NCBI RefSeq assembly: GCF_014646075.1
Contig: NZ_BMMT01000003.1
Span: 186,001 to 250,000 of the forward strand
Source: Saccharopolyspora thermophila
Lineage (GTDB): Bacteria; Actinomycetota; Actinomycetes; Mycobacteriales; Pseudonocardiaceae
Direction: 5' to 3'
Length of the DNA stretch: 64,000 nt
Part shown: in pieces, positions 1 to 64,000 of the stretch
Layout: each line of letters opens with the position of its first letter
Position numbering within the stretch: position 1 is the first letter of the stretch
Notes under the pieces: generated by a model
Database searches by the model: none
What the model was told of the DNA's origin: nothing
The model's input: only the letters and a program-made list of their open reading frames with translations
Made by a program: the position numbers and the translations under genes

Positions 1-1537
1 CCGGTCCGGCCGGCCCGCGAGGTGGGTCCGGTTCGTCGTCCTCGACGAGGTCGGCGTCGAACTCTGTGGGGTCGAGTTCCTGGACCGGCTTGGCGGCCAG
101 GTGGTCGTACTCGGCCGCCCGGGCGTGCGGGATCGCGGCGGTGAGGTCCTCGGTGTCGCGGGTGTCCGCAGGCTCTTCCGGAGCAGCCGCGGCTGCCTCG
201 TCCTCGGGTTGCGGGGCGTCTTCGCACTGGGGGCCAGTCTCGGTGGCCGCTCCTGGCTCCGGAGTGGAGTCCGGTTCTTCGTCCCGGACTTCTCCGGTCG
301 TGTCGTCCTCGATGTCGGTAAGGGGCGCGAACCACGCGACGGCCACGGCCGGGGCGGCGATCCAGCACAGCGTCGCCGCAGCAAGCGACAACGGGTGGAG
401 GGTGACCAGCCCGAACGGGCCGTTGCCGAGCTCCCCGCCTGCGGCGTGGGCGAGGACGAACGTCGCCGCGGCAGCAGCGAGGGCCGCGACGCCGACCGCC
501 CGTAGACGGCGGGTCAGTCGGCCGCCGATCCGGCGGCAGGCCACCCCGACCACAACCCCGACGAACAGCGGAAGGAGAAAACACCCAGTCCACCAGATCG
601 GCAGTGCGTGCGTTGGCAGCACCGCGAGGAGCGGCAGGTCCGGTGCCGGCCCGGGCTCGACGTGGAGCGGGTGCACCGCGAGCCGACCGACCGACAATCC
701 GGTGCCTGCGGCGAACGCCCAGCCCGCCAGTACCGCGTTCGGCAGGTACACGACCGACAGCAGGGTCGCTCCGATCGCGTCACCGGCGGTGCCGGACCGG
801 TCGAGGGACGCCGCCATGTCCGGCGCGGACAGGCAGACGGAGAGGAGGAGTACGACACCGCCCGCGGCGATCAGCGCGGCGAACGCGAGCAGCCCGACAC
901 GCAGGCCAGACCAGACCACGGCGTCGACTCGTTCCCAGACCAGGTAGACCAGTCCGCAGCGGTTGGCGACACCGGCCGTCGCCGCGATGGTGGCAGTGGC
1001 CGCGCAGCTCAAAAAGGCGTCCACCGGCACTGCGTTGACCGGGCCGTCCAGCAGTACGGCAATGGCGGTACCCGCCATTCCGTGCACCAGGCCCATCGCG
1101 GTGATCACCGGCCACGCCTGATCGGGGCGGCGCACCCGCGACCGGCGCGCGACCCAGCCGGAGGCGCTGGCGATCAGCAGCATCACGAGCGCGGTTGGCA
1201 ACAACGGCAGGACGCTCAACGGCGCACCCGTGATCGTCAACGCCGCCTGGTGCAGCGCCAACCATCCGGGCAGGGCGGCGATCAGGGCGACGACCGGGTC
1301 GAACTGCGCACTGGTCGCGGTGGCCGTGACCAGTGCGATCAGCCCGGCGGTGGCGAGGTAGCCGACGAGCAGGACGGTGGTGATCGCCGCGGCCAGCAAC
1401 CACCAGCGGATGCCCACTTTCCGCTCGTGCGGGGCGTCGGCGATGGCGTGGGGTATCGAGTCGAGCACGGACACGAGGCCGAATGTCGCACCGGTGTTCC
1501 GCCGAAGGGGCCAGAACACGCCGCCGACTCCGCCCAT
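1..1537 (-). CDS. DUF6350 family integral membrane protein, C-terminal end cut by window edge
   Basis: The minus-strand frame is open from an ATG at 1537 to the first base of the window, giving about 512 residues with the stop lying outside. It starts MGGVGGVFWPLRR, then carries many hydrophobic segments, followed by an acidic, Glu/Asp/Pro-rich cytoplasmic tail of about 80 residues near the window edge. That architecture and the motif LSVLPLLPTALVMLL match actinobacterial DUF6350 membrane proteins (the Rv0955 position in M. tuberculosis). Family knowledge: function is not established. A GTG at 1558 is an in-frame alternative start; neither start has a convincing ribosome-binding site. The DUF5336 gene lies upstream on the same strand with a terminator-like hairpin between, so they may be transcribed separately. 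Confidence 0.85.
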   Translation of the reverse strand, partial: MGGVGGVFWPLRRNTGATFGLVSVLDSIPHAIADAPHERKVGIRWWLLAAAITTVLLVGYLATAGLIALVTATATSAQFDPVVALIAALPGWLALHQAALTITGAPLSVLPLLPTALVMLLIASASGWVARRSRVRRPDQAWPVITAMGLVHGMAGTAIAVLLDGPVNAVPVDAFLSCAATATIAATAGVANRCGLVYLVWERVDAVVWSGLRVGLLAFAALIAAGGVVLLLSVCLSAPDMAASLDRSGTAGDAIGATLLSVVYLPNAVLAGWAFAAGTGLSVGRLAVHPLHVEPGPAPDLPLLAVLPTHALPIWWTGCFLLPLFVGVVVGVACRRIGGRLTRRLRAVGVAALAAAAATFVLAHAAGGELGNGPFGLVTLHPLSLAAATLCWIAAPAVAVAWFAPLTDIEDDTTGEVRDEEPDSTPEPGAATETGPQCEDAPQPEDEAAAAAPEEPADTRDTEDLTAAIPHARAAEYDHLAAKPVQELDPTEFDADLVEDDEPDPPRGPAGP

Positions 1538-1634
1538 CGGGCGACGGCAACTGTCCACTGCGGACGGAGGTGATCACGAAGCGTTCGCGCCGTGCCGGGA
1601 GCGGGCCACGGGTGGGGGACGTCAGAACAGCAAC

Positions 1635-1662
1635 GCGCGCCGACGGTGACCCGTCGACGCGC
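1635..1662 (-). terminator. hairpin terminator after DUF5336 gene
   Basis: A stem of 5 plus 6 base pairs with one mismatch (GCGCG/CGCGC and CGACGG/CCGTCG, loop TGAC) sits just after the stop of the DUF5336 gene on the minus strand. There is no U-tract, which is usual in actinobacteria. Confidence 0.5.
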
Positions 1663-1677
1663 GCGGCCGTGAAAAGA

Positions 1678-2454
1678 TCAGAAAGGATTGGCGCCGGGGT
1701 GCGGCATCTGCTGGGTGCCCTGCGGCCCGGTGTGGCCCGACTGGCCGTGCTGCCCGGACGAGGACCCGCCCTGGCCCGGCTGGCCGGACTGGTTCTGACC
1801 GGACGGAGCTGGACCGGACTGGGCTGTGTGGGACGGAGCCGCGGGCTGCCCGGGCTGGCTGCCCGAGGCCGGTACCCACCCGCCCGGCTGCGGCGGCTGG
1901 GTGCCGACCGGGCTCCAGCCACCGGTGCCCGGCTGCGCCGGCTGGCCCGTTGGCCACCCGGGACCACCCGGCCCGCCGGGTGCGCCCGGCTTGCCGGGCT
2001 GGAACGGACCGGGCTGGCCGAACGCGGGCTTCGACGGCTGCGAGGGCTGCGACGACGGCAGGGTGAGAATGCCGCCGTCGATCAGCAGCACGCCGAGGAC
2101 ACCGCCGAGCTGGGCGAGAGTCAGCAGCAGGAGCACGACGGTGACGCCGCCCGCGGTGCCGCCGACCAGGTCCTGCAGCAGGGCGAGCGTGGCGTAGGCG
2201 GCCAGCGGTGCCGCCGCGAACAGGCAGTCGGGCGTCTTCGGCACGAAGCGGAGACCGGCCAGCGCCGCGGCGCAGATCAGCGCGAAGCCGGTGAGGCTGC
2301 CCATGACGACGCCGGCGGCCTCGTCGAAGAAGCCGATCAGGTAGCCGATCAGTCCGGCTCCGGCCGCCACCAGGGCCAGGATCTCCCTGATCCCGAGCGG
2401 GAGCCGGGTGGATTCCGGGCTTGCCGACGGTGGCGACTGGGGGAATGCGGACAT
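1678..2454 (-). CDS. DUF5336 family membrane protein with Pro/Gly/Gln-rich tail
   Basis: This is a 258-residue protein starting MSAFPQSPPSASPES. About four hydrophobic helices occupy residues 20-135. A long low-complexity tail rich in Gln, Pro, Gly and Ser follows, ending HPGANPF. The order of a short polar head, four helices and a PGQ-rich tail is that of the actinobacterial DUF5336 (34 kDa antigen-like) proteins, the Rv0954 position in M. tuberculosis, whose role is linked to the cell envelope and division but not settled. The ATG at 2454 was chosen because GAGGAG lies about 12 bases upstream; a longer frame begins at 2526. It lies downstream of sucD on the same strand, beyond a strong terminator. 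Confidence 0.85.
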   Translation of the reverse strand: MSAFPQSPPSASPESTRLPLGIREILALVAAGAGLIGYLIGFFDEAAGVVMGSLTGFALICAAALAGLRFVPKTPDCLFAAAPLAAYATLALLQDLVGGTAGGVTVVLLLLTLAQLGGVLGVLLIDGGILTLPSSQPSQPSKPAFGQPGPFQPGKPGAPGGPGGPGWPTGQPAQPGTGGWSPVGTQPPQPGGWVPASGSQPGQPAAPSHTAQSGPAPSGQNQSGQPGQGGSSSGQHGQSGHTGPQGTQQMPHPGANPF

Positions 2455-2577
2455 GGCGGAACGGACTCCTCGGTAAACGCTCGGGTGCGTGGTGCGGCGC
2501 GGGCTGGCGCTGTCGGAGCGGTCCACGCGCCGGTGTTGCCTGGACGCCAGTGTGCCGTACAGCGGCGGAAAGCCACC

Positions 2578-2607
2578 GGGGCCGGACCCCCGAAGGCGTC
2601 CGGCCCC
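2578..2607 (-). terminator. terminator of the sucCD operon
   Basis: A perfect 10-bp inverted repeat (GGGGCCGGAC / GTCCGGCCCC) with a 10-base loop lies 24 bases past the sucD stop, between sucD and the DUF5336 gene. Confidence 0.75.
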
Positions 2608-2630
2608 GAAATGCGCGCAGAACCGTCGAC

Positions 2631-3515
<885 letters not shown>

Positions 3516-3519
3516 GGCC

Positions 3520-4686
<1,167 letters not shown>

Positions 4687-4971
4687 TCGACTCTCCTGCG
4701 ACGTCGGTGTCGGACTCCGGTGACGATATCGACCTGCGACGACGCATGGGGCGGCGCACCCGGTGAACTGCCTCACCTGCGGTAGGGCGTTGCGCCTGGT
4801 CAAACCGTCCAGCACGGGATTCGCCTGCTCCGGCAGGCCGATATCGACGTCCGTGGTGACGAACGGAACAGCGCACCGTGACGGTGTCGCCGGATTCTCG
4901 ACCGATCCCGAACGACCGGGCAAGCCGTCAGATCGAGTGATTCGCCCGCCGGGGACGGGCTGGATCGCGCG

Positions 4972-6687
4972 CTAGGCCAGTTCCGGATCGCGACGACTGC
5001 GGGCGGCGGCGAGGGCCGTGCCCAGGAGGACCGCGGTGCAGGCCAGTCCGAACCAGAGGCCGGGGCCGGGGTTGGCGTCCGGGAAACGGCCGGCGGTGAG
5101 CGGGTACTCCAGCACGCGGACGGACACGACCAGCGCCGCGCCGCACAGGAGGGCGGCAGCCCGCTGCGGACGGCACATCGGGGCCAGCACCGCAGCGCCG
5201 ACGACCGCGGCGAGCGCGATTACCAACCCCCAGGACGCCGTGCTGAAGGCGGTGAACACCCCGGGCGCCGTGTAGTCGGACGCGGTCACCACCGGGACGC
5301 TGAACGCCCCCGCGCCGAGCGGGAGCGCCACCAGCGACGGGAACAGGACCAGCCGGTGCATCGCCATCTCGGTGAGGTCGACGTCGTCGCGTTCCACTCC
5401 GCCGGCGACGGCCGCGATCGCTGCGGCGAGCGCCGCGAACAGCACTGCCGCCCCGGCGGCCCACGATCCGTAGTCCGCTTCCGCTTCGGCTGCCTGCATC
5501 GCGGTGAACACCGCGTCCAGCACTCCGGCCGCCGCGAGCGGGACCACGACCCACACCACCGGCAACACCGGCCGCAGCCAGCGCCCGACGCGCGGCAGCA
5601 GGAGGAGGCCACCGACCAGCACCAGCAGGCCGCCGGCGGGCCACAGCACCCGGGCCGGGTACGGCGACGGGTCGCGAAGTCCGAACGGCATCTCCACCTG
5701 CGGCATGGCTGCCGCGACCAGCGCCAGGGTCCCGGCGATCAGGGCGAACACCGCTGCCAGGGCGATCAGCCGGGTGAACGTCGGCAGGCTCAGGTCCCCG
5801 GTGGCCTCGACCGACCGGTTCCGCCCGGCCGGCAACGCGAGGGTGGCCAGCGCGACCACCGCGACCAGTCCGAGGACCGGCCCCCAGGCGAGGGTGAGCT
5901 GGTCGAGGACGGCGACCGCCACCAGCGGGGGGAGGACGATCCCGGCCAGCGCGACGGCGAGCCCGAGCAGCCCGCCGCGTGCGACGTCCGGGTCACCGGC
6001 ACCGGCGAAGAACCCGGCTGCGGTGGGAGCACCGACGGCGAGCAGCACGCTGCCGACCAGCACCGGCAGCGGCGCGTCGACTGCGGGGTTCGGCAGCAGG
6101 TACGGGTCGTCGGAGGCGAACGGAGCCATCAGCACGGCGACCGCGGCCAGGAATCCGGCGCACAGGACGAGCGTGAGCAGGCCCTGCCGGTGCGCTCCGG
6201 CTGATTCCTCGCCGTGCTGGATGCCGCGCACGGCGAGGAGCCCGCCCACAAGCGAGGCCACGTGCCCGGCGAGGAGCAGCCAGGTCCCGGCCGACGGCGT
6301 GTAGGCGTCGAGCGTGTCGACCCGCAGCAGTTCCGGCCGGGCCGCGCGCCCGGCGTTGACGAGGAACTGCAGGTCGAGGACCAACCGTCCGGGGGCCAGC
6401 ACCGCCGGCCCGATGAGCAGCGCGGCCGCGGTCGCGGGGTGGCCGACCTTCGCGAAGGCGGCGGCAAGCGCGGGCGCGGCCAGCGCGAGCGGCAGGAGGA
6501 GAGGCCAGGCGGCGAAGGCCGCCGATGCACCGGGGGCGACGAGCCCGGCGAGCGGGCCCAGTCCGACGAGCGCGGCACCGACGGCGGTGAGCGCGATCGC
6601 GGCGCGCAGAGGCGCTGGTCGGTCTGGGGTGGGCTGCGGATTCGTGGCCGGAGCCGAGGAACCGCCAAGATCGGGCCGCGCAGTCAC
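4972..6687 (-). CDS. large polytopic membrane protein, function unknown
   Basis: This is a 571-residue protein with a short Pro-rich N-terminus (VTARPDLGGSSAPATNPQP) and then roughly 12-14 hydrophobic segments to the end. Ala, Leu, Val and Gly dominate; I see no catalytic or transporter motif and no recognised domain. The GTG at 6687 is the first start before the hydrophobic part and was preferred over a longer frame to 7008 whose extra residues look non-coding. It is transcribed in the same direction as sucC but ends 285 bases before it. It diverges from the M23 peptidase gene. Gene reality is well supported by the continuous membrane-protein pattern; function is not. Confidence 0.75.
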   Translation of the reverse strand: MTARPDLGGSSAPATNPQPTPDRPAPLRAAIALTAVGAALVGLGPLAGLVAPGASAAFAAWPLLLPLALAAPALAAAFAKVGHPATAAALLIGPAVLAPGRLVLDLQFLVNAGRAARPELLRVDTLDAYTPSAGTWLLLAGHVASLVGGLLAVRGIQHGEESAGAHRQGLLTLVLCAGFLAAVAVLMAPFASDDPYLLPNPAVDAPLPVLVGSVLLAVGAPTAAGFFAGAGDPDVARGGLLGLAVALAGIVLPPLVAVAVLDQLTLAWGPVLGLVAVVALATLALPAGRNRSVEATGDLSLPTFTRLIALAAVFALIAGTLALVAAAMPQVEMPFGLRDPSPYPARVLWPAGGLLVLVGGLLLLPRVGRWLRPVLPVVWVVVPLAAAGVLDAVFTAMQAAEAEADYGSWAAGAAVLFAALAAAIAAVAGGVERDDVDLTEMAMHRLVLFPSLVALPLGAGAFSVPVVTASDYTAPGVFTAFSTASWGLVIALAAVVGAAVLAPMCRPQRAAALLCGAALVVSVRVLEYPLTAGRFPDANPGPGLWFGLACTAVLLGTALAAARSRRDPELA

Positions 6688-7154
6688 TGCGCCGACGCTA
6701 GCAACTCGGGGGTCGTCGGCGGACCACCGGTCGGCCCCGCCCGGGTATCCCGGATCGGCCGACCGAACGGAGCACCCGAGGTTGCTCGACAAGCGGCTCT
6801 TTGAGTGTGACTTACGACACAATTTTGCGCCGCCGCGTGTCTGGATCAAGACACCGGGACGCCCGCCCTGGGCCGATCGGATGGACCCGCGGTGATCACG
6901 AAGTCGCAGGCAGCTCCGGTGTGCGATCGCCACGCCCAGTATCCACACGAGCCCGACAACGGACACCCGAGCACCACGGCCGACCACCCACCGTGTCCGA
7001 CGCGTCACGGTCCGGGATTTGCCCCTAGGGGACCAGCTTGGTTACTGTCCCCCGGTCCGTTGTCACGGTCTGATCACGACGCCGGTTCCCCGACCGGCGC
7101 CCGGGACCCCCGCTCCGGCGAGTGGTCGGACTCCCCGAGACGGAAGGGCAGGCA
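6688..7154. other. 467-bp divergent intergenic region upstream of the M23 peptidase
   Basis: No gene is seen here. The stretch contains an inverted repeat GGGGAC-N13-GTCCCC at about 7027-7051 and several GTGATCAC-type palindromes (about 6892). It is long enough for a structured 5' leader for the peptidase mRNA. I looked for the ydaO (c-di-AMP) riboswitch often found before actinobacterial cell-wall hydrolases, but its hallmark conserved segments are not evident. Confidence 0.4.
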
Positions 7155-7964
7155 TTGGCTCGACACCGCTCCCCCGGCGGCGAACGACTTTCTGTGGGCT
7201 GTGCGGAGGCGTCCCCCGACGACCCCTCCAGCAGTGGGAGCCCGGGACGGGGCTCCTCGACCGCTTCGGTCTGGCGCGGCCGCGTGGTCGTCGCCGCCGT
7301 GGCAGCCGGCGCCTTCGCGGCAGCCGGTCAGTCGTTGGCCGCCGGCGAAGGGCACGCTTCCCCGGACCACGACGACTTCAATCCCTCGGACGCGTCGGCT
7401 TCGCTGAACAGCGCGATGACCGAGGCCAGCTACACCGGAGTCGGCGGCAGCGCCCCCGCCCCCGAGGTGCTGCCGGTGGCCAGGACCTCGGACCTCAACG
7501 CCGAGATGGCCAAGCTCGTCAAGGGCGAGCGCATCGAGCAGGAGCGCATCGCCGCTGAGGAAGCGGCTCGCGCCCCCAAGTTCGTCCTCCCCACGATCGG
7601 CAACTTCACCTCCGGTTTCGGTGGCCGCTGGGGCACCACCCACTACGGCATCGACATCGCCAACGCCAAGGGCACGCCGATCTATTCCGTCGCCGACGGT
7701 GTGGTGATCGAGGCGGGCCCGGCCAGCGGTTTCGGCCTGTGGGTCCGGGTCCAGCACGAGGACGGCACGATCACCGTCTACGGCCACGTCAACACCATCA
7801 CGGTGGACGAGGGCGACAAGGTCAAGGCCGGCGACCAGATCGCCACCATGGGCAACCGCGGCTTCTCCACCGGTCCGCACCTGCACTTCGAGGTGTGGAA
7901 CCCCAGCGGCAAGAAGATCAATCCGCTGCCCTGGATGCGGGCCCGCGGCATCTCCCCGGTCTGA
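7155..7964 (+). CDS. secreted or membrane-anchored M23 (LytM) peptidase
   Basis: This 269-residue protein is a zinc endopeptidase predicted to cleave peptidoglycan cross-bridges outside the membrane. A hydrophobic segment (residues 42-60, VVVAAVAAGAFAAAG) acts as signal anchor. A linker with a short charged coiled region (112-140) precedes the M23 domain (145-265). The metal ligands are visible: H163 and D167 in HYGID and H244 in HLHFE, with H211 also conserved. The TTG at 7155 was chosen because GGAAGG lies just upstream and the sequence LARHRS is a typical start; the frame runs back to 7122. It corresponds in position to Rv0950c. A bidirectional hairpin follows the stop. Confidence 0.9.
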   Translation: MARHRSPGGERLSVGCAEASPDDPSSSGSPGRGSSTASVWRGRVVVAAVAAGAFAAAGQSLAAGEGHASPDHDDFNPSDASASLNSAMTEASYTGVGGSAPAPEVLPVARTSDLNAEMAKLVKGERIEQERIAAEEAARAPKFVLPTIGNFTSGFGGRWGTTHYGIDIANAKGTPIYSVADGVVIEAGPASGFGLWVRVQHEDGTITVYGHVNTITVDEGDKVKAGDQIATMGNRGFSTGPHLHFEVWNPSGKKINPLPWMRARGISPV

Positions 7965-7971
7965 CGACCGT

Positions 7972-8003
7972 GTGGACCGGGTCGCCGCCAGGGCCCGGTC
8001 CAC
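7972..8003. terminator. bidirectional terminator between M23 gene and GbsR gene
   Basis: A perfect 10-bp inverted repeat (GTGGACCGGG / CCCGGTCCAC, 12-base loop) lies 7 bases past the peptidase stop and 3 bases before the stop of the convergent regulator gene. Confidence 0.75.
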
Positions 8004-8006
8004 CCG

Positions 8007-8498
8007 TCACGTGGTGCCTGTCGACTTCCGCTGGCGGCGCCACTTCTCCATGAGCCCGGGGAACTCGCCGCGCAGGAACTCGAAGAACTCTCGGGTGTCG
8101 GCCAGTCGCCGTCCGGCGCGCGAGTCCGCGCCGAGTGCCGCCTCTCCTTCGGCCAGCGTGTTTTCCCAGGCCAGCAGTTGCGCGCCACGGTCCATGACGG
8201 TGGTGTACCAGAGGTCGTCGAGCACCCGGTAGTCGTCGCGTCGTTCCCCCGGTCTGCGTTCCCGCACCACCAGTTTCACCTGCACCAGGTACCGGACCGC
8301 GCCGGACACCGCGGCCGGGCTGACCTGCAGGACGTCCGCGAGTTCACCGGCGGTGCGCCGGCCGTCCTCGGCGACGAGCAGGCTGGCGAACACCCGCGCC
8401 GCCATCCGCGGCATCCCGGCGTCGGCCAGGTCCAACGCGAACCGCTCGACGAACCGCCGAACCCCCTCTGATTCCCCGGTTCGTTCGTCACGCGCCAT
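8007..8498 (-). CDS. GbsR/MarR family winged-helix transcriptional regulator
   Basis: This is a 163-residue protein. The winged helix-turn-helix spans residues 25-95 (MAARVFASLL, then LADVLQVSPAAVSGAVRYLVQ as recognition region, then a wing with RRPGERRDDYRV). A C-terminal helical region (100-155) is typical of GbsR-type proteins that sense a small ligand. It is divergent from the double methyltransferase gene, and a palindrome (8555-8572) lies in the 84 bases between them. A possible promoter for the regulator (TTGTTT at 8575-8570, 17-base spacer, TAGAAA at 8552-8547) straddles that palindrome, so it probably represses itself and the methyltransferase. That is inference from layout. Confidence 0.85.
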   Translation of the reverse strand: MARDERTGESEGVRRFVERFALDLADAGMPRMAARVFASLLVAEDGRRTAGELADVLQVSPAAVSGAVRYLVQVKLVVRERRPGERRDDYRVLDDLWYTTVMDRGAQLLAWENTLAEGEAALGADSRAGRRLADTREFFEFLRGEFPGLMEKWRRQRKSTGTT

Positions 8499-8549
8499 GT
8501 CCCGCTCCCTCCCCCACCCGCTTGATCACTGACGGAGTTCACACAGTTT

Positions 8550-8581
8550 CTACATTTCACAACTTTGTGAAACAAGTGTAG
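8550..8581. promoter_or_regulatory. palindromic operator between GbsR regulator and methyltransferase
   Basis: The core is TTTCACAA-CT-TTGTGAAA (8555-8572), perfect 8-bp arms with a 2-base centre. It is flanked by an outer inverted pair CTACA / TGTAG (8550-8554 and 8577-8581). It lies between the -35 and -10 of the putative regulator promoter and directly abuts the methyltransferase start, as expected of a repressor site. Confidence 0.75.
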
Positions 8582-8582
8582 C

Positions 8583-10223
8583 TTGAGCGCCGTGACCAAC
8601 CAGATCCGGTTGACCGGTGCACAACAGACGCTCTTCGGCCCGCTCTACGCGCGGGCGCTGGACAACCGCAGGCTCGATCCGGTGCTCGGCGACGAGGCCG
8701 CCGAACAGGTGCTGAACCGCGTCGACGTCGACCTCCGCGCCGCCAGGCTCGACATCGGGGATCAGCTGACGGTGGTCCTGCGCGCCAAGGAACTCGACGA
8801 CTGGGTCGCCGGCTACCTCGCCGACCACCCTGACGCGGTGGTGCTGCACCTGGGTTGCGGTCTGGACAGTCGAGCCTTCCGGCTCGGCCTGCCCACCGGG
8901 GTGCACTGGTACGACGTCGACATGCCGGACGTCATCAAGCTGCGCGACCAGTTGTACCCGGACACCCCGGAGAACTACCGCACGATCGCGAGCTCGGCGA
9001 CCGATCCGCAATGGCTCGACGAGATCCCGACGGGACGACCCACCCTGGTCGTCGCCGAGGGGCTGACCATGTACCTGACCGAAGCCGGCGGGATCGGGCT
9101 GCTGCGGCGGATCGTCGAACGGTTCCGCGTCGGCGAGATGATGTTCGACGCCGTCCTGCCGTATGTCCTCCGGGCCGCGCGCTACTCGCGCTTCCTGCGA
9201 CGGGCCGACGCCGAGATCCACTGGGGTGTCGGCGACCCGCACTCCCTGGAGCTGCGGGTGCCGGGGTTGCGCCTGCGGCGCGAGCAGCCGCTGGTGGACC
9301 GGCCCGGTCTGGCGCGAATGCCCGCTGCGGAGCGGGCGATCGCGAAGCTGATGAACAGCACCGGGTGGATGCGCAACGCCCTGCGGCTGCTGCACTACAG
9401 CTTCGCGCACCGGGAAACCGAGCGCGTGGACCTGACCGGCGCCCAGGCGACCATGCTGGCCACGCTGTACCTGCGGGCGCTGGACAACCGCTCGGACGAC
9501 CCGCTGCTCGGCGACCACTACGCCGACGAAGCCGTGCAGCGCATCGACTTCGACTTCGGCAGGTTCCGGGTCAGCAGCCGCGACTCGGCTTCGGTGGCGA
9601 TCCGCGCGAAGGCGCTGGACGACTGGGTTCGCGACGCGCTGCGCCCCGGGATGGTCGTGCTGCACCTCGGGTGCGGGATGGACAGCCGCTTCGAGCGCAT
9701 CTGCCCACCGGAGTCGGTCGAGTGGTACGACATCGACCACCCCGACGTCGTCGGGGTGCGCCGCCGCTTCTTCCCCGATGGCCCGCACCGCCACACCATC
9801 GGCGCTTCGGTGACCGCCCCGGATCTGCTCGACGGCATCCCCGGGGACCGGCCGGTGCTGGTGGTCGCCGAGGGCCTGACGATGTATCTGTCCGAATCGG
9901 ACGGTGTGGCGCTGCTGCGCCGCGTCCGCGAGCACTTCCCCAGCGGCGAACTGCTCTTCGACGCCTTCAGCAGCCTGGGGGTGTGGGTGTCGAACCGATT
10001 CAATCCGGCCGTGGTGCGAGCAGGGGCGCGCCTGTCCTGGGGCATCGACGACCCGCGTTCGCTGGAGGCCGCCGTGCCGGGGCTGCGGCTGGTGACCGAG
10101 TGGTCGTTCACCGACGCGCCCGAACTCGACCGGTACCCGCGGCCGATACGCACCGCGTTGCGCGCGTCCGGGCGCATCACCGCTGTTCGCCGGCTGGGGC
10201 GGCTGCTCCGCTACCGATTCTGA
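8583..10223 (+). CDS. two-domain class I SAM methyltransferase (TcmP/LCM-type, tandem duplication)
   Basis: This 546-residue protein is two complete copies of a leucine-carboxyl-methyltransferase-like (TcmP-type polyketide O-methyltransferase) domain fused head to tail, residues about 8-272 and 278-546. Each copy has the SAM motif VVLHLGCG(L/M)DSR, the acidic loop WYD(V/I)D(M/H)PDV, and LVVAEGLTMYL; each begins with LTGAQ(Q/A)TL or LTGAQATML. Family proteins normally have one domain of about 270 residues. Both SAM sites look intact. The start is TTG at 8583 or GTG at 8592; no good ribosome-binding site is seen, and the operator ends immediately before. The substrate is unknown and no biosynthetic partners are adjacent. 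Regulated, by inference, by the divergent GbsR protein. Confidence 0.88.
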   Translation: MSAVTNQIRLTGAQQTLFGPLYARALDNRRLDPVLGDEAAEQVLNRVDVDLRAARLDIGDQLTVVLRAKELDDWVAGYLADHPDAVVLHLGCGLDSRAFRLGLPTGVHWYDVDMPDVIKLRDQLYPDTPENYRTIASSATDPQWLDEIPTGRPTLVVAEGLTMYLTEAGGIGLLRRIVERFRVGEMMFDAVLPYVLRAARYSRFLRRADAEIHWGVGDPHSLELRVPGLRLRREQPLVDRPGLARMPAAERAIAKLMNSTGWMRNALRLLHYSFAHRETERVDLTGAQATMLATLYLRALDNRSDDPLLGDHYADEAVQRIDFDFGRFRVSSRDSASVAIRAKALDDWVRDALRPGMVVLHLGCGMDSRFERICPPESVEWYDIDHPDVVGVRRRFFPDGPHRHTIGASVTAPDLLDGIPGDRPVLVVAEGLTMYLSESDGVALLRRVREHFPSGELLFDAFSSLGVWVSNRFNPAVVRAGARLSWGIDDPRSLEAAVPGLRLVTEWSFTDAPELDRYPRPIRTALRASGRITAVRRLGRLLRYRF

Positions 10224-10324
10224 ACGCGAGATCCAGCAGCGAACTAGCCGCCGCCGTGGCACGGTTTCGCCGCGGTCTGCCGGTCACGCGGCTGCGCCGC
10301 TTCGAGGACAGGCCCCGAACGGCG

Positions 10325-11344
10325 TCACCGCGCCGGGATGTGCGCGAGGCCGTGCGCGCCTGGCTCGCCGCTCCGGGAAATCTGCAGGGTCGCGAGCGTC
10401 TCGTGGGACTCCAGATCCACGACCGACACCGTCGACGACACCACCGCCGCGACGTACCCGCGGGTCCCGTCCGGCGACGAGGTGATGGTGAGCGGGAAAC
10501 AGCCGACGTCGACGCTGCCGAGCAGTTCTCCGCTGTCCACGGCGAAGATCCACAGCACGCCGGGCTGCTGTGCGCCCAGGGCCGACTCGCCGTCGGACAT
10601 CCGCAGCCCACCCGCGAGCAACAGCCCGGTGCTGGTGCAGTGCACGGGGAACACGCGATGCTCCGTCGGAATCGTGCGCACCACCTCGTTCGTTGCCGTG
10701 TCGATCAGCTGGATGGCGGTCTGGGCGCGCAGCGGGTTGCGGAAATCGCCGTACGGGGTGGCGACGCAGACCTGCGCGCCGTCCGGGGTGATCGCGATGC
10801 CCTCGCTGCCCGGCACCGGCACGCGCCGCAGCAGCCGCCCGGTCTCCAGGTCGACCGCGGAGACGAACGGGGCCTCCTTGTTGGTGGCGTAGCCGCGGCG
10901 GCCGTCCGGCGTGATGGCGAACCAGTGCGGCCCCGGGGCCTCGGTGTCGATGCGGCCGGTCACCTTGCGCGTCCTGGTGTCGAGCACCACCGCACCGCCC
11001 GGCCCCGCCGAACCTTCCTCGACGCTGATATAGAGCAGTCCCCGCGCACCGTCCAGCGCGAGGCCGTGCGGCCCGTGCTCCGGCGCCAGGTCGATCACCT
11101 CGAGGACTCTGCGGGCATCGGGGTCGATCACCACCAGCTCGCGAGCCCGCCCCTCGTTGGCGTGGTAGTAGCCCGCACGGTAGGCGATCGAGCAGTACAG
11201 CAGGCGGTGCTCGGGGTCGAAGCACAGCTCGTGCGGCTCCGCCGGCACCTCGACGGTGCCGAGGAACCGGAAGTCGTCGGCGTCGTGGAAGACCACGGTC
11301 GGGCCGCTCTGGCTCACCACCGCGAGCACGTCACCGGTTGGCAT
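10325..11344 (-). CDS. YncE-like beta-propeller (lactonase-fold) protein
   Basis: This is a 339-residue cytosolic-looking protein (no signal peptide) made of repeated WD/YVTN-type blades. Recurrent signatures are LVVIDPDARRVLEVIDL, AVVLDTRTRKVTGRI, SAVDLETGRLLRRV, IQLIDTATNEVVRTI, LWIFAVDSGELLGSV and VSVVDLESHETLATL, about seven blades. Each is preceded by 'ITPDG' or a similar strand. Such propellers bind ligands or act as lactonases; the catalytic residues of a lactonase cannot be assigned here. The ATG at 11344 has AGGAGGG upstream. It is divergent from a LysR gene, which probably controls it. Confidence 0.8.
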   Translation of the reverse strand: MPTGDVLAVVSQSGPTVVFHDADDFRFLGTVEVPAEPHELCFDPEHRLLYCSIAYRAGYYHANEGRARELVVIDPDARRVLEVIDLAPEHGPHGLALDGARGLLYISVEEGSAGPGGAVVLDTRTRKVTGRIDTEAPGPHWFAITPDGRRGYATNKEAPFVSAVDLETGRLLRRVPVPGSEGIAITPDGAQVCVATPYGDFRNPLRAQTAIQLIDTATNEVVRTIPTEHRVFPVHCTSTGLLLAGGLRMSDGESALGAQQPGVLWIFAVDSGELLGSVDVGCFPLTITSSPDGTRGYVAAVVSSTVSVVDLESHETLATLQISRSGEPGAHGLAHIPAR

Positions 11345-11436
11345 GTGTTGTTCCCTCCTGGATTCGGGTCGAGGACCGCGATCGCGGGCGCACGTCCAGC
11401 CTCGACCGGAAAACCAGTTACCGCCATCACAACCTC

Positions 11437-11453
11437 GGCATGGAATAGTTGCC
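11437..11453. promoter_or_regulatory. candidate LysR-type operator
   Basis: An inverted repeat GGCA-N9-TGCC (GGCATGGAATAGTTGCC) lies in the 164-bp region between the divergent propeller and LysR genes, 55 bases upstream of the LysR start. Position and symmetry fit a LysR binding site. Confidence 0.45.
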
Positions 11454-11508
11454 GCGTACGTAAAGAACCCGGCACCGACACCGGGAACGAGACGCACCGC
11501 GGAGACCG

Positions 11509-12408
11509 ATGTCCACATTGGACCTGAACCTGCTGGTGGCGCTCGACGCGCTGTTGCAGGAGCAGAGCGTGACCCGCGCGGCCGAAAAGCTGCACACGTC
11601 ACCTGCGGCGATGAGCCGCACCCTCGGCCGCATCCGGCGGATCCTGCACGACCCGATCCTGGTGCGCGCCGGCCAGAGCATGGTCATGACCCCTCGGGCC
11701 GCGGAACTCCGTGACGAGGTGCACGCCGTCGTCACGCGCTCCCGCGCCCTGCTCACCCGCGGCGCGCCGGTCGACGTGGCCGCCCTGTCCCGCACGTTCA
11801 CCGTGCAGTCCAGCGATCTGCTGATCGCGGCGCTGGCGCCCGCGTTGCTCGCCGTGACCCGGCGGGACGCCCCGGGCGTGACGCTGCGGTTCGCCTCCGA
11901 GGCGACCGAGGGCACGCCCGCGCTGCGCGACGGCCTGGTTGACGTCGAGGTCGGCGTGCTGGATCACCTCGACCCGGAAACCCGCACCGCACCGCTGGTG
12001 TCGCTACGCCTGGTCGGCGCGGTGCGCCCCGACCACCCGATTGTCCAGCAGCCGATCACCCCGGAGCGGTTCGCCGAAGCCCCGCACATCAGCGTGTCCC
12101 GGCGCGGCCGGTCGTGGGGACCGGTGGACGACCGGCTCGCCGAGCTCGGGTTGCGGCGGCGTGTTGCCGCCGTGCTGCCCGGGCACGCCGCCGCGCTCGC
12201 CCTGGCCCGGGAGACCGACTTCATCTGCCTCACCACGGAATCCGCCGCGCGGCAGCTCGGACTCCACGCGTTCGAGGTGCCGCTGGAGCTGCCACCGATC
12301 GCGGTGGGCATGGCGTGGCACCCCCGCACCGACGCCGATCCCGGGCACCAGTGGCTGCGCGCCCGGCTGCGGGAGGCCGCCGCGGACCTCGGCGACGCCC
12401 ACGGGTGA
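11509..12408 (+). CDS. LysR family transcriptional regulator
   Basis: This 299-residue protein has an N-terminal winged helix-turn-helix (residues 3-62, LNLLVALDALLQEQSVTRAAEKLHTSPAAMSRTLGRIRRIL). A periplasmic-binding-like effector domain follows (90-295). LysR proteins usually sense a small metabolite and act on a divergent neighbour. The neighbour here is the YncE-like propeller gene, with a candidate operator between. The effector is not predictable. The stop is 139 bases from the convergent pcrA stop; that short interval shows no clear hairpin. Confidence 0.92.
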   Translation: MSTLDLNLLVALDALLQEQSVTRAAEKLHTSPAAMSRTLGRIRRILHDPILVRAGQSMVMTPRAAELRDEVHAVVTRSRALLTRGAPVDVAALSRTFTVQSSDLLIAALAPALLAVTRRDAPGVTLRFASEATEGTPALRDGLVDVEVGVLDHLDPETRTAPLVSLRLVGAVRPDHPIVQQPITPERFAEAPHISVSRRGRSWGPVDDRLAELGLRRRVAAVLPGHAAALALARETDFICLTTESAARQLGLHAFEVPLELPPIAVGMAWHPRTDADPGHQWLRARLREAAADLGDAHG

Positions 12409-12547
12409 CGGCGTTCCGCCGAACGGCCGCGAGGATCGATCACGTGGAGACGCCCCTGGAACCCGGACCGGCGGAGCGCGGCCCGTTCGTCGGGACCAGC
12501 GCCGGGGTGGTGCGGGACGGACGCAAGCTGCTGGGCGGCCTCGGTGG

Positions 12548-15007
12548 TCAGAGCTTGGTGATGGGGACGCTGCCGATCAGCATCAGCCGGACCGTGCCGG
12601 AGCTGCCGAAGTCGATGGTCGCCGTCGCCCGTGGCCCCTCTCCCTCGGTGGACAGCACCGTGCCCAGGCCGTACTTGTCGTGCGTGACCCGGTCACCGGC
12701 GCTGAGCTTGATCGCCACGGTGTCCTTCCAGCCCTTCCTGCCGGTGCTGCGCATGCCGCGGGCCGCCAGCCCAGCCTGGGCCGAGTCCGCTCCGGTGCGG
12801 TCGAACCCGCCGCGGGTGCCCCAGGTGCTGCGCACCTGCGGGGCCGCGCGTTCCGGCTCGATCCGGCGCCAGTGCATCAGTTCCTCGGGGATCTCGGTGA
12901 GGAACCGGGACGCCGGGTTCGTCATCGGCTGGCCCCACGCCGACCGCATCAGCGCCCGCGACACGTACAGCCGCTGCCGCGCCCGGGTGATGCCGACGTA
13001 GGCCAGCCGCCGCTCCTCGGCCAGTTCGGCCGGCTCGCCCAGGGCCCGCAGGTGCGGGAACACCCCATCCTCCCAGCCGGTGCAGAACACCACCGGGAAC
13101 TCCAGGCCCTTCGCGGTGTGCAGGGTCATCAGGGTGACCACACCGTCACCGGACTCGGGCAGCGAATCGGCATCCGCCACCAGCGAGACCCGCTCCAGGA
13201 ACGCCGAGAGCGAGTCGTCCGCGGGCAGGTCCGCGGCGTCCTCGTCGTCCGCCCCGGCCGGCAGCACCGCCGCCACCACGGACTCCGCCGACGGGTCAAC
13301 GCCCGAGTCGGTGGTGGTCGGGGCGGCACCCGCGCGGGTCTCGGTGAACTCGCGCGCGACCGTGACGAGCTCGGTCAGGTTCTCCACCCGGGTGGCGTCC
13401 TGCGGGTCGTCGCTGGCTTCCAGCTCGGCCCGGTAGCCGGTGCGCTCCAGGACGGCCTCCAGCACCTCGGCCACGTCGGACTCGGCCGCCACCGCCTGCA
13501 GTTCGTCGAGCAGCGCCACGAAACCCGCGATGGCGTTGCGCGAGCGCGTGGGCAGCGGGACCTCACCCGCGGCCGCCTTGCGCAGCGCCGCGGCGAACGA
13601 GATCCGCTCCTGCTCCGCGTGCGCGGCCACCACGGACTCAGCCCGGTCGCCGATGCCGCGCCTGGGCACGTTCAGGATGCGGCGCAGGCTGACCGTGTCC
13701 TCCGGGTTGTCCAGCACCCGCAGGTAGGCCAGCGCGTCCCGGACCTCCCTGCGCTCGTAGAAGCGGACCCCGCCGACGACCCGGTAGGGCAGGCCGAGGC
13801 GGATGAACACCTCCTCGAACACCCGGGACTGGTTGTTGGTCCGGTAGAACACCGCGATGTCATTGAACGTCGCGATGCCCTCGTCGACCAGTCGGTCGAT
13901 CTCCCCGGCGACGAACGCGGCCTCGTCGTGCTCGTTGTCGCCGACGTAGCCGACGATCGGCTCGCCGTCTCCCGCGTCGCTCCACAACCGCTTGTCGCGG
14001 CGGTTCGGGTTGCGCCGGATCACCGCGTTGGCCGCGGACAGGATCGTCTGCGTGGAGCGGTAGTTCTGCTCCAGCAGGATCGTCCGGGCCTGCGGGTAGT
14101 CGCGTTCGAACTCCTCGATGTTGCGGATCGTCGCGCCCCGGAACGCGTAGATCGACTGGTCGGCGTCGCCCACCACGCACAGCTCGGCCGGTTCCACGCC
14201 GGTGTCGGTCGCCTCGGTTCCGACCAGCTCGCGGACCAGCACGTACTGCGCGTGGTTGGTGTCCTGGTACTCGTCGACCAGCACGTGCCGGAACCGGCGC
14301 CGGTAGTGCTCGGCGACCGCCGGATGCCCCTGGAGCAGCTGCACTGTGCGCATGATCAGGTCGTCGAAGTCCATCGCGTTGGAATCGACGAGCCGACGCT
14401 GGTAGGCGGCGTAGACTTGGGCGACCTTGCGCTCCATGTCGTTGCCCGCCTGCTCGGCGGCGTCCTCCGGGGTCAGCAGCTCGTTTTTCAGGTTGGAGAT
14501 GTGCACCGCGAGCGTGCGCGCCGGGTAGCGCTTGGAGTCCAGGTCCAGCTCCCGGGCGACCATGGTGATCAGCCGCCGCGAGTCGTCGGCGTCGTAGATC
14601 GAGAAATTCGACGACAGCCCGAGCGTCTTGGCCTCGCGCCGCAGCACCCGCACGCACATCGAGTGGAACGTCGACACCCACATCGCGTTCGCCCGGCGCC
14701 CCACCAGGTCAACCACGCGCTCCTTCATCTCGGCCGCGGCCTTGTTGGTGAAGGTGATCGCCATGATCTGACCGGCGTGCACGCCGCCGGCGAGCAGGTA
14801 GGCGATGCGGTGGGTCAGCACCCGCGTCTTGCCCGAGCCGGCGCCCGCGACCACCAGCAGCGGCGAGCCGGTGTGCACGACGGCATCGCGCTGCTGCGGG
14901 TTCAGGCCGTTGAGCAGGGCTTCCGGATCCGGTCCGGACCGCCCGGCGGAGCCGTTCCCGGCCGACTGCAACGATCCGTGCTGCGGGAGGTCGAAGAGGG
15001 TGCTCAT
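12548..15007 (-). CDS. pcrA: UvrD/PcrA-type ATP-dependent DNA helicase
   Basis: This 819-residue superfamily 1A 3'-5' helicase acts in nucleotide excision repair and replication-fork maintenance. Visible motifs: Walker A AGAGSGKT (54-61), motif Ia ITFTNKAAAEMKER (84-96), Walker B DEYQDTN (245-251), LEQNYRST, and GLEFPVVFCTGWEDGVFPH. The C-terminal Tudor-like RNA-polymerase-binding domain (GDRVTHDKYGLGTVL) fills the last 50 residues. Length is normal. It sits where uvrD1 (Rv0949) lies next to chorismate mutase in M. tuberculosis. A stretch of about 80 residues before the C-terminal helicase motifs (AAPTTTDSGVDPSAES...) is an acidic Ala-rich insertion typical of actinobacterial forms. Confidence 0.97.
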   Translation of the reverse strand: MSTLFDLPQHGSLQSAGNGSAGRSGPDPEALLNGLNPQQRDAVVHTGSPLLVVAGAGSGKTRVLTHRIAYLLAGGVHAGQIMAITFTNKAAAEMKERVVDLVGRRANAMWVSTFHSMCVRVLRREAKTLGLSSNFSIYDADDSRRLITMVARELDLDSKRYPARTLAVHISNLKNELLTPEDAAEQAGNDMERKVAQVYAAYQRRLVDSNAMDFDDLIMRTVQLLQGHPAVAEHYRRRFRHVLVDEYQDTNHAQYVLVRELVGTEATDTGVEPAELCVVGDADQSIYAFRGATIRNIEEFERDYPQARTILLEQNYRSTQTILSAANAVIRRNPNRRDKRLWSDAGDGEPIVGYVGDNEHDEAAFVAGEIDRLVDEGIATFNDIAVFYRTNNQSRVFEEVFIRLGLPYRVVGGVRFYERREVRDALAYLRVLDNPEDTVSLRRILNVPRRGIGDRAESVVAAHAEQERISFAAALRKAAAGEVPLPTRSRNAIAGFVALLDELQAVAAESDVAEVLEAVLERTGYRAELEASDDPQDATRVENLTELVTVAREFTETRAGAAPTTTDSGVDPSAESVVAAVLPAGADDEDAADLPADDSLSAFLERVSLVADADSLPESGDGVVTLMTLHTAKGLEFPVVFCTGWEDGVFPHLRALGEPAELAEERRLAYVGITRARQRLYVSRALMRSAWGQPMTNPASRFLTEIPEELMHWRRIEPERAAPQVRSTWGTRGGFDRTGADSAQAGLAARGMRSTGRKGWKDTVAIKLSAGDRVTHDKYGLGTVLSTEGEGPRATATIDFGSSGTVRLMLIGSVPITKL

Positions 15008-15080
15008 CGTCCCTCCACGTTACCGGCCACCCCGGACAGAACCCGCATCCCGGTTTCCGCGCCGGCAAGACGCGGCCAGG

Positions 15081-15223
15081 CCCGGGAACACGCGGTCCGG
15101 GCGCGGGAACGCACGGCCCATGCCCGGGAACGCACGGTCCGCGGCCGATAGCAAGGCCATTCCGGGGGCCGTCCGCATCCCTTGTCGAGGCCATTCCGGG
15201 GGTTGGCCCCATTCCTTCCGGGG
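15081..15223. repeat. two short degenerate repeat families in the pcrA/DedA intergenic region
   Basis: Family A is three tandem copies of about 20 bp around the core CGGGAACGCACGG (15081-15098, 15101-15120, 15121-15140; copy 1 differs in the middle). Family B is AGGCCATTCCGGGGG at 15154-15168 and 15188-15202, with a degenerate third copy CCCCATTCC-TT-CCGGGG at 15207-15223. They lie in a 272-bp gap between two divergently transcribed genes and encode nothing convincing. Confidence 0.6.
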
Positions 15224-15279
15224 CCGCGGCACGGGACGGTGGAGCCATCATCCCGAACTACTGCGGAGCGAGCCGCCCC

Positions 15280-16020
15280 ATGGACCTGATCAACCAGATC
15301 GACACGGCGATCCAGGCATGCCTGGCGTGGGCCGCGACGCTCGACCCGTGGCTGTGCGTGCTGAGTGCGGTGCTGCTGCTCGCGTTGGAGACCTCCCTCC
15401 TCGTCGGTCTGCTGGTACCGGGCGAAGCGACCCTGCTGCTGACCACCGCGGTGCTGGGGCCGCGGTGGGCACCGGTCCTGTTCGCCGCCGCCGTGGTCGG
15501 CAGCGTGCTCGGCCAGTCCGGCGGGTACTGGTTGGGCCGGGCCGTCGGCCCTGGGCTGCGCGCGACCTGGCTGGGCCGCCGGATCGGCGCGCACCGCTGG
15601 CAGGCCGCAGCGGATGTCGTGCAGGACGCGGGCGGACGCGCGCTGGTCACCACCCGCTTCGTCGCCGTGGCGCACGCGGTGGTCCCGGCCATGGTGGGCA
15701 CGCTGCGGCTGCCGTACCGCCGGTTCGCCGGGTTCGCGGCGATCGGCGCCGTGCTGTGGGCCGCCGTGCAGACGGTCGTCGCGGTGGTCCTCGGCGAGGC
15801 CGCCCGCGCGGTCGGCTACGGCTGGGCGGTGCTGGCGCTGGCCTGCGCAGGTGGTCTCGCGGCGGTGTGGGTGATCGCCCGCAGCGCTCGGCAGCACGCG
15901 AAGCAGCGCACCGCACCGGCAGCCGCAGCGGTCGCCGAGAAGCGCAAGCGGTGCCCCCACGAATCGCGCCAGCCTGATGTGTCCCCGGTCGACTTGTCGC
16001 CGGGCGGGCAGGAAGCCTGA
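15280..16020 (+). CDS. DedA family membrane protein
   Basis: This is a 246-residue integral membrane protein. The DedA/SNARE-associated fold is seen in ETSLLVGLLVPGEATLLLTTAVLG (re-entrant loop with the conserved E and PGE), GQSGGYWLGRAVG, and TRFVAVAHAVVPAMVGTLRLPYRRF (the R and P characteristic of the family), with a final membrane helix near 185-210 and a basic soluble tail. DedA proteins are proposed undecaprenyl-phosphate or phospholipid flippases; the exact substrate is unknown here. The ATG at 15280 opens the protein with MDLINQIDTAIQA. Transcribed towards chorismate mutase, 303 bases from the AroQ start, with an independent leader region between. Confidence 0.88.
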   Translation: MDLINQIDTAIQACLAWAATLDPWLCVLSAVLLLALETSLLVGLLVPGEATLLLTTAVLGPRWAPVLFAAAVVGSVLGQSGGYWLGRAVGPGLRATWLGRRIGAHRWQAAADVVQDAGGRALVTTRFVAVAHAVVPAMVGTLRLPYRRFAGFAAIGAVLWAAVQTVVAVVLGEAARAVGYGWAVLALACAGGLAAVWVIARSARQHAKQRTAPAAAAVAEKRKRCPHESRQPDVSPVDLSPGGQEA

Positions 16021-16165
16021 TCATCATGAGTCCCAAGATCCTCGCTGGTCAGCAGCCACGTCAACGGAATAACTCGAACGTGTGATCGACGCCGGGCGTC
16101 CACGCTCCGGGAGGTGCGGCCCACCTCATGGCCCGCCGACCGCGGCTTGTGGCACACTGGTCCCC

Positions 16166-16219
16166 GTGCTGACGCAGACGTACGAGTTTTTCTACGGGCC
16201 CGGACTCCGGCGCCCGTAG
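16166..16219 (+). CDS. leader peptide rich in Tyr/Phe upstream of chorismate mutase
   Basis: A 17-codon frame, GTG to TAG, reads VLTQTYEFFYGPGLRRP. Codons 6, 8, 9 and 10 are Tyr, Phe, Phe, Tyr: the two amino acids made from the chorismate mutase product. The stop codon lies inside the right arm of hairpin 16192-16219. The GTG has no ribosome-binding site, but CACACT lies 7 bases upstream, the spacing expected for a leaderless transcript. The peptide itself is unlikely to have a function; its translation would be the sensor of charged tRNA-Tyr and tRNA-Phe. Confidence 0.7.
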   Translation: MLTQTYEFFYGPGLRRP

Positions 16220-16276
16220 CTGCGTGAGCTCACAAACCACTACGACGCCCCGGGGTCCAACGGACTCGGGGCGTTG
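16192..16276 (+). promoter_or_regulatory. probable ribosome-mediated attenuator of chorismate mutase
   Basis: Four pairing segments can be read. Segment 1, CTACGGGC (16192-16199), overlaps the aromatic codons and pairs with segment 2, GCCCGTAG (16212-16219), which contains the leader stop. Segment 3, CTACGACGCCCCGG (16240-16253), can pair either with segment 2 (CGTAG/CTACG) or with segment 4 (GGACTCGGGGCG, 16262-16273). The 3:4 pairing gives a strong terminator-like hairpin at 16243-16276 with loop AAC. Stalling at Tyr/Phe codons would free segment 2 for 2:3 pairing and prevent the 3:4 hairpin, the classic amino-acid attenuation logic. Folding was done by eye. Confidence 0.65.
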
Positions 16277-16322
16277 CGCGTTCCGGGACCGGGGACGGGG
16301 CCAAACCGGAGGACAACGCCCG

Positions 16323-16622
16323 ATGAACGCCGCCGTGGACGGTGACCACCAGCAGTCCGACACCACCGCGCAGGACACCGCGGAGACGATCGACAGCTAC
16401 CGCGCGGAGATCGACCACCTGGACGCCGAGATCCTGCGCCTGGTCAAGCGCCGCGCCGAGATCTCCCGCCGGATCGGCCAGGCCCGGATGGCCGCCGGTG
16501 GCCCGCGGATCGTCTACAACCGCGAGATGGACGTCCTGGCCCGCTACCGCGAACTCGGCCCGGAGGGCCGCGAACTGGCCATGATCATGCTCCGCCTCGG
16601 GCGGGGCCGCCTCGGCCGCTGA
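16323..16622 (+). CDS. aroQ: chorismate mutase, AroQ type (short cytosolic form)
   Basis: This 99-residue all-helical enzyme converts chorismate to prephenate, the first step to Phe and Tyr. The AroQ core is residues 22-95: the long first helix SYRAEIDHLDAEILRLVKRRAEISRRIGQARM has the catalytic Arg and Lys pattern, followed by PRIVYNREMDVLARYREL. It ends MLRLGRGRLGR, as in the M. tuberculosis cytosolic enzyme Rv0948c, which needs DAHP synthase for full activity. The ATG at 16323 has GGAGGA 10 bases upstream. It lies beside pcrA and DedA genes, as in related genomes. A leader peptide and alternative hairpins precede it, suggesting control by aromatic amino acids. Confidence 0.93.
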   Translation: MNAAVDGDHQQSDTTAQDTAETIDSYRAEIDHLDAEILRLVKRRAEISRRIGQARMAAGGPRIVYNREMDVLARYRELGPEGRELAMIMLRLGRGRLGR

Positions 16623-16700
16623 GCACGCGTCAGCCGGTTCCAGCGGATCCGCACGCCGACACCTGCCCGCGATGAGCCGCGGCGCTCGAACCCGGGATGC

Positions 16701-16726
16701 GGGGTGGGAGGCCGACCTCCCACCCC
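16701..16726. terminator. bidirectional terminator between chorismate mutase and MHS transporter
   Basis: A perfect 11-bp inverted repeat (GGGGTGGGAGG / CCTCCCACCCC) with loop CCGA lies between the two convergent genes, 5 bases from the transporter stop. Confidence 0.75.
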
Positions 16727-16730
16727 GTCC

Positions 16731-18047
16731 TCACACCGCGTTGTCGGCCGCCAGGTCACGCTGCCGGGTCTCCGGCGAGAGGACCACCGCCACGACGGTG
16801 ATCACCGAGCAGACCGCCACGTAGATCGAGATCGGCGCCGACGAGCCGAAGGCGCTCAGCAGCGCGGTCGCGATGATCGGCGCCAGCGACCCGGCCACGA
16901 TGGACGCCAACTGGTAGCCGATGGACGCGCCCGAGTACCGCACCCGGGTGCCAAACAGCTCCGCGAAGTAGGCCGCCTGCGGCCCGTACATCGCGCCGTG
17001 GAACACCAACCCGATCGTGGTCGCGAACGTGATCACCGGGAACGACCGGCTGTCCAGCAGCCCGAAGAACGCGAACGCCCACACCCCCGTGCCGATCGCG
17101 CCGATCAGGTACACCGGCCGCCGCCCGACCCGGTCGGACAGCGCACCCCACAGCGGGATGCTGGCGAAGTGCACCACCGCCGCGATCAGCGACGCGTTCA
17201 ACGCGACGCCGCGCGGCAGCTGCAGGAACGTCGCGACGTAGGTGAGCACGAACGACGTGAGCACGTAGTAGACGACGTTCTCCGCGAACCGGGCTCCCAT
17301 CGCCGTGAGGACCTCCCGCTTGTACGTGCGGAGGACCTCCGCGACCGGCGCGTGCCGCTCCGCTCCCCGCTCGGCCGCCTTGCGCGCGGCCTCCAGGAAC
17401 ACCGGCGACTCCGCCACCGCCAGCCGCACCCAGAGGCCGATCAGCACGAGCACCCCTGACAGCAGGAACGCGATCCGCCAGCCCCACGCCAGGAACTCCT
17501 CGTCGCTCTGCACCGCGGCCAGCACCGCCAGCACCGCGGTGCCGAGCAGGTTGCCCATCGGCACGCCGGCCTGCGGCCAGGACGCCCAGAAGCCGCGGTG
17601 TTGCGCCGAACCGTGCTCGGACACGATGAGCACCGCGCCGCCCCACTCACCGCCGATGGCGAAGCCCTGCACCAGCCGCAGCACCGTCAGCAGCAGCGGG
17701 GCCGCCACACCGATCGCCTGGTAGGTGGGCAGCAGGCCGATCACGAACGTCGCCCCGCCCATCAGCATGAGGCTCAGCACCAGCAGCTTCTTGCGGCCCA
17801 GCCGGTCGCCGTAGTGGCCGAACACCAGTCCGCCCAGGGGGCGGGCGACAAACCCGACCGCGTAGGTGATGAACGCGAGCATGGTGCCGACCAGGGGGTC
17901 GTCCGCCGGGAAGAACAGCTTGTTGAACACGAGTGCGGCGGCCGAGCCGTAGAGGAAGAAGTCGTACCACTCGACGGTGGTGCCGACCAGGCTGGCCACC
18001 ACGACCCGCGCGATGGACGATCTCGCCGTCACTGCTTCGGAACTCAT
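16731..18047 (-). CDS. MFS transporter of the metabolite:H+ symporter (MHS) family
   Basis: This 438-residue protein has twelve predicted membrane helices. It has the MHS signature at the start (ARVVVASLVGTTVEWYDFFLYGSAAALVFNKLFFP), the MFS loop motif GHYGDRLGRKKLLVLSL after helix 2, and the GFAIGGEWGGAVLIVSEH segment typical of proline/betaine, shikimate and alpha-ketoglutarate importers. The substrate is not predictable from sequence. It follows the hydroxybutyrate dehydrogenase gene on the same strand by 60 bases, so co-transcription is likely and a hydroxy- or keto-acid substrate is plausible (inference). Confidence 0.9.
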   Translation of the reverse strand: MSSEAVTARSSIARVVVASLVGTTVEWYDFFLYGSAAALVFNKLFFPADDPLVGTMLAFITYAVGFVARPLGGLVFGHYGDRLGRKKLLVLSLMLMGGATFVIGLLPTYQAIGVAAPLLLTVLRLVQGFAIGGEWGGAVLIVSEHGSAQHRGFWASWPQAGVPMGNLLGTAVLAVLAAVQSDEEFLAWGWRIAFLLSGVLVLIGLWVRLAVAESPVFLEAARKAAERGAERHAPVAEVLRTYKREVLTAMGARFAENVVYYVLTSFVLTYVATFLQLPRGVALNASLIAAVVHFASIPLWGALSDRVGRRPVYLIGAIGTGVWAFAFFGLLDSRSFPVITFATTIGLVFHGAMYGPQAAYFAELFGTRVRYSGASIGYQLASIVAGSLAPIIATALLSAFGSSAPISIYVAVCSVITVVAVVLSPETRQRDLAADNAV

Positions 18048-18107
18048 CGCGACGTCCTCTCTGCCGAGCCGCCCCGCACTGCCGGAGCCGCGTTCGTCCG
18101 CACAGGG

Positions 18108-18911
18108 TCAGTTGGCTGCCCAGCCGCCGTCCATCGGGAACGACGCCCCGGTGATCGAGGCGGTGGCCGGGCCGCACAGCCACAGCGCCAGCTCGGCGAC
18201 CTCGGTGGGCTCCACCAGCCGCTTGATCGGGGTGCGGGCCAGCAGGACGTCCTCGACGACCTGGTCCTCGGGCACCCGGTGCAACTCGGCCTGCTCGGCG
18301 ACCTGGCGCTCCACCAGCGGAGTGCGCACGTAACCCGGGCACACACAGTTCGACGTCACGCCGTGGGCGGCGCCCTCCAGGGCGATCGTCTTGGACAACC
18401 CCTCGATCGCGTGCTTGGCGGTGACGTAGGCGCTCTTGAACGGTGAGGCGCGCAACCCGTGCACCGAGGAGATGTTGATGATTCGGCCCCAGCCGCGGGT
18501 GTACATGCCGGGCAGCGCGGTCCGCACGATACGGAACGGCGACTCGACCATCACCCGCAGCATGGTGCTGAAGACGTCGGTCGGGAACTGGTGGATCGGC
18601 GCGACGTGCTGCAGACCGGCGTTGTTGACCACGATGTCGGCCCGCTCGCCGAGCGGCGCGGCGGCGTCGGGGTCGACGAGGTCGACGACGCGGGCCTCGG
18701 CGTCGATCTCGGCGGCCAGCGCCTCGACCGCGTCGGCCGCCCGGTCCACGGCGATGACCTGTGCGCCGGCCGCCGCCAGACGGCGGGCCACCGCCGCCCC
18801 GATGCCGCTGGCCGCGCCGGTGACGAGGGCGCGTTTGCCCAGCAGCTCGGGACCGCGGGCACTGGTTTGCGCGGAGTTCGTACCAACCGGCACGGCCGAG
18901 CGATCACTCAT
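18108..18911 (-). CDS. 3-hydroxybutyrate dehydrogenase (SDR family)
   Basis: This 267-residue short-chain dehydrogenase/reductase has the NAD site TGAASGIG near residue 32, NNAG, the active-site Ser in INISSVHGLRASP and YVTAK (Tyr, Lys), and PGYVRTPLV. The motifs HGLRASPFKSAYVTAKHAIEGLSK and CPGYVRTPLVE(R)Q are those of D-3-hydroxybutyrate dehydrogenases, which oxidise 3-hydroxybutyrate to acetoacetate. A 20-residue Ser/Thr-rich N-terminal extension precedes the fold. The start at 18911 is the first in frame; an internal start near LLGKRAL is possible. It leads a two-gene unit with the MHS transporter. Confidence 0.88.
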   Translation of the reverse strand: MSDRSAVPVGTNSAQTSARGPELLGKRALVTGAASGIGAAVARRLAAAGAQVIAVDRAADAVEALAAEIDAEARVVDLVDPDAAAPLGERADIVVNNAGLQHVAPIHQFPTDVFSTMLRVMVESPFRIVRTALPGMYTRGWGRIINISSVHGLRASPFKSAYVTAKHAIEGLSKTIALEGAAHGVTSNCVCPGYVRTPLVERQVAEQAELHRVPEDQVVEDVLLARTPIKRLVEPTEVAELALWLCGPATASITGASFPMDGGWAAN

Positions 18912-19060
18912 AGCCTAAAGAACCTAGGCGTGAGTCCCGTCTCAATCCAGGGGTCCGAGGACAACCAATTGCGGTCCTCGCGACGGCGACCGCGGAGCCT
19001 GCGGGGATATCCGGGATATCACCCATACCGGGCAACGCCGGAGCAGGGCAGACTGTGGTC

Positions 19061-19378
19061 ATGGTGGTTCTCGGTGTAGTGGCCTTCCTGGTGACGCTCG
19101 CCGCGCTGCTCGCGGCCGCCGGGCACGCGGGCTACCTGGCGATGCTGACATCGGCGGCGAAGAAGCGGCCCGGTGGCCAACCGGCCGTGGACTTCGCCCG
19201 CAAGCGCTTCCCGATCGCCGGGGTGGGCCTCGGGGTGACGCTGCTGGCCTTCCTGATCGGCACCGGTGACTCGGCGGGCGCGGACGTCTTCGCGACGCTG
19301 CTCGGCGCGGGTGGCGGCATCGGTTCGGTCAAGGCCCTCCAGTCGACGCAGCGCAGGTTCCGCAAGGGCGAGTTCTGA
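19061..19378 (+). CDS. small two-helix membrane protein, function unknown
   Basis: A protein of 105 residues (107 if the in-frame GTG at 19055 is used). One hydrophobic segment is at the N-terminus (MVVLGVVAFLVTLAALLAAAGHAGYL) and a second at about 55-70 (FPIAGVGLGVTLLAFLIGTG), with basic residues between and at the C-terminus (RRFRKGEF). I recognise no domain. A CAGACT hexamer six bases before the ATG could be the -10 of a leaderless transcript. It stands alone between divergent and downstream genes, with regular codon use. Confidence 0.65.
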   Translation: MVVLGVVAFLVTLAALLAAAGHAGYLAMLTSAAKKRPGGQPAVDFARKRFPIAGVGLGVTLLAFLIGTGDSAGADVFATLLGAGGGIGSVKALQSTQRRFRKGEF

Positions 19379-19496
19379 GCGCAGCCGCGCCACGCCCCGG
19401 AGTGATCCTTTCGGTTTCAGGCATGCGGCCGAACGAACCGGTTCGTCACGGTGCGCAATGGATCCACCCCGGAGCGGAGTCGGCGCGCCCGCGCCT

Positions 19497-19502
19497 TAGG
19501 CT
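19497..19502 (+). promoter_or_regulatory. -10 element of a leaderless PIG-L transcript
   Basis: TAGGCT lies six bases before the ATG at 19509, so transcription would start at the start codon. It matches the TANNNT rule seen before several other genes in this window. No clear -35 is visible. Confidence 0.45.
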
Positions 19503-19508
19503 GTGACC

Positions 19509-20228
19509 ATGACCACGTTGCCGGAGCCCGCGGAGCGCGTTCTCGTGGTCACCGCGCATCCGGATGACGTCGACTTCGGCTCCGCCGGGACGATCGCGTC
19601 CTGGACCGCCGCGGGCGTCCAGGTCACCTACTGCGTGTGCACCTCCGGCGACGCGGGCGGCTTCGACGACACACCACGGGAGGCGATGCCGCGCCTGCGT
19701 CAGGACGAGCAGCGGGCGGCGGCCGCCGCCGTCGGTGTCACCGACGTGCACTTCCTCGGTTACCGGGACGGCCAGGTCACCGCCGACCTGCAGCTGCGCC
19801 GGGACATCACCAAAATGATCCGCGCGGTCCGGCCGCACCGGGTGGTCACCCACTCTCCCGAGATCAACTGGGACCACCTCGCGATGTCACACCCCGACCA
19901 CCGCGCCGTCGGTCAAGCCACACTGGCCGCCATCTACCCGGATGCCCGCAACGAGTTCGCCCACCCGGAACTGCTCGCCGAGGGGCTGGCGCCGTGGACG
20001 GTGCCCGAGCTCTGGATGTCCGAATCACCCGACGAGCGGGTCAACCACGCGGTCGACGTGACCGATCACTTCGAGGCGAAGCTGGCGGCGCTGGCCGCGC
20101 ACCGGTCACAGACCGCGCACCTGGAGGACCTGCGCGGGATGATCCGGCGGCACCTGGCGCGTACGGCGGAGCGGCACGGCCTGCCGGGCCGCCTCGCCGA
20201 GGTCTTCCACGTGGTCGACACGTCCTGA
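19509..20228 (+). CDS. PIG-L (LmbE-like) zinc-dependent deacetylase
   Basis: This is a 239-residue metal-dependent N-deacetylase. The family hallmark AHPDDVDFG is at residues 17-25 and the second metal/catalytic motif HPDHRAVG near residue 131. Relatives remove acetyl groups from sugar derivatives such as GlcNAc-inositol (mycothiol synthesis, MshB) or mycothiol conjugates (Mca). This protein is shorter than MshB or Mca, so its substrate is open. The ATG at 19509 was preferred to the GTG at 19503 because TAGGCT sits at the leaderless distance. The gene stands 130 bases after a small membrane protein gene and 33 bases before the next gene. Confidence 0.9.
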   Translation: MTTLPEPAERVLVVTAHPDDVDFGSAGTIASWTAAGVQVTYCVCTSGDAGGFDDTPREAMPRLRQDEQRAAAAAVGVTDVHFLGYRDGQVTADLQLRRDITKMIRAVRPHRVVTHSPEINWDHLAMSHPDHRAVGQATLAAIYPDARNEFAHPELLAEGLAPWTVPELWMSESPDERVNHAVDVTDHFEAKLAALAAHRSQTAHLEDLRGMIRRHLARTAERHGLPGRLAEVFHVVDTS

Positions 20229-20261
20229 ACTCCCCGCGAGTCGCAGAAAGTCGAGATCCGG

Positions 20262-21149
20262 ATGCACAGCGGCAGAACCCCCGGCTGGAGCGGTCAGCTC
20301 GACCGGCCGCCGGCCCCCGAACCACCCGCCCGGCCTCGCAGGGCCGGTTCGGCGGCGCCCCGCACGTCCACGGCGGGACACCCCCTGGTGATCGATCCGC
20401 TGGCCGACACCGCGCCCGTCGGGGGCCTGCACAAGTTCGACCTGGGCATGGTCCCGGCCTCGGTGACCCCGCCGCGCACGTGGCGGCACGCGGCGTGGTT
20501 CGTGATCGCGTCCGCGGCCGCCGCGCTGGGCGGCCTGGTGCTGGTGAGCGCGATCGCGACGGACGGCAGGTCGAGCTTCGACGGACTGGAGCTGCCGAGC
20601 ATGCCGCGCGGCGAGTATCCGCGGCCGTCCGCGGACCCGTACTACCTGGCCGGCGACCCGACGCGGTCGGCGGCGCCGCGCCCGACCGGGGAGGTGCGGC
20701 CGCTGCCGCCCGCCGTCGTGGCGGAAGCACCACGAGGGGCGCCGCCGACCAGCAGCGCAGCCGCGCCCGGCGCGGACTCGGCCGCACCCAGCCCCACGCC
20801 GACGGCCCAACCGAGCACCAGCAGGGCACCGTACGTCGCCGTGCTGACCGACACCGAGGCGATGCGACAGCGCGCGGAGGCGTATTTCGCCGCGATCAAC
20901 CGCGGTGACCTGCGCGGCGCCTACGCGATGACCGCCGGTGCGCTGCGCGCGGAGGGCTACGACGCGTTCGCCGCGGAGTACGCGAACGTCGACTCGGTGG
21001 AGGTGGTGGACGTCTTCGCCACCCCGGCGAGCACCGTGCACACGCTGCGGGTCACGCAGCTCGACGGGTCCGTGCGGACGCAGCGCCGGGAACTGCGGTA
21101 CACCTCGGGGAACGACCCACTGGTCAGTTCGGACGAACAGCTCCGTTGA
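20262..21149 (+). CDS. single-pass membrane protein with Pro/Ser linker and NTF2-like-sized external domain
   Basis: This is a 295-residue protein. The cytoplasmic N-terminus (1-72) is Pro/Arg-rich. One membrane helix is at about 75-97 (AAWFVIASAAAALGGLVLVSAIA). A Pro/Ala/Ser/Thr-rich linker (100-190) leads to an external domain of about 100 residues starting TEAMRQRAEAYFAAINRGDLRGAYAMT, whose pattern is that of NTF2-like/lumazine-binding folds. No function is known. It overlaps the longest possible frame of the next gene, which has the same architecture. The two lie upstream of two receptor kinases and could be envelope proteins of the same regulon (inference). Confidence 0.75.
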   Translation: MHSGRTPGWSGQLDRPPAPEPPARPRRAGSAAPRTSTAGHPLVIDPLADTAPVGGLHKFDLGMVPASVTPPRTWRHAAWFVIASAAAALGGLVLVSAIATDGRSSFDGLELPSMPRGEYPRPSADPYYLAGDPTRSAAPRPTGEVRPLPPAVVAEAPRGAPPTSSAAAPGADSAAPSPTPTAQPSTSRAPYVAVLTDTEAMRQRAEAYFAAINRGDLRGAYAMTAGALRAEGYDAFAAEYANVDSVEVVDVFATPASTVHTLRVTQLDGSVRTQRRELRYTSGNDPLVSSDEQLR

Positions 21150-21292
21150 TCACGGAACGTGCGCACTACTCCATTCGATACCCTGCGCAACCACACCTTT
21201 CGGTGAACTCGGTGGCGGATCTTCGCGATCGGGGCCACTGCCGGGGTACGAGTTTTCGTCGGTACCAGGCGCACGCGCGAGGACGGAACGTC

Positions 21293-22042
21293 GTGGAGAA
21301 CCCATCGACCAGCCGGCGGCACGACCACAACGGCCGGAGCCCGGTCACCGTGGCGGAGCTGATCAGGCGCGAACCGCTGACGCCCGAGCACGAACGCCTC
21401 GTGACCGAGCTGCTCGCCGCGCCGGAACCGACCGACGGCACCCCCGCACTGGGAAGCCGGCTGGCCTTCGGCGCCCTCGGCGTCGTGCTGATGGTCGGCG
21501 CCGCGATCGCCGGCGCGATGATCCTCGCCGACCCCGCCTCGGCACCCCGCCCGGTCACCACCACCGCACCGATCTCCGGGGTGCTCGCGCTCCGGCCGGA
21601 CCTCGTACGCGACGCGACGTGGCCGTTCACCGACAACGGCGGCGTCGCCGCGGCGTCCGGCACCGGTGCCGTCGACGAGGAACCGGCCGCCGCCGTGCGC
21701 AGCACCGCGAACCCCACCGCGGGCAGCGAGAAGTCCGCGATCAACGTGGTGACCGAGTTCTACCGGCGCCTGGAGCAGGACCCGCCGAGCGCGACGGCGC
21801 TCGTCTCGCCACAGCTGCTGGCCGGGCAGCGCGCGGAACTGCTGGGTGCGTGGACCGAGGTCAACTCGGTGCAGCAGTCGGTGCGGGTCGACTCCGACGG
21901 ACGGGTGCTGGCCGAGATCGAAGCCGGCTACCCGGACGGGCACCGCGTGGTGCTCCGCCAGCGGCTCACCGTCGAACACGGCATCGAACCGGAGATCGTC
22001 GGGGCCGAGTTGGTGAGCGCCCGCCACCAGGCACCGCGGTGA
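21293..22042 (+). CDS. single-pass membrane protein with external domain, function unknown
   Basis: This is a 249-residue protein. The cytoplasmic part (1-60) contains LIRREPLTPEHERLVTELLAAPE. One membrane helix is at about 61-84 (LAFGALGVVLMVGAAIAGAMIL). A linker and an external domain (145-245) follow, starting AINVVTEFYRRLEQDPPSATALVSPQLL, again NTF2-like in pattern. The GTG at 21293 follows CGAGGACGG and fits the amphipathic start VVENPSTSRR; a frame to 21146 exists but its first 49 residues look non-coding. It is a structural parallel of the preceding gene rather than an obvious sequence copy. Confidence 0.72.
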   Translation: MENPSTSRRHDHNGRSPVTVAELIRREPLTPEHERLVTELLAAPEPTDGTPALGSRLAFGALGVVLMVGAAIAGAMILADPASAPRPVTTTAPISGVLALRPDLVRDATWPFTDNGGVAAASGTGAVDEEPAAAVRSTANPTAGSEKSAINVVTEFYRRLEQDPPSATALVSPQLLAGQRAELLGAWTEVNSVQQSVRVDSDGRVLAEIEAGYPDGHRVVLRQRLTVEHGIEPEIVGAELVSARHQAPR

Positions 22043-22509
22043 CCGCGGGCCCGCGCTCTCACAACAATGCGGCAACGACCGATCGACACGCCGCGACAGC
22101 CGACAGCTGTCCCGCCCGGCGCCGGGCAAACCGACCGGCACCGGGTCGGTTGGGCCGCGCAACTACCGTGCGGTGTCCCGGAACACCCGCGAGAACCAAC
22201 ATCACCAGCGGAAACGGCTGTTCGGATGATCCTGTTCGGCCGAGTCGGCATCCCGCCCGGCGTACCGCCGGAAAAGCGGCGTACGGATCTTGGCGACTTC
22301 GGGCCTACGCCGCGGCGCCGTCGGCTAGGCTCCCGTAGCGCGGTTCGGACCCGGCCACCAGCCAATCCGAGTCGTGGTGAGAACGTGTACGTGTCGGAGG
22401 GCCGGAGCCGGTCCGCCAAATCCGCCGATGTTCGGTGGGACCGCGCCCGGGGACTCCCCGGGGGGTCGCGGTGCTCCTCGGGCATCGATAGCAGTACGGG
22501 GAGACGTCG
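22043..22509. other. 467-bp intergenic region before the first kinase
   Basis: No gene is supported. A TAGGCT hexamer at 22326-22331 could be a -10, giving a 5' leader of about 170 bases. Imperfect inverted sequence (GTACCGC ... GCGGCGTAC, about 22262-22284) lies just upstream of it. I see nothing else. Confidence 0.35.
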
Positions 22510-23928
22510 GTGAGCGACGAAGGTCGCCTGGTCGCCGGACGCTACCGAGTGCAGCGACGCATCGGCAGTGGCGCGATGGGCGTGGTGTGGGAGTGTGTCG
22601 ACGAACGCCTGCACCGCACGGTCGCGGTCAAGCAGTTGCTCCTGCAGCCCGGGTTGGATCCGGGTGAGGCAGAGGAAGCGCGGCAGCGGGCAATGCGGGA
22701 AGGCCGCATCGCGGCCCGGCTCCAGCACCCGAACGCCATCTCGGTGTACGACGTGGCGGAGGACGAAGGCCAGCCGGTCCTGGTCATGGAGTACCTGCCC
22801 TCCACCAGCCTGGCCGCGATGATGTCCGAACACGGGCCGCTGCCGCCGCGCGAGGTCGCGCGCATCGGCGCCCAGGTCGCCTCCGCGCTCGGCGCGGCGC
22901 ACGCCGCCGGCGTGGTGCACCGCGACATCAAACCCGGCAACATCCTGCTCGGCGACAACGGCACGGTGAAGATCACCGACTTCGGTATCTCCCGCGCCCA
23001 GGGCGACGTCCAGGTCACCAAGACCGGCATGCTCGCGGGCACGCCCGCCTACCTCTCGCCCGACGTGGCGATGGGCCACGAACCCACCCCCGCCTCCGAC
23101 GTGTTCTCGCTCGGCGCCACGCTCTACGCCGCCATCGAGGGCCGCCCGCCGTTCGGACTCAACGAGAACACCCTCGCGCTGCTGCACGCCGTGGCGGCCG
23201 GGAAGATCGAGCCGCCGCAGCAGGCCGGGCCGATGACCCAGCCGCTGATGGCGATGATGGCCAACCGGGTCGAGGACCGGCCCGACATGGCGCAGGTCCG
23301 CGAGATGCTGCAGGCCGTCGCCGACGGCGGTTCGGTGACCTCCATCCCGACCATGGCCGCGCCGATCCCACCCGCCCTGGCGCCCGAGTCCAGCCGGCCC
23401 GACCTCGCGCCGACCAGCGTCGTCGGCCAGGGCGGCACCACCGTCGCCTACTACGAAGACGACCCGTACAGCGAGCAGCCGTACGAGAACGCCACCTCGT
23501 ACATGGGCAAGGACCCGCGGGCCGACGCGGCGATCTACGAGAAACCGCGGGGCAGCAAGCGGCCCGTGGTGATCTCCGGCATCGCACTGGTGGCCGTCGC
23601 GGTGATCGCGGTGCTGGTCACGTCGGCCCTGATGAACGGCAACAACCAGCCGGAGAACACCGGCAACACGCAGCCGACCACGTCGGCGCCGGTGGTTCCG
23701 CCGCCGGTGGAGACGACGAGCTACGACGAGGAGCCGAGCGCCACGCGGCAGTCGTCGACCGGCAGCGCGACGCGCACCACCTCGCCGCCGCCGACCTCGT
23801 CGGAGGAGGAGACGAGCAGCCTGCGGCCGACGTCGAGCAACAACCGGCCGACGTCGTCCCACCAGCGGCCGACCAGCAGCAAGGAACGGCCGACCGCCAC
23901 CAGCGAGGCGGACAGCTCGGAGAACTGA
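22510..23928 (+). CDS. receptor Ser/Thr protein kinase (PASTA-less, Thr/Ser/Pro-rich tail)
   Basis: This is a 472-residue kinase. The catalytic domain (residues 11-275) has the glycine loop GSGAMG (19-24), VAVK with K41, HRDIKPGN with catalytic D139, and DFG (157-159). The segment that is normally APE reads SPD (183-185), a deviation at the end of the activation loop. A membrane helix (about 350-372, VVISGIALVAVAVIAVLVTSAL) is followed by an external tail of about 100 residues, almost wholly Thr, Ser, Pro, Glu and Arg, with repeated RPTSS(N/H/K). No PASTA domain is seen. The start is GTG with GGGGAG upstream. It has a close paralogue 221 bases downstream. Confidence 0.92.
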   Translation: MSDEGRLVAGRYRVQRRIGSGAMGVVWECVDERLHRTVAVKQLLLQPGLDPGEAEEARQRAMREGRIAARLQHPNAISVYDVAEDEGQPVLVMEYLPSTSLAAMMSEHGPLPPREVARIGAQVASALGAAHAAGVVHRDIKPGNILLGDNGTVKITDFGISRAQGDVQVTKTGMLAGTPAYLSPDVAMGHEPTPASDVFSLGATLYAAIEGRPPFGLNENTLALLHAVAAGKIEPPQQAGPMTQPLMAMMANRVEDRPDMAQVREMLQAVADGGSVTSIPTMAAPIPPALAPESSRPDLAPTSVVGQGGTTVAYYEDDPYSEQPYENATSYMGKDPRADAAIYEKPRGSKRPVVISGIALVAVAVIAVLVTSALMNGNNQPENTGNTQPTTSAPVVPPPVETTSYDEEPSATRQSSTGSATRTTSPPPTSSEEETSSLRPTSSNNRPTSSHQRPTSSKERPTATSEADSSEN

Positions 23929-24149
23929 CGGCGGATGTCGACATCGGTGGCCGGGGATGCTGACCACCCCGGCCACCAGGCGTTTCGGCCGGCGTGATAG
24001 CCCCGGGGTGTACCCGGTTCCCAGACGCCCAGTAACGTTGCACACCGTCGAGTGAAAGCTGGCCACGGGGGTCCGGTCAGTCCCAGTTCCAAGCAGGCAC
24101 GTCCGCACAGGCAGTTCCAGTTGGGCACAGCCAGTACCAGGAGACACCG

Positions 24150-25667
<1,518 letters not shown>

Positions 25668-25743
25668 GCCCGGGCCCTGTCCCCGGGGATATCGCGGGCC
25701 AACGCGGGTGCCGCGGCAGCCCGCGCGGGCCGGTGGGCCGCGG

Positions 25744-26640
25744 TCAGCCGCGGGCGGTTTCGGCGAGGGTGGCGAGCAGGGTGCGGGTGGCCGGGCGGTC
25801 CGCCACGGTGTCGCGAACCGCGACGTGGATGTGCCGCACCGGCTCGGGGTTGCGCAGGGGGCGCACGACGACCTCCGGGTGCACCACGTCCAGGCCGAGG
25901 CGCGGCACGAGCGCGACGCCGAGACCGGCCGCGACGAACGCCTGCGCCGAGTAGGTGCTGTCGGTCTCCAACGCGATCCGGGGCGTGAACCCGGCGCTGG
26001 CGTAGGCGTCGCGCAGCAGCCGAGAGCAGACGTCGTCGCTGGTCACGGCGCTGTTCACCCAGGATTCGGCGGCGAGCTGGGCCAGGTCGACACAGTCCTG
26101 CTCGACCATCGGGTGCGACGTCGGCAGCACCACCCGGTACGGGTCGTCCACCAGGTGCACCAGCCGCACGCCGCGGCGTTGGGGGCGCTGGCTGCCCACC
26201 ACGATGATCGCCAGGTCCGCCCGGCCCGCGGCCACGTCGTCGAGCAGCCCGACCTCCGCCATCTGCAGGTCCAGTTGCACTTCGGGGTGTTCGGCGCGGA
26301 ACTTCGCGACCGCCGGCGGGATCAGGCCGACGCTGGCGGTGTGGAAGAACCGCATCCGCAGCAGGCCGGTGCGCCCGGCGCGGATGTCGGCGAGCTCGGC
26401 CTCGGTGCTACCGAGCACCTCGGCGATCTGCTCGGCGCGCTCGGCCAGCAGGGTGCCGGCGGGGGTGGGCCGCAGCCCGCGCCCGACCTTCTCCAGCAGC
26501 GGAGTCCCGGCCTCCCGCTCCAGCGTGGCGAGCTGCTGGCTGATCGCGGACGGGGTGTATCCAAGGTTGGCCGCGGCCGCGCTGACCGAGCCACTGCTGA
26601 CCACCGCGCGCAGCACCTGCATCCGTCGTACGTCCAGCAT
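25744..26640 (-). CDS. LysR family transcriptional regulator
   Basis: This 298-residue protein has a helix-turn-helix at residues 2-60 (DVRRMQVLRAVVSSGSVSAAAANLGYTPSAISQQLATLEREAG) and an effector-binding domain at 88-295. It is divergent from an EamA-family exporter gene. The AT-rich 159-bp gap holds an AATCT-N13-AGATT inverted repeat near 26659-26681. The likely job is control of that exporter in response to its substrate (inference from layout). Length and motifs are standard. Confidence 0.92.
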   Translation of the reverse strand: MLDVRRMQVLRAVVSSGSVSAAAANLGYTPSAISQQLATLEREAGTPLLEKVGRGLRPTPAGTLLAERAEQIAEVLGSTEAELADIRAGRTGLLRMRFFHTASVGLIPPAVAKFRAEHPEVQLDLQMAEVGLLDDVAAGRADLAIIVVGSQRPQRRGVRLVHLVDDPYRVVLPTSHPMVEQDCVDLAQLAAESWVNSAVTSDDVCSRLLRDAYASAGFTPRIALETDSTYSAQAFVAAGLGVALVPRLGLDVVHPEVVVRPLRNPEPVRHIHVAVRDTVADRPATRTLLATLAETARG

Positions 26641-26658
26641 GCCCCCACGTTACAGCAA

Positions 26659-26681
26659 ATCTTAAATGTTGATGGAGATTA
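26659..26681. promoter_or_regulatory. candidate LysR operator, AT-rich inverted repeat
   Basis: AATCT-N13-AGATT in an unusually AT-rich patch for this genome, 19 bases upstream of the LysR start and about 120 upstream of the exporter start. It has the T-N11-A character common to LysR sites. Confidence 0.4.
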
Positions 26682-26799
26682 TTTCACTTGTCCTTACTGC
26701 TGGGGTGTCGCACCGTAGGAGGCGGAGATCGGTTCGGCCGAGGCCGGAGCGACCGCCACCCAGCCTCCGGGCGAACCCGCGTCAGGACACGGAGGGGAC

Positions 26800-27870
26800 A
26801 TGAACAACCCGACCAGTTACCTGCGGATCGGCGCATTGGCGCTGCTGTGGGGGTCCAGCTTCCTGCTCATCAAACTGGCGCTGGGCGCGCTGTCGGCGAC
26901 CCAGGTCGCGCTGGTCCGCATCGTGCTGGGCACCGGGGTGTTGCTGGGTTTGTGCGCGCTGCGCGGGCTGCGGCTCAGCGGCGACCGGCAGCTGTGGCGG
27001 CGCGTCGCGGTGGCCGCGCTGTTCGGCAGCGCCCTGCCGTGGGTGCTGTTCGGCCTCGGTGAGCAGACCGTCGACTCCGGCCTCACCGGCGTGCTCAACG
27101 CCACGACACCGCTGTGGACCGCGCTGTTCGGGCTGTTCGCCGCCCGCGAGGCGATGCCGCCGCTGCGGGCCGCCGGGCTGCTGCTGGGCTTTGTGGGCGT
27201 GGTGGTGCTCTTCGCGCCGTGGCAGGCCGGTGACCTGCTCGACGGAGGCGTCCTCGCCTGCCTGGCCGCCGCGGCCAGCTACGGCGTGGCGTACGTCTAC
27301 ATCGGACGGAAGCTGACCGGGCACGGCGTGCCACCGCTGCCGTTGGCCGCGATGCAGATGACGGCGGCCACCGGTTTCGCGCTGGTGGCACTGCCGCTGG
27401 ACGGCCTGCGGCCGGTGCACTGGGATCCGGTGGGGCTGGCGGCGGTGGCCGCGCTCGGCGTCTTCGGCACCGGGATCGCCTTCGCCATCAACTTCCGGGT
27501 CATCAGCGACGAGGGGGCGACCACGGCATCCACCGTCACGTACCTGATGCCGCTCGTGTCGGTGCTGCTGGGCTGGCTGCTGCTCGACGAGCAGCTGGGC
27601 CCGCGGATGCTGCTGGGCATGGCGATGGTGCTGCTCAGCGTGGCGCTGACCCGCCGCGGCCCGACGCGCGAACCGGCCCGGGTTCCCGTGGTGCAGACGT
27701 CGACCCCGCTGCACACCCCGGCCCCTGCTGGTCTGGCGGCCGCCGTCGCGGCCCCGGCCACGGAGCTGCCGCCGCTTCAACCGCTGAGCCGCTGGGCGCG
27801 GCTACGGCTGGCCGTCATGCGCGGCTCCCAGCTCTACGCGGACCTCGCCACCAACCACCCCATGAAGTGA
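26800..27870 (+). CDS. EamA/DMT superfamily transporter
   Basis: This is a 356-residue protein with ten hydrophobic segments in two EamA repeats (residues 5-135 and 148-285). The first has LLWGSSFLLIKLALGALSATQVALVRI, and the C-terminal repeat ends TYLMPLVSVLLGWLLLDEQLGPRMLLG, the typical DMT signature. A cytoplasmic Pro/Ala-rich tail of about 70 residues is unusual but not unique. Members export amino acids, drugs or other metabolites; the substrate here is unknown. AGGGGAC lies before the ATG. Divergent from a LysR gene; the stop is 33 bases from the convergent response-regulator gene. Confidence 0.88.
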   Translation: MNNPTSYLRIGALALLWGSSFLLIKLALGALSATQVALVRIVLGTGVLLGLCALRGLRLSGDRQLWRRVAVAALFGSALPWVLFGLGEQTVDSGLTGVLNATTPLWTALFGLFAAREAMPPLRAAGLLLGFVGVVVLFAPWQAGDLLDGGVLACLAAAASYGVAYVYIGRKLTGHGVPPLPLAAMQMTAATGFALVALPLDGLRPVHWDPVGLAAVAALGVFGTGIAFAINFRVISDEGATTASTVTYLMPLVSVLLGWLLLDEQLGPRMLLGMAMVLLSVALTRRGPTREPARVPVVQTSTPLHTPAPAGLAAAVAAPATELPPLQPLSRWARLRLAVMRGSQLYADLATNHPMK

Positions 27871-27902
27871 CCGGGCACCCCGCGGGCAGGCGCACCCGGG
27901 AG

Positions 27903-28592
27903 TCAGACGAGGCGACGGTCGGAGGCCCAGCGGGACAGCTCGTAGCGGTTCGACAGCTGGGTCTTGCGCAGGACGCTGGAGACGTGGGTTTCCACCGTCT
28001 TCACCGAGATGAACAGCTCCGAGGCGATCTCCTTGTAGGCGTACCCGCGGGCCAGCAGGCGCAGCACCTCGCGCTCGCGGGGCGTGAGCAGGTCCAGCTC
28101 CGGGTCGCCGACCGGCGCCGAGTTCGGCCCCTCGGCGAACGCGTCGAGCACGAAACCGGCCAGCCGCGGCGAGAACACCGCGTCCCCGTCCCGCACCCGC
28201 TGGATGGCGTCGGCCAGTTCCCGGCCGGAGATCGTCTTGGTGACGTACCCGCGCGCACCGCCGCGGATCACCGCGATCACGTCCTCGGCGGCATCGGACA
28301 CCGACAGCGCCAGGAACACCACATCGGTGTTGCGGCTGCGCACCTGCCGCAACACCTCGGCTCCACCCCCGTCGGGCAGGTGTACGTCGAGCAGCACCAC
28401 CTCGGGCTGGTAGTGCGCGATCCCGGCGACGGCCTCGGCCACCGACCCGGCCTCGCCGACCACCTCCACCTGCTCGGCCGCCGCGGCCAGCTCGGCGCGC
28501 ACCCCGGCGCGGAACAACGCGTGGTCGTCGACCAGGAAAACCCGCACCGGACGGGTTTCACTGGCGTCGGCTGCACCGGTCACGATCACCAT
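27903..28592 (-). CDS. NarL/LuxR-type response regulator
   Basis: This 229-residue protein has a receiver domain at residues 16-135, with acidic pocket VDDH (21-24) and phospho-acceptor D69 in VVLLDVHLPDGGG. A LuxR-type helix-turn-helix follows at about 160-225 (LTPREREVLRLLARGYAYKEIASELFISVKTVETHVSSVLRKTQL). It is the output half of a two-component pair with the PspC-fused histidine kinase 40 bases upstream on the same strand. The set resembles LiaR/LiaS-type envelope-stress systems in gene content. Confidence 0.95.
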   Translation of the reverse strand: MVIVTGAADASETRPVRVFLVDDHALFRAGVRAELAAAAEQVEVVGEAGSVAEAVAGIAHYQPEVVLLDVHLPDGGGAEVLRQVRSRNTDVVFLALSVSDAAEDVIAVIRGGARGYVTKTISGRELADAIQRVRDGDAVFSPRLAGFVLDAFAEGPNSAPVGDPELDLLTPREREVLRLLARGYAYKEIASELFISVKTVETHVSSVLRKTQLSNRYELSRWASDRRLV

Positions 28593-28632
28593 CCTTCACC
28601 ACAGACTGCGTCCGACAGCAGCGTACGCGGTG

Positions 28633-29961
28633 TCACGCCGCCGTCCTGGGCATTTCCATCTGCACCTCGGTCCCGGAGCCCGGGGAGGTGCGCAGTTTGA
28701 CCCGCCCACCGTGCCGCTGCATGCGCCCGCGGATGGAGTCGGCGAGACCGTGCCGGTCGGCGGGCACGCTGTCCGGGTCGAAGCCAGCGCCCCGGTCCCG
28801 CACGTACACCGACACCTGGCTCGCCTCCACTTCCGCGTACACGCTGACCTCGGCGACCCCGGCGTGCTTGGCGGCGTTGACGACCGCCTCGCGGGCGGCG
28901 GCGAGCTGCGCGGACAGCCGGTCGTCGAGGTCGCAGTCGCCGACCACGACATGCTGGACCTTGATGGCGAAGGTGTCCTCCACCTCCCCGCAGATGCGGC
29001 CCAGTTCCGCGGCGAACGTGGCGGGAGCGGTGTTCTCCACCGGCGCCGCGCGCTCCGCGCCGTAGCCGTCCGGGCCGTACAACCAGTTCCGCAGCTCGCG
29101 TTCCTGGCCGCGCGCCAGCCGCCGCACCTCCCGCTCGGAGTCGGCCTGCTTCTGGATCAGCGCGAGGGTCTGCAGCACCGAGTCGTGCAGGTGCGCGGCG
29201 ATCTCGGCGCGTTCCTGGGAGCGGATGCGGTTGGCCCGCTCCACGTTGAGGTCGCGCACCAGGCGCACCCACCACGGCACCGTCAGCACCGCGACACCGA
29301 TCAGCGTGGCGATCACCGCCACCAGCGCGAACCGCACGTCCTCGATCGACGCGCTGCCGGCCACGAAGGTCGCGATGCCCACCACGACCAGCGTCGTGCC
29401 GGCGAGGACCCGCACCACGGCTGCCCGGCCGCCACCGCCGAGCAGCGCACCGGCCACCCCGGAGCGGGCGCCCTGCCGCCACCGGCGGCGCTGGGACTCG
29501 TCGGCCTCCCGCCACACCACCGCGGCCCCGACCAACGCCACCACCAGCGGGGCGGCGAACCAGAGCGGCAGCGACACCAGCGACCCCAGCGCGACCATCG
29601 CCCCGGCGCCCAGCAGGATCACGCCAAAGCCCTGCTGGCGCTCCTTGACCGAGACCGGGCTTTCCGCACCGGTGTCCTGCGGCACGAAGACCCAGAGCAG
29701 CGCGTACGCCACGACCCCCGCCCCGGCGCACACGGCGAGCACGGTGAACGCCGCGCGCACCCACAGCACCGGCAGGCCGAGGTGATCGGCCACGCCACCG
29801 GCCACCCCCGCGACCAGCCGCCCGGTGCGCCGCCGCCGCAGGTGCGCGTACGCGGGCGCCACCTCCGGTTGCCGGGCCACGGTCCGGGGTTCCGGTGCGA
29901 GGTGGGCATACGGCGCTGCGTGGGTGCGCTTGTTCCGGGCTTTCACGACTTCGATGGTCAC
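28633..29961 (-). CDS. histidine kinase with N-terminal PspC domain
   Basis: This is a 442-residue membrane kinase. The PspC domain (residues 42-95, RRRTGRLVAGVAGGVADHLGLPVLWVRAAFTVLAV) is followed by more membrane helices to about 235. The dimerisation/phosphotransfer region has the HisKA_3-type H-box with H259 in HLHDSVLQ. The HATPase domain has N in AREAVVNAAKHAG and the G box DRGAGFD. It signals to the adjacent LuxR-type regulator. A divergent PspC gene 104 bases away suggests that PspC-PspC interaction gates the sensor (inference). This layout is widespread in actinobacteria. Confidence 0.93.
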   Translation of the reverse strand: MTIEVVKARNKRTHAAPYAHLAPEPRTVARQPEVAPAYAHLRRRRTGRLVAGVAGGVADHLGLPVLWVRAAFTVLAVCAGAGVVAYALLWVFVPQDTGAESPVSVKERQQGFGVILLGAGAMVALGSLVSLPLWFAAPLVVALVGAAVVWREADESQRRRWRQGARSGVAGALLGGGGRAAVVRVLAGTTLVVVGIATFVAGSASIEDVRFALVAVIATLIGVAVLTVPWWVRLVRDLNVERANRIRSQERAEIAAHLHDSVLQTLALIQKQADSEREVRRLARGQERELRNWLYGPDGYGAERAAPVENTAPATFAAELGRICGEVEDTFAIKVQHVVVGDCDLDDRLSAQLAAAREAVVNAAKHAGVAEVSVYAEVEASQVSVYVRDRGAGFDPDSVPADRHGLADSIRGRMQRHGGRVKLRTSPGSGTEVQMEMPRTAA

Positions 29962-30065
29962 ACGGGTGCGCCAGGGGCGGCATCAGGGAGCGGCCCTGAC
30001 TTTCCGGGCCGTCTCAGGGGCGTCCCCGATGCTTCCGGCCCCCGCGGACGCCGATAGTGGGAGCC

Positions 30066-31280
30066 ATGAGCAGCGCAAAGCGATCGGGTGTCGCCGGTGT
30101 CGAGGACACCCTGCAGAACCTGTGGGAGACCCGGCCGGTGCGACCACGCGCCGGACGCAAGATCGCCGGGGTGTCCGCGGCCATCGGCCTGCGGTACGGC
30201 ATCGACCCGATCCTGGTGCGCGTCGCCTTCGTCGTCGGTGCGCTCTACGGCGGCGCCGGCCTGGTCCTGTACCTGTTGGGATGGCTGCTGCTGCCGAAGG
30301 AGGGCGACCCGATGCCGGGGTCGGCGCAGCCGACGCGGCAACCAACGGGGACCGCGATGGCCGTGCTACTCGTGCTGCTGCTGATTCCCAGCGTGTTCTG
30401 GTTGACGAGCTCTCGCGCGATCATCGGTCTGGCGCTGGGCCTGGGTGCGCTCTACCTGCTGCACCGCAACTACGGCGACCGCACCGCGCCCCCGGCGCCC
30501 ACCCCGGGGCCCACCTCGGCGCCGGTCGTCCAGCAGGACGCCAACACCTGGGTCTACCCGGGCACCACCTCCGCCGCGGAGGCGCCCCGCCAGACCCCGC
30601 CGTCCTGGGACCCGCTGGGCGTCGCACCGTTCGCCTGGGACCTGCCCGAACCGAGCGAGCCCGAGGAGGAACCCGCCCCGCGGCGACCGCGCCGGCGGTG
30701 GATCACCTTCGTGACGCTCGGCGTGGCGGCGTTCGCCGCCGGCCTGGCTTCGGTGCTGGGCGCGCCGCTGGAGGTGTCGCTGGCCATCGCGCTGGCCGTG
30801 CTGGGCGCGGGCATGGTCGTCGGTGCGTTCACCCGCGGCGGTCGCGGGTTGATCGGTGCCGCGATCCCGGTCGGGGCGCTGGCGGTGGTGCTCGCGGTGC
30901 TGCCGGGCACCGGGTTCACCGGCGACTTTGGCGACGACGAGGTGCGGGCCGCGGCGCCGCACGAGGTCGCGCCGCACTACCAGCGATCGGCCGGTTCCAT
31001 CACGCTGGACCTGCGAGATCTGCGGATCGCCGACGGCCAGGAGGTGCGCACCGGGGCCACCGTGGGCATCGGTGCGATCCTCGTCCACGTCCCGTCCGAT
31101 GTGGACATCACCGCGCGCTGCGCGGCGGAGTTGGGGTCCGTGCACTGCCTGTCCGACTCGGCCGAGGGCCGCTCGGTCGAGCGGTCCGTCGTCGACCAGG
31201 GCGACAACGGCCCTGGTGGGGGCCACATCGTGCTCGACCTGACGGTCGGCACCGGAGACGTGGAGGTCGTCCGTGACTGA
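30066..31280 (+). CDS. PspC-domain membrane protein with LiaF/toastrack-like C-terminus
   Basis: This is a 404-residue protein. The N-terminal PspC domain (about 18-85) matches that of the divergent kinase (RKIAGVSAAIGLRYGIDPILVRVAFVVGALYGGAGLVLYLLGWLLLP). It continues with a helix pair, a Pro-rich cytoplasmic linker (140-215), four more hydrophobic segments and a beta-rich external C-terminus (about 305-404, ending TLDLRDLRIADG...VEVVRD) like the toastrack/LiaF domain. The likely role is an accessory sensor or inhibitor for the kinase. The ATG at 30066 is preferred over the GTG at 30057 because GGGAG lies directly before it. Overlaps the next gene by 8 bases. Confidence 0.85.
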   Translation: MSSAKRSGVAGVEDTLQNLWETRPVRPRAGRKIAGVSAAIGLRYGIDPILVRVAFVVGALYGGAGLVLYLLGWLLLPKEGDPMPGSAQPTRQPTGTAMAVLLVLLLIPSVFWLTSSRAIIGLALGLGALYLLHRNYGDRTAPPAPTPGPTSAPVVQQDANTWVYPGTTSAAEAPRQTPPSWDPLGVAPFAWDLPEPSEPEEEPAPRRPRRRWITFVTLGVAAFAAGLASVLGAPLEVSLAIALAVLGAGMVVGAFTRGGRGLIGAAIPVGALAVVLAVLPGTGFTGDFGDDEVRAAAPHEVAPHYQRSAGSITLDLRDLRIADGQEVRTGATVGIGAILVHVPSDVDITARCAAELGSVHCLSDSAEGRSVERSVVDQGDNGPGGGHIVLDLTVGTGDVEVVRD

Positions 31281-31470
31281 GCCGAACCGCCGCCCGGACC
31301 GCGATGGCCCCGACATGGTCACGCTGGTGGCCGGGCTGCTCTCGCTGGCCACCGCCGGATACGTGCTGTTCGGCGGCGGTGGCCAGCTGCGGTGGGTGCT
31401 GGCCGTCGCCGCCGTCGCGGTGGGCGTTGTCATGCTGGTCGCCTCGCTGCGGCCCCGCCGGGACGGGTGA
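31273..31470 (+). CDS. small two-helix membrane protein of the PspC locus
   Basis: This is a 65-residue protein: polar N-terminus (VTEPNRRPDRDGPD), then two hydrophobic helices (VTLVAGLLSLATAGYVLFG and LRWVLAVAAVAVGVVMLVASL) and a basic tail RPRRDG. The GTG start overlaps the end of the PspC gene, so translation is probably coupled. Similar tiny membrane proteins accompany PspC genes in related bacteria; function unknown. Confidence 0.75.
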   Translation: MTEPNRRPDRDGPDMVTLVAGLLSLATAGYVLFGGGGQLRWVLAVAAVAVGVVMLVASLRPRRDG

Positions 31471-31570
31471 GTCGGCGGGTTTCCGCCAAACCGGACCGCT
31501 GGGGGCCGGGTCCCAGCATACTCGGCGGCGTCCGGAACGGGGGGCACGCCCATCACGACGAAGGAGCGTT

Positions 31571-32461
31571 ATGGCCCCCCGAAGCCTGCTCGCGGCTGGT
31601 GCCGCACTCGCCCTGTTGATCCCGACCCCGCTGCTCGAAGCCGACGCCGCGCCACGCGCCGAGATCTTCTTCGACGACTTCTCCGGCACCGAGCTCGACC
31701 GTTCGAAGTGGACGGTCGAGGTGACCGGGGAGAACTTCGGCACCGTCAACCAGGAGCAGCAGGCGTACGTCGACTCCCCCGAGACGATCTACATCGACCA
31801 TGACCCGAACACCGGGGCGAGCAACGGCGCGCTGGTGCTGCATCCCCGCTACCGGCCCGGTTTCCGGGCCCCGGACGGGCAGACGTACGACTTCGTCTCC
31901 GGCCGGGTCAAGACGCAGGACAAGGTCGAGTTCACCTACGGCAGCTACTCGGCGCGGCTGAAGCTCCCGGAGAACGCCACCGGCACCGGGTTGTGGCCGG
32001 CGTGGTGGTCGCTGGGCACGAACATCGACGCGGGCAAGCCGTGGCCGCAGTGCGGCGAGGTGGACGTGATGGAGCACGTCGGCGAGCCGTGGACGAGCGT
32101 GGCGATGCACGGACCGGAGTACCACGGCAACACGCCGATCGCCGCGCGGCAGAACTTCGAGGGCAAGAACCCGGCCGACTGGCACGTCTACCGGGTGAAC
32201 TGGACGCCGGGGGACTTCACGTTCTTCGTCGACGACACCCAGGTCTACCGCATCACCAGGCAGGAGATGCAGAACAACGGCTGGACCTGGGTGTTCGACG
32301 ACCCGCAGTTCATGATCCTGAACTTCGCTCTCGGCGGCACCTACCCGAACGGCGTCAACGGCGTCACGGAGCCGTACTTCGGTCTCCCGCAGTCCACGGT
32401 GGACAAGGTGGCCGTGGGCAACGTCCGGTACCTCATCGACTGGGTCCGCGTCGAGCAGTGA
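31571..32461 (+). CDS. secreted glycoside hydrolase family 16 (beta-glucanase type)
   Basis: This 296-residue protein has a Sec signal peptide (residues 1-27, ending EADAAP). The GH16 jelly-roll catalytic domain follows directly. The catalytic signature E163-x-D165-x-x-E168 is in GEVDVMEHVG, with supporting motifs FDDFSGTELD at the start and WPAWWSLG, WHVYRVNWTPGDFTFFVDD and the C-terminal YLIDWVRVEQ. Such enzymes cleave beta-1,3 or mixed beta-glucans outside the cell. The ATG at 31571 follows AAGGAGCGTT. No carbohydrate-binding module is attached and the gene stands alone, followed by a strong terminator. Confidence 0.93.
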   Translation: MAPRSLLAAGAALALLIPTPLLEADAAPRAEIFFDDFSGTELDRSKWTVEVTGENFGTVNQEQQAYVDSPETIYIDHDPNTGASNGALVLHPRYRPGFRAPDGQTYDFVSGRVKTQDKVEFTYGSYSARLKLPENATGTGLWPAWWSLGTNIDAGKPWPQCGEVDVMEHVGEPWTSVAMHGPEYHGNTPIAARQNFEGKNPADWHVYRVNWTPGDFTFFVDDTQVYRITRQEMQNNGWTWVFDDPQFMILNFALGGTYPNGVNGVTEPYFGLPQSTVDKVAVGNVRYLIDWVRVEQ

Positions 32462-32480
32462 CCCCCATCCGGTGACGAAG

Positions 32481-32513
32481 GCGGCCTGCGCCGAGCAACT
32501 CGGTGCAGGCCGC
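32481..32513. terminator. bidirectional terminator between GH16 and guaA
   Basis: A long stem (GCGGCCTGC and CCGAG pairing with CTCGG and GCAGGCCGC, one mismatch, loop CAA) between the convergent genes, 19 bases after the GH16 stop. Confidence 0.8.
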
Positions 32514-32536
32514 TTCTCGCCCCGGTCAGCCGGGGG

Positions 32537-34123
32537 TCACTCCCACTCGATGGTGCCCGGCGGCTTGGACGTGACGTCGAGGGTCACGCGGTTGACGTCG
32601 GCCACCTCGTTGGTGATGCGGGTGGAGATCCGCTCCAGCACGTCGTACGGCAGACGGCTCCAGTCGGCCGTCATCGCATCCTCGCTCGACACCGGGCGCA
32701 GCACCACCGGGTGCCCGTAGGTGCGGCCGTCGCCCTGCACGCCCACCGAGCGGACGTCGGCCAGCAGCACCACCGGGCACTGCCAGATGTCGCGGTCCAG
32801 TCCCGCCGCGGTCAGCTCCTCGCGAGCGATCGCGTCGGCCGCGCGCAGCGTCGCCAGCCGCTCCGCGGTCACCTCGCCGATGATCCGGATGCCCAGCCCC
32901 GGACCCGGGAACGGCTGCCGGTGCACGATCGTCTCGGGCAGGCCCAGTTCCAGGCCGACCCGGCGCACCTCGTCCTTGAACAGCGCGCGCAGCGGCTCCA
33001 CCAGCTCGAACTGCAGATCCTCCGGCAGGCCGCCCACGTTGTGGTGGCTTTTGATGTTCGCCGCGCCCGAGCCGCCGCCGGACTCCACCACGTCCGGGTA
33101 CAGCGTGCCCTGCACCAGGAAGTCGATCTGCTCGCCGGCCTCGCCCGCCTCGGCCTGCAGGTCGCGGGCGGCCTGCTCGAAGACGCGGATGAACTCCCGG
33201 CCGATGATCTTGCGCTTCTCCTCCGGGTCGGTCACCCCGGCCAGCGCGCCGAGGAACCGGTCCGTCGCGTCGACGGTGACCAGCCGGACGCCGGTGGCGG
33301 CGACGAAGTCCCGCTCGACCTGGGCGCGCTCCCCGGAGCGCAGCAGGCCGTGGTCGACGAACACGCAGGTCAGCCGGTCACCGATGGCGCGGTGCACGAG
33401 GGCCGCGGCGACCGCGGAGTCCACCCCGCCGGACAGCCCGCAGATCGCCCGCCGGTCGCCAACCTGCTCGCGGATCGCGGCGACCGTCTCGTCCACGATC
33501 GACGAGGTCGTCCACTGCGGGCGAACCCCGGCGATCTCGTGCAGGAACCGGCGCAGCACCTCCTGCCCGTGCGGCGAGTGCGCCACCTCGGGGTGGTACT
33601 GCACGCCCGCCAGCCGCTTCTCGACGTTCTCGAACGCCGCGACCGGGGTGTCCTTGGTGCCGGCGGTGACGGTGAAGCCCTCCGGGGCCTTGCTCACCGA
33701 GTCGCCGTGGCTCATCCACACCGGGTGGTGGGCGGGCAGCTCGGCGTGCAGCATGCCGCCGTCGCCGGTCACGGCCAGTTCGGTGCGGCCGTACTCGCGG
33801 GTGCCCGTGTGCTCCACCGTGCCGCCGAGCGCGGAGGTCATGGCCTGGAAGCCGTAGCAGATGCCGAACACCGGCACGCCGCTGTCGAACAGCGCCGGGT
33901 CCACCTGGGGCGCGCCGTCGGCGTAGACGCTGGACGGGCCGCCGGAGAGCACCACCGCGGCCGGGTTGCGGCGGAGGATCTCCGCGACCGGGGTGTCGTG
34001 CGGGATGACCTCGGAGTAGACCTGCGCCTCCCGAACCCGCCGCGCGATCAGCTGCGCGTACTGGGCGCCGTAGTCGACAACGAGAACAGGCCCCTGGGCG
34101 CTGTTGCTTGCGGAACCGGACAC
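32537..34123 (-). CDS. guaA: GMP synthase (glutamine-hydrolysing)
   Basis: This 528-residue bifunctional enzyme aminates XMP to GMP using glutamine and ATP. The class I glutamine amidotransferase domain (10-200) has the nucleophile C89 in GICYG and the His/Glu pair in [11 protein letters not shown]. The ATP-pyrophosphatase domain has the P-loop [14 protein letters not shown], and the dimerisation domain ends with the family C-terminus KPPGTIEWE. The GTG at 34123 has AGGAGG at 8 bases; an ATG further up at 34189 is not needed. It is in the conserved guaA - choD - guaB3 - guaB neighbourhood. Confidence 0.98.
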
Positions 34124-34223
34124 GTCGTCGAGACCTCCTAGGGTGGAACCGGTGCGCTGCGGCTCATTCTCCCAGGTAACCGACACCACAGCGGCGGCGA
34201 CCCCGTTCGTGCTGCGGGCGCCT

Positions 34224-35936
34224 TCAGACCAGGGGCAGGCGCAGGGCCGCAGGAGCCGTTGCGGGGACCGCCGGGGACTTCGGGGCCACCGGGGCCACCC
34301 GGCGGTAGCCCTCTCCCTGCGGCGGGCGCGGGTCCTGCTCGCCCTTGTTCGGCCACATCGAGAAGGCCCGCTCGGCCTGCGCGGTGATCGTCAGCGACGG
34401 GTTGACGCCCAGGTTCGCGCTGACCGCCGATCCGTCCACGATGGACATCGTCGGGTAGCCGAAGGCGCGGTGGTACGGGTCGATCACGCCGCGCTCGGGG
34501 CTGTCGCCGATCGGGCAGCCGCCGAGGAAGTGGGCGGTCATCGGGATGTCGAACAGCTCACCCCAGCTGCCCCCGGCGATGCCGCCGATCTGCTCGGCGA
34601 CCAGCTCGTTCGCCCGCTCCCCGGCCCGGATGTAGGTGGGATTCGGCGCCCCGTGGCCCTGCTCGGAGGTCAACCGCCAGCGGCCGAAGCGCTTGCGCAA
34701 CCGCGTGGTCAGCGAGTTGTCGAGGCTCTGCATGACCAGCAGGATCACCGTGCGCTCGCTCCACCGACGCACCGAGAGCAGGCGCAGCGCGGTGATCGGG
34801 TGCCGGAGCACGTACTGCCACCACTGCCGCCACCGCGACTCCTCGACGCCGCCCCTGGTCGCCAGGGTCTGCAGGAGTCCCATCGCGTTGGCGCCCCTGG
34901 TGTAGCGCACCGGCTCGATGTGCGTGTCGGCGTCGGGGTGGAACGACGAGGTGATCGCCACGCCGCGGGAGAAGTCCCGCTCGGGGTCGGCCTTGCGGAT
35001 CTGGGCGCCGATGATCGCCTCGGAGTTGGTGCGGGTGAGCCTGCCCAGGCGCGGCGAAAGCCACGGCAGGTCGCCGCGTGCCCGGCAGCGGTGCAGCAGG
35101 TTCTGCGTGCCCCACGTCCCGGCCGCCACCACGACCTGGTCGGCGCGGAAGATCCGCGGCCGCCGGTTCAGCTTCGCGCCGGTGCGCACGGTCGCGATGC
35201 GCCAGCGGCCGTCGCGGCCCGGTGCGAGCCGGGTCACGGTGGTCAGCGGGAACACCTGCGCGCCCCCGGCCTCGGCCAGGTACAGGTAGTTCTTCACCAG
35301 GGTGTTCTTGGCGCCGACCCGGCAGCCGGTCATGCACGCCCCGCACTCGGTGCACCCGGTGCGGGCCGGCCCGGCGCCGCCGAAGAACGGGTCGGCGGTG
35401 GTCCGGCCCGGCTCGCCGAAGTACACGCCGACCGGCGTGGTGTGGAAGGTGTCGGCGACACCCATCTGCGCGGCGACCTGCTTCATCACCACGTCCGCCG
35501 GGGTTTCGCTCGGGTTGTCCACGACGCCGAGCATCCTGGTCGCCTGGTCGTAGTACGGGGCGAGCTCGGCTTCCCAGTCGGTGATGTGCGCCCACTGCGG
35601 ATCGCGGTAGAACGGCTTGAGCGGCCGGTACAGGGTGTTGGCGTAGTTCAGCGAACCGCCGCCCACCCCGGCACCGGCCAGGATCAGGCAGTTGCGCAGC
35701 AGGTGGATCCGTTGGATGCCGTAGCAGCCGAGCTGCGGCGCCCACAGGAACTTCCGCAGGTCCCAGGACGTCTTCGGCAGTTCGTCGTCGGTGAACCGCC
35801 GACCGGCCTCCAGCACCGCGACGCGGTAGCCCTTCTCCGTCAACCGGAGCGCGGCCACGCTGCCGCCGAAACCGGAACCGATCACGACCACGTCGAAGTC
35901 GGTGTTGTCCTCGTGCGCCCCGTCGCGTCCCGCCAT
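34224..35936 (-). CDS. choD: GMC oxidoreductase, cholesterol-oxidase-like
   Basis: This is a 570-residue FAD enzyme. The dinucleotide fold [30 protein letters not shown] is at residues 16-45. [15 protein letters not shown] is the GMC flavin signature, and a Cys-rich insert [18 protein letters not shown] near residue 190 is characteristic of this branch. The C-terminal GMC domain ends [25 protein letters not shown]. It matches the ChoD family encoded beside guaA/guaB3 in mycobacteria; despite the name, cholesterol oxidation by this branch is not well proven. The tail after the domain (about 45 residues, Pro-rich) is extra. It lies between guaA and guaB3 on the same strand. Confidence 0.9.
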
Positions 35937-36046
35937 GCGCGACAGACTAGACGTAACTACTCACCAGTAGCCAGCGCCGGACGTGCGAAATCTCGCGGAA
36001 CGCGAAGCGGGGCCTGGTCCGGTGTCCCAGGCAGGAGCCCCGGCGA

Positions 36047-37177
36047 TCAACCGCGGAGCATGAGGCCGACCTTCTGGAACTCCTTGAGGTCGCGGTAGCC
36101 GGTCTTGGCCATCGCGCGGCGCAGGCCACCGAAGAGGTTCAGCGTGCCGTACGGGTCGCTGCTCGGGCCGAACAGCAGCGTCTCCAGGTCCGCGCCGGAA
36201 CCGGCGAAGCCGACGATCTCGCTGCGCGGCAGACTCGGGTGCGCCGCGGCCGAGGTCCAGTAGTAACCCTGCGCCGGGGACTCCGACGACTCGGTCAGCG
36301 CCTCGCCCAGCATCACCGCGTCCGCGCCGCAGGCGATCGCCTTGGCGATGTCACCGGAGTACGACAGCGCCCCGTCGGCGATCACGTGCACGTACCGGCC
36401 GCCGGTCTCGTCCAGGTAGTCGCGGCGCGCCGCAGCGGCGTCGGCGATCGCGGTGGCCATCGGCACGCCGATGCCCAGCACCTGGGTCGTGGTGGTCGCG
36501 CGGGACTGGCCGAAGCCCACGATCACCCCGGCCGCGCCGGTGCGCATCAGGTGCATCGCGGTGCGGTAGTCGCCCACCCCACCGGCGATGACCGGCACGT
36601 CCAGCTCGGCGATGAACCGCTTGAGGTTCAGCGGCTCGCCGTCGCGCGCCACATGCTCCGCCGAGATGATCGTGCCCTGCACCACCAGCAGCTCGACCCC
36701 GGCCGCGAGCAGGTCGGGGGTGAGCTCCTCGGCGTGCTGCGGGCTGACCCGCGCCGCCACGGTGACGCCGGAGTCCTTGATCTGGCGGAGCGCGGCGGTG
36801 AGCAGGTCGAGGCGGATCGGCTCGGCGTGCAGCTCCTGCAGCAGGCGGATCGCCGCCTCCGGGTCACTGCTCTCCTCGGCGGCCCGCACCACCTCGAACA
36901 GCTTCTCCTCGACGTTCTCGTGCCGCGCCCACAGGCCCTCTGCGTTAAGCACGCCCAGACCGCCGAGCTCGCCGATGCGGATCGCGGTGGCCGGCGAGAC
37001 GACCGCGTCGGTGGGGTGCGTGACCAGCGGGATGTCGAACCGGTACGCGTCGATCTGCCACGCCAGGGACACGTCCTTGGAGGACCTGGTCCGCCGGGAC
37101 GGGACGATCTCCACGTCGTCCAAGTCGTAGCCGCGCATGGCCGTCCGGCCCATGCCGATCTCCACCTGATCCCGCAC
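36047..37177 (-). CDS. guaB3: GuaB3 family IMP dehydrogenase-related protein
   Basis: This is a 376-residue (beta/alpha)8 protein of the IMPDH/GMPR family without CBS domains. It begins VRDQVEIGMGRTAMRGYDLDDVEIVPSRRTRSSKDV, the GuaB3 signature. At the place of the catalytic-loop Cys of IMPDH the sequence is GFGQSRATTTTQ (221-231), with no Cys; this is also so, as I recall, in the mycobacterial GuaB3. The reaction is therefore uncertain: IMPDH activity is unlikely and a GMP-reductase-like role has been proposed for other GuaB3 proteins. The GTG at 37177 has AGGAAGGA upstream. It follows guaB by 231 bases, with an inverted repeat between. Confidence 0.93.
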   Translation of the reverse strand: MRDQVEIGMGRTAMRGYDLDDVEIVPSRRTRSSKDVSLAWQIDAYRFDIPLVTHPTDAVVSPATAIRIGELGGLGVLNAEGLWARHENVEEKLFEVVRAAEESSDPEAAIRLLQELHAEPIRLDLLTAALRQIKDSGVTVAARVSPQHAEELTPDLLAAGVELLVVQGTIISAEHVARDGEPLNLKRFIAELDVPVIAGGVGDYRTAMHLMRTGAAGVIVGFGQSRATTTTQVLGIGVPMATAIADAAAARRDYLDETGGRYVHVIADGALSYSGDIAKAIACGADAVMLGEALTESSESPAQGYYWTSAAAHPSLPRSEIVGFAGSGADLETLLFGPSSDPYGTLNLFGGLRRAMAKTGYRDLKEFQKVGLMLRG

Positions 37178-37335
37178 GTCAGTCCTTCCTCGCGGCCCCG
37201 ATGTCCAACGAGACATTCTCTCTGCGGCATCCGGGTGACCTGCAACGGGGGCATGCCTCGCTGCGGGTCACCGGACCGTCACGGCGGGTCAGAACACCGG
37301 GAGGGACGGACATCCCCCGCACGCCGGGATGAGAT

Positions 37336-37360
37336 TTCCCAGTTCTACCTGAAGTGGGAA
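37336..37360. promoter_or_regulatory. long inverted repeat between guaB and guaB3
   Basis: TTCCCAGTTC-TACCT-GAAGTGGGAA: 10-base arms with a single mismatch and a 5-base centre, 159 bases upstream of guaB3 and 49 past the guaB stop. It could be a protein operator for guaB3 or a weak hairpin; it lacks the GC-rich arms of the terminators in this window. Confidence 0.5.
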
Positions 37361-37408
37361 CCGACACGCCCGGGCGCGGCGCGGGCGCGCGGCCCTCCCG
37401 GTGACGCC

Positions 37409-40721
<3,313 letters not shown>

Positions 40722-41294
40722 TCAGACCACCTCCTCCGCGGACAGCGTCTTTCGCAGCCGGGCCAGCGCGCGGTGCTGGGCAACGCGCACAGCGCCCGGC
40801 GTCGAACCGACCGCTTCGGCGGTTTCCTCCGCGGACAAGCCGACGACGACCCGGAGCAGCAGGATCTCCCGCTGCTTGGCCGGGAGGACGCGAAGCAGTT
40901 GCGCCATCCTGCCCGAAAGCTCACCCTGCATCGCCCGCTGCTCCGGTCCGGCATCCGACTCCGGTGTGTCCGGAACATCCGCCACCGGTTCGGAGCGGTT
41001 GCGGGCCAACGCACGGTGCGCATCAGCCACCTTGTGGGCGGCGATGCCGTACACGAACGCCAGGAACGGACGACCCTGGTCCTTGTAGGTGGGCAGCGCG
41101 GTCAGCACCGCCAGGCACACTTCCTGGGCCACGTCGTCCGCTGACGCGAACGACCTTTCGTTTCGTCCGACTCTGGCGCGGCAGTACCGCACCACCAGAG
41201 GACGGATTTCGGCCAGCAAGCGCTCGATCGACTGACGATCGCCGTCGACGGCGGCGCTTACAAGAGCGTCCAGCCCGTCCCCCACGTTGGTCAT
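40722..41294 (-). CDS. sigD: ECF RNA polymerase sigma factor SigD
   Basis: This is a 190-residue ECF sigma factor. Region 2 spans about 25-95 (LLAEIRPLVVRYCRARVGRN... SADDVAQEVCLAVLTALPTYKDQGRPFLAFVYGIAAHKVADAHRA). Region 4 spans about 125-185 (MAQLLRVLPAKQREILLLRVVVGLSAEETAEAVGSTPGAVRVAQHRALARLRKTL). The start MTNVGDGLDALVSAAVDGDR at 41294 fits the family; the frame extends further up. Directly followed by its anti-sigma gene. In mycobacteria SigD acts in stationary phase and ribosomal/chaperone gene control. Confidence 0.95.
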   Translation of the reverse strand: MTNVGDGLDALVSAAVDGDRQSIERLLAEIRPLVVRYCRARVGRNERSFASADDVAQEVCLAVLTALPTYKDQGRPFLAFVYGIAAHKVADAHRALARNRSEPVADVPDTPESDAGPEQRAMQGELSGRMAQLLRVLPAKQREILLLRVVVGLSAEETAEAVGSTPGAVRVAQHRALARLRKTLSAEEVV

Positions 41295-41801
41295 CGCAGA
41301 CAGCAGCCCTGGTGTTACGCGTTCAAGCGACTCGGATTTGCCCGGTGAACATCGCGTGCGCCGCACGCCACGCCGAGCTCACCGTACCGGGCAAGGAGTG
41401 ATCGTTGAACAGGGAGTGGGGGTCGAGGGCCGTCGTCGTCACATATTCACCAATACCAGACGCCGGGCCCGGGAGCGTTTCACCAGGCCATCGAGATCTC
41501 GATGCGGCCCCGCCCGGATGACGGAGACGATCTTCACACATCTGGGACGACGAGTCGGCCACGGCGATCTCGGAGCCGGTGCGCACCGATTCGCCGCAAT
41601 GTCCGAATCTGATCTGACCACCCGAACGGATCAGCCGTGACCCGCGCCACCTCGGGAGTCCGCCCGGCGGGCGGATCCGCTGTGACGCGAGCCATGGCGT
41701 CAACGTCAGCTCGCCGGAAGCCGGCGCCCTCGTCGAGCACCGACCACGGGTCAGCGCCCTCCGCTCGGGCGGAACGGGCGGCGGGTGCCGCGCGGTCAGC
41801 G
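41295..41801. other. 507-bp intergenic region between sigD and the orphan response regulator gene
   Basis: I find no supported gene. It should hold the sigD promoter. A 23-bp imperfect direct repeat (CGGATC-N-GC-N-GTGAC-N-CG-N-GCCA) occurs at 41627-41649 and 41672-41694, starts 45 bases apart. Confidence 0.4.
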
Positions 41802-42398
41802 TCACGCCACGAGGCCGCGGCGGAACCCGTGCGCCACCGCCTGCGCACGGTCGCGAACGCCAAGCTTGCGGAACAGCCGGCGCGCGTGGGTCTTGACCGT
41901 GTCCTCCGAGAGGTAGAGCTCGCGGCCGATCTGGCCGTTGCTCTTGCCCTGGCTCATGCCACGGAGGACCTGGAGCTCGCGCTCGGTCAGCTGCACACCG
42001 GGGTCGGACGGCTGTCGGGGCGCCGGGACCGAGGTGCTGGCCAGGGTGTGCGCCAGCGCCGCCACCAGCTCCGGCCGGGACGCGTCCCAGCGGAGGTAGC
42101 CGCGGGCACCGCCGGCGATCGCCGCTGCGATGCTGGCCGCGTCATCGGGCGCACCGAACACGATCACGTTCGCTTGCGGGTGCGCCGAGACGAGCCGCCG
42201 GGTTGCCTCGACGCCGTTGGGCACCGCGCGCTGGGTACCGACCAGAACGACGTCGACGGCCTGCCGCGAGAAGCGGGCCAGCAGCTCGTCACCGTGCGCA
42301 ACGCAATCGATCCGGCTCACTCCCGGGACAGCAGACATCACACGAGTGAGCCCTTCCCGGACGCTACGCCGGTCATCGCAGATCAGGACCGTCGTCAC
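41802..42398 (-). CDS. atypical LuxR-type response regulator lacking the phospho-acceptor Asp
   Basis: This is a 198-residue orphan regulator. The receiver-like domain (1-120) keeps the acidic pair D8-D9 (ICDDRRSV). The position of the phosphorylated Asp is Gly (G54, in VVLVGTQRAVPNG), the switch Ser/Thr is absent (VIVFGAPDD), and the conserved Lys is Arg (GYLRWDA). The LuxR helix-turn-helix (about 135-195) is intact: LTERELQVLRGMSQGKSNGQIGRELYLSEDTVKTHARRLFRKLGV. No kinase is adjacent. It is therefore likely to be controlled by ligand, protein contact or amount rather than phosphorylation, as known for BldM/WhiI-like and other atypical regulators. Confidence 0.9.
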   Translation of the reverse strand: MTTVLICDDRRSVREGLTRVMSAVPGVSRIDCVAHGDELLARFSRQAVDVVLVGTQRAVPNGVEATRRLVSAHPQANVIVFGAPDDAASIAAAIAGGARGYLRWDASRPELVAALAHTLASTSVPAPRQPSDPGVQLTERELQVLRGMSQGKSNGQIGRELYLSEDTVKTHARRLFRKLGVRDRAQAVAHGFRRGLVA

Positions 42399-42460
42399 GG
42401 GAACTCCTTCCTGCAGGCGAGTGACGTTCCACCTCCCCTATCGGACGCAGCGGCCAAAAC

Positions 42461-42491
42461 CTTGACACGATCCGGTGCTTAATCCGTCAAG
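42461..42491. promoter_or_regulatory. inverted repeat CTTGAC-N19-GTCAAG
   Basis: It lies 63-93 bases upstream of the response-regulator start, in the 298-bp gap before the MerR gene. Each arm also reads as a TTGAC-type -35 half. It may be an operator or two opposed promoter elements; no matching -10 is convincing. Nothing else is visible in the gap. Confidence 0.35.
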
Positions 42492-42696
42492 AAATTTTGA
42501 GGCCACCCGGTCCGTAGGAGTGTTCACCGGAACGGAGCAAGCCGGCGGCCACTACGCCGCGAAGCCGTCGAAAGCCGTCATACCTGCGGTGTTCACCCGT
42601 TCGCACTGTGTCGCTCTCGCAGTTTCGCCCATCCGAATGAACCCGGTAACCCCGCACGCCGAAACCGGTTGTGATTTATCCCACATAGAGATCAGT

Positions 42697-43674
42697 TCAG
42701 CCGAGAACCGTCTCCGACACGCGGGCGACCGCGACCTCCAGCGAGTCGAGCTGCTCCACGTGCGCGGGCAGGGTCTGCTGCGCCCAACCGGCGCCCGCGA
42801 CGAAGGCCCGGGCTCGCTGCCGCGTGATCGGGATGCCCTCCAGCACGCGCGGAGACGCGTAGTGCGACTGGTCCGCCCACAGCACCACTGCGGCGGGCGC
42901 GGAGCGCCGGACAGCGGCCGCCAGCCCCTCGCGCGGCAGGGCGGCACCGAACAGGCGGTGGTCGACGCGGTTGACCGCGAGCGCAGCGGCGAGCGCGACG
43001 AGTTCGAGCTCCTGCGCCTCGCCGGGCACCGGCGCGAGCACCACCGGGCGCGGATTGCGCGGCTCCGGGGCATTGGCGATCACCGACCGCAGCGCCGTGG
43101 ACGCGCAGTCCACCAGCATCTGCAGCACCTCGACGCCGGAGCCCGAGCGCTGGCGGCGTTCGTGCACCGCGCGCAGCACCGGCTGCAGCATCTCGTTCCA
43201 GGTCCGGACGACGCCGTCGCTGTTCATCGACTCGATCAGCAACCGCTGCACGGACCAGGAATCCAGGGCGAGCGCCGCACGCCCCAGGCCGCGCGTGCGG
43301 GGACCGGCACCGGGAAGCCTCAGCCCGCGACCTCCGGTGTTGGTGCCGCCGACCAGCTTCAGCTCGGTCTCGCCGTCCAGGACACCGGACAGCAGCACCG
43401 GGCCGTCACCGGAGCCGTCGGCCGACGCCTGCTCCGCTGCCTCCGGGTACCGCTGGGGCGGCGGCGCGGCGACGGTCCGGGCGTACCGGGCGGCCTCGGC
43501 GGGCGAGGCACCGCGCAGGAGCGCGCGCTGCATCTGCTCCAGCCGCGCGATGTCCGCCGGGCCGTAGCGGCGGTGCCGACCGCTGGTGTGATCGCTGGGC
43601 CCCAGTCCGTAGCGGCGGTCCCAGGTCCGCAGGGTGGCGGGGGCCACGCCGAGCCGGCGGGCCACCGCAGCCAC
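42697..43674 (-). CDS. MerR family transcriptional regulator with B12-binding-like C-terminal domain
   Basis: A 325-residue frame from a GTG at 43674. The MerR helix-turn-helix fills the N-terminus: VAAVARRLGVAPATLRTWDRRYGLGPSDHTSGRHRRYGPADIARLEQMQRALL. A middle helical part (about 138-200, SWSVQRLLIESMNSDGVVRTWNEMLQPVLRAV) and a C-terminal Rossmann-like region (235-315) resemble the B12-binding-like domains of CarH/LitR-type regulators; the cobalamin His motif is not visible. The frame is coding-like for another 30 codons upstream (PIDEPGPAETSDGAPADAEPRLS) but has no start there. A plausible N-terminus MSRVTTRPEP lies in another frame, across a run of seven C. See findings. Divergent from whiB3. 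Confidence 0.82.
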   Translation of the reverse strand: MAAVARRLGVAPATLRTWDRRYGLGPSDHTSGRHRRYGPADIARLEQMQRALLRGASPAEAARYARTVAAPPPQRYPEAAEQASADGSGDGPVLLSGVLDGETELKLVGGTNTGGRGLRLPGAGPRTRGLGRAALALDSWSVQRLLIESMNSDGVVRTWNEMLQPVLRAVHERRQRSGSGVEVLQMLVDCASTALRSVIANAPEPRNPRPVVLAPVPGEAQELELVALAAALAVNRVDHRLFGAALPREGLAAAVRRSAPAAVVLWADQSHYASPRVLEGIPITRQRARAFVAGAGWAQQTLPAHVEQLDSLEVAVARVSETVLG

Positions 43675-43894
43675 GCTCAGCCGCGGTTCGGCGTCCGCAG
43701 GGGCGCCGTCGGAGGTCTCGGCCGGCCCGGGCTCGTCGATCGGATGGGGGGGTGCCCTGCCCCTGGTCAGGTTCCGGCCGCGTCGTCACGCGGGACATGT
43801 TCCGGTTCTGGCCCCGCAAGGGCAAGCCGGTCGGGCGACGATCACGCCACCACGAGATCACTCCAACGATGAACAGCTTTTGGCTCGATAAGGG

Positions 43895-43923
43895 TTGAAC
43901 AAGTTTTGGCGCGGTTCTACGGT
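43895..43923 (+). promoter_or_regulatory. candidate promoter of whiB3
   Basis: TTGAAC (43895-43900) and TACGGT (43918-43923) are separated by 17 bases and lie 70 bases upstream of the whiB3 start. Confidence 0.45.
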
Positions 43924-43992
43924 TGGATCATGCGAGGCTGCGGCGCCCGCCGCAGCAGGGAGGGGATCCACCGGTGGGAGGTGGTTGTCGCA

Positions 43993-44298
43993 ATGGCAGA
44001 CACTCGACGTCTTCCAGGACCGAACGCCGATATCTGGGATTGGCAGATACGGGGCTCCTGTCGAGGAATGGACAGCGCGTACTTCTTTCATCCGGACGGC
44101 GAGCGGGGCCCGGCACGAGCTCGGCGTGAGGCGAAGGCAAAAGAGGTGTGCCAGCACTGCCCGGTGATCGCGCAGTGCCGTGCCCATGCCCTGGCGGTTC
44201 AGGAGCCGTACGGCATCTGGGGCGGCCTGTCGGAGTCGGAACGCGAAGTGATCATCAAGGCGCGCAAGCGCCAGCAGCTGGCGGCCGCGGCCAGCTGA
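43993..44298 (+). CDS. whiB3: WhiB3/WhiD family iron-sulfur transcription factor
   Basis: This is a 101-residue [4Fe-4S] protein that binds the principal sigma factor and senses redox or nitric oxide. All four cluster ligands are present: C23, C53, C56 and C62 (CxxC in EVCQHCPVIAQC). The G(V/I)WGG turn (GIWGGLSESERE) and the basic C-terminal AKKR-type segment (KARKRQQ) follow. The start MADTRRLPGPNADIWDWQIRGSCRGMDSAYFFHPDGERG closely follows M. tuberculosis WhiB3, which also neighbours groEL1 and sigD. The ATG at 43993 was chosen by family length; the frame extends upstream. Divergent from the MerR gene, convergent with groEL1. Confidence 0.96.
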   Translation: MADTRRLPGPNADIWDWQIRGSCRGMDSAYFFHPDGERGPARARREAKAKEVCQHCPVIAQCRAHALAVQEPYGIWGGLSESEREVIIKARKRQQLAAAAS

Positions 44299-44384
44299 CG
44301 CGCTTGCTCCGGCCGGGACCGGCCGGTCCGGCGGGGTCGAATGGCTACGAGGGGCGCCATTCGGCTCCGGTGCGGAGATGGATC

Positions 44385-44418
44385 GGGGCGGCACCCATTG
44401 CGCGATGGGTGCCGCCCC
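44385..44418. terminator. bidirectional terminator between whiB3 and groEL1
   Basis: Perfect 14-bp inverted repeat (GGGGCGGCACCCAT / ATGGGTGCCGCCCC) with loop TGCGCG, between the convergent stops of whiB3 and groEL1. Confidence 0.85.
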
Positions 44419-44462
44419 GGAGGTGTGCGCCGGGCTGAGCCCGGCTTCGAGCGAGCGCTCGC

Positions 44463-46100
<1,638 letters not shown>

Positions 46101-46198
46101 TCATGGATTCCCGATCTTGGGGGTTGCGCCCCGACATGCGACCGCCCCGGAGGTCCCGGTCGGGACCGCCGGGGCGGCAGAGCTCGCGCGGTGCGGCG

Positions 46199-46489
46199 TC
46201 AGTTGACGACGGCCAGCACGTCGCGGGCCGAGAGGATCAGGTACTCCTCGCCGTTGTACTTGACCTCGGTGCCGCCGTACTTGGAGTAGATAACGACGTC
46301 GCCTTCCTTGACATCCACCGGGATGCGGTTGCCCTTGTCATCGACGCGACCCGGGCCGACGGCCAGAACCTTGCCCTCCTGGGGCTTCTCCTTGGCGGTG
46401 TCCGGGATCACGATGCCGGACGCAGTCGTCGTCTCGGCCTCGCTCGCCTGGACCACGATCCTGTCCTCAAGCGGCTTGATGCTCGCCAC
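46199..46489 (-). CDS. groES: co-chaperonin GroES
   Basis: This 96-residue protein begins [39 protein letters not shown], with the mobile loop at [11 protein letters not shown] and the GVV(I)[20 protein letters not shown]-terminal part. It forms the lid of the GroEL cavity. The GTG at 46489 has GGAGGT about 8 bases upstream; the frame runs to 46657 without similarity. First gene of the operon, 113 bases before groEL1; the CIRCE operator lies 105-131 bases upstream of the start. Confidence 0.98.
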
Positions 46490-46962
46490 GGTGTGACCTC
46501 CACCTTCTGGGGCCTTCGAAGCGTTGGCTGGATAGTCGACGGCTCCGTGGCTCCCCGCCGTCGCGGGTGCCGGGGCGCTCCGGCGCCGTTCTGCTAGCAC
46601 TCTACCCAGGAGAGTGCCAACGCTCAACAACCACCCGCGCGCCGGGCGGGTCGGCATCGCCGCACCGGGTGACGCCGGTTCCGGCCCAGGTCATCAGCCT
46701 CCCGATCGGTACAGCCGGGAAGCCGCGCCGACCGGACGGGCAGCAGCTCAGGACGGCGCCGGACGGCGGTGTCAAGCGGCCGACGGAGTGGATCGCCGCG
46801 GGCGCCCACCGTGGCGGGAGGGGTTCCGCGGGCGGGCGCAGGTGCCGCCACCTGCGCAGTTGTCACTGACGATCAGCTCTCCGTGATCATCGCAGGTAGA
46901 TCAGCATGCGGGAAATGTCACCAATGCCACGAGGTGCCTCACGCCGGAGGTGCTCGGTGCCC
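46490..46962. other. intergenic region upstream of groES
   Basis: Besides the CIRCE operator at 46594-46620, I see no gene or clear element between the groES start and the small frame at 46976. The stretch should contain the groES promoter reading leftwards. Confidence 0.4.
46594..46620. promoter_or_regulatory. CIRCE operator (HrcA site)
   Basis: CTAGCACTC-N9-GAGTGCCAA on the plus strand; on the groES strand TTGGCACTC-N9-GAGTGCTAG. This matches the CIRCE consensus TTAGCACTC-N9-GAGTGCTAA at all but two positions and lies upstream of groES, so heat-shock control by HrcA is expected. The hrcA gene is not in the window. Confidence 0.92.
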
Positions 46963-46975
46963 TAGGTTCCCAGGC

Positions 46976-47086
46976 ATGCCCGCCCTCTCCAAGCCCGCGA
47001 ACCGCCCGTGGGAGCGCCGCCCCCGACCCGCGCGCCCGCCCGGCCCGTCCGGTCCGCCGAGCCGGTCCAGTTGGCGCCCGAAGTGA
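46976..47086 (+). CDS. possible small Pro/Arg-rich protein (36 residues)
   Basis: A frame MPALSKPANRPWERRPRP...WRPK preceded by TAGGTT seven bases before the ATG (46963-46968), the leaderless arrangement seen elsewhere in this window. It has 36 residues, is strongly basic and a third Pro, and ends 7 bases from the convergent DUF5313 stop. No family is recognised. Composition is also what random high-GC sequence can give, so reality is uncertain. Confidence 0.3.
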   Translation: MPALSKPANRPWERRPRPARPPGPSGPPSRSSWRPK

Positions 47087-47093
47087 CGGCCGC

Positions 47094-47492
47094 TCACCCC
47101 TGGGCCCGGTTGCGGTAGATCGCCGCGTACCGGTCCGCCCGCTCGGCGCGGACGGCGGCCTGCGCCGCCTCCCGCGTTGCCCGGCCGGTCCCCATCGCGA
47201 ACCCGTGCCTGGTCAATCGGTACTCGCTGGTGTGCTCCACGTAGGACAGCGAGTACCACAGGGCCAGGATCACGCCGCCCAGCACCGCCATCGCGCGGAT
47301 CCACAACGGCCCCGGCAGCAGCAGGAACAGCAGTCCGGGGGAGATCTGGACGAGGGTGCGGATCGCGTGCCGGAGCACCCAGGTGCGGCAGGTGACGTCG
47401 TGCAGCACCCAGTCCCGGTAGCGCTCCGGCAGCCGGCCGCCAAAGGCGTACCAGACCCACAGGAACGGGTTCGGGCGTCGAGCAGCGGCCAC
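47094..47492 (-). CDS. DUF5313 family membrane protein
   Basis: This is a 132-residue protein. It starts VAAARRPNPFLWVWYAFGGRLPERYRDWVLHDVTCRTWVLRHAIRTLVQI, the signature of DUF5313. Two hydrophobic helices follow (GLLFLLLPGPLWIRAMAVLGGVILALWYSLSY), and a basic tail (SEYRLTRHGFAMGTG...AERADRYAAIYRNR). Function unknown. The GTG at 47492 has GAGGAGGGG upstream. It is divergent from an OhrR-like MarR gene; two palindromes lie in the 91-bp gap, so it is probably a target of that repressor. Confidence 0.85.
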   Translation of the reverse strand: MAAARRPNPFLWVWYAFGGRLPERYRDWVLHDVTCRTWVLRHAIRTLVQISPGLLFLLLPGPLWIRAMAVLGGVILALWYSLSYVEHTSEYRLTRHGFAMGTGRATREAAQAAVRAERADRYAAIYRNRAQG

Positions 47493-47531
47493 ATCCCCTC
47501 CTCTCGGCAAAGACGGTCGCGGTCGACGATA

Positions 47532-47562
47532 CACTAATCATTAGTGCGCTAATAATGAGCGC
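47532..47562. promoter_or_regulatory. two overlapping MarR-type operators
   Basis: Palindrome 1 is CACTAAT-C-ATTAGTG (47532-47546), perfect. Palindrome 2 is GCGCT-AATAATG-AGCGC (47546-47562). They share one base and lie between the divergent DUF5313 and MarR genes, AT-rich against a GC-rich background. Confidence 0.75.
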
Positions 47563-47583
47563 GCTAGTTGCGGAGGGAGAACC

Positions 47584-48063
47584 GTGGAACAGATCGACCT
47601 GGGCGAGGACCCGCTCGCGCTCGAACGCCAGGTGTGCTTCGCACTGTCCGTGGCATCGCGCAACGTCATCTCGCTCTACCGCCCGCTGCTCGCGCCGCTC
47701 GACCTCACGCATCCGCAGTACCTCGTGATGCTCGCGCTGTGGGAGCGCGAGCCGAGGTCGGTCAAGGACCTCTGCGGCGTGCTGTACGCCGACCCGGCCA
47801 CGCTGTCGCCGCTGCTGAAACGCCTGGAGAGCATCGGCTACGTCAGCCGCCGCCGCAGCGCCGAGGACGAGCGGCTGCTCACCGTCGAGCTCACCGCGAA
47901 GGGCCGCGAACTGCGGGCGGAGGCCGAGAAGATCCCGTACCGCGTCGTCGAGCTGCTCGGCATGCGGGTCAGCGAACTGGAGGAGCTCAACGCCACGCTG
48001 GGCAAGGTGATCGCGGCGACCCGCCGCGCCCTGGACGGACAGCCCGCGAAGCCGGCCGGATGA
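47584..48063 (+). CDS. MarR family repressor, OhrR-like
   Basis: This is a 159-residue winged-helix protein. The segment RQVCFALSVASRNVISLYRPLLAPLDLTHPQYLVMLALWE matches OhrR, including the N-terminal sensing Cys (C18) of peroxide regulators and the Tyr residues that contact it. The DNA-binding part is VKDLCGVLYADPATLSPLLKRLESIGYVSRRRSAEDERL. OhrR proteins are oxidised by organic peroxides and release DNA, normally de-repressing ohr. Here the divergent gene is DUF5313 rather than ohr. GGAGGG precedes the GTG start. Confidence 0.9.
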   Translation: MEQIDLGEDPLALERQVCFALSVASRNVISLYRPLLAPLDLTHPQYLVMLALWEREPRSVKDLCGVLYADPATLSPLLKRLESIGYVSRRRSAEDERLLTVELTAKGRELRAEAEKIPYRVVELLGMRVSELEELNATLGKVIAATRRALDGQPAKPAG

Positions 48064-48266
48064 CCCTGGACGCCGCCAGGCTCGGGCGGCACCCGCTACC
48101 GCCGTCCGCAATCTCCTGGAAGCAGCGGGTCTGGTAGCCGCGGAGTTCCCGGCTCCGACGAGACCGCGCGACCCGCGCCGGGCGCTGTGTCCGACGCCGT
48201 CGTCGCGCTCGGCTGATCGGTGCTGCAGCGCTACGAGATCACCGCCGGGCGGGCGGCCGTCCCGCG

Positions 48267-48896
48267 ATGAGCGGCGAGCGGGATCGGCCGGGGTGGCACA
48301 CTGCACTGGTGCGCGGACTTCGGGTGGTGCTCGCGGCGCTGGTCGCGTTCGGTGTGGTCACGGGCGTTCCGTCGGGATGGGCGTGGGTCCGCAGTGCCCG
48401 CCGCGTCCGGTCGGTGCCCGACGTGCCCGCCACGGAGGTCGCGTTGGTGCTCGGTGCCGGGGTGCGGTGGGACGGCGTGCCCAGCCGCATCCTGCAGGGA
48501 CGGCTGAACGTGGCGCGGGCACTGTACGAGGCGGGCAAGGTGCGGCGGATCATCGTCAGCGGCAGCCCCGAGTCGCGCGGGTACAGCGAGCCGGTCGTGA
48601 TGCGCCACCACCTCGTGTCGCACGGGGTGCCGCCGTCGGCGGTGGTGCTGGATGAGTCCGGTGTGGACACCTGGCGGTCCTGCCGCCGGGCGGCCGAGGA
48701 GTTCGGGCTGCGGCAGGTCACCGTGGTCACCACCCGCTTCCACGTGCGCCGCGCGGTGGCGCTGTGCCGCCGCCTCGGTGTGGACGCCTACGGCGTCGGA
48801 CACGACGCGGCGGCCGACGGCCTGCGCCGCGTCTCCGCCCGCGGCGCCCGCCGCGAGTTCCTGGCCACCGTCAAAGCCTTCTGGTACCACCGCTAA
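48267..48896 (+). CDS. YdcF/ElyC-like DUF218 membrane-anchored protein
   Basis: A protein of 209 residues with one N-terminal membrane helix (about 17-37, LRVVLAALVAFGVVTGVPSGWAW) and a DUF218 domain (57-205). The domain core shows ALVLGAGVRWDGVPSRILQGRLNVARALYEAGKVRRIIVSG and VDTWRSCRRAAEEFGLRQVTVVTTRFHVRRAVALCRRLGVDAYG, as in SanA/ElyC/YdcF, which affect envelope polysaccharide or vancomycin sensitivity. Either the ATG at 48267 or the GTG at 48309 may be the start; CACACT six bases before 48309 favours a shorter, leaderless protein. The 203 bases before it hold no convincing gene. Confidence 0.85.
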   Translation: MSGERDRPGWHTALVRGLRVVLAALVAFGVVTGVPSGWAWVRSARRVRSVPDVPATEVALVLGAGVRWDGVPSRILQGRLNVARALYEAGKVRRIIVSGSPESRGYSEPVVMRHHLVSHGVPPSAVVLDESGVDTWRSCRRAAEEFGLRQVTVVTTRFHVRRAVALCRRLGVDAYGVGHDAAADGLRRVSARGARREFLATVKAFWYHR

Positions 48897-48942
48897 CCCG
48901 GCCCGCCACTGCCCCGGACCGCCGCGAAGCCCCGGCCGCTGG

Positions 48943-49998
48943 TTACTGGATGACGATGGTGTTGACTGGGAGTCCTGGGTTGGCGGGCATGTCCAGGGGG
49001 GAGGGCTTGGCGCCTGCGGCCAGGACGTGGGCGCCGAGAGCCGCGATCATCGCGCCGTTGTCGGTGCACAGGCGCGGTCGCGGCACGCGCAGCCGGATGC
49101 CCGCCTCCGCGCAGCGCTGCGCGGCCAGCGCGGACAGCCGGGAGTTCGCCGCCACCCCACCCGAGATCACCAGGGTGTCCACGTTCAAATCCCGCGCCGC
49201 GCGCACCGCCTTGGCGGTCAGCACGTCGGCCACCGCCTCCTGGAACGACGCGCACACGTCTGGCACCGGGATCTCCCGGCCCGCCCGCTGCTCGGTCTCC
49301 ACCCAGCGCGCCACCGCGGTCTTCAGCCCGGAGAACGAGAAGTCGTACCTGGGGTCGCGGGGACCGGTCAGCCCGCGGGGGAACGCGATCGCCGCCGGGT
49401 CGCCGAGCCTGGCCTGCCTGTCGATCGGCGGCCCACCCGGGTAGGGCAGGTCGAGGATGCGGGCGACCTTGTCGTATGCCTCCCCGGCGGCGTCGTCGAT
49501 CGTGGAGCCGACCTCGGTGATCTTCTCCGCGATGCCCTCCACCAGCAGCAGCTGCGTGTGCCCGCCGGAGACCAGCAGGGCCAGGCACCGCTCCGGCAGC
49601 GGCCCGTGCTCCAGAGTGTCCACCGCGACGTGCCCGCCAAGGTGGTTCACCCCGAACAGCGGCACGCCCAAGGCGGACGCGTACGCCTTGGCCGCGGCGA
49701 CGCCGACCATCAGCGCTCCGGCCAGCCCCGGCCCGGCCGTCACCGCGATGGCGTCCACATCGGACAGTTTGAGGCCGGACTGGTCCAGCGCGCGGCGCAT
49801 CGTCGGAACCATCGCCGCCAGGTGCGCGCGGCTGGCGATCTCCGGCACCACCCCGCCGAAGCGGGCGTGCTCGTCGACGCTGGAAGCCACCGCGTCGGCC
49901 AGCAGCTCGACCGTGCCGTCCGCGGTCAGCCGGACCAGGCCGACACCGGTCTCGTCGCAGGAACTCTCGATGCCGAGCACCACTCGGTCGCCAGTCAT
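48943..49998 (-). CDS. tsaD: tRNA N6-threonylcarbamoyladenosine synthase TsaD
   Basis: This 351-residue ASKHA-fold enzyme transfers the threonylcarbamoyl group to A37 of ANN-decoding tRNAs. It starts [16 protein letters not shown], has the metal ligands H119 and H123 in [17 protein letters not shown], and the phosphate loop [17 protein letters not shown] segment. It works with TsaB (encoded two genes upstream), TsaE and TsaC. The ATG at 49998 overlaps the rimI stop (ATGA) and is preceded by GGAGG. Third gene of tsaB-rimI-tsaD. Confidence 0.97.
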
Positions 49999-50501
49999 CC
50001 CCCGGCCTCCGCAGTTTCCGCAGCTGCGCCCAGCGGCGGGCGGCGCATGGTGTGCGCGTCCGCGCCGGACGGTTGGTAGTAGCGCCTGCGCAGCCCGACG
50101 ATCTCGAAGCCGTGCGCCCGGTACAGCGCGATCGCGGCCTCGTTGTCGGTGCGCACCTCCAAAAAGGTCGTGGCGCGCACCTCGTCGGCCCTGGCCAGCA
50201 GCGCCCGCAGCAGCGCCTTGCCGACCCCGCGGCCCTGGTGGGCCGGGTCGACGCCGATGGTGTGCACCTCGGCTTCCGCGTGCGGCGGGCGGCCCGCCAC
50301 GGCCAGGCCCGCGTAGCCGATCAGCTGCTCGCCCTCGTAGGCGCCGACGTAGAAGTGGCCCTGGTCGAGTTCCGCGGCGAACGCCGCCCGCGACCACGGG
50401 TCGTCCCCGGGGAACAGCAGCTGCTCCAGTTCCGCACAGCGCTTCAGGTCGCTGCGGCGCAACTTCAGCACCCGCAGCGCGGTGGTCGCGCGGTCGGTCA
50501 C
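49995..50501 (-). CDS. rimI: ribosomal protein S18 alanine N-acetyltransferase RimI
   Basis: This is a 168-residue GNAT acetyltransferase. The acetyl-CoA motif is [15 protein letters not shown], followed by [40 protein letters not shown], typical of RimI. The GTG at 50501 overlaps the tsaB stop (GTGA) and its own stop overlaps the tsaD start, so the three genes are translationally coupled. Confidence 0.95.
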
Positions 50502-51154
50502 TTCCCACCCCTGGTCAGCACGGACTTCCGCTTGCCCGGCTCCGCGGCGTCGGGACGCCGCAGATACAGCGGCACCAGGGGCGCGGGCTCGCCGGACAGC
50601 GCCTCGCGCGCCGCCGCGACCAGGCCAACCGGCGTCGGGTGGCGCGGCTCGGCGACCGCCAGGCCCAGCAGTTCGGCCATCGTCCCGGCCGCGGTGGTGA
50701 AGCCGCTGGTGGGCACGTCGGCCGGGCGCTGCACGTGCGGCCCGTCGATGCGCCTGCGGTCCGCGTCGTAGGCGGCCCAGTAGACCTCCTTGCGCCGGGC
50801 GTCGGTGGCGACCAGCAGTGGGCCGTCGACGGCGGCCTCGGCGGCGATCGCGTCGAGGCTGCACACCGGGTGCACCGGCCGCCCGCACGCCTGGCCGAGG
50901 GCGGCCGCGGTGGCCATGCCCACCCGCAGGCCGGTGAAGGGCCCGGGTCCCGCCCCGACGACGATCGCGTCGGCGTCGGCGAGCTCGTGGCCCGCCTCGG
51001 CCATGGCGTCCAGCAGGTGCGGCATGAGCAGTTCACCGTGCGCACGCGGGTTGATCGTGGCGCGCTCGGCAAGAGCGCGCGGTCGACCGCCGTCCAGGGC
51101 GACCAGCCCGGCCGTGACCGCGGGGGTCGAGGTGTCCAGCGCAATGACGAGCAC
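50498..51154 (-). CDS. tsaB: tRNA threonylcarbamoyladenosine biosynthesis protein TsaB
   Basis: This 218-residue inactive TsaD paralogue scaffolds the t6A complex. It starts [18 protein letters not shown] and has [21 protein letters not shown]. First gene of the unit here. In many actinobacteria alr and tsaE lie directly upstream; in this window an allantoicase gene occupies that place, 97 bases away, and no tsaE is seen. Confidence 0.95.
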
Positions 51155-51251
51155 GACTGTTCAGCGTACGTCAGCCCTGGTCACCAGGGTTACGCACCCC
51201 GGACCGCGCCAAAGGCGCCGAGGCCGGGCCACGCCCTGAACCCTGGCGGGA

Positions 51252-52406
51252 CTAGGTGAGCAGCGCCGCGAGTTCCGCCGGGAGGGCGGCGTCCGCCGCC
51301 AGGGGCCGCTGCGCGACCAGCTGGGTCGCCCGCTGCGCGGTGAGTCCGGCTTCACCGGTGAGCACCGCCGTCGCGTGCGCCTCCGGTAGGGCGTTGAACC
51401 AGCGCCGGGCCAGCTCCGCCCGCCCGGCCGCGCTGGCTTCGCCGTGCAGCCGCAGCCGCGCCATGCCGCCGTCCGGGTAGATGTCCAGGCGCACGTGCGT
51501 CACCTCCGCCCGCACCGGCAGCTTCAGGCGGTGCCGGGTGTCCGGCTGCAGGCGGGTGCGCGGCAGCAGCTCGGTCCACGAGCCGGGGTCGTCGGGGTCG
51601 GCGGTGCGGGCGTCGCAGCCCGACAGCGACGCCCAGCCCGGCGCGTTGCCGATGAAGTAGCTCGTGTCCAGCTCCGCCCAGTGCACGGTGCCGGGCGCGG
51701 CGAGCCGGACCGAGACCCAGTCGTTGCCGTCGTCGCGGCGCCGCGCGGTCTCCCAGCCCTCGCCCATCACCCGGGTCAGGCCCGGGGCGAACAGGTTCGA
51801 CGGCGACGAGTAGAACATGTTGCTGCACCCGGTGACCTGGCTGCCGTTCTCCAGCGCGGCCAGATCGAGGGTCCCGGAGATCCAGCGCGGGTCGGCCACG
51901 GGTTCGCCATGCACGCGCAGGCGCGCGATGCCGCCGTCGGGGTGCATGCACAGCCGCACGTGGGTGTAGCGGCGGTCGCTGTCCACGTCGTAGACGTTGC
52001 GCGTGTCGCCCGCGGCCGGGGATTCCGGCAGGAGCTCCTCCCAGTCGGCCGCGGCGAGCTCCTCCGGGCTCGGGTAGCCCTCGACCGCGCATCCCTGCAC
52101 CGACACCGCGGGCGGGTAGTTGCCCTTGAAGAACGCGGTGTCGACGACCAGCTGCCGGACGATGCCGGGCAGCCCGAGCCGGATGATGGCGTGATCCACG
52201 CCGGGTTCGCGGCGGCGCCGGGTTTCCCAGCCGTCGTAGATCTGTCCTTTGTGGCCGAACGTGTAGGGCTGGTAGACGGGTTCCTCGGGCTTGATGAGGT
52301 TCTCCCGCTCGGCGAACAGTTCGTCGTTGGCGAACACGACACTGCCGCCGACGGCGCGGGATGCCAGGTCCGGCAACGTCGCGCGCCGAACGTCGTTGTG
52401 CTGCAT
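51252..52406 (-). CDS. alc: allantoicase
   Basis: This 384-residue enzyme hydrolyses allantoate to urea and ureidoglycolate. It has two homologous jelly-roll halves (about 18-165 and 185-330). Each contains GWETRRRR(E/D) followed by (D/N)(H/W)(A/V)..RL and a later THVRL(C/D)..PDGG(I/M)ARLR(V/L)HGE. A C-terminal extension of about 50 residues (ARRWFNALPEAHATAVL...) resembles the end of OHCU decarboxylases but is too short to be active. The ATG at 52406 matches the family start. Directly downstream of allB (14-base gap), in the ureide operon. Confidence 0.95.
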   Translation of the reverse strand: MQHNDVRRATLPDLASRAVGGSVVFANDELFAERENLIKPEEPVYQPYTFGHKGQIYDGWETRRRREPGVDHAIIRLGLPGIVRQLVVDTAFFKGNYPPAVSVQGCAVEGYPSPEELAAADWEELLPESPAAGDTRNVYDVDSDRRYTHVRLCMHPDGGIARLRVHGEPVADPRWISGTLDLAALENGSQVTGCSNMFYSSPSNLFAPGLTRVMGEGWETARRRDDGNDWVSVRLAAPGTVHWAELDTSYFIGNAPGWASLSGCDARTADPDDPGSWTELLPRTRLQPDTRHRLKLPVRAEVTHVRLDIYPDGGMARLRLHGEASAAGRAELARRWFNALPEAHATAVLTGEAGLTAQRATQLVAQRPLAADAALPAELAALLT

Positions 52407-52420
52407 GGATTCTCCGTAAC

Positions 52421-53776
52421 CTACGCTTCCTGGCGGATGAGCAGTTGCCCTCGGGGGTCGGTGATGTCCACGCCGTCGCCGGCGATCTGCTGACCGCGCA
52501 GCCAGGTCTGCCGCACCACCCCGGCCAGCGGCCGGCCGTGGTACGGCGAGACCGGATTGCGGTGGTGCAGCTTCGCCACGTCCACCACGAAGGCGTCGTC
52601 CGGCGCGAACACGCAGAGGTCGGCGTCCTGCCCGACCGCGATGGAGCCCTTGTGGCGCAGCCCGGCCAGTTCCGCCGGTTTGCGTGCCATCCACCGCACC
52701 ACGTCGGCGAGGCTGTGGCCGCGCAGCCGCGCCTGCGTCCACACCGCGGGCAGGCCGAGCTGGAGGCTGGCCACGCCGCCCCAGGCCACGCCGAAGTCGC
52801 CGATGTCGAACCGCTTGAGCTCGGGTGTGCACGGCGAGTGGTCACTGACCACGCAGTCGATGATGCCGTCGGCGAGCCCCTGCCACAGCAGTTCCCGGTT
52901 GCGGGCCTCGCGGATCGGCGGGCAGCACTTGAACTGGGTGGCGCCGTCGGGGATCTCCTCGGCGGTGAAGCTCAGGTAGTGCGGGCAGGTCTCGACGGTG
53001 ACCCGCACCCCGTCGGCCCGCGCGGAGGCGATCAGCGGCAGCGCGTCCGAAGAGGACAGATGCAGGATGTGCACCCGCGCGCCGATGCGCCGGGCCAGTT
53101 CGATGACCTGCGCGATGGCGACGTTCTCCGCGCCGCGCGGGCGGGACCGCAGGAAGTCACCGTAGGTCTCGCCGTGTGCCGTGGGGGCGTGCGCGATGGC
53201 GTCGGAGTCCTCGGCGTGCACAATCATCAGCGCGTCGTACCCGGCGAGCTCGCGCAGCGCCGCGTCGAGCTCGGTGGGGTTCAGCGGCGGGAACTCATCG
53301 ACGCCGGAGTGCAGCAGGAAGCACTTGAAGCCGAACACCCCGGCCTCGTGCAGGCCGCGCAGCTCGGCGAGGTTGCCGTGCACCGCGCCACCCCAGAAAC
53401 CGACGTCCACGTGGACCTTCTCCCGCGCTGTCTGGCGCTTGACCTCCAGCGCAGTGACGTCGATCGTCGGCGGCAGGCTGTTCAGCGGCATGTCCAGGAT
53501 GGTGGTGATGCCGCCGGCCGCGGCGGCCCGGGTGGCGGTGTCGAAACCCTCCCACTCGGTGCGGCCCGGGTCGTTGACGTGCACGTGGGTGTCGACCAGC
53601 CCGGGCAGCAGGACCTCGTCCGCGGCGAGCTCGATGGAGCGGGCGGCGTCGAGCTGGGCGTCCAGCGCCTCGACGGCCGCGATGCGGCCGTCGCGCACCG
53701 CGACGCTGCCGGACGTCTCCCCGTTCGGGCCGATGAGCCGTCGTGCGCGGAACACGACGTCGAAGGGCTCGGGCAA
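52421..53776 (-). CDS. allB: allantoinase
   Basis: This is a 451-residue metal-dependent cyclic amidohydrolase opening allantoin to allantoate. The binuclear site is visible: [18 protein letters not shown] (HxH), the Lys to be carbamylated in GFKCFL, His in VHAED, His in VHILHLSS and Asp in SDHSPC. The TTG at 53776 was chosen because AGGAGG lies 8 bases before it and the protein then starts [16 protein letters not shown], the normal N-terminus; the longer frame to 53839 would run through the operator. Operator TTCAACA-N3-TGTTGAA lies 26 bases upstream. First gene of allB-alc. Confidence 0.95.
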
Positions 53777-54147
53777 CGCGGCTACCTCCTCGTCTGAAAA
53801 CTTCAACAAAGTGTTGAACTCCGCTGCTCGCCGGGTCAAGGCGAGCGGCCCGTTCGACCAGCCGGTCCGGGCGGGCGCCGCGGATCAGCTCGACCGGCCA
53901 TGCTCGGCCGGCGACCGTCTCGCGCCAGTCGGTGCCGCGCCAGCAGGCTCGCGCCGACCATTCTTTCGTATCGTGAAGTATACTTATCGTTGACTGAAAT
54001 ACTCGGCGATGTCCGACGCCCCGTCAAGAGCCTCCGGGGCGCAATCGATTCAGCGCAGCGTGCCGGACTCGCCACGGCTTCACATCGGCCGCCGTTCGTC
54101 CTGCCGCACGTGTTGGACACCGCGGACACGAGACGCGGTTGAGCAGG
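53777..54147. other. 371-bp intergenic region between allB and glxK
   Basis: No gene is supported. It holds the allB promoter/operator at 53802-53839. Further off lie a TTC-N7-GAA dyad (about 53966-53978) and a perfect AAGTATACTT palindrome (53976-53985), both in an AT-rich patch that may be another regulatory site. Short frames cross the region on both strands but resemble nothing. Confidence 0.4.
53802..53839 (-). promoter_or_regulatory. allB promoter with ureide operator
   Basis: A perfect inverted repeat TTCAACA-AAG-TGTTGAA at 53802-53818. On the minus strand a possible -35 TTGACC (53839-53834) and -10 AACACT (53815-53810) are 18 bases apart, so the repeat covers the -10. The same repeat occurs before uraD at 59979-59995. 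Fits a repressor site. Confidence 0.65.
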
Positions 54148-55269
54148 TCAGAGGTGGTTCTTGGCGAGTTGCTCGGCGACGTCCGCAAGCAGGGTGGCCG
54201 CTTCGCGGATGCAGCGCTGCGCGTCCGGTTCGACGTCCGCCAAGGCGTAGACGCCCTCGATGCCCGCCTCGCGGAGGCGTTCCGGCGCCAGCTGGCAGCG
54301 GCCCGCCACGGCCACCACCGGGACGCCCTCCGCCGCGGCTCGCGCGGCGACCCCGGCGGGGCCCTTGCCGTGCAGGGTCTGCTCGTCGATCGAGCCCTCG
54401 CCGATGACCACCAGACCCGCTCCGGCGAGCAGCCGGTCGAAGCCGATCAGCTCGAGGATCACGTCGACACCGGGCCGCATCCGCGCACCCAGCACCGCCA
54501 GCGCCCCGTAGCCGACGCCGCCCGCGGCACCGGCGCCGGGCTGGTCGGCCACGTCGCGTCCGCCCGCCGCCAGCACGGCCCGCGCGAACCGCGCCAGCGC
54601 CTCGTCCAGGAACCGCACCTGATCCGGGGTTGCGCCCTTCTGCGGCCCATACACGTGCGCGGCGCCGTTCGGGCCGAGCAACGGATTGTCCACATCGGAT
54701 GCCAGGATCACGTCGGTCTCCGCCAGCCGGGGATCCAGCCCCGAAAGGTCCACTTCGGCCACCTCGGCGAGTGGTCCACCGCCCGGGGGCAACGGGTTGC
54801 CCGCAGCGTCCAGCACCCGTGCCCCCAGGGCGGTGAGCATCCCGGCGCCGCCGTCGGTGCTCGCGCTGCCGCCGACGCCGAGCACCACGGTCCGCGCGCC
54901 CGCGTCGAGCGCCGCCCGGATCGCCTCACCGGTGCCCACGCTGGAGGCCGACAGCGGGGCCAGCGCGTCCGGGTCGAGCAGCGCCAGCCCGGAAGCCGAG
55001 GCCAGCTCCACCACGGCCGTCTCGCCGTGCAGCGCGATCTCGGTGTCCACCGGCTCGCCGACCGGGCCGGTGACCCGCACCGGCACCGCCGCGTACCCGC
55101 TGGCCACCGCGGCGCGCACGGTGCCGTCGCCGCCGTCGGCGACCGGCGCCAGCCTAACCTCCACGTCGGCCCGGACACGACGCAGTCCGGCGGCCACCGC
55201 CTCGGCGACCTCCGCCGCGGTGAGCGAGCCCTTGAACTTGTCCGGCGCGATCAGGACTGGACCAGGCAC
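54148..55269 (-). CDS. glxK: glycerate kinase (GarK/GlxK family)
   Basis: This 373-residue enzyme phosphorylates D-glycerate, the last step in bringing glyoxylate carbon to central metabolism. It starts VLIAPDKFKGSLTAAEVAEAVAAGL, has PVADGGDGTVRA, GVGGSASTDGGAGMLTALGAR and the C-terminal EGSIDEQTLHGKGPAGVAARA, all family signatures. GTG start at 55269. It lies downstream of gcl in the same direction but behind a 16-bp-stem terminator, so expression is separate or reduced. Confidence 0.95.
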   Translation of the reverse strand: MPGPVLIAPDKFKGSLTAAEVAEAVAAGLRRVRADVEVRLAPVADGGDGTVRAAVASGYAAVPVRVTGPVGEPVDTEIALHGETAVVELASASGLALLDPDALAPLSASSVGTGEAIRAALDAGARTVVLGVGGSASTDGGAGMLTALGARVLDAAGNPLPPGGGPLAEVAEVDLSGLDPRLAETDVILASDVDNPLLGPNGAAHVYGPQKGATPDQVRFLDEALARFARAVLAAGGRDVADQPGAGAAGGVGYGALAVLGARMRPGVDVILELIGFDRLLAGAGLVVIGEGSIDEQTLHGKGPAGVAARAAAEGVPVVAVAGRCQLAPERLREAGIEGVYALADVEPDAQRCIREAATLLADVAEQLAKNHL

Positions 55270-55294
55270 AGCGAACTCCCGAGATCATCAGGGT

Positions 55295-55340
55295 GGTGTC
55301 CTCCGCCGGGACGCCCGGCACGAACCCGGCGGAGGACACC
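55295..55340 (-). terminator. strong hairpin between gcl and glxK
   Basis: A perfect 16-bp inverted repeat (GGTGTCCTCCGCCGGG / CCCGGCGGAGGACACC) with a 14-base loop. It lies 63 bases after the gcl stop and 25 before the glxK start. Confidence 0.8.
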
Positions 55341-55402
55341 AATGGGTCATCGGGTATTCCACCCGACCACCCCGTCCAGGGGAAGTGCGATCCCACCACA
55401 CG

Positions 55403-57106
55403 TCATGCGTTCGGCACCGGCTCCGGTTCGATCATGGCGTCGATGCGGATGCCGCGGGCCGTGGTGGCCTCGCGCTCGATCATCACCTCGACCAGGACCG
55501 GGCGACTGGTGGCGACGGCCTCCTTGCGCGCCCACTCGATGGTCTCGGCGAGCTCGCCCGGCTCGAAGACGCGGCGGCCGGAGCAGCCGTACGCCTCCAT
55601 GATCCTGACGTTGTCCGTGCCGTGCTCGTCGTAGTGGATGTCCACCTCGGTCTTCATGCCGAACGCGTCGCCCTCGGCCTGCCGGATCAGGCCCAGGTAC
55701 TCGTTGTTCAGCATGATGATGACGAACGGGATGTCGTACTGGGCGGCGACCGCCAGCTCCTCCACCAGGAACTGGAACGAGTAGTCGCCGACCACCGCGA
55801 CCACCTCGGCGTCCGGCCTGGCGGACTTGACGCCGATCGCGGCCGGGATCTCCCAGCCGAGCGGCCCGGCCTGGCCGCACACCTGGTAGTGCCGCGGCAG
55901 GTGCGCGGTCTGGAACTGGCCACCCCAGATCTGGTACAGGCCGATCGCGGTGACGAAGTAGGTCTCCGGCGGGAAGATCTGGTTGATCTCCCGGTACACC
56001 CGCGGCGCCTTGATCGGCACGGTGTCGTAGTCGTCCGGCCTGGTCAGGGTCTGCTTGAGGACACCGACCCGGGCCACCCACGAGGAGAAGTCCGGCCTCG
56101 CGCCCCGCTCGCGGGCGGCCGCCAGCAGCGCGTCCAGGAACAGCCGGGTGTCGGAGACGATGCCGAGGTCGGGCCCGAACACCTTGCCGATCTGGGTGGG
56201 TTCGATGTCGACGTGGATGAACCTGCGCTGCCCCCGGTAGACGTCCAGCGCACCGGTGTGCCGGTCGCCGAAGCGGGCACCGAGCGCCAGCACCAGGTCG
56301 GCTTCCAGGAACGACTGGTTACCGTAGCGCTGGCTGGTCTGGATGCCGGTCATGCCGGCGAACAGCTCGTGGTCCTCCGGGAAGGAGCCCTTGCCCATCA
56401 GCGTGGTCTGCACCGGGATGCCGAGCAGTTCGGCCAGTTCGCGCAGCTGTTCGTGGGCGTCGCCGAGGATGACACCGCCGCCGGCCAGGATCAGCGGGCG
56501 CTCGGCTTCCAGCAGCATGTCCAGCGCCCGCTCGACCCGCGGCTGGTGCGGCTCGACGCGCGGCACCGGCAGCGGCGCGTCCAGCCCGGGGTCCCACTCG
56601 ATTTTCTGCATCTGCACGTCCAGCGGCAGGTCGATCAGAACGGGGCCGGGGCGGCCGGAGCGGGCGATGCGGAACGCCTCGCGGAAGATCCACGGCGCCT
56701 GCGCGGCCTCCCTGACCTGCACGGCCCACTTGGTGACCGGCCTGGCGATGTCGACGATGTCGACGGCCTGGAACGCCTCCTGGTGCAGCTTGGTGGACAC
56801 CGCCTGGCCGGTGATGCACAGGATCGGGATCGAGTCGGCCTGGGCGGTGTAGAGGCCGGTGATCATGTTGGTGCCCGCGGGGCCGGAGGTGCCGATGGCG
56901 ACGCCGACCTTGCCGGTGGTGCGGGCCCAGCCGTCGGCCATGTGGGTGGCGCCCTCTTCGTGGCGCACGATCAGGTGTTTGATGCCGCTGTGCTCCATGG
57001 CCGCGTACAGCGGCAGGATCGCCGCACCGGGGCAGCCGAAGGTGATGTCGACGCCCTCGGACTTCAGCACGTCGACGACCGCCTGCATGACGGGGACTTC
57101 GGGCAT
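55403..57106 (-). CDS. gcl: glyoxylate carboligase (ThDP-dependent)
   Basis: This 567-residue protein of the acetolactate-synthase fold would condense two glyoxylates to tartronate semialdehyde plus CO2. It aligns well with E. coli Gcl: GTSGPAGTNMITGLYTAQADSIPILCITGQA, FQAVDIVDIARPVTKWAVQVREA, RSGRPGPVLIDLP, DIEPTQIGKVFGPDLGIVSD and CGQAGPLGWEIPAAIGV, with the ThDP/Mg motif GDYSFQFLVEELAVAAQYDIPFVIIMLNN. It differs at the hallmark position: E. coli has Val51 (HVEG) and here it is E50 (HEEG), the usual Glu of other ThDP enzymes. It is also about 25 residues shorter. Neighbours hyi and glxR support the role. Confidence 0.88.
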   Translation of the reverse strand: MPEVPVMQAVVDVLKSEGVDITFGCPGAAILPLYAAMEHSGIKHLIVRHEEGATHMADGWARTTGKVGVAIGTSGPAGTNMITGLYTAQADSIPILCITGQAVSTKLHQEAFQAVDIVDIARPVTKWAVQVREAAQAPWIFREAFRIARSGRPGPVLIDLPLDVQMQKIEWDPGLDAPLPVPRVEPHQPRVERALDMLLEAERPLILAGGGVILGDAHEQLRELAELLGIPVQTTLMGKGSFPEDHELFAGMTGIQTSQRYGNQSFLEADLVLALGARFGDRHTGALDVYRGQRRFIHVDIEPTQIGKVFGPDLGIVSDTRLFLDALLAAARERGARPDFSSWVARVGVLKQTLTRPDDYDTVPIKAPRVYREINQIFPPETYFVTAIGLYQIWGGQFQTAHLPRHYQVCGQAGPLGWEIPAAIGVKSARPDAEVVAVVGDYSFQFLVEELAVAAQYDIPFVIIMLNNEYLGLIRQAEGDAFGMKTEVDIHYDEHGTDNVRIMEAYGCSGRRVFEPGELAETIEWARKEAVATSRPVLVEVMIEREATTARGIRIDAMIEPEPVPNA

Positions 57107-57324
57107 GGTGTAAGACTTCCTCTCGGGTGCGCGCCGCGGCGCGCACCGTGTTGGGAGCGGGTCGGTGGTCGAGTTGCTTGGCGGCGCTGGACCGCCGACC
57201 CGTGACCGTTGTACTGCTTCGCGGGGTTTCCGCGTTGGGGATCAGGTGGTGCTGCGTGGTCGCCGCAGGAGACGAGGGACCCGCACGCAGCACCACCCGG
57301 CCGGGACGAGTTCGAGGACACCCC

Positions 57325-58203
57325 TCAGTCGCGACCGTTGAGCTGGGTGATCTGCCTGAGCAGGCCCGAGTGGTCGAGCTTGCCGTCGCCCTGCGCGACG
57401 GCGGCGGCGACGAGCTGGCTCACCAGCGCGCCGAGTGGGATCGTCAGGCCCGCCTCGCGTGCCGCGGACTGCACGATGCCCATGTCCTTGTGGTGCAGTT
57501 CGAGCCGGAAGCCGGGGGCGAACTCGCGGTTGCGCATCTTGTCGCCCTTGGCGTCGAGCACGGCACTGCCCGCGAGCCCGCCGCCGAGGACCTTCAGGCC
57601 CGCCTCGGTGTCCACGCCGTGCGCCTCCAGGAACACCAGCGCCTCGGCGAGCAGGCCGATGTGGCCGGCGACCATGAGCTGGTTGGCGGCCTTCACGGTC
57701 TGTCCGGCCCCGGACGGTCCAACGTGGACGATCGTGGAGCCGACGGCCTCCAGCACCCCGCGGGCCGCGGCGAAGGCGTCCGCCTCGCCGCCGACCATGA
57801 TCGACAGGGTGCCGTCGATGGCCTTGGGCTCACCGCCGCTGACCGGCGCGTCGAGAGCCTTGACGCCCTTCTCGGCGCCGGCTTCGGCGACGCGGCGCGA
57901 CACGTCGGGGCGGATGGTGCTGCAGTCGATGAGCAGCGTGCCCGGCTCGGCGTTGGCCAGCACGCCGTCCTCGCCGAGCACGACGGCTTCGACGTCCGGC
58001 GAGTCGGGCAGCATGGTGACCACAACCTCGGCGCCGCGGACGGCCTCCGCCACACTCGAGGCGGCCTTGCCGCCGTCGGCGACCAGCTTGTCGACCTTGG
58101 CCCGGCTGCGGTTGTAACCGGTGACCTCGTGGCCGGCCTTGACCAGGTTGGCGGCCATCGGGCCGCCCATGATGCCCAGCCCGATGAATCCGACCTTGCT
58201 CAT
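57325..58203 (-). CDS. glxR: 2-hydroxy-3-oxopropionate (tartronate semialdehyde) reductase
   Basis: This is a 292-residue beta-hydroxyacid dehydrogenase that reduces tartronate semialdehyde to D-glycerate. The NAD(P) fold is at the start (KVGFIGLGIMGGPMAANLVKAGHEVTGYNRS). DAPVSGGEPKAIDGTLSIMVGG is the substrate motif, and the catalytic Lys is in GQTVKAANQLMVAGHIGLLAEALVF. The ATG at 58203 has GGAGGAG just upstream; a GTG two codons earlier is possible. It lies between hyi (56-base gap) and gcl (218-base gap) on the same strand. Confidence 0.95.
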   Translation of the reverse strand: MSKVGFIGLGIMGGPMAANLVKAGHEVTGYNRSRAKVDKLVADGGKAASSVAEAVRGAEVVVTMLPDSPDVEAVVLGEDGVLANAEPGTLLIDCSTIRPDVSRRVAEAGAEKGVKALDAPVSGGEPKAIDGTLSIMVGGEADAFAAARGVLEAVGSTIVHVGPSGAGQTVKAANQLMVAGHIGLLAEALVFLEAHGVDTEAGLKVLGGGLAGSAVLDAKGDKMRNREFAPGFRLELHHKDMGIVQSAAREAGLTIPLGALVSQLVAAAVAQGDGKLDHSGLLRQITQLNGRD

Positions 58204-58259
58204 TGGCACTCCTCCATGTCGTGTGGTCGCGCGCTCTCCCGCACGGCGGCACGACCGCG

Positions 58260-59060
58260 TCAGCGCTTGATCCAGTGGAAGCTGTCGGCGCTGGCCCCGC
58301 TCGGCTTGTACTCCAGGCCGATGTTGCCGGCGTAGCCCGCCGCGTCGAGCTTGTCGAAGTAGCGCTCGAAGTCGATCTCGCCGGTGCCTGGCTCGTTGCG
58401 GCCCGGGGCGTCAGCGATCTGCACGTGCCCGATGGCGCCGGCGTGCCGGTCCAGGACCGCGTCCGGGTCATCGCCGTTGACCACCAGGTGATAGATGTCG
58501 AACAGCAGGCGCAGGTTGTCCACGCCGCCCTCGGCGTGCACCCGGTCAATCACCGCGAGCGCGTCGGCCGCCGTCTTCAGCGGGTACGCGGGCATGCCGC
58601 TGACCGGCTCGATCAGCACCACCCCGTCGATGCGGGACACCGCCGTGGCGGCCCGAATGAGGCTTTCGGTGGCGACCTGGTCCTGCGCGGCCGGGTCGAC
58701 GCCGTCGGTCCGGTTGCCGTACAGGGCGTTGAAGGCCCGGCAGCCGAGCCGTTCGCCGATGCCGACGACGACGTCGACGTTGTCGGCGAACTCCCCGGCC
58801 CGGTCGGGGTCAGACAGCACGCCGCGGTCCCCGGCGGGCATGTCACCGGCGAAGAAGTTCAGCCCCACCAGGGAAACCCCGGCGTCGGTGATGGCCCGCA
58901 CGAACCGGTCCACGTCGCGGTCGGACGGCACGGCGACCGGGAACGGCCACCAGAACTCGACCTTGTCGAAGCCGGCGGCCTTGGCGGCGGCGGGCCGCTC
59001 CAGCACGTCGAGCTCGGTGAACAGGATCGAGAGATTGACGTCGTAGCGGTTGGGATCCAT
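58260..59060 (-). CDS. hyi: hydroxypyruvate isomerase
   Basis: This is a 266-residue xylose-isomerase-like TIM barrel that interconverts hydroxypyruvate and tartronate semialdehyde. Signatures: VNLSILFTELDVLERPAAAKAAGFDKVEFWWPFP, NFFAGDMPAGDRG, LIEPVSGMPAYPLKT, LLFDIYHLVVNGDD, HVQIADAPGRNEPGTGEIDF and LEYKPSG, with metal ligands Glu, Asp, His and Glu in those motifs. The ATG at 59060 matches the family start. First gene of hyi-glxR-gcl; a pair of 20-bp repeats lies 55-95 bases upstream. Confidence 0.95.
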   Translation of the reverse strand: MDPNRYDVNLSILFTELDVLERPAAAKAAGFDKVEFWWPFPVAVPSDRDVDRFVRAITDAGVSLVGLNFFAGDMPAGDRGVLSDPDRAGEFADNVDVVVGIGERLGCRAFNALYGNRTDGVDPAAQDQVATESLIRAATAVSRIDGVVLIEPVSGMPAYPLKTAADALAVIDRVHAEGGVDNLRLLFDIYHLVVNGDDPDAVLDRHAGAIGHVQIADAPGRNEPGTGEIDFERYFDKLDAAGYAGNIGLEYKPSGASADSFHWIKR

Positions 59061-59114
59061 CAGCACCCCCCGGTTCGGGGATCTGCGGCGCGACGACGTC
59101 CGCGCCACATCCCT

Positions 59115-59155
59115 CGCTTATTTCATAATATGGAAGTCTTATTTCGTACAACGGT
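59115..59155 (-). promoter_or_regulatory. tandem operator upstream of hyi-glxR-gcl
   Basis: Two 20-bp direct copies (59115-59134 and 59136-59155), 15 of 20 positions identical, starts 21 bases apart, in an AT-rich patch. Both begin CTTATTTC; copy 1 contains the dyad TTTCATA-A-TATGGAA (one mismatch). The spacing of two helical turns and the TTCC/GGAA half-sites fit an IclR-type regulator such as AllR. No IclR gene is in the window. Confidence 0.6.
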
Positions 59156-59304
59156 AGATTAACCGCGTTTCGTCCGGCGGTCAACGCCACCGTCGGAGTT
59201 ACCGGCCGGTCACCGCGACGCCACCACCAGCGCGGACGCCGCCGGCCTGCACACACCGGACCGCAACGGCAGCGCAGCGGATACCGTGCGAGCAGGAGGT
59301 CACC

Positions 59305-59559
59305 ATGATCTTGCGAGCAGAGTTCACCACCGAACCCTTCGAGGGCGAAGGCGAGCCACCCGCGCACGCCACGGCCGCCCGGGACCGCCTCCGCGCCGCG
59401 GGCCTCGAACCCGACTTCGGCCCGCTGGGCACCTCGGTCACCGCCGAACGCGAGGTGCTCCTGCCCGCACTCGCCGCGGTGCTCGACACGGTGCTGGACA
59501 CCGGGGCGCACCGGATCACCCTGCAGGTGACGGTCGGCCCCACTGAGGACGAGGTCTAG
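59305..59559 (+). CDS. MTH1187/YkoF-like thiamine-binding fold protein
   Basis: This is an 84-residue protein with pattern MILRAEFTTEPFEGEGEPPAHATAARDRLRAAGLEPDFGPLGTSVTAEREVLLPALAAVLDTVLDTGAHRITLQVTV. The ferredoxin-like fold and the 'EFTxEPF ... AGL..DFGP.GT' motif match the MTH1187/YkoF-related small thiamine-binding family. The role in this context is unknown. AGGAGGT lies before the ATG. It is divergent from hyi. Its stop codon TAG is part of the -10 of the following gene. Confidence 0.78.
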   Translation: MILRAEFTTEPFEGEGEPPAHATAARDRLRAAGLEPDFGPLGTSVTAEREVLLPALAAVLDTVLDTGAHRITLQVTVGPTEDEV

Positions 59560-59562
59560 GCT
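59557..59562 (+). promoter_or_regulatory. -10 of leaderless HTH transcript
   Basis: TAGGCT lies exactly seven bases before the GTG at 59570. It overlaps the stop codon of the preceding gene, so the regulator may have its own promoter inside the two-gene unit. Confidence 0.45.
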
Positions 59563-59569
59563 GGTCAGC

Positions 59570-59932
59570 GTGCATCCGCTCGGCCACGCGATCGCCCCAC
59601 TGCTGGAGCGCGTCGGCGGCACCGCCGTGCCCGCCGACGAGCGCGAACCGGGGGACATCGTCCTGTACTGGGAGGGCGTCCCGGCGGTCGCCGTGCGCCT
59701 GCCCGGCGAGGAGCTGACCAGCGCGCTCGACCGGATGATCCGGACCGTCGAGGACGAGCTGGGCGGACGCCTGCCGGACCTGCCGCGCGCGGACAAGCAG
59801 CGCGCGGTCCGGCTGCTCGAGGAGCGCGGCGCGTTCACCCTCCGCAAGTCGGTCGAGACGGTGGCCAAGGCCCTCGGCGTCAGCCGCTTCACGGTCTACA
59901 ACTACCTCAACCGCGAGCAGTCCCGCGGCTGA
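59570..59932 (+). CDS. small DauR-like helix-turn-helix protein, candidate ureide regulator
   Basis: This is a 120-residue protein. The C-terminal half (about 62-116) is a DauR/YheO-type HTH (HTH_22): DLPRADKQRAVRLLEERGAFTLRKSVETVAKALGVSRFTVYNYLNRE. The N-terminal half (1-60, ending VAVRLPGEELTSALDRMIRTVEDELG) is too short for the PAS-like domain of DauR and looks like a small alpha/beta ligand or dimer domain. It sits 213 bases before uraD, in the same direction. The likely role is regulation of the uricase genes (inference from position). GTG start with a leaderless-type -10. Confidence 0.82.
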   Translation: MHPLGHAIAPLLERVGGTAVPADEREPGDIVLYWEGVPAVAVRLPGEELTSALDRMIRTVEDELGGRLPDLPRADKQRAVRLLEERGAFTLRKSVETVAKALGVSRFTVYNYLNREQSRG

Positions 59933-59978
59933 CGAACTCCCCCGATTGGGCTACTCGCACACCTCCTCACCAGGATTT

Positions 59979-60020
59979 TTCAACAAAATGTTGACACCTG
60001 GCGGAGCGCGGTCGTAACTT
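59979..60020 (+). promoter_or_regulatory. uraD-uraH-uox promoter with ureide operator
   Basis: TTCAACA-AAA-TGTTGAC (59979-59995) is the second copy of the allB operator, with one mismatch in the last base. It overlaps a good -35, TTGACA (59991-59996), paired after 18 bases with TAACTT (60015-60020). The leader to the uraD start is about 120 bases. Confidence 0.7.
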
Positions 60021-60145
60021 GTGCCGCACCAAACGCCGACCAGCCGCCGCGGCCGCACCGGGCCTGCTCGGACCTGGCGTCCACCGCCCGCCCCTCATCC
60101 CGGAAAAACCACCTCGGGGCCGCGCGCATCCTGTGGGGATCTGCG

Positions 60146-60652
60146 ATGTCACACACCGAACCGGACCGGCTCAACGGCCTCCCCCGCGCCGACCTCGTCC
60201 GCGAACTGCTCGCCTGCCTCGACGTCCCGCGCTGGGCCGAGGAGATCGCCGACCAGCGGCCCTTCCCCGACGTCGCGGCGATCTACGCGGCCGCGGACAC
60301 CGCCGCGCCGGAGCTGACCGCTGAGGAGATCCACCGGGCCCTCGCCGCGCACCCCCGCATCGGGGAACGCGCGCAGGGCACGGACACCTCGGCCGAGTGG
60401 TCGCGCAGCGAGCAGTCCGGCGTCGATGCCACCGACGCGGACCTCACCCGGCGGCTGCGCGAGGGCAACGACGCCTACGAACGCCGGTTCGGGCACGTCT
60501 ACCTGGTGTGCGCCAGCGGCCGCAGCGGCGCCGAACTGCTGGAGATCCTGCACTCCCGGCTGGACAACGACCCGGAGACCGAGCTGCGGATCGTCGCCGA
60601 CGAACTCCGCACGATCGCACGTCTGAGATTGGCAAGGGTGATCGAAGGATGA
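60146..60652 (+). CDS. uraD: OHCU decarboxylase
   Basis: This 168-residue enzyme decarboxylates 2-oxo-4-hydroxy-4-carboxy-5-ureidoimidazoline to S-allantoin, the third step of urate breakdown. The catalytic His is in HPRIGE (about residue 71-76); other signatures are SRSEQSGV and FGHVYLVCASGRSGAELLEILHSRL, then NDPETELRIVADELRTIARLRL. ATG at 60146. First gene of uraD-uraH-uox; its stop overlaps the next start (ATGA). Confidence 0.95.
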   Translation: MSHTEPDRLNGLPRADLVRELLACLDVPRWAEEIADQRPFPDVAAIYAAADTAAPELTAEEIHRALAAHPRIGERAQGTDTSAEWSRSEQSGVDATDADLTRRLREGNDAYERRFGHVYLVCASGRSGAELLEILHSRLDNDPETELRIVADELRTIARLRLARVIEG

Positions 60653-60984
60653 GTGCCGTCACCACACACGTGCTCGACGCCGCGCGGGGCAGGCCCGCCA
60701 GCGGCGTCGCGATCCGGCTGGAAGCCGCCGTGGCCGGCTCCTGGGAGAAGGTGGCCGAGGGGCACACCGACGACGACGGCCGGATCCGCGACCTGGGGCC
60801 GGACCAGCTGGACGTCGGCGACTACCGGCTGACCTTCGACACCGGCGCCTACTTCGACGCCCAGGGCGTCGCCACGTTCTACCCGCAGGTCCAGATCACC
60901 TTCCGGATCACCGATCCGGCGCAGCACTACCACGTCCCGCTGCTGCTCAGCCCGTTCGCCTATTCCACTTACCGAGGGAGCTGA
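60649..60984 (+). CDS. uraH: 5-hydroxyisourate hydrolase (transthyretin-like)
   Basis: This is a 111-residue protein with the N-terminal signature VTTHVLDAARGRPASGVAIRLE and the C-terminal tetrapeptide YRGS that marks HIU hydrolases; catalytic His (THVLD), Arg and His (YHVPLLLSPFAYSTY) are present. It hydrolyses 5-hydroxyisourate to OHCU. It overlaps uraD by 4 bases and precedes uox by 7, so it is translationally coupled. Confidence 0.96.
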   Translation: MSAVTTHVLDAARGRPASGVAIRLEAAVAGSWEKVAEGHTDDDGRIRDLGPDQLDVGDYRLTFDTGAYFDAQGVATFYPQVQITFRITDPAQHYHVPLLLSPFAYSTYRGS

Positions 60985-60991
60985 TCACCCC

Positions 60992-61882
60992 ATGGGCATC
61001 GTCATGGGCCCCAACCAGTACGGCAAGGCCGAGGTCCGCATCGTCTCGGTGAACCGGGACACCCCGCGCCACACGATCAAGGACCTCACCGTCAGCACCT
61101 CGCTGCGCGGCGACCTCGACGCGGTACACCTCGCCGGCGACAACAGCAAGTGCCTGCCGACCGACACCCAGAAGAACACGATCTACGCCTTCGCCAAGGA
61201 GGCGCCGATCGGCGAGATCGAGTCCTTCGCCCTGCGGCTGGGCCGCCACTTCGTCAGCACGGCGGAGGGCATCAGCGGCGCCCGCATCCTCATCGACGAG
61301 TACAGCTGGGAACGGATCCCGGTCGGCGGCACCGGCCACGACCACTCCTTCGTCCGCGGCACCGACGAGAAGCGCACCACGGCGGTCACCATCGACGGCG
61401 ACAAGGAGTACGTGGTGTCCGGGCTCAGGGACCTGGTGGTGCTCAAGTCCACCGGTTCGGAGTTCTGGGGTTATCCGAAGGACAAGTACACCACGCTGGC
61501 CGAGACCCGCGATCGGATCCTGGCCACCGCGGTGACCGCCCGCTGGCGCTACCTGCACACCGACGTGGACTGGGCCAAGAGCTTCGAGTCGATCCGCGCC
61601 ACCATGCTGGAAGCGTTCGCCACCACGCACAGCCTGGCCCTGCAGCAGAGCCTGTACGAGATGGGCAAGGCGGCGCTGGAAAAGCACCCGGAGGTCGCCG
61701 AGGTGCGGCTGTCGCTGCCGAACAAGCACCACTTCGTGGTGGACCTCAGCTTCTGCGGCCTGGACAACGACAACGAGGTGTTCTACGCCGCGGACCGGCC
61801 GTACGGCCTGATCGAGGGCGTCGTCACCCGCGACGACGTCGAGGAGGCCCCGCGTGCCTGGTACAGCCTGCCCGAGTTCTAG
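60992..61882 (+). CDS. uox: urate oxidase (uricase)
   Basis: This is a 296-residue cofactor-free enzyme oxidising urate to 5-hydroxyisourate with O2. The catalytic pair is K12 (YGKAEVR) and T57 (CLPTDTQKNTIYAFAK); ISGARILIDEYSWERI, HDHSFVRGTDEKRT and LVVLKSTGSEFWGYPKDKYTTL are family signatures, and it ends RAWYSLPEF. Length is normal. Third gene of uraD-uraH-uox. A terminator follows 75 bases after the stop. Confidence 0.97.
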   Translation: MGIVMGPNQYGKAEVRIVSVNRDTPRHTIKDLTVSTSLRGDLDAVHLAGDNSKCLPTDTQKNTIYAFAKEAPIGEIESFALRLGRHFVSTAEGISGARILIDEYSWERIPVGGTGHDHSFVRGTDEKRTTAVTIDGDKEYVVSGLRDLVVLKSTGSEFWGYPKDKYTTLAETRDRILATAVTARWRYLHTDVDWAKSFESIRATMLEAFATTHSLALQQSLYEMGKAALEKHPEVAEVRLSLPNKHHFVVDLSFCGLDNDNEVFYAADRPYGLIEGVVTRDDVEEAPRAWYSLPEF

Positions 61883-61956
61883 TCGTTCCGTGTGGCGGTG
61901 CGAGCCGTGTGGGTCTGCTGGGCGAGACCCGAAGGATCACCGCTGATCCGCCTTCT

Positions 61957-61987
61957 GGGGGCCACCGGGGGAATCCTGGTGGCCCCC
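61957..61987 (+). terminator. terminator after uox
   Basis: Perfect 10-bp inverted repeat (GGGGGCCACC / GGTGGCCCCC), further extended into the loop, between uox and the permease gene. Confidence 0.78.
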
Positions 61988-62125
61988 TGCTGCTGTCCGA
62001 CTCGGGTACGTCCCGAGGAGCTTTCGATCCACTGTGGATCTGACGTTGATTTGCCAGCAACACCAGAAGAACCCGGCGTTGATGTCGACCTGAACTAACC
62101 GAACCCAGCGGCTCAGGAGTCCCCC

Positions 62126-63535
62126 ATGGCCCTCTTCAAGGCCCGCCGCAACCGCGGCACCCGCAGCGGAAGACCCGACAGCGTGCACCCGGTGGACGAA
62201 GTGCTGCCACCGACCCGGATGCTCGCCTTCGGCGTCCAGCACGTCGCCGCGATGTACGCCGGTGTGGTGGCACCGCCCCTGATCGTCGGCGAGGCGATGG
62301 GTCTGCCGCCGGTGCAGCTGACCCTCCTGATCGGGGCGAGCCTGTTCACCGCGGGCCTGGCCACCGTGCTCCAGTCGCTCGGGGTGTGGAAGATCGGCGC
62401 GCGGCTGCCGTTCGTCAACGGCGTCACGTTCGGTTCCGTCGCCCCCATCCTGGCCATCGTCGCGCAGCAGGGCCAGCACAACGCGCTGTCTGTCGTCTAC
62501 GGTTCGGTGCTGATCGCCGGGGTGCTGGCGTTCGTGGCGGCGCCGTACTTCTCCCGGCTGGTGCGGTTCTTTCCGCCCGTCGTCAACGGCACCGTCATCA
62601 CGCTCATCGGCCTGTCGCTGATGCCGGTGGGCATCAGGTGGGTCGCCGGGCCGAACCCGGAGGCGCCGGACCACGCCGCGCCGGAGAAGATCGCGATCGG
62701 CGCGCTGACGTTCGTGCTGGTGCTGCTGTTCAACCGGTTCCTCACGGGGTTCTGGAACCGCGTCGCGCTGCTCATCGGCCTCGTCGTGGGGACCCTGGTC
62801 GCGTGGCCGGTGGGGTTGATCGACACCACGACCTTCGAGTCGGCGCCGGTGTTCAACCTGCCCACGCCGTTCGAGCTGGGCGCGCCGGTGTTCGACCTGA
62901 CCGCGACGCTCTCCCTCTGCATCGTGATGCTGGTGGCGATGATGGAGAGCACGGCCGACATGATCGCGCTCGGCGAGATCGTCGACCGGCCGGCGGACGA
63001 GAAGACCATCGCGGCCGGGCTGCGCGCGGACGGCGCCGGGAGCGCCCTCAGCGCCGTGTTCGGCGGGTTCACCTGCAGCGCGTTCGCGCAGAACATCGGC
63101 CTGGTGGCGCTGACCCGGGTGCGCAGCCGCCACGTGGTGGCCACCGCCGGCGGCGTGCTGGTGCTGCTCGGGCTGTTCCCGGTGGTCGGGGCGGTCGTGT
63201 CGCTGGTGCCGCAGCCGGTGCTGGGCGGGGCCGCACTGGTGCTGTTCGGTTCGGTGGCCACCAGCGGCATCCGCACGCTCGGCAGGGCCGACCTGGGCGA
63301 CCCGTTTCACTCGCTGATCGTGGCGGGGGCGCTGGGCATCGGCATGATCCCGGTCGTCGCACCGCACTTCTACGAGCACTTCCCGGCCGCGCTGCGCACG
63401 GTCCTTGACTCGGGCATCAGCACCGGCTGCATCGCCGCCCTGCTGCTGAACCTGCTGTTCACCGCGATGCGCGGGCAGCGCTCCGAGCCGACCCCGGCGG
63501 TGGGCGGCGACACGGTGGCTCCGACGAATCCGTGA
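62126..63535 (+). CDS. NCS2 family urate/xanthine permease
   Basis: This is a 469-residue protein with 12-14 hydrophobic segments. The NCS2 nucleobase-ascorbate signatures are present: FGVQHVAAMYAGVVAPPLIVG near the N-terminus with the conserved Gln-His, VNGVTFGSVAPILAIV, the helix-8 segment VAMMESTADMIALGEIV with the substrate Glu, and GGFTCSAFAQNIGLVALTRVRSRHVV with N in QNIG. Proteins of this subgroup carry urate or xanthine by proton symport. It lies after uox in the same direction, so a urate importer is likely. ATG at 62126; AGGAGT is 8 bases upstream. Confidence 0.92.
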   Translation: MALFKARRNRGTRSGRPDSVHPVDEVLPPTRMLAFGVQHVAAMYAGVVAPPLIVGEAMGLPPVQLTLLIGASLFTAGLATVLQSLGVWKIGARLPFVNGVTFGSVAPILAIVAQQGQHNALSVVYGSVLIAGVLAFVAAPYFSRLVRFFPPVVNGTVITLIGLSLMPVGIRWVAGPNPEAPDHAAPEKIAIGALTFVLVLLFNRFLTGFWNRVALLIGLVVGTLVAWPVGLIDTTTFESAPVFNLPTPFELGAPVFDLTATLSLCIVMLVAMMESTADMIALGEIVDRPADEKTIAAGLRADGAGSALSAVFGGFTCSAFAQNIGLVALTRVRSRHVVATAGGVLVLLGLFPVVGAVVSLVPQPVLGGAALVLFGSVATSGIRTLGRADLGDPFHSLIVAGALGIGMIPVVAPHFYEHFPAALRTVLDSGISTGCIAALLLNLLFTAMRGQRSEPTPAVGGDTVAPTNP

Positions 63536-63593
63536 CCGAGCAGGGAGGTGAAGCGCTTGGCGAGCACAAAGATCGTGGCTGCCGGACCAGGGC

Positions 63594-64000
63594 TTGAGGT
63601 ATATCAGCACCATACCCGTCGAACAGTGGACATCGGCCGTCGTCCCGGCCGTCGTGGGGATTGTCCTCATCGGCTCTGGCGTCTGGCGGTGGCATGCGCA
63701 GCGCCGGTTCGACCGCGTCGCCGTGCGCACGAACGCCCGGTATGTCCGCGACTACCACTCCGGCGCGCACTCGAGCCTTTCACATGACTCCCCTCTCCGG
63801 TATGCCTCCGTTCCGGAGCTGACGTTCCGCACCGCCGACGGCCGCGAGGTCACCACCATCGTCGTCGACTCCGCGCGCTCCGGTCCGCGCCCGCACCTGC
63901 ACGGCACGGACGTCCCGATCCGGTACGACCCGGCGAACCCGGAGCGCGTCGTGCTGGAGTCCGACCACACCGCCCCGCAGCTACGCTGGCCGCTGCTGAC
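63594..64000 (+). CDS. DUF3592 domain protein, cut by window end
   Basis: An open frame to the last base. It begins (from a TTG at 63594) LRYISTIPVEQWTSAVVPAVVGIVLIGSGVWRW, a membrane helix, then a beta-rich external domain with ELTFRTADGREVTT, HLHGTDVPIRYDPANPERVVLE, the DUF3592 pattern. Function unknown. The start is uncertain: no clear ribosome-binding site precedes the TTG, while GGGAGG at about 63544 serves a different frame that does not continue as DUF3592. Confidence 0.7.
   Translation, partial: MRYISTIPVEQWTSAVVPAVVGIVLIGSGVWRWHAQRRFDRVAVRTNARYVRDYHSGAHSSLSHDSPLRYASVPELTFRTADGREVTTIVVDSARSGPRPHLHGTDVPIRYDPANPERVVLESDHTAPQLRWPLL

Follow-up and report, generated by a model that had tools for sequence, protein, structure and literature searches.

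Conserved aromatic leader and candidate transcription attenuator upstream of the chorismate mutase gene aroQ in Saccharopolyspora thermophila and related actinomycetes

The stretch of DNA analysed here, 64,000 nucleotides of the 5.36-Mb genome of Saccharopolyspora thermophila and hereafter termed the window, carries on its plus strand a short reading frame with clustered Tyr and Phe codons upstream of aroQ, the gene for a chorismate mutase. The product of this enzyme, prephenate, is the precursor of Phe and Tyr only. The locus raises the question of whether expression of aroQ is coupled to the supply of these two amino acids through a leader peptide and an attenuator, as a preliminary description of the DNA had proposed.

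The leader frame and its alternative pairings

The regulated gene (16323-16622, plus strand) encodes a monofunctional chorismate mutase of 99 amino acids, which is matched by Pfam CM_2 and, above cut-off, by NCBIfam PRK07857 and CM_M_hiGC-arch. Its closest solved relatives are the intracellular M. tuberculosis chorismate mutase Rv0948c and variants thereof, followed by 5hub/5hud, which we take to be the C. glutamicum chorismate mutase. Family models and closest structures thus identify a chorismate mutase, placing aroQ in the pathway of the amino acids that the leader would sense. An open reading frame call with the aroQ start at GTG 16224 was rejected because a GGAGG-type site followed by ATG is common to the relatives in the genus and because the intervening stretch has conserved RNA pairing; with the GTG start, the terminator hairpin would fall within the gene. 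The ATG at 16323 is preceded by GGAGG (16308-16312, plus strand), from its position the likely aroQ ribosome binding site, which lies outside all of the hairpins described below. Further upstream, a VTT-domain gene (15280-16020) lies on the same strand and points towards aroQ.

The leader peptide frame, VLTQTYEFFYGPGLRRP* (16166-16219, plus strand), comprises 17 codons from a GTG start at 16166 to a TAG stop at 16217-16219 and translates as V-L-T-Q-T-Y-E-F-F-Y-G-P-G-L-R-R-P. F/Y conservation and a stall simulation, both presented below, point to Tyr-Glu-Phe-Phe-Tyr (TAC GAG TTT TTC TAC, 16181-16195) as its regulatory codons. The end of the frame can fold into a protector hairpin, 1:2 (16192-16219; left arm 16192-16203, right arm 16207-16219), in which a perfect 8-bp stem, CTACGGGC (16192-16199) with GCCCGTAG (16212-16219), is extended by CCGG/CCGG across one bulged base to 12 bp, with a folding energy of -21.6 kcal/mol. 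Strand 2 (16202-16219) can pair instead with strand 3 (16240-16258, as obtained by folding the free RNA to 16258) to give an antiterminator, and strand 3 overlaps the left arm of a terminator-like hairpin, 3:4 (16243-16276), of -24.3 kcal/mol. All of these elements are on the plus strand.

The frame, the 8-bp stem, the CGTAG/CTACG pairing and the hairpin, 46 nt 5' of the aroQ ATG, were thus all found where the preliminary description had placed them, and some of its details were revised. It had placed the aromatic codons over the left arm of the stem, which applies to the last base of the Phe9 codon and to the Tyr10 codon but not to the others; the remaining aromatic codons are just 5' of the left arm, close enough for a ribosome stalled on them to cover it. 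The stop codon does lie inside the right arm in the window, as had been pointed out, but this is a minority form among the relatives, most of which have a stem one base longer and a leader that ends in ...TPAPVAA* or similar, past the right arm. Likewise, CGTAG (16215-16219) does pair with CTACG (16240-16244), but most of the antiterminator, formed by GGACTCCGG (16202-16210) with CCGGGGTCC (16250-16258), had been overlooked. The fold of the whole leader gave a z of -2.75, with equal stability in 3 of 200 shuffles; conservation is far stronger evidence against chance than this fold.

The T-rich tail after hairpin 3:4 (16274-16282, plus strand) is weak, its T-tract (GTTGCGCGTT) being short, and a generic terminator scan found no intrinsic terminator in the window. 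Runs of 4 to 6 T after the hairpin were counted in at least 14 of 56 leaders by a rough script that undercounts and that misplaced some hairpins, for example that of locus L045, which shows six T. At the other end of the leader, an extended -10-like element, TGG-CACACT (16150-16158, plus strand), is located 7 nt 5' of the leader start codon and may function as its promoter; a generic sigma-70 scan found no promoter in the window. A GTGGCANACT-like element with at least eight of the ten letters was present in 48 of 59 rows, spaced 6-7 nt from the start codon, the same score having also helped the script to choose the leader frame. No Shine-Dalgarno sequence was found in the window between the -10-like element and GTG 16166, which, together with the 6-7 nt spacing of that element from the start codon, suggests that the transcript is leaderless and starts at or near 16166.

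Conservation of the leader, its codons and its pairings

AroQ was present in all 61 genomes of a first set, which consisted of the own genome, 21 congeners, 15 further members of the family and 24 from other families of the order. An aromatic leader preceded aroQ in 59 of the 61, namely in 37/37 genomes of the family and in 22/24 of those from the other families; the two exceptions were L061, where a short form has just Tyr-Phe, and L040, where the codons are lost. The preliminary description had proposed, as its test, a search for conserved aromatic codons and compensatory stem changes across Pseudonocardiaceae. Both were found, and conservation of the leader extends well past this family. 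An automatic rule, which asked for a frame of 10-30 codons with three or more F/Y in a stretch of four codons and covered the 330 nt upstream of aroQ, was positive at 78 of 80 named loci, these being the best 80 of 181 AroQ matches. Of the controls, 4 of 1,600 dinucleotide shuffles and 11 of 1,134 flanking pieces passed it, as did none of 80 reverse complements. When a -10-like element ([CT]A...T) was also required 5-8 nt before the aromatic frame, 71 of these best 80 of 181 were still positive, versus 0 of the 1,600 shuffles and none of the reverse complements or flanking pieces. The loci missed by the rule were a 32-codon leader with an FFYG core, over the length limit (L099), and a near-miss with a one-base frameshift (L101). 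Under a looser rule, no Phe/Tyr leader was found before paralogous mutase genes of the sampled genomes (0/11); one paralog frame (L238) passed by virtue of two Trp codons.

A wider sample of the class comprised 148 genomes, of which 38, the own genome included, had AroQ at E <=1e-8; three genomes of this sample (G043, G050 and G056) also belong to the 61-genome set. Among the 37 other genomes with AroQ, 31 had an aromatic leader, 5 did not and 1 was cut off by a contig end. The form of the leader varied, with RFFYGYRPPVAVAAV in one family, FLFTYGNRPTGCHGRAA in f18, a family of large genomes that are probably Streptomyces, and PPFYGDRARSPLHR in f104, and 12 of the 31 leaders had a single Phe-Tyr pair before the stem. 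These twelve (L219 and L221-L231, from f104 and others) included some of more than 45 codons. The script did not list L219 and L221-L224, whose leaders have fewer than three aromatic codons; these were found by reading the DNA, with their translations checked.

The five aroQ genes lacking the aromatic leader (L208, L209, L211, L212 and L214) all belong to family f8, which, to judge from AroQ similarity, is probably of mycobacterial type (f8/g23). At L208 and L209 the leader promoter is kept, the aromatic codons are gone and a common block, GGTCTGTTTCACGGTGAA, stands before aroQ, perhaps as a different control element. L211, L212 and L214 have aroQ without the attenuator, and a -10-like element 7-8 nt before GTG suggests that at L211 and L212 aroQ itself is leaderless.

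Selection on codons and pairings was assessed in an alignment (A1) of 36 of the 56 leaders. Fifteen within-genus near-duplicates and the divergent or longer leaders L046, L049, L053, L054 and L055 were left out, and L040, L047 and L060-L062 are outside the 56-leader list, so that the pairing percentages describe the typical form and not every lineage. Of the 108 cells for the three core codons, 104 encode F or Y and the other four Leu (3) and Glu (1), with both synonymous alternation (TTT/TTC, TAC/TAT) and F-to-Y exchange. In the protector, the 10 aligned pairs are kept in 95.8% of cells, with 4 pairs changed on both sides. The corresponding values are 88.8% and 7 pairs for the terminator and 85.8% and 6 pairs for the antiterminator; since the counted structures came from the same sequences, these percentages lean towards them.

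All three pairings are mutually exclusive and all are conserved, far above controls slid by 1-3 columns. Their observed covariation scores were reached by 0 of 500 shuffles, whereas 20 shuffles for 1:2, 16 for 3:4 and 58 for 2:3 had at least as many pairs with two-sided changes as observed, and 73 of the 500 did as well as 2:3 in further pair types; because the shuffles ignore relatedness, they overstate significance. Strand 3 varies in step with strands 2 and 4, which fits the requirement of an attenuator. At L038, for example, a joint change is seen, with TCCGCGG in the loop and right arm and CCGCGG in strand 3.

Predicted consequences of ribosome stalling and competing explanations

In the stall simulation, the RNA left free by the ribosome was folded with the A site at each codon in turn, the front edge of the ribosome at 13 nt and the RNA ending at strand 3. 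For the leader of the window, a ribosome at codons 1-5 was predicted to leave the protector, whereas stalling at codons 6-10 (Tyr, Glu, Phe, Phe, Tyr) gave the antiterminator; codons 11-12 gave a weaker antiterminator and later codons neither structure. A window of positions permissive for the antiterminator was present in 36/36 leaders. Of the 298 codons inside it 129 were aromatic, compared with 8 of 109 codons at protector positions and 6 of 293 after the permissive window, and in the computed folds of the 36 leaders stalls after it did not free the antiterminator. In these predictions the aromatic codons coincide with stall positions that release the antiterminator, and the counts were barely altered for ribosome edges of 11-15 nt. 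In 16 of the 36 leaders, that of the window not among them, the antiterminator was predicted even with the ribosome at codon 1, which implies that the protector would have to win there by folding first. When strand 4 was added, the terminator formed at every stall position at equilibrium; as in the classical trp attenuator, the antiterminator would thus have to be in place by the time strand 4 is transcribed.

The attenuation reading given in the preliminary description is supported by the conserved codons (104/108), the compensatory pairings and the stall simulation. On this basis we propose, with a probability of about 0.9, that aroQ is controlled by ribosome-mediated attenuation of transcription, the element sensing charged tRNA-Phe and tRNA-Tyr. 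According to this model, a transcript starting at about 16166 would be translated from its first codon. When Phe or Tyr is short, the ribosome would stall at codons 6-10 and cover the left arm of 1:2, leaving strand 2 free to pair with strand 3 as the latter emerges; with 2:3 formed, the terminator would be blocked and RNA polymerase would read into aroQ. When both Phe and Tyr are plentiful, the ribosome would reach the stop codon and cover strand 2, or 1:2 would reclose, so that strands 3 and 4 could form the terminator and transcription would stop about 46 nt before aroQ.

The weakness of the T-tract, in the window and in most leaders of the set, would be compatible with a switch that acts on the initiation of aroQ translation or on mRNA decay and not on termination, and translation attenuation is said to govern genes for cysteine biosynthesis in M. 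tuberculosis (PMC13236596). We consider this unlikely here, given that the aroQ GGAGG (16308-16312) is outside all three pairings, that runs of 4-6 T do follow 3:4 in at least 14 of the 56 leaders and that 3:4 is itself kept by compensatory changes. The nascent peptide might also be the sensor, with a small molecule or drug, not uncharged tRNA, triggering arrest of the ribosome, and within Pseudonocardiaceae the FFYG core and the residues following it (often R-T-P-A-P-V) are indeed conserved. The residues encoded by the stem past FFYG nevertheless vary by family and through frameshift, from GPGLRRP in the window to FLFTYGNRPTGCHGRAA and PPFYGDRARSPLHR in other leaders, whereas the stall positions retain their aromatic codons, making an arrest peptide very improbable.

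It is scarcely credible that the hairpin is an ordinary terminator, serving the upstream gene or antisense transcription, with an aromatic frame before it by accident. The VTT-domain gene does run towards aroQ on the same strand, but the frame, the promoter element and the three pairings are conserved jointly across the order, and both the shuffle and the paralog controls were negative. Moreover, aroQ at L099 and L101, for example, lies next to a divergently oriented gene for a UvrD-type helicase, as identified by comparing its letters with those of the helicase in the window. Attenuation of transcription through charged tRNA remains our preferred reading.

Aromatic leaders elsewhere in the phylum and relation to known systems

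A covariance model (R1) of the leader was used to search 396 genomes of the phylum with strict filters, which lose weak matches. In the own genome the aroQ site alone scored well, and partial matches with E of 0.77 and 0.98 were ignored. At E <=0.01, 48 of the 396 genomes gave a match: 18 at aroQ, 16 at DAHP synthase, one at anthranilate synthase component I and 13 that are apparently spurious. On reading, these 13 (L165, L173, L176-L181, L184, L187, L189-L192) were rejected as chance terminators, and a second match in G043 (L175) looks spurious too.

Outside the class, 16 of 26 R1 matches consisted of an aromatic leader and a terminator hairpin before a DAHP synthase gene (L163, L164, L166-L172, L174, L183, L185, L186, L188, L193 and L194), the enzyme at L164 scoring above the cut-off of the family models. 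The leaders contain Phe and Tyr and, in 13 of the 16, Trp as well (e.g., MNGYFGFWFFYGGDSPA and MKRYFWFFGTSGSPEADAS). RNAalifold analysis of ten of them supported the terminator hairpin and little else. The match at anthranilate synthase component I (L182, genome G281) is a Trp-bearing leader, MTSLGVSWFWLRGSMSPVSPRA, with a terminator, about 320 nt into the reverse complement; this gene was identified from 164 residues only and scores below full-length model cut-offs.

These leaders may descend from an ancient aromatic attenuator of the Actinomycetota with a lineage-dependent target, chorismate mutase in the Actinomycetes and type I-beta DAHP synthase elsewhere, an idea to which we give somewhat less than even odds. 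If it is true, each attenuator would respond to the end products of the branch that it controls, Phe and Tyr in one case and Phe, Tyr and mostly Trp in the other. In lineages whose mutase and type II DAHP synthase act as a complex, attenuation of the small partner, the mutase, would then control the branch while sparing the common trunk.

A single type II DAHP synthase and a prephenate dehydratase were found in the own genome, both without an aromatic leader, and a search with PF00793 for a type I DAHP synthase there gave no match. Both genes (L244 and L245) look leaderless, with a -10-like element about 6 nt before GTG. Given these genes without a leader and an AroQ that is nearest to the M. 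tuberculosis mutase, it is plausible that attenuator control of prephenate supply is added to allostery between enzymes. Control of the mutase in C. glutamicum is described as acting via its complex with DAHP synthase (PMC11802643, in the text available).

The aroQ attenuator would add a direct input from tRNA charging at the aromatic amino acid branch point, which also feeds natural products in Saccharopolyspora and Streptomyces-like producers, and it makes the genetic level of chorismate mutase control directly testable. Its natural variants (Phe-Tyr only, Phe-Val-Phe-Thr-Tyr and lost) form a series for asking which codons matter, and the single-pair leaders offer a natural test of the minimum number of regulatory codons.

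Searches against the Rfam cis-regulatory families (T-box, riboswitches and leaders) gave no match at gathering score in the window, and at six loci with E <=1 only two chance-level matches, with 24.9 of 70 and 22.2 of 40 gathering bits. No description of an attenuator of aroQ or chorismate mutase in actinobacteria was found in the open-licence literature searched, which is not proof of absence. Several known systems are close to it in design. E. coli pheA uses the same protector/antiterminator/terminator logic as is proposed for the aroQ leader; its target is the mutase-prephenate dehydratase, and the pheA leader contains Phe codons and is preceded by a ribosome binding site. The aroR-aroF attenuator of C. 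glutamicum, reportedly the work of Neshat et al. in 2014, has a leaderless aroR leader.

The likeness to pheA (pheL) further includes the use of a leader peptide for attenuation of chorismate mutase activity by Phe-charged tRNA, as summarized in the accessible portion of one article (PMC11802643). The excerpts available likewise describe C. glutamicum aroF as preceded by the aromatic leader aroR (PMC4046766, PMC11802643, PMC11525245). Compared by description, this is also an actinobacterial Phe/Tyr leader (Phe-Tyr-Phe) before a shikimate-pathway gene, but its target is the DAHP synthase gene aroF and not aroQ, and aroR is described in the available text as responsive to Phe limitation and not to Tyr (PMC11802643). 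The S. lividans trpL, ilvL and leuL leaders are similar in being leaderless frames with regulatory codons, several with hairpins and T-runs, whereas none of the eight leaders listed in the accessible part of that study is for Phe/Tyr or chorismate mutase (PMC8079986). Transcription from the start codon itself is reported, in the passages available, for the S. lividans trp, ilv and leu leaders and for the C. diphtheriae ilvB leader (PMC8079986, PMC5784534). As presented in the available text, the uORFC-13-1 motif of Acholeplasma aroF resembles the aroQ element as a proposed Phe-sensing upstream frame with a terminator before a shikimate gene but differs in being confined to Acholeplasma and environmental sequences, with 24 representatives, in its DAHP synthase target and in having a ribosome binding site (PMC8632094). 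A 2005 survey of the Actinobacteria recorded, in the part available, no conserved RNA structures upstream of Phe or Tyr operons (PMC1262725). The conserved aroQ attenuator seems undescribed, while its proposed mechanism is classical: the kind of attenuation is known from E. coli pheA and C. glutamicum aroR-aroF, and what seems new is the aroQ target, together with a wide range.
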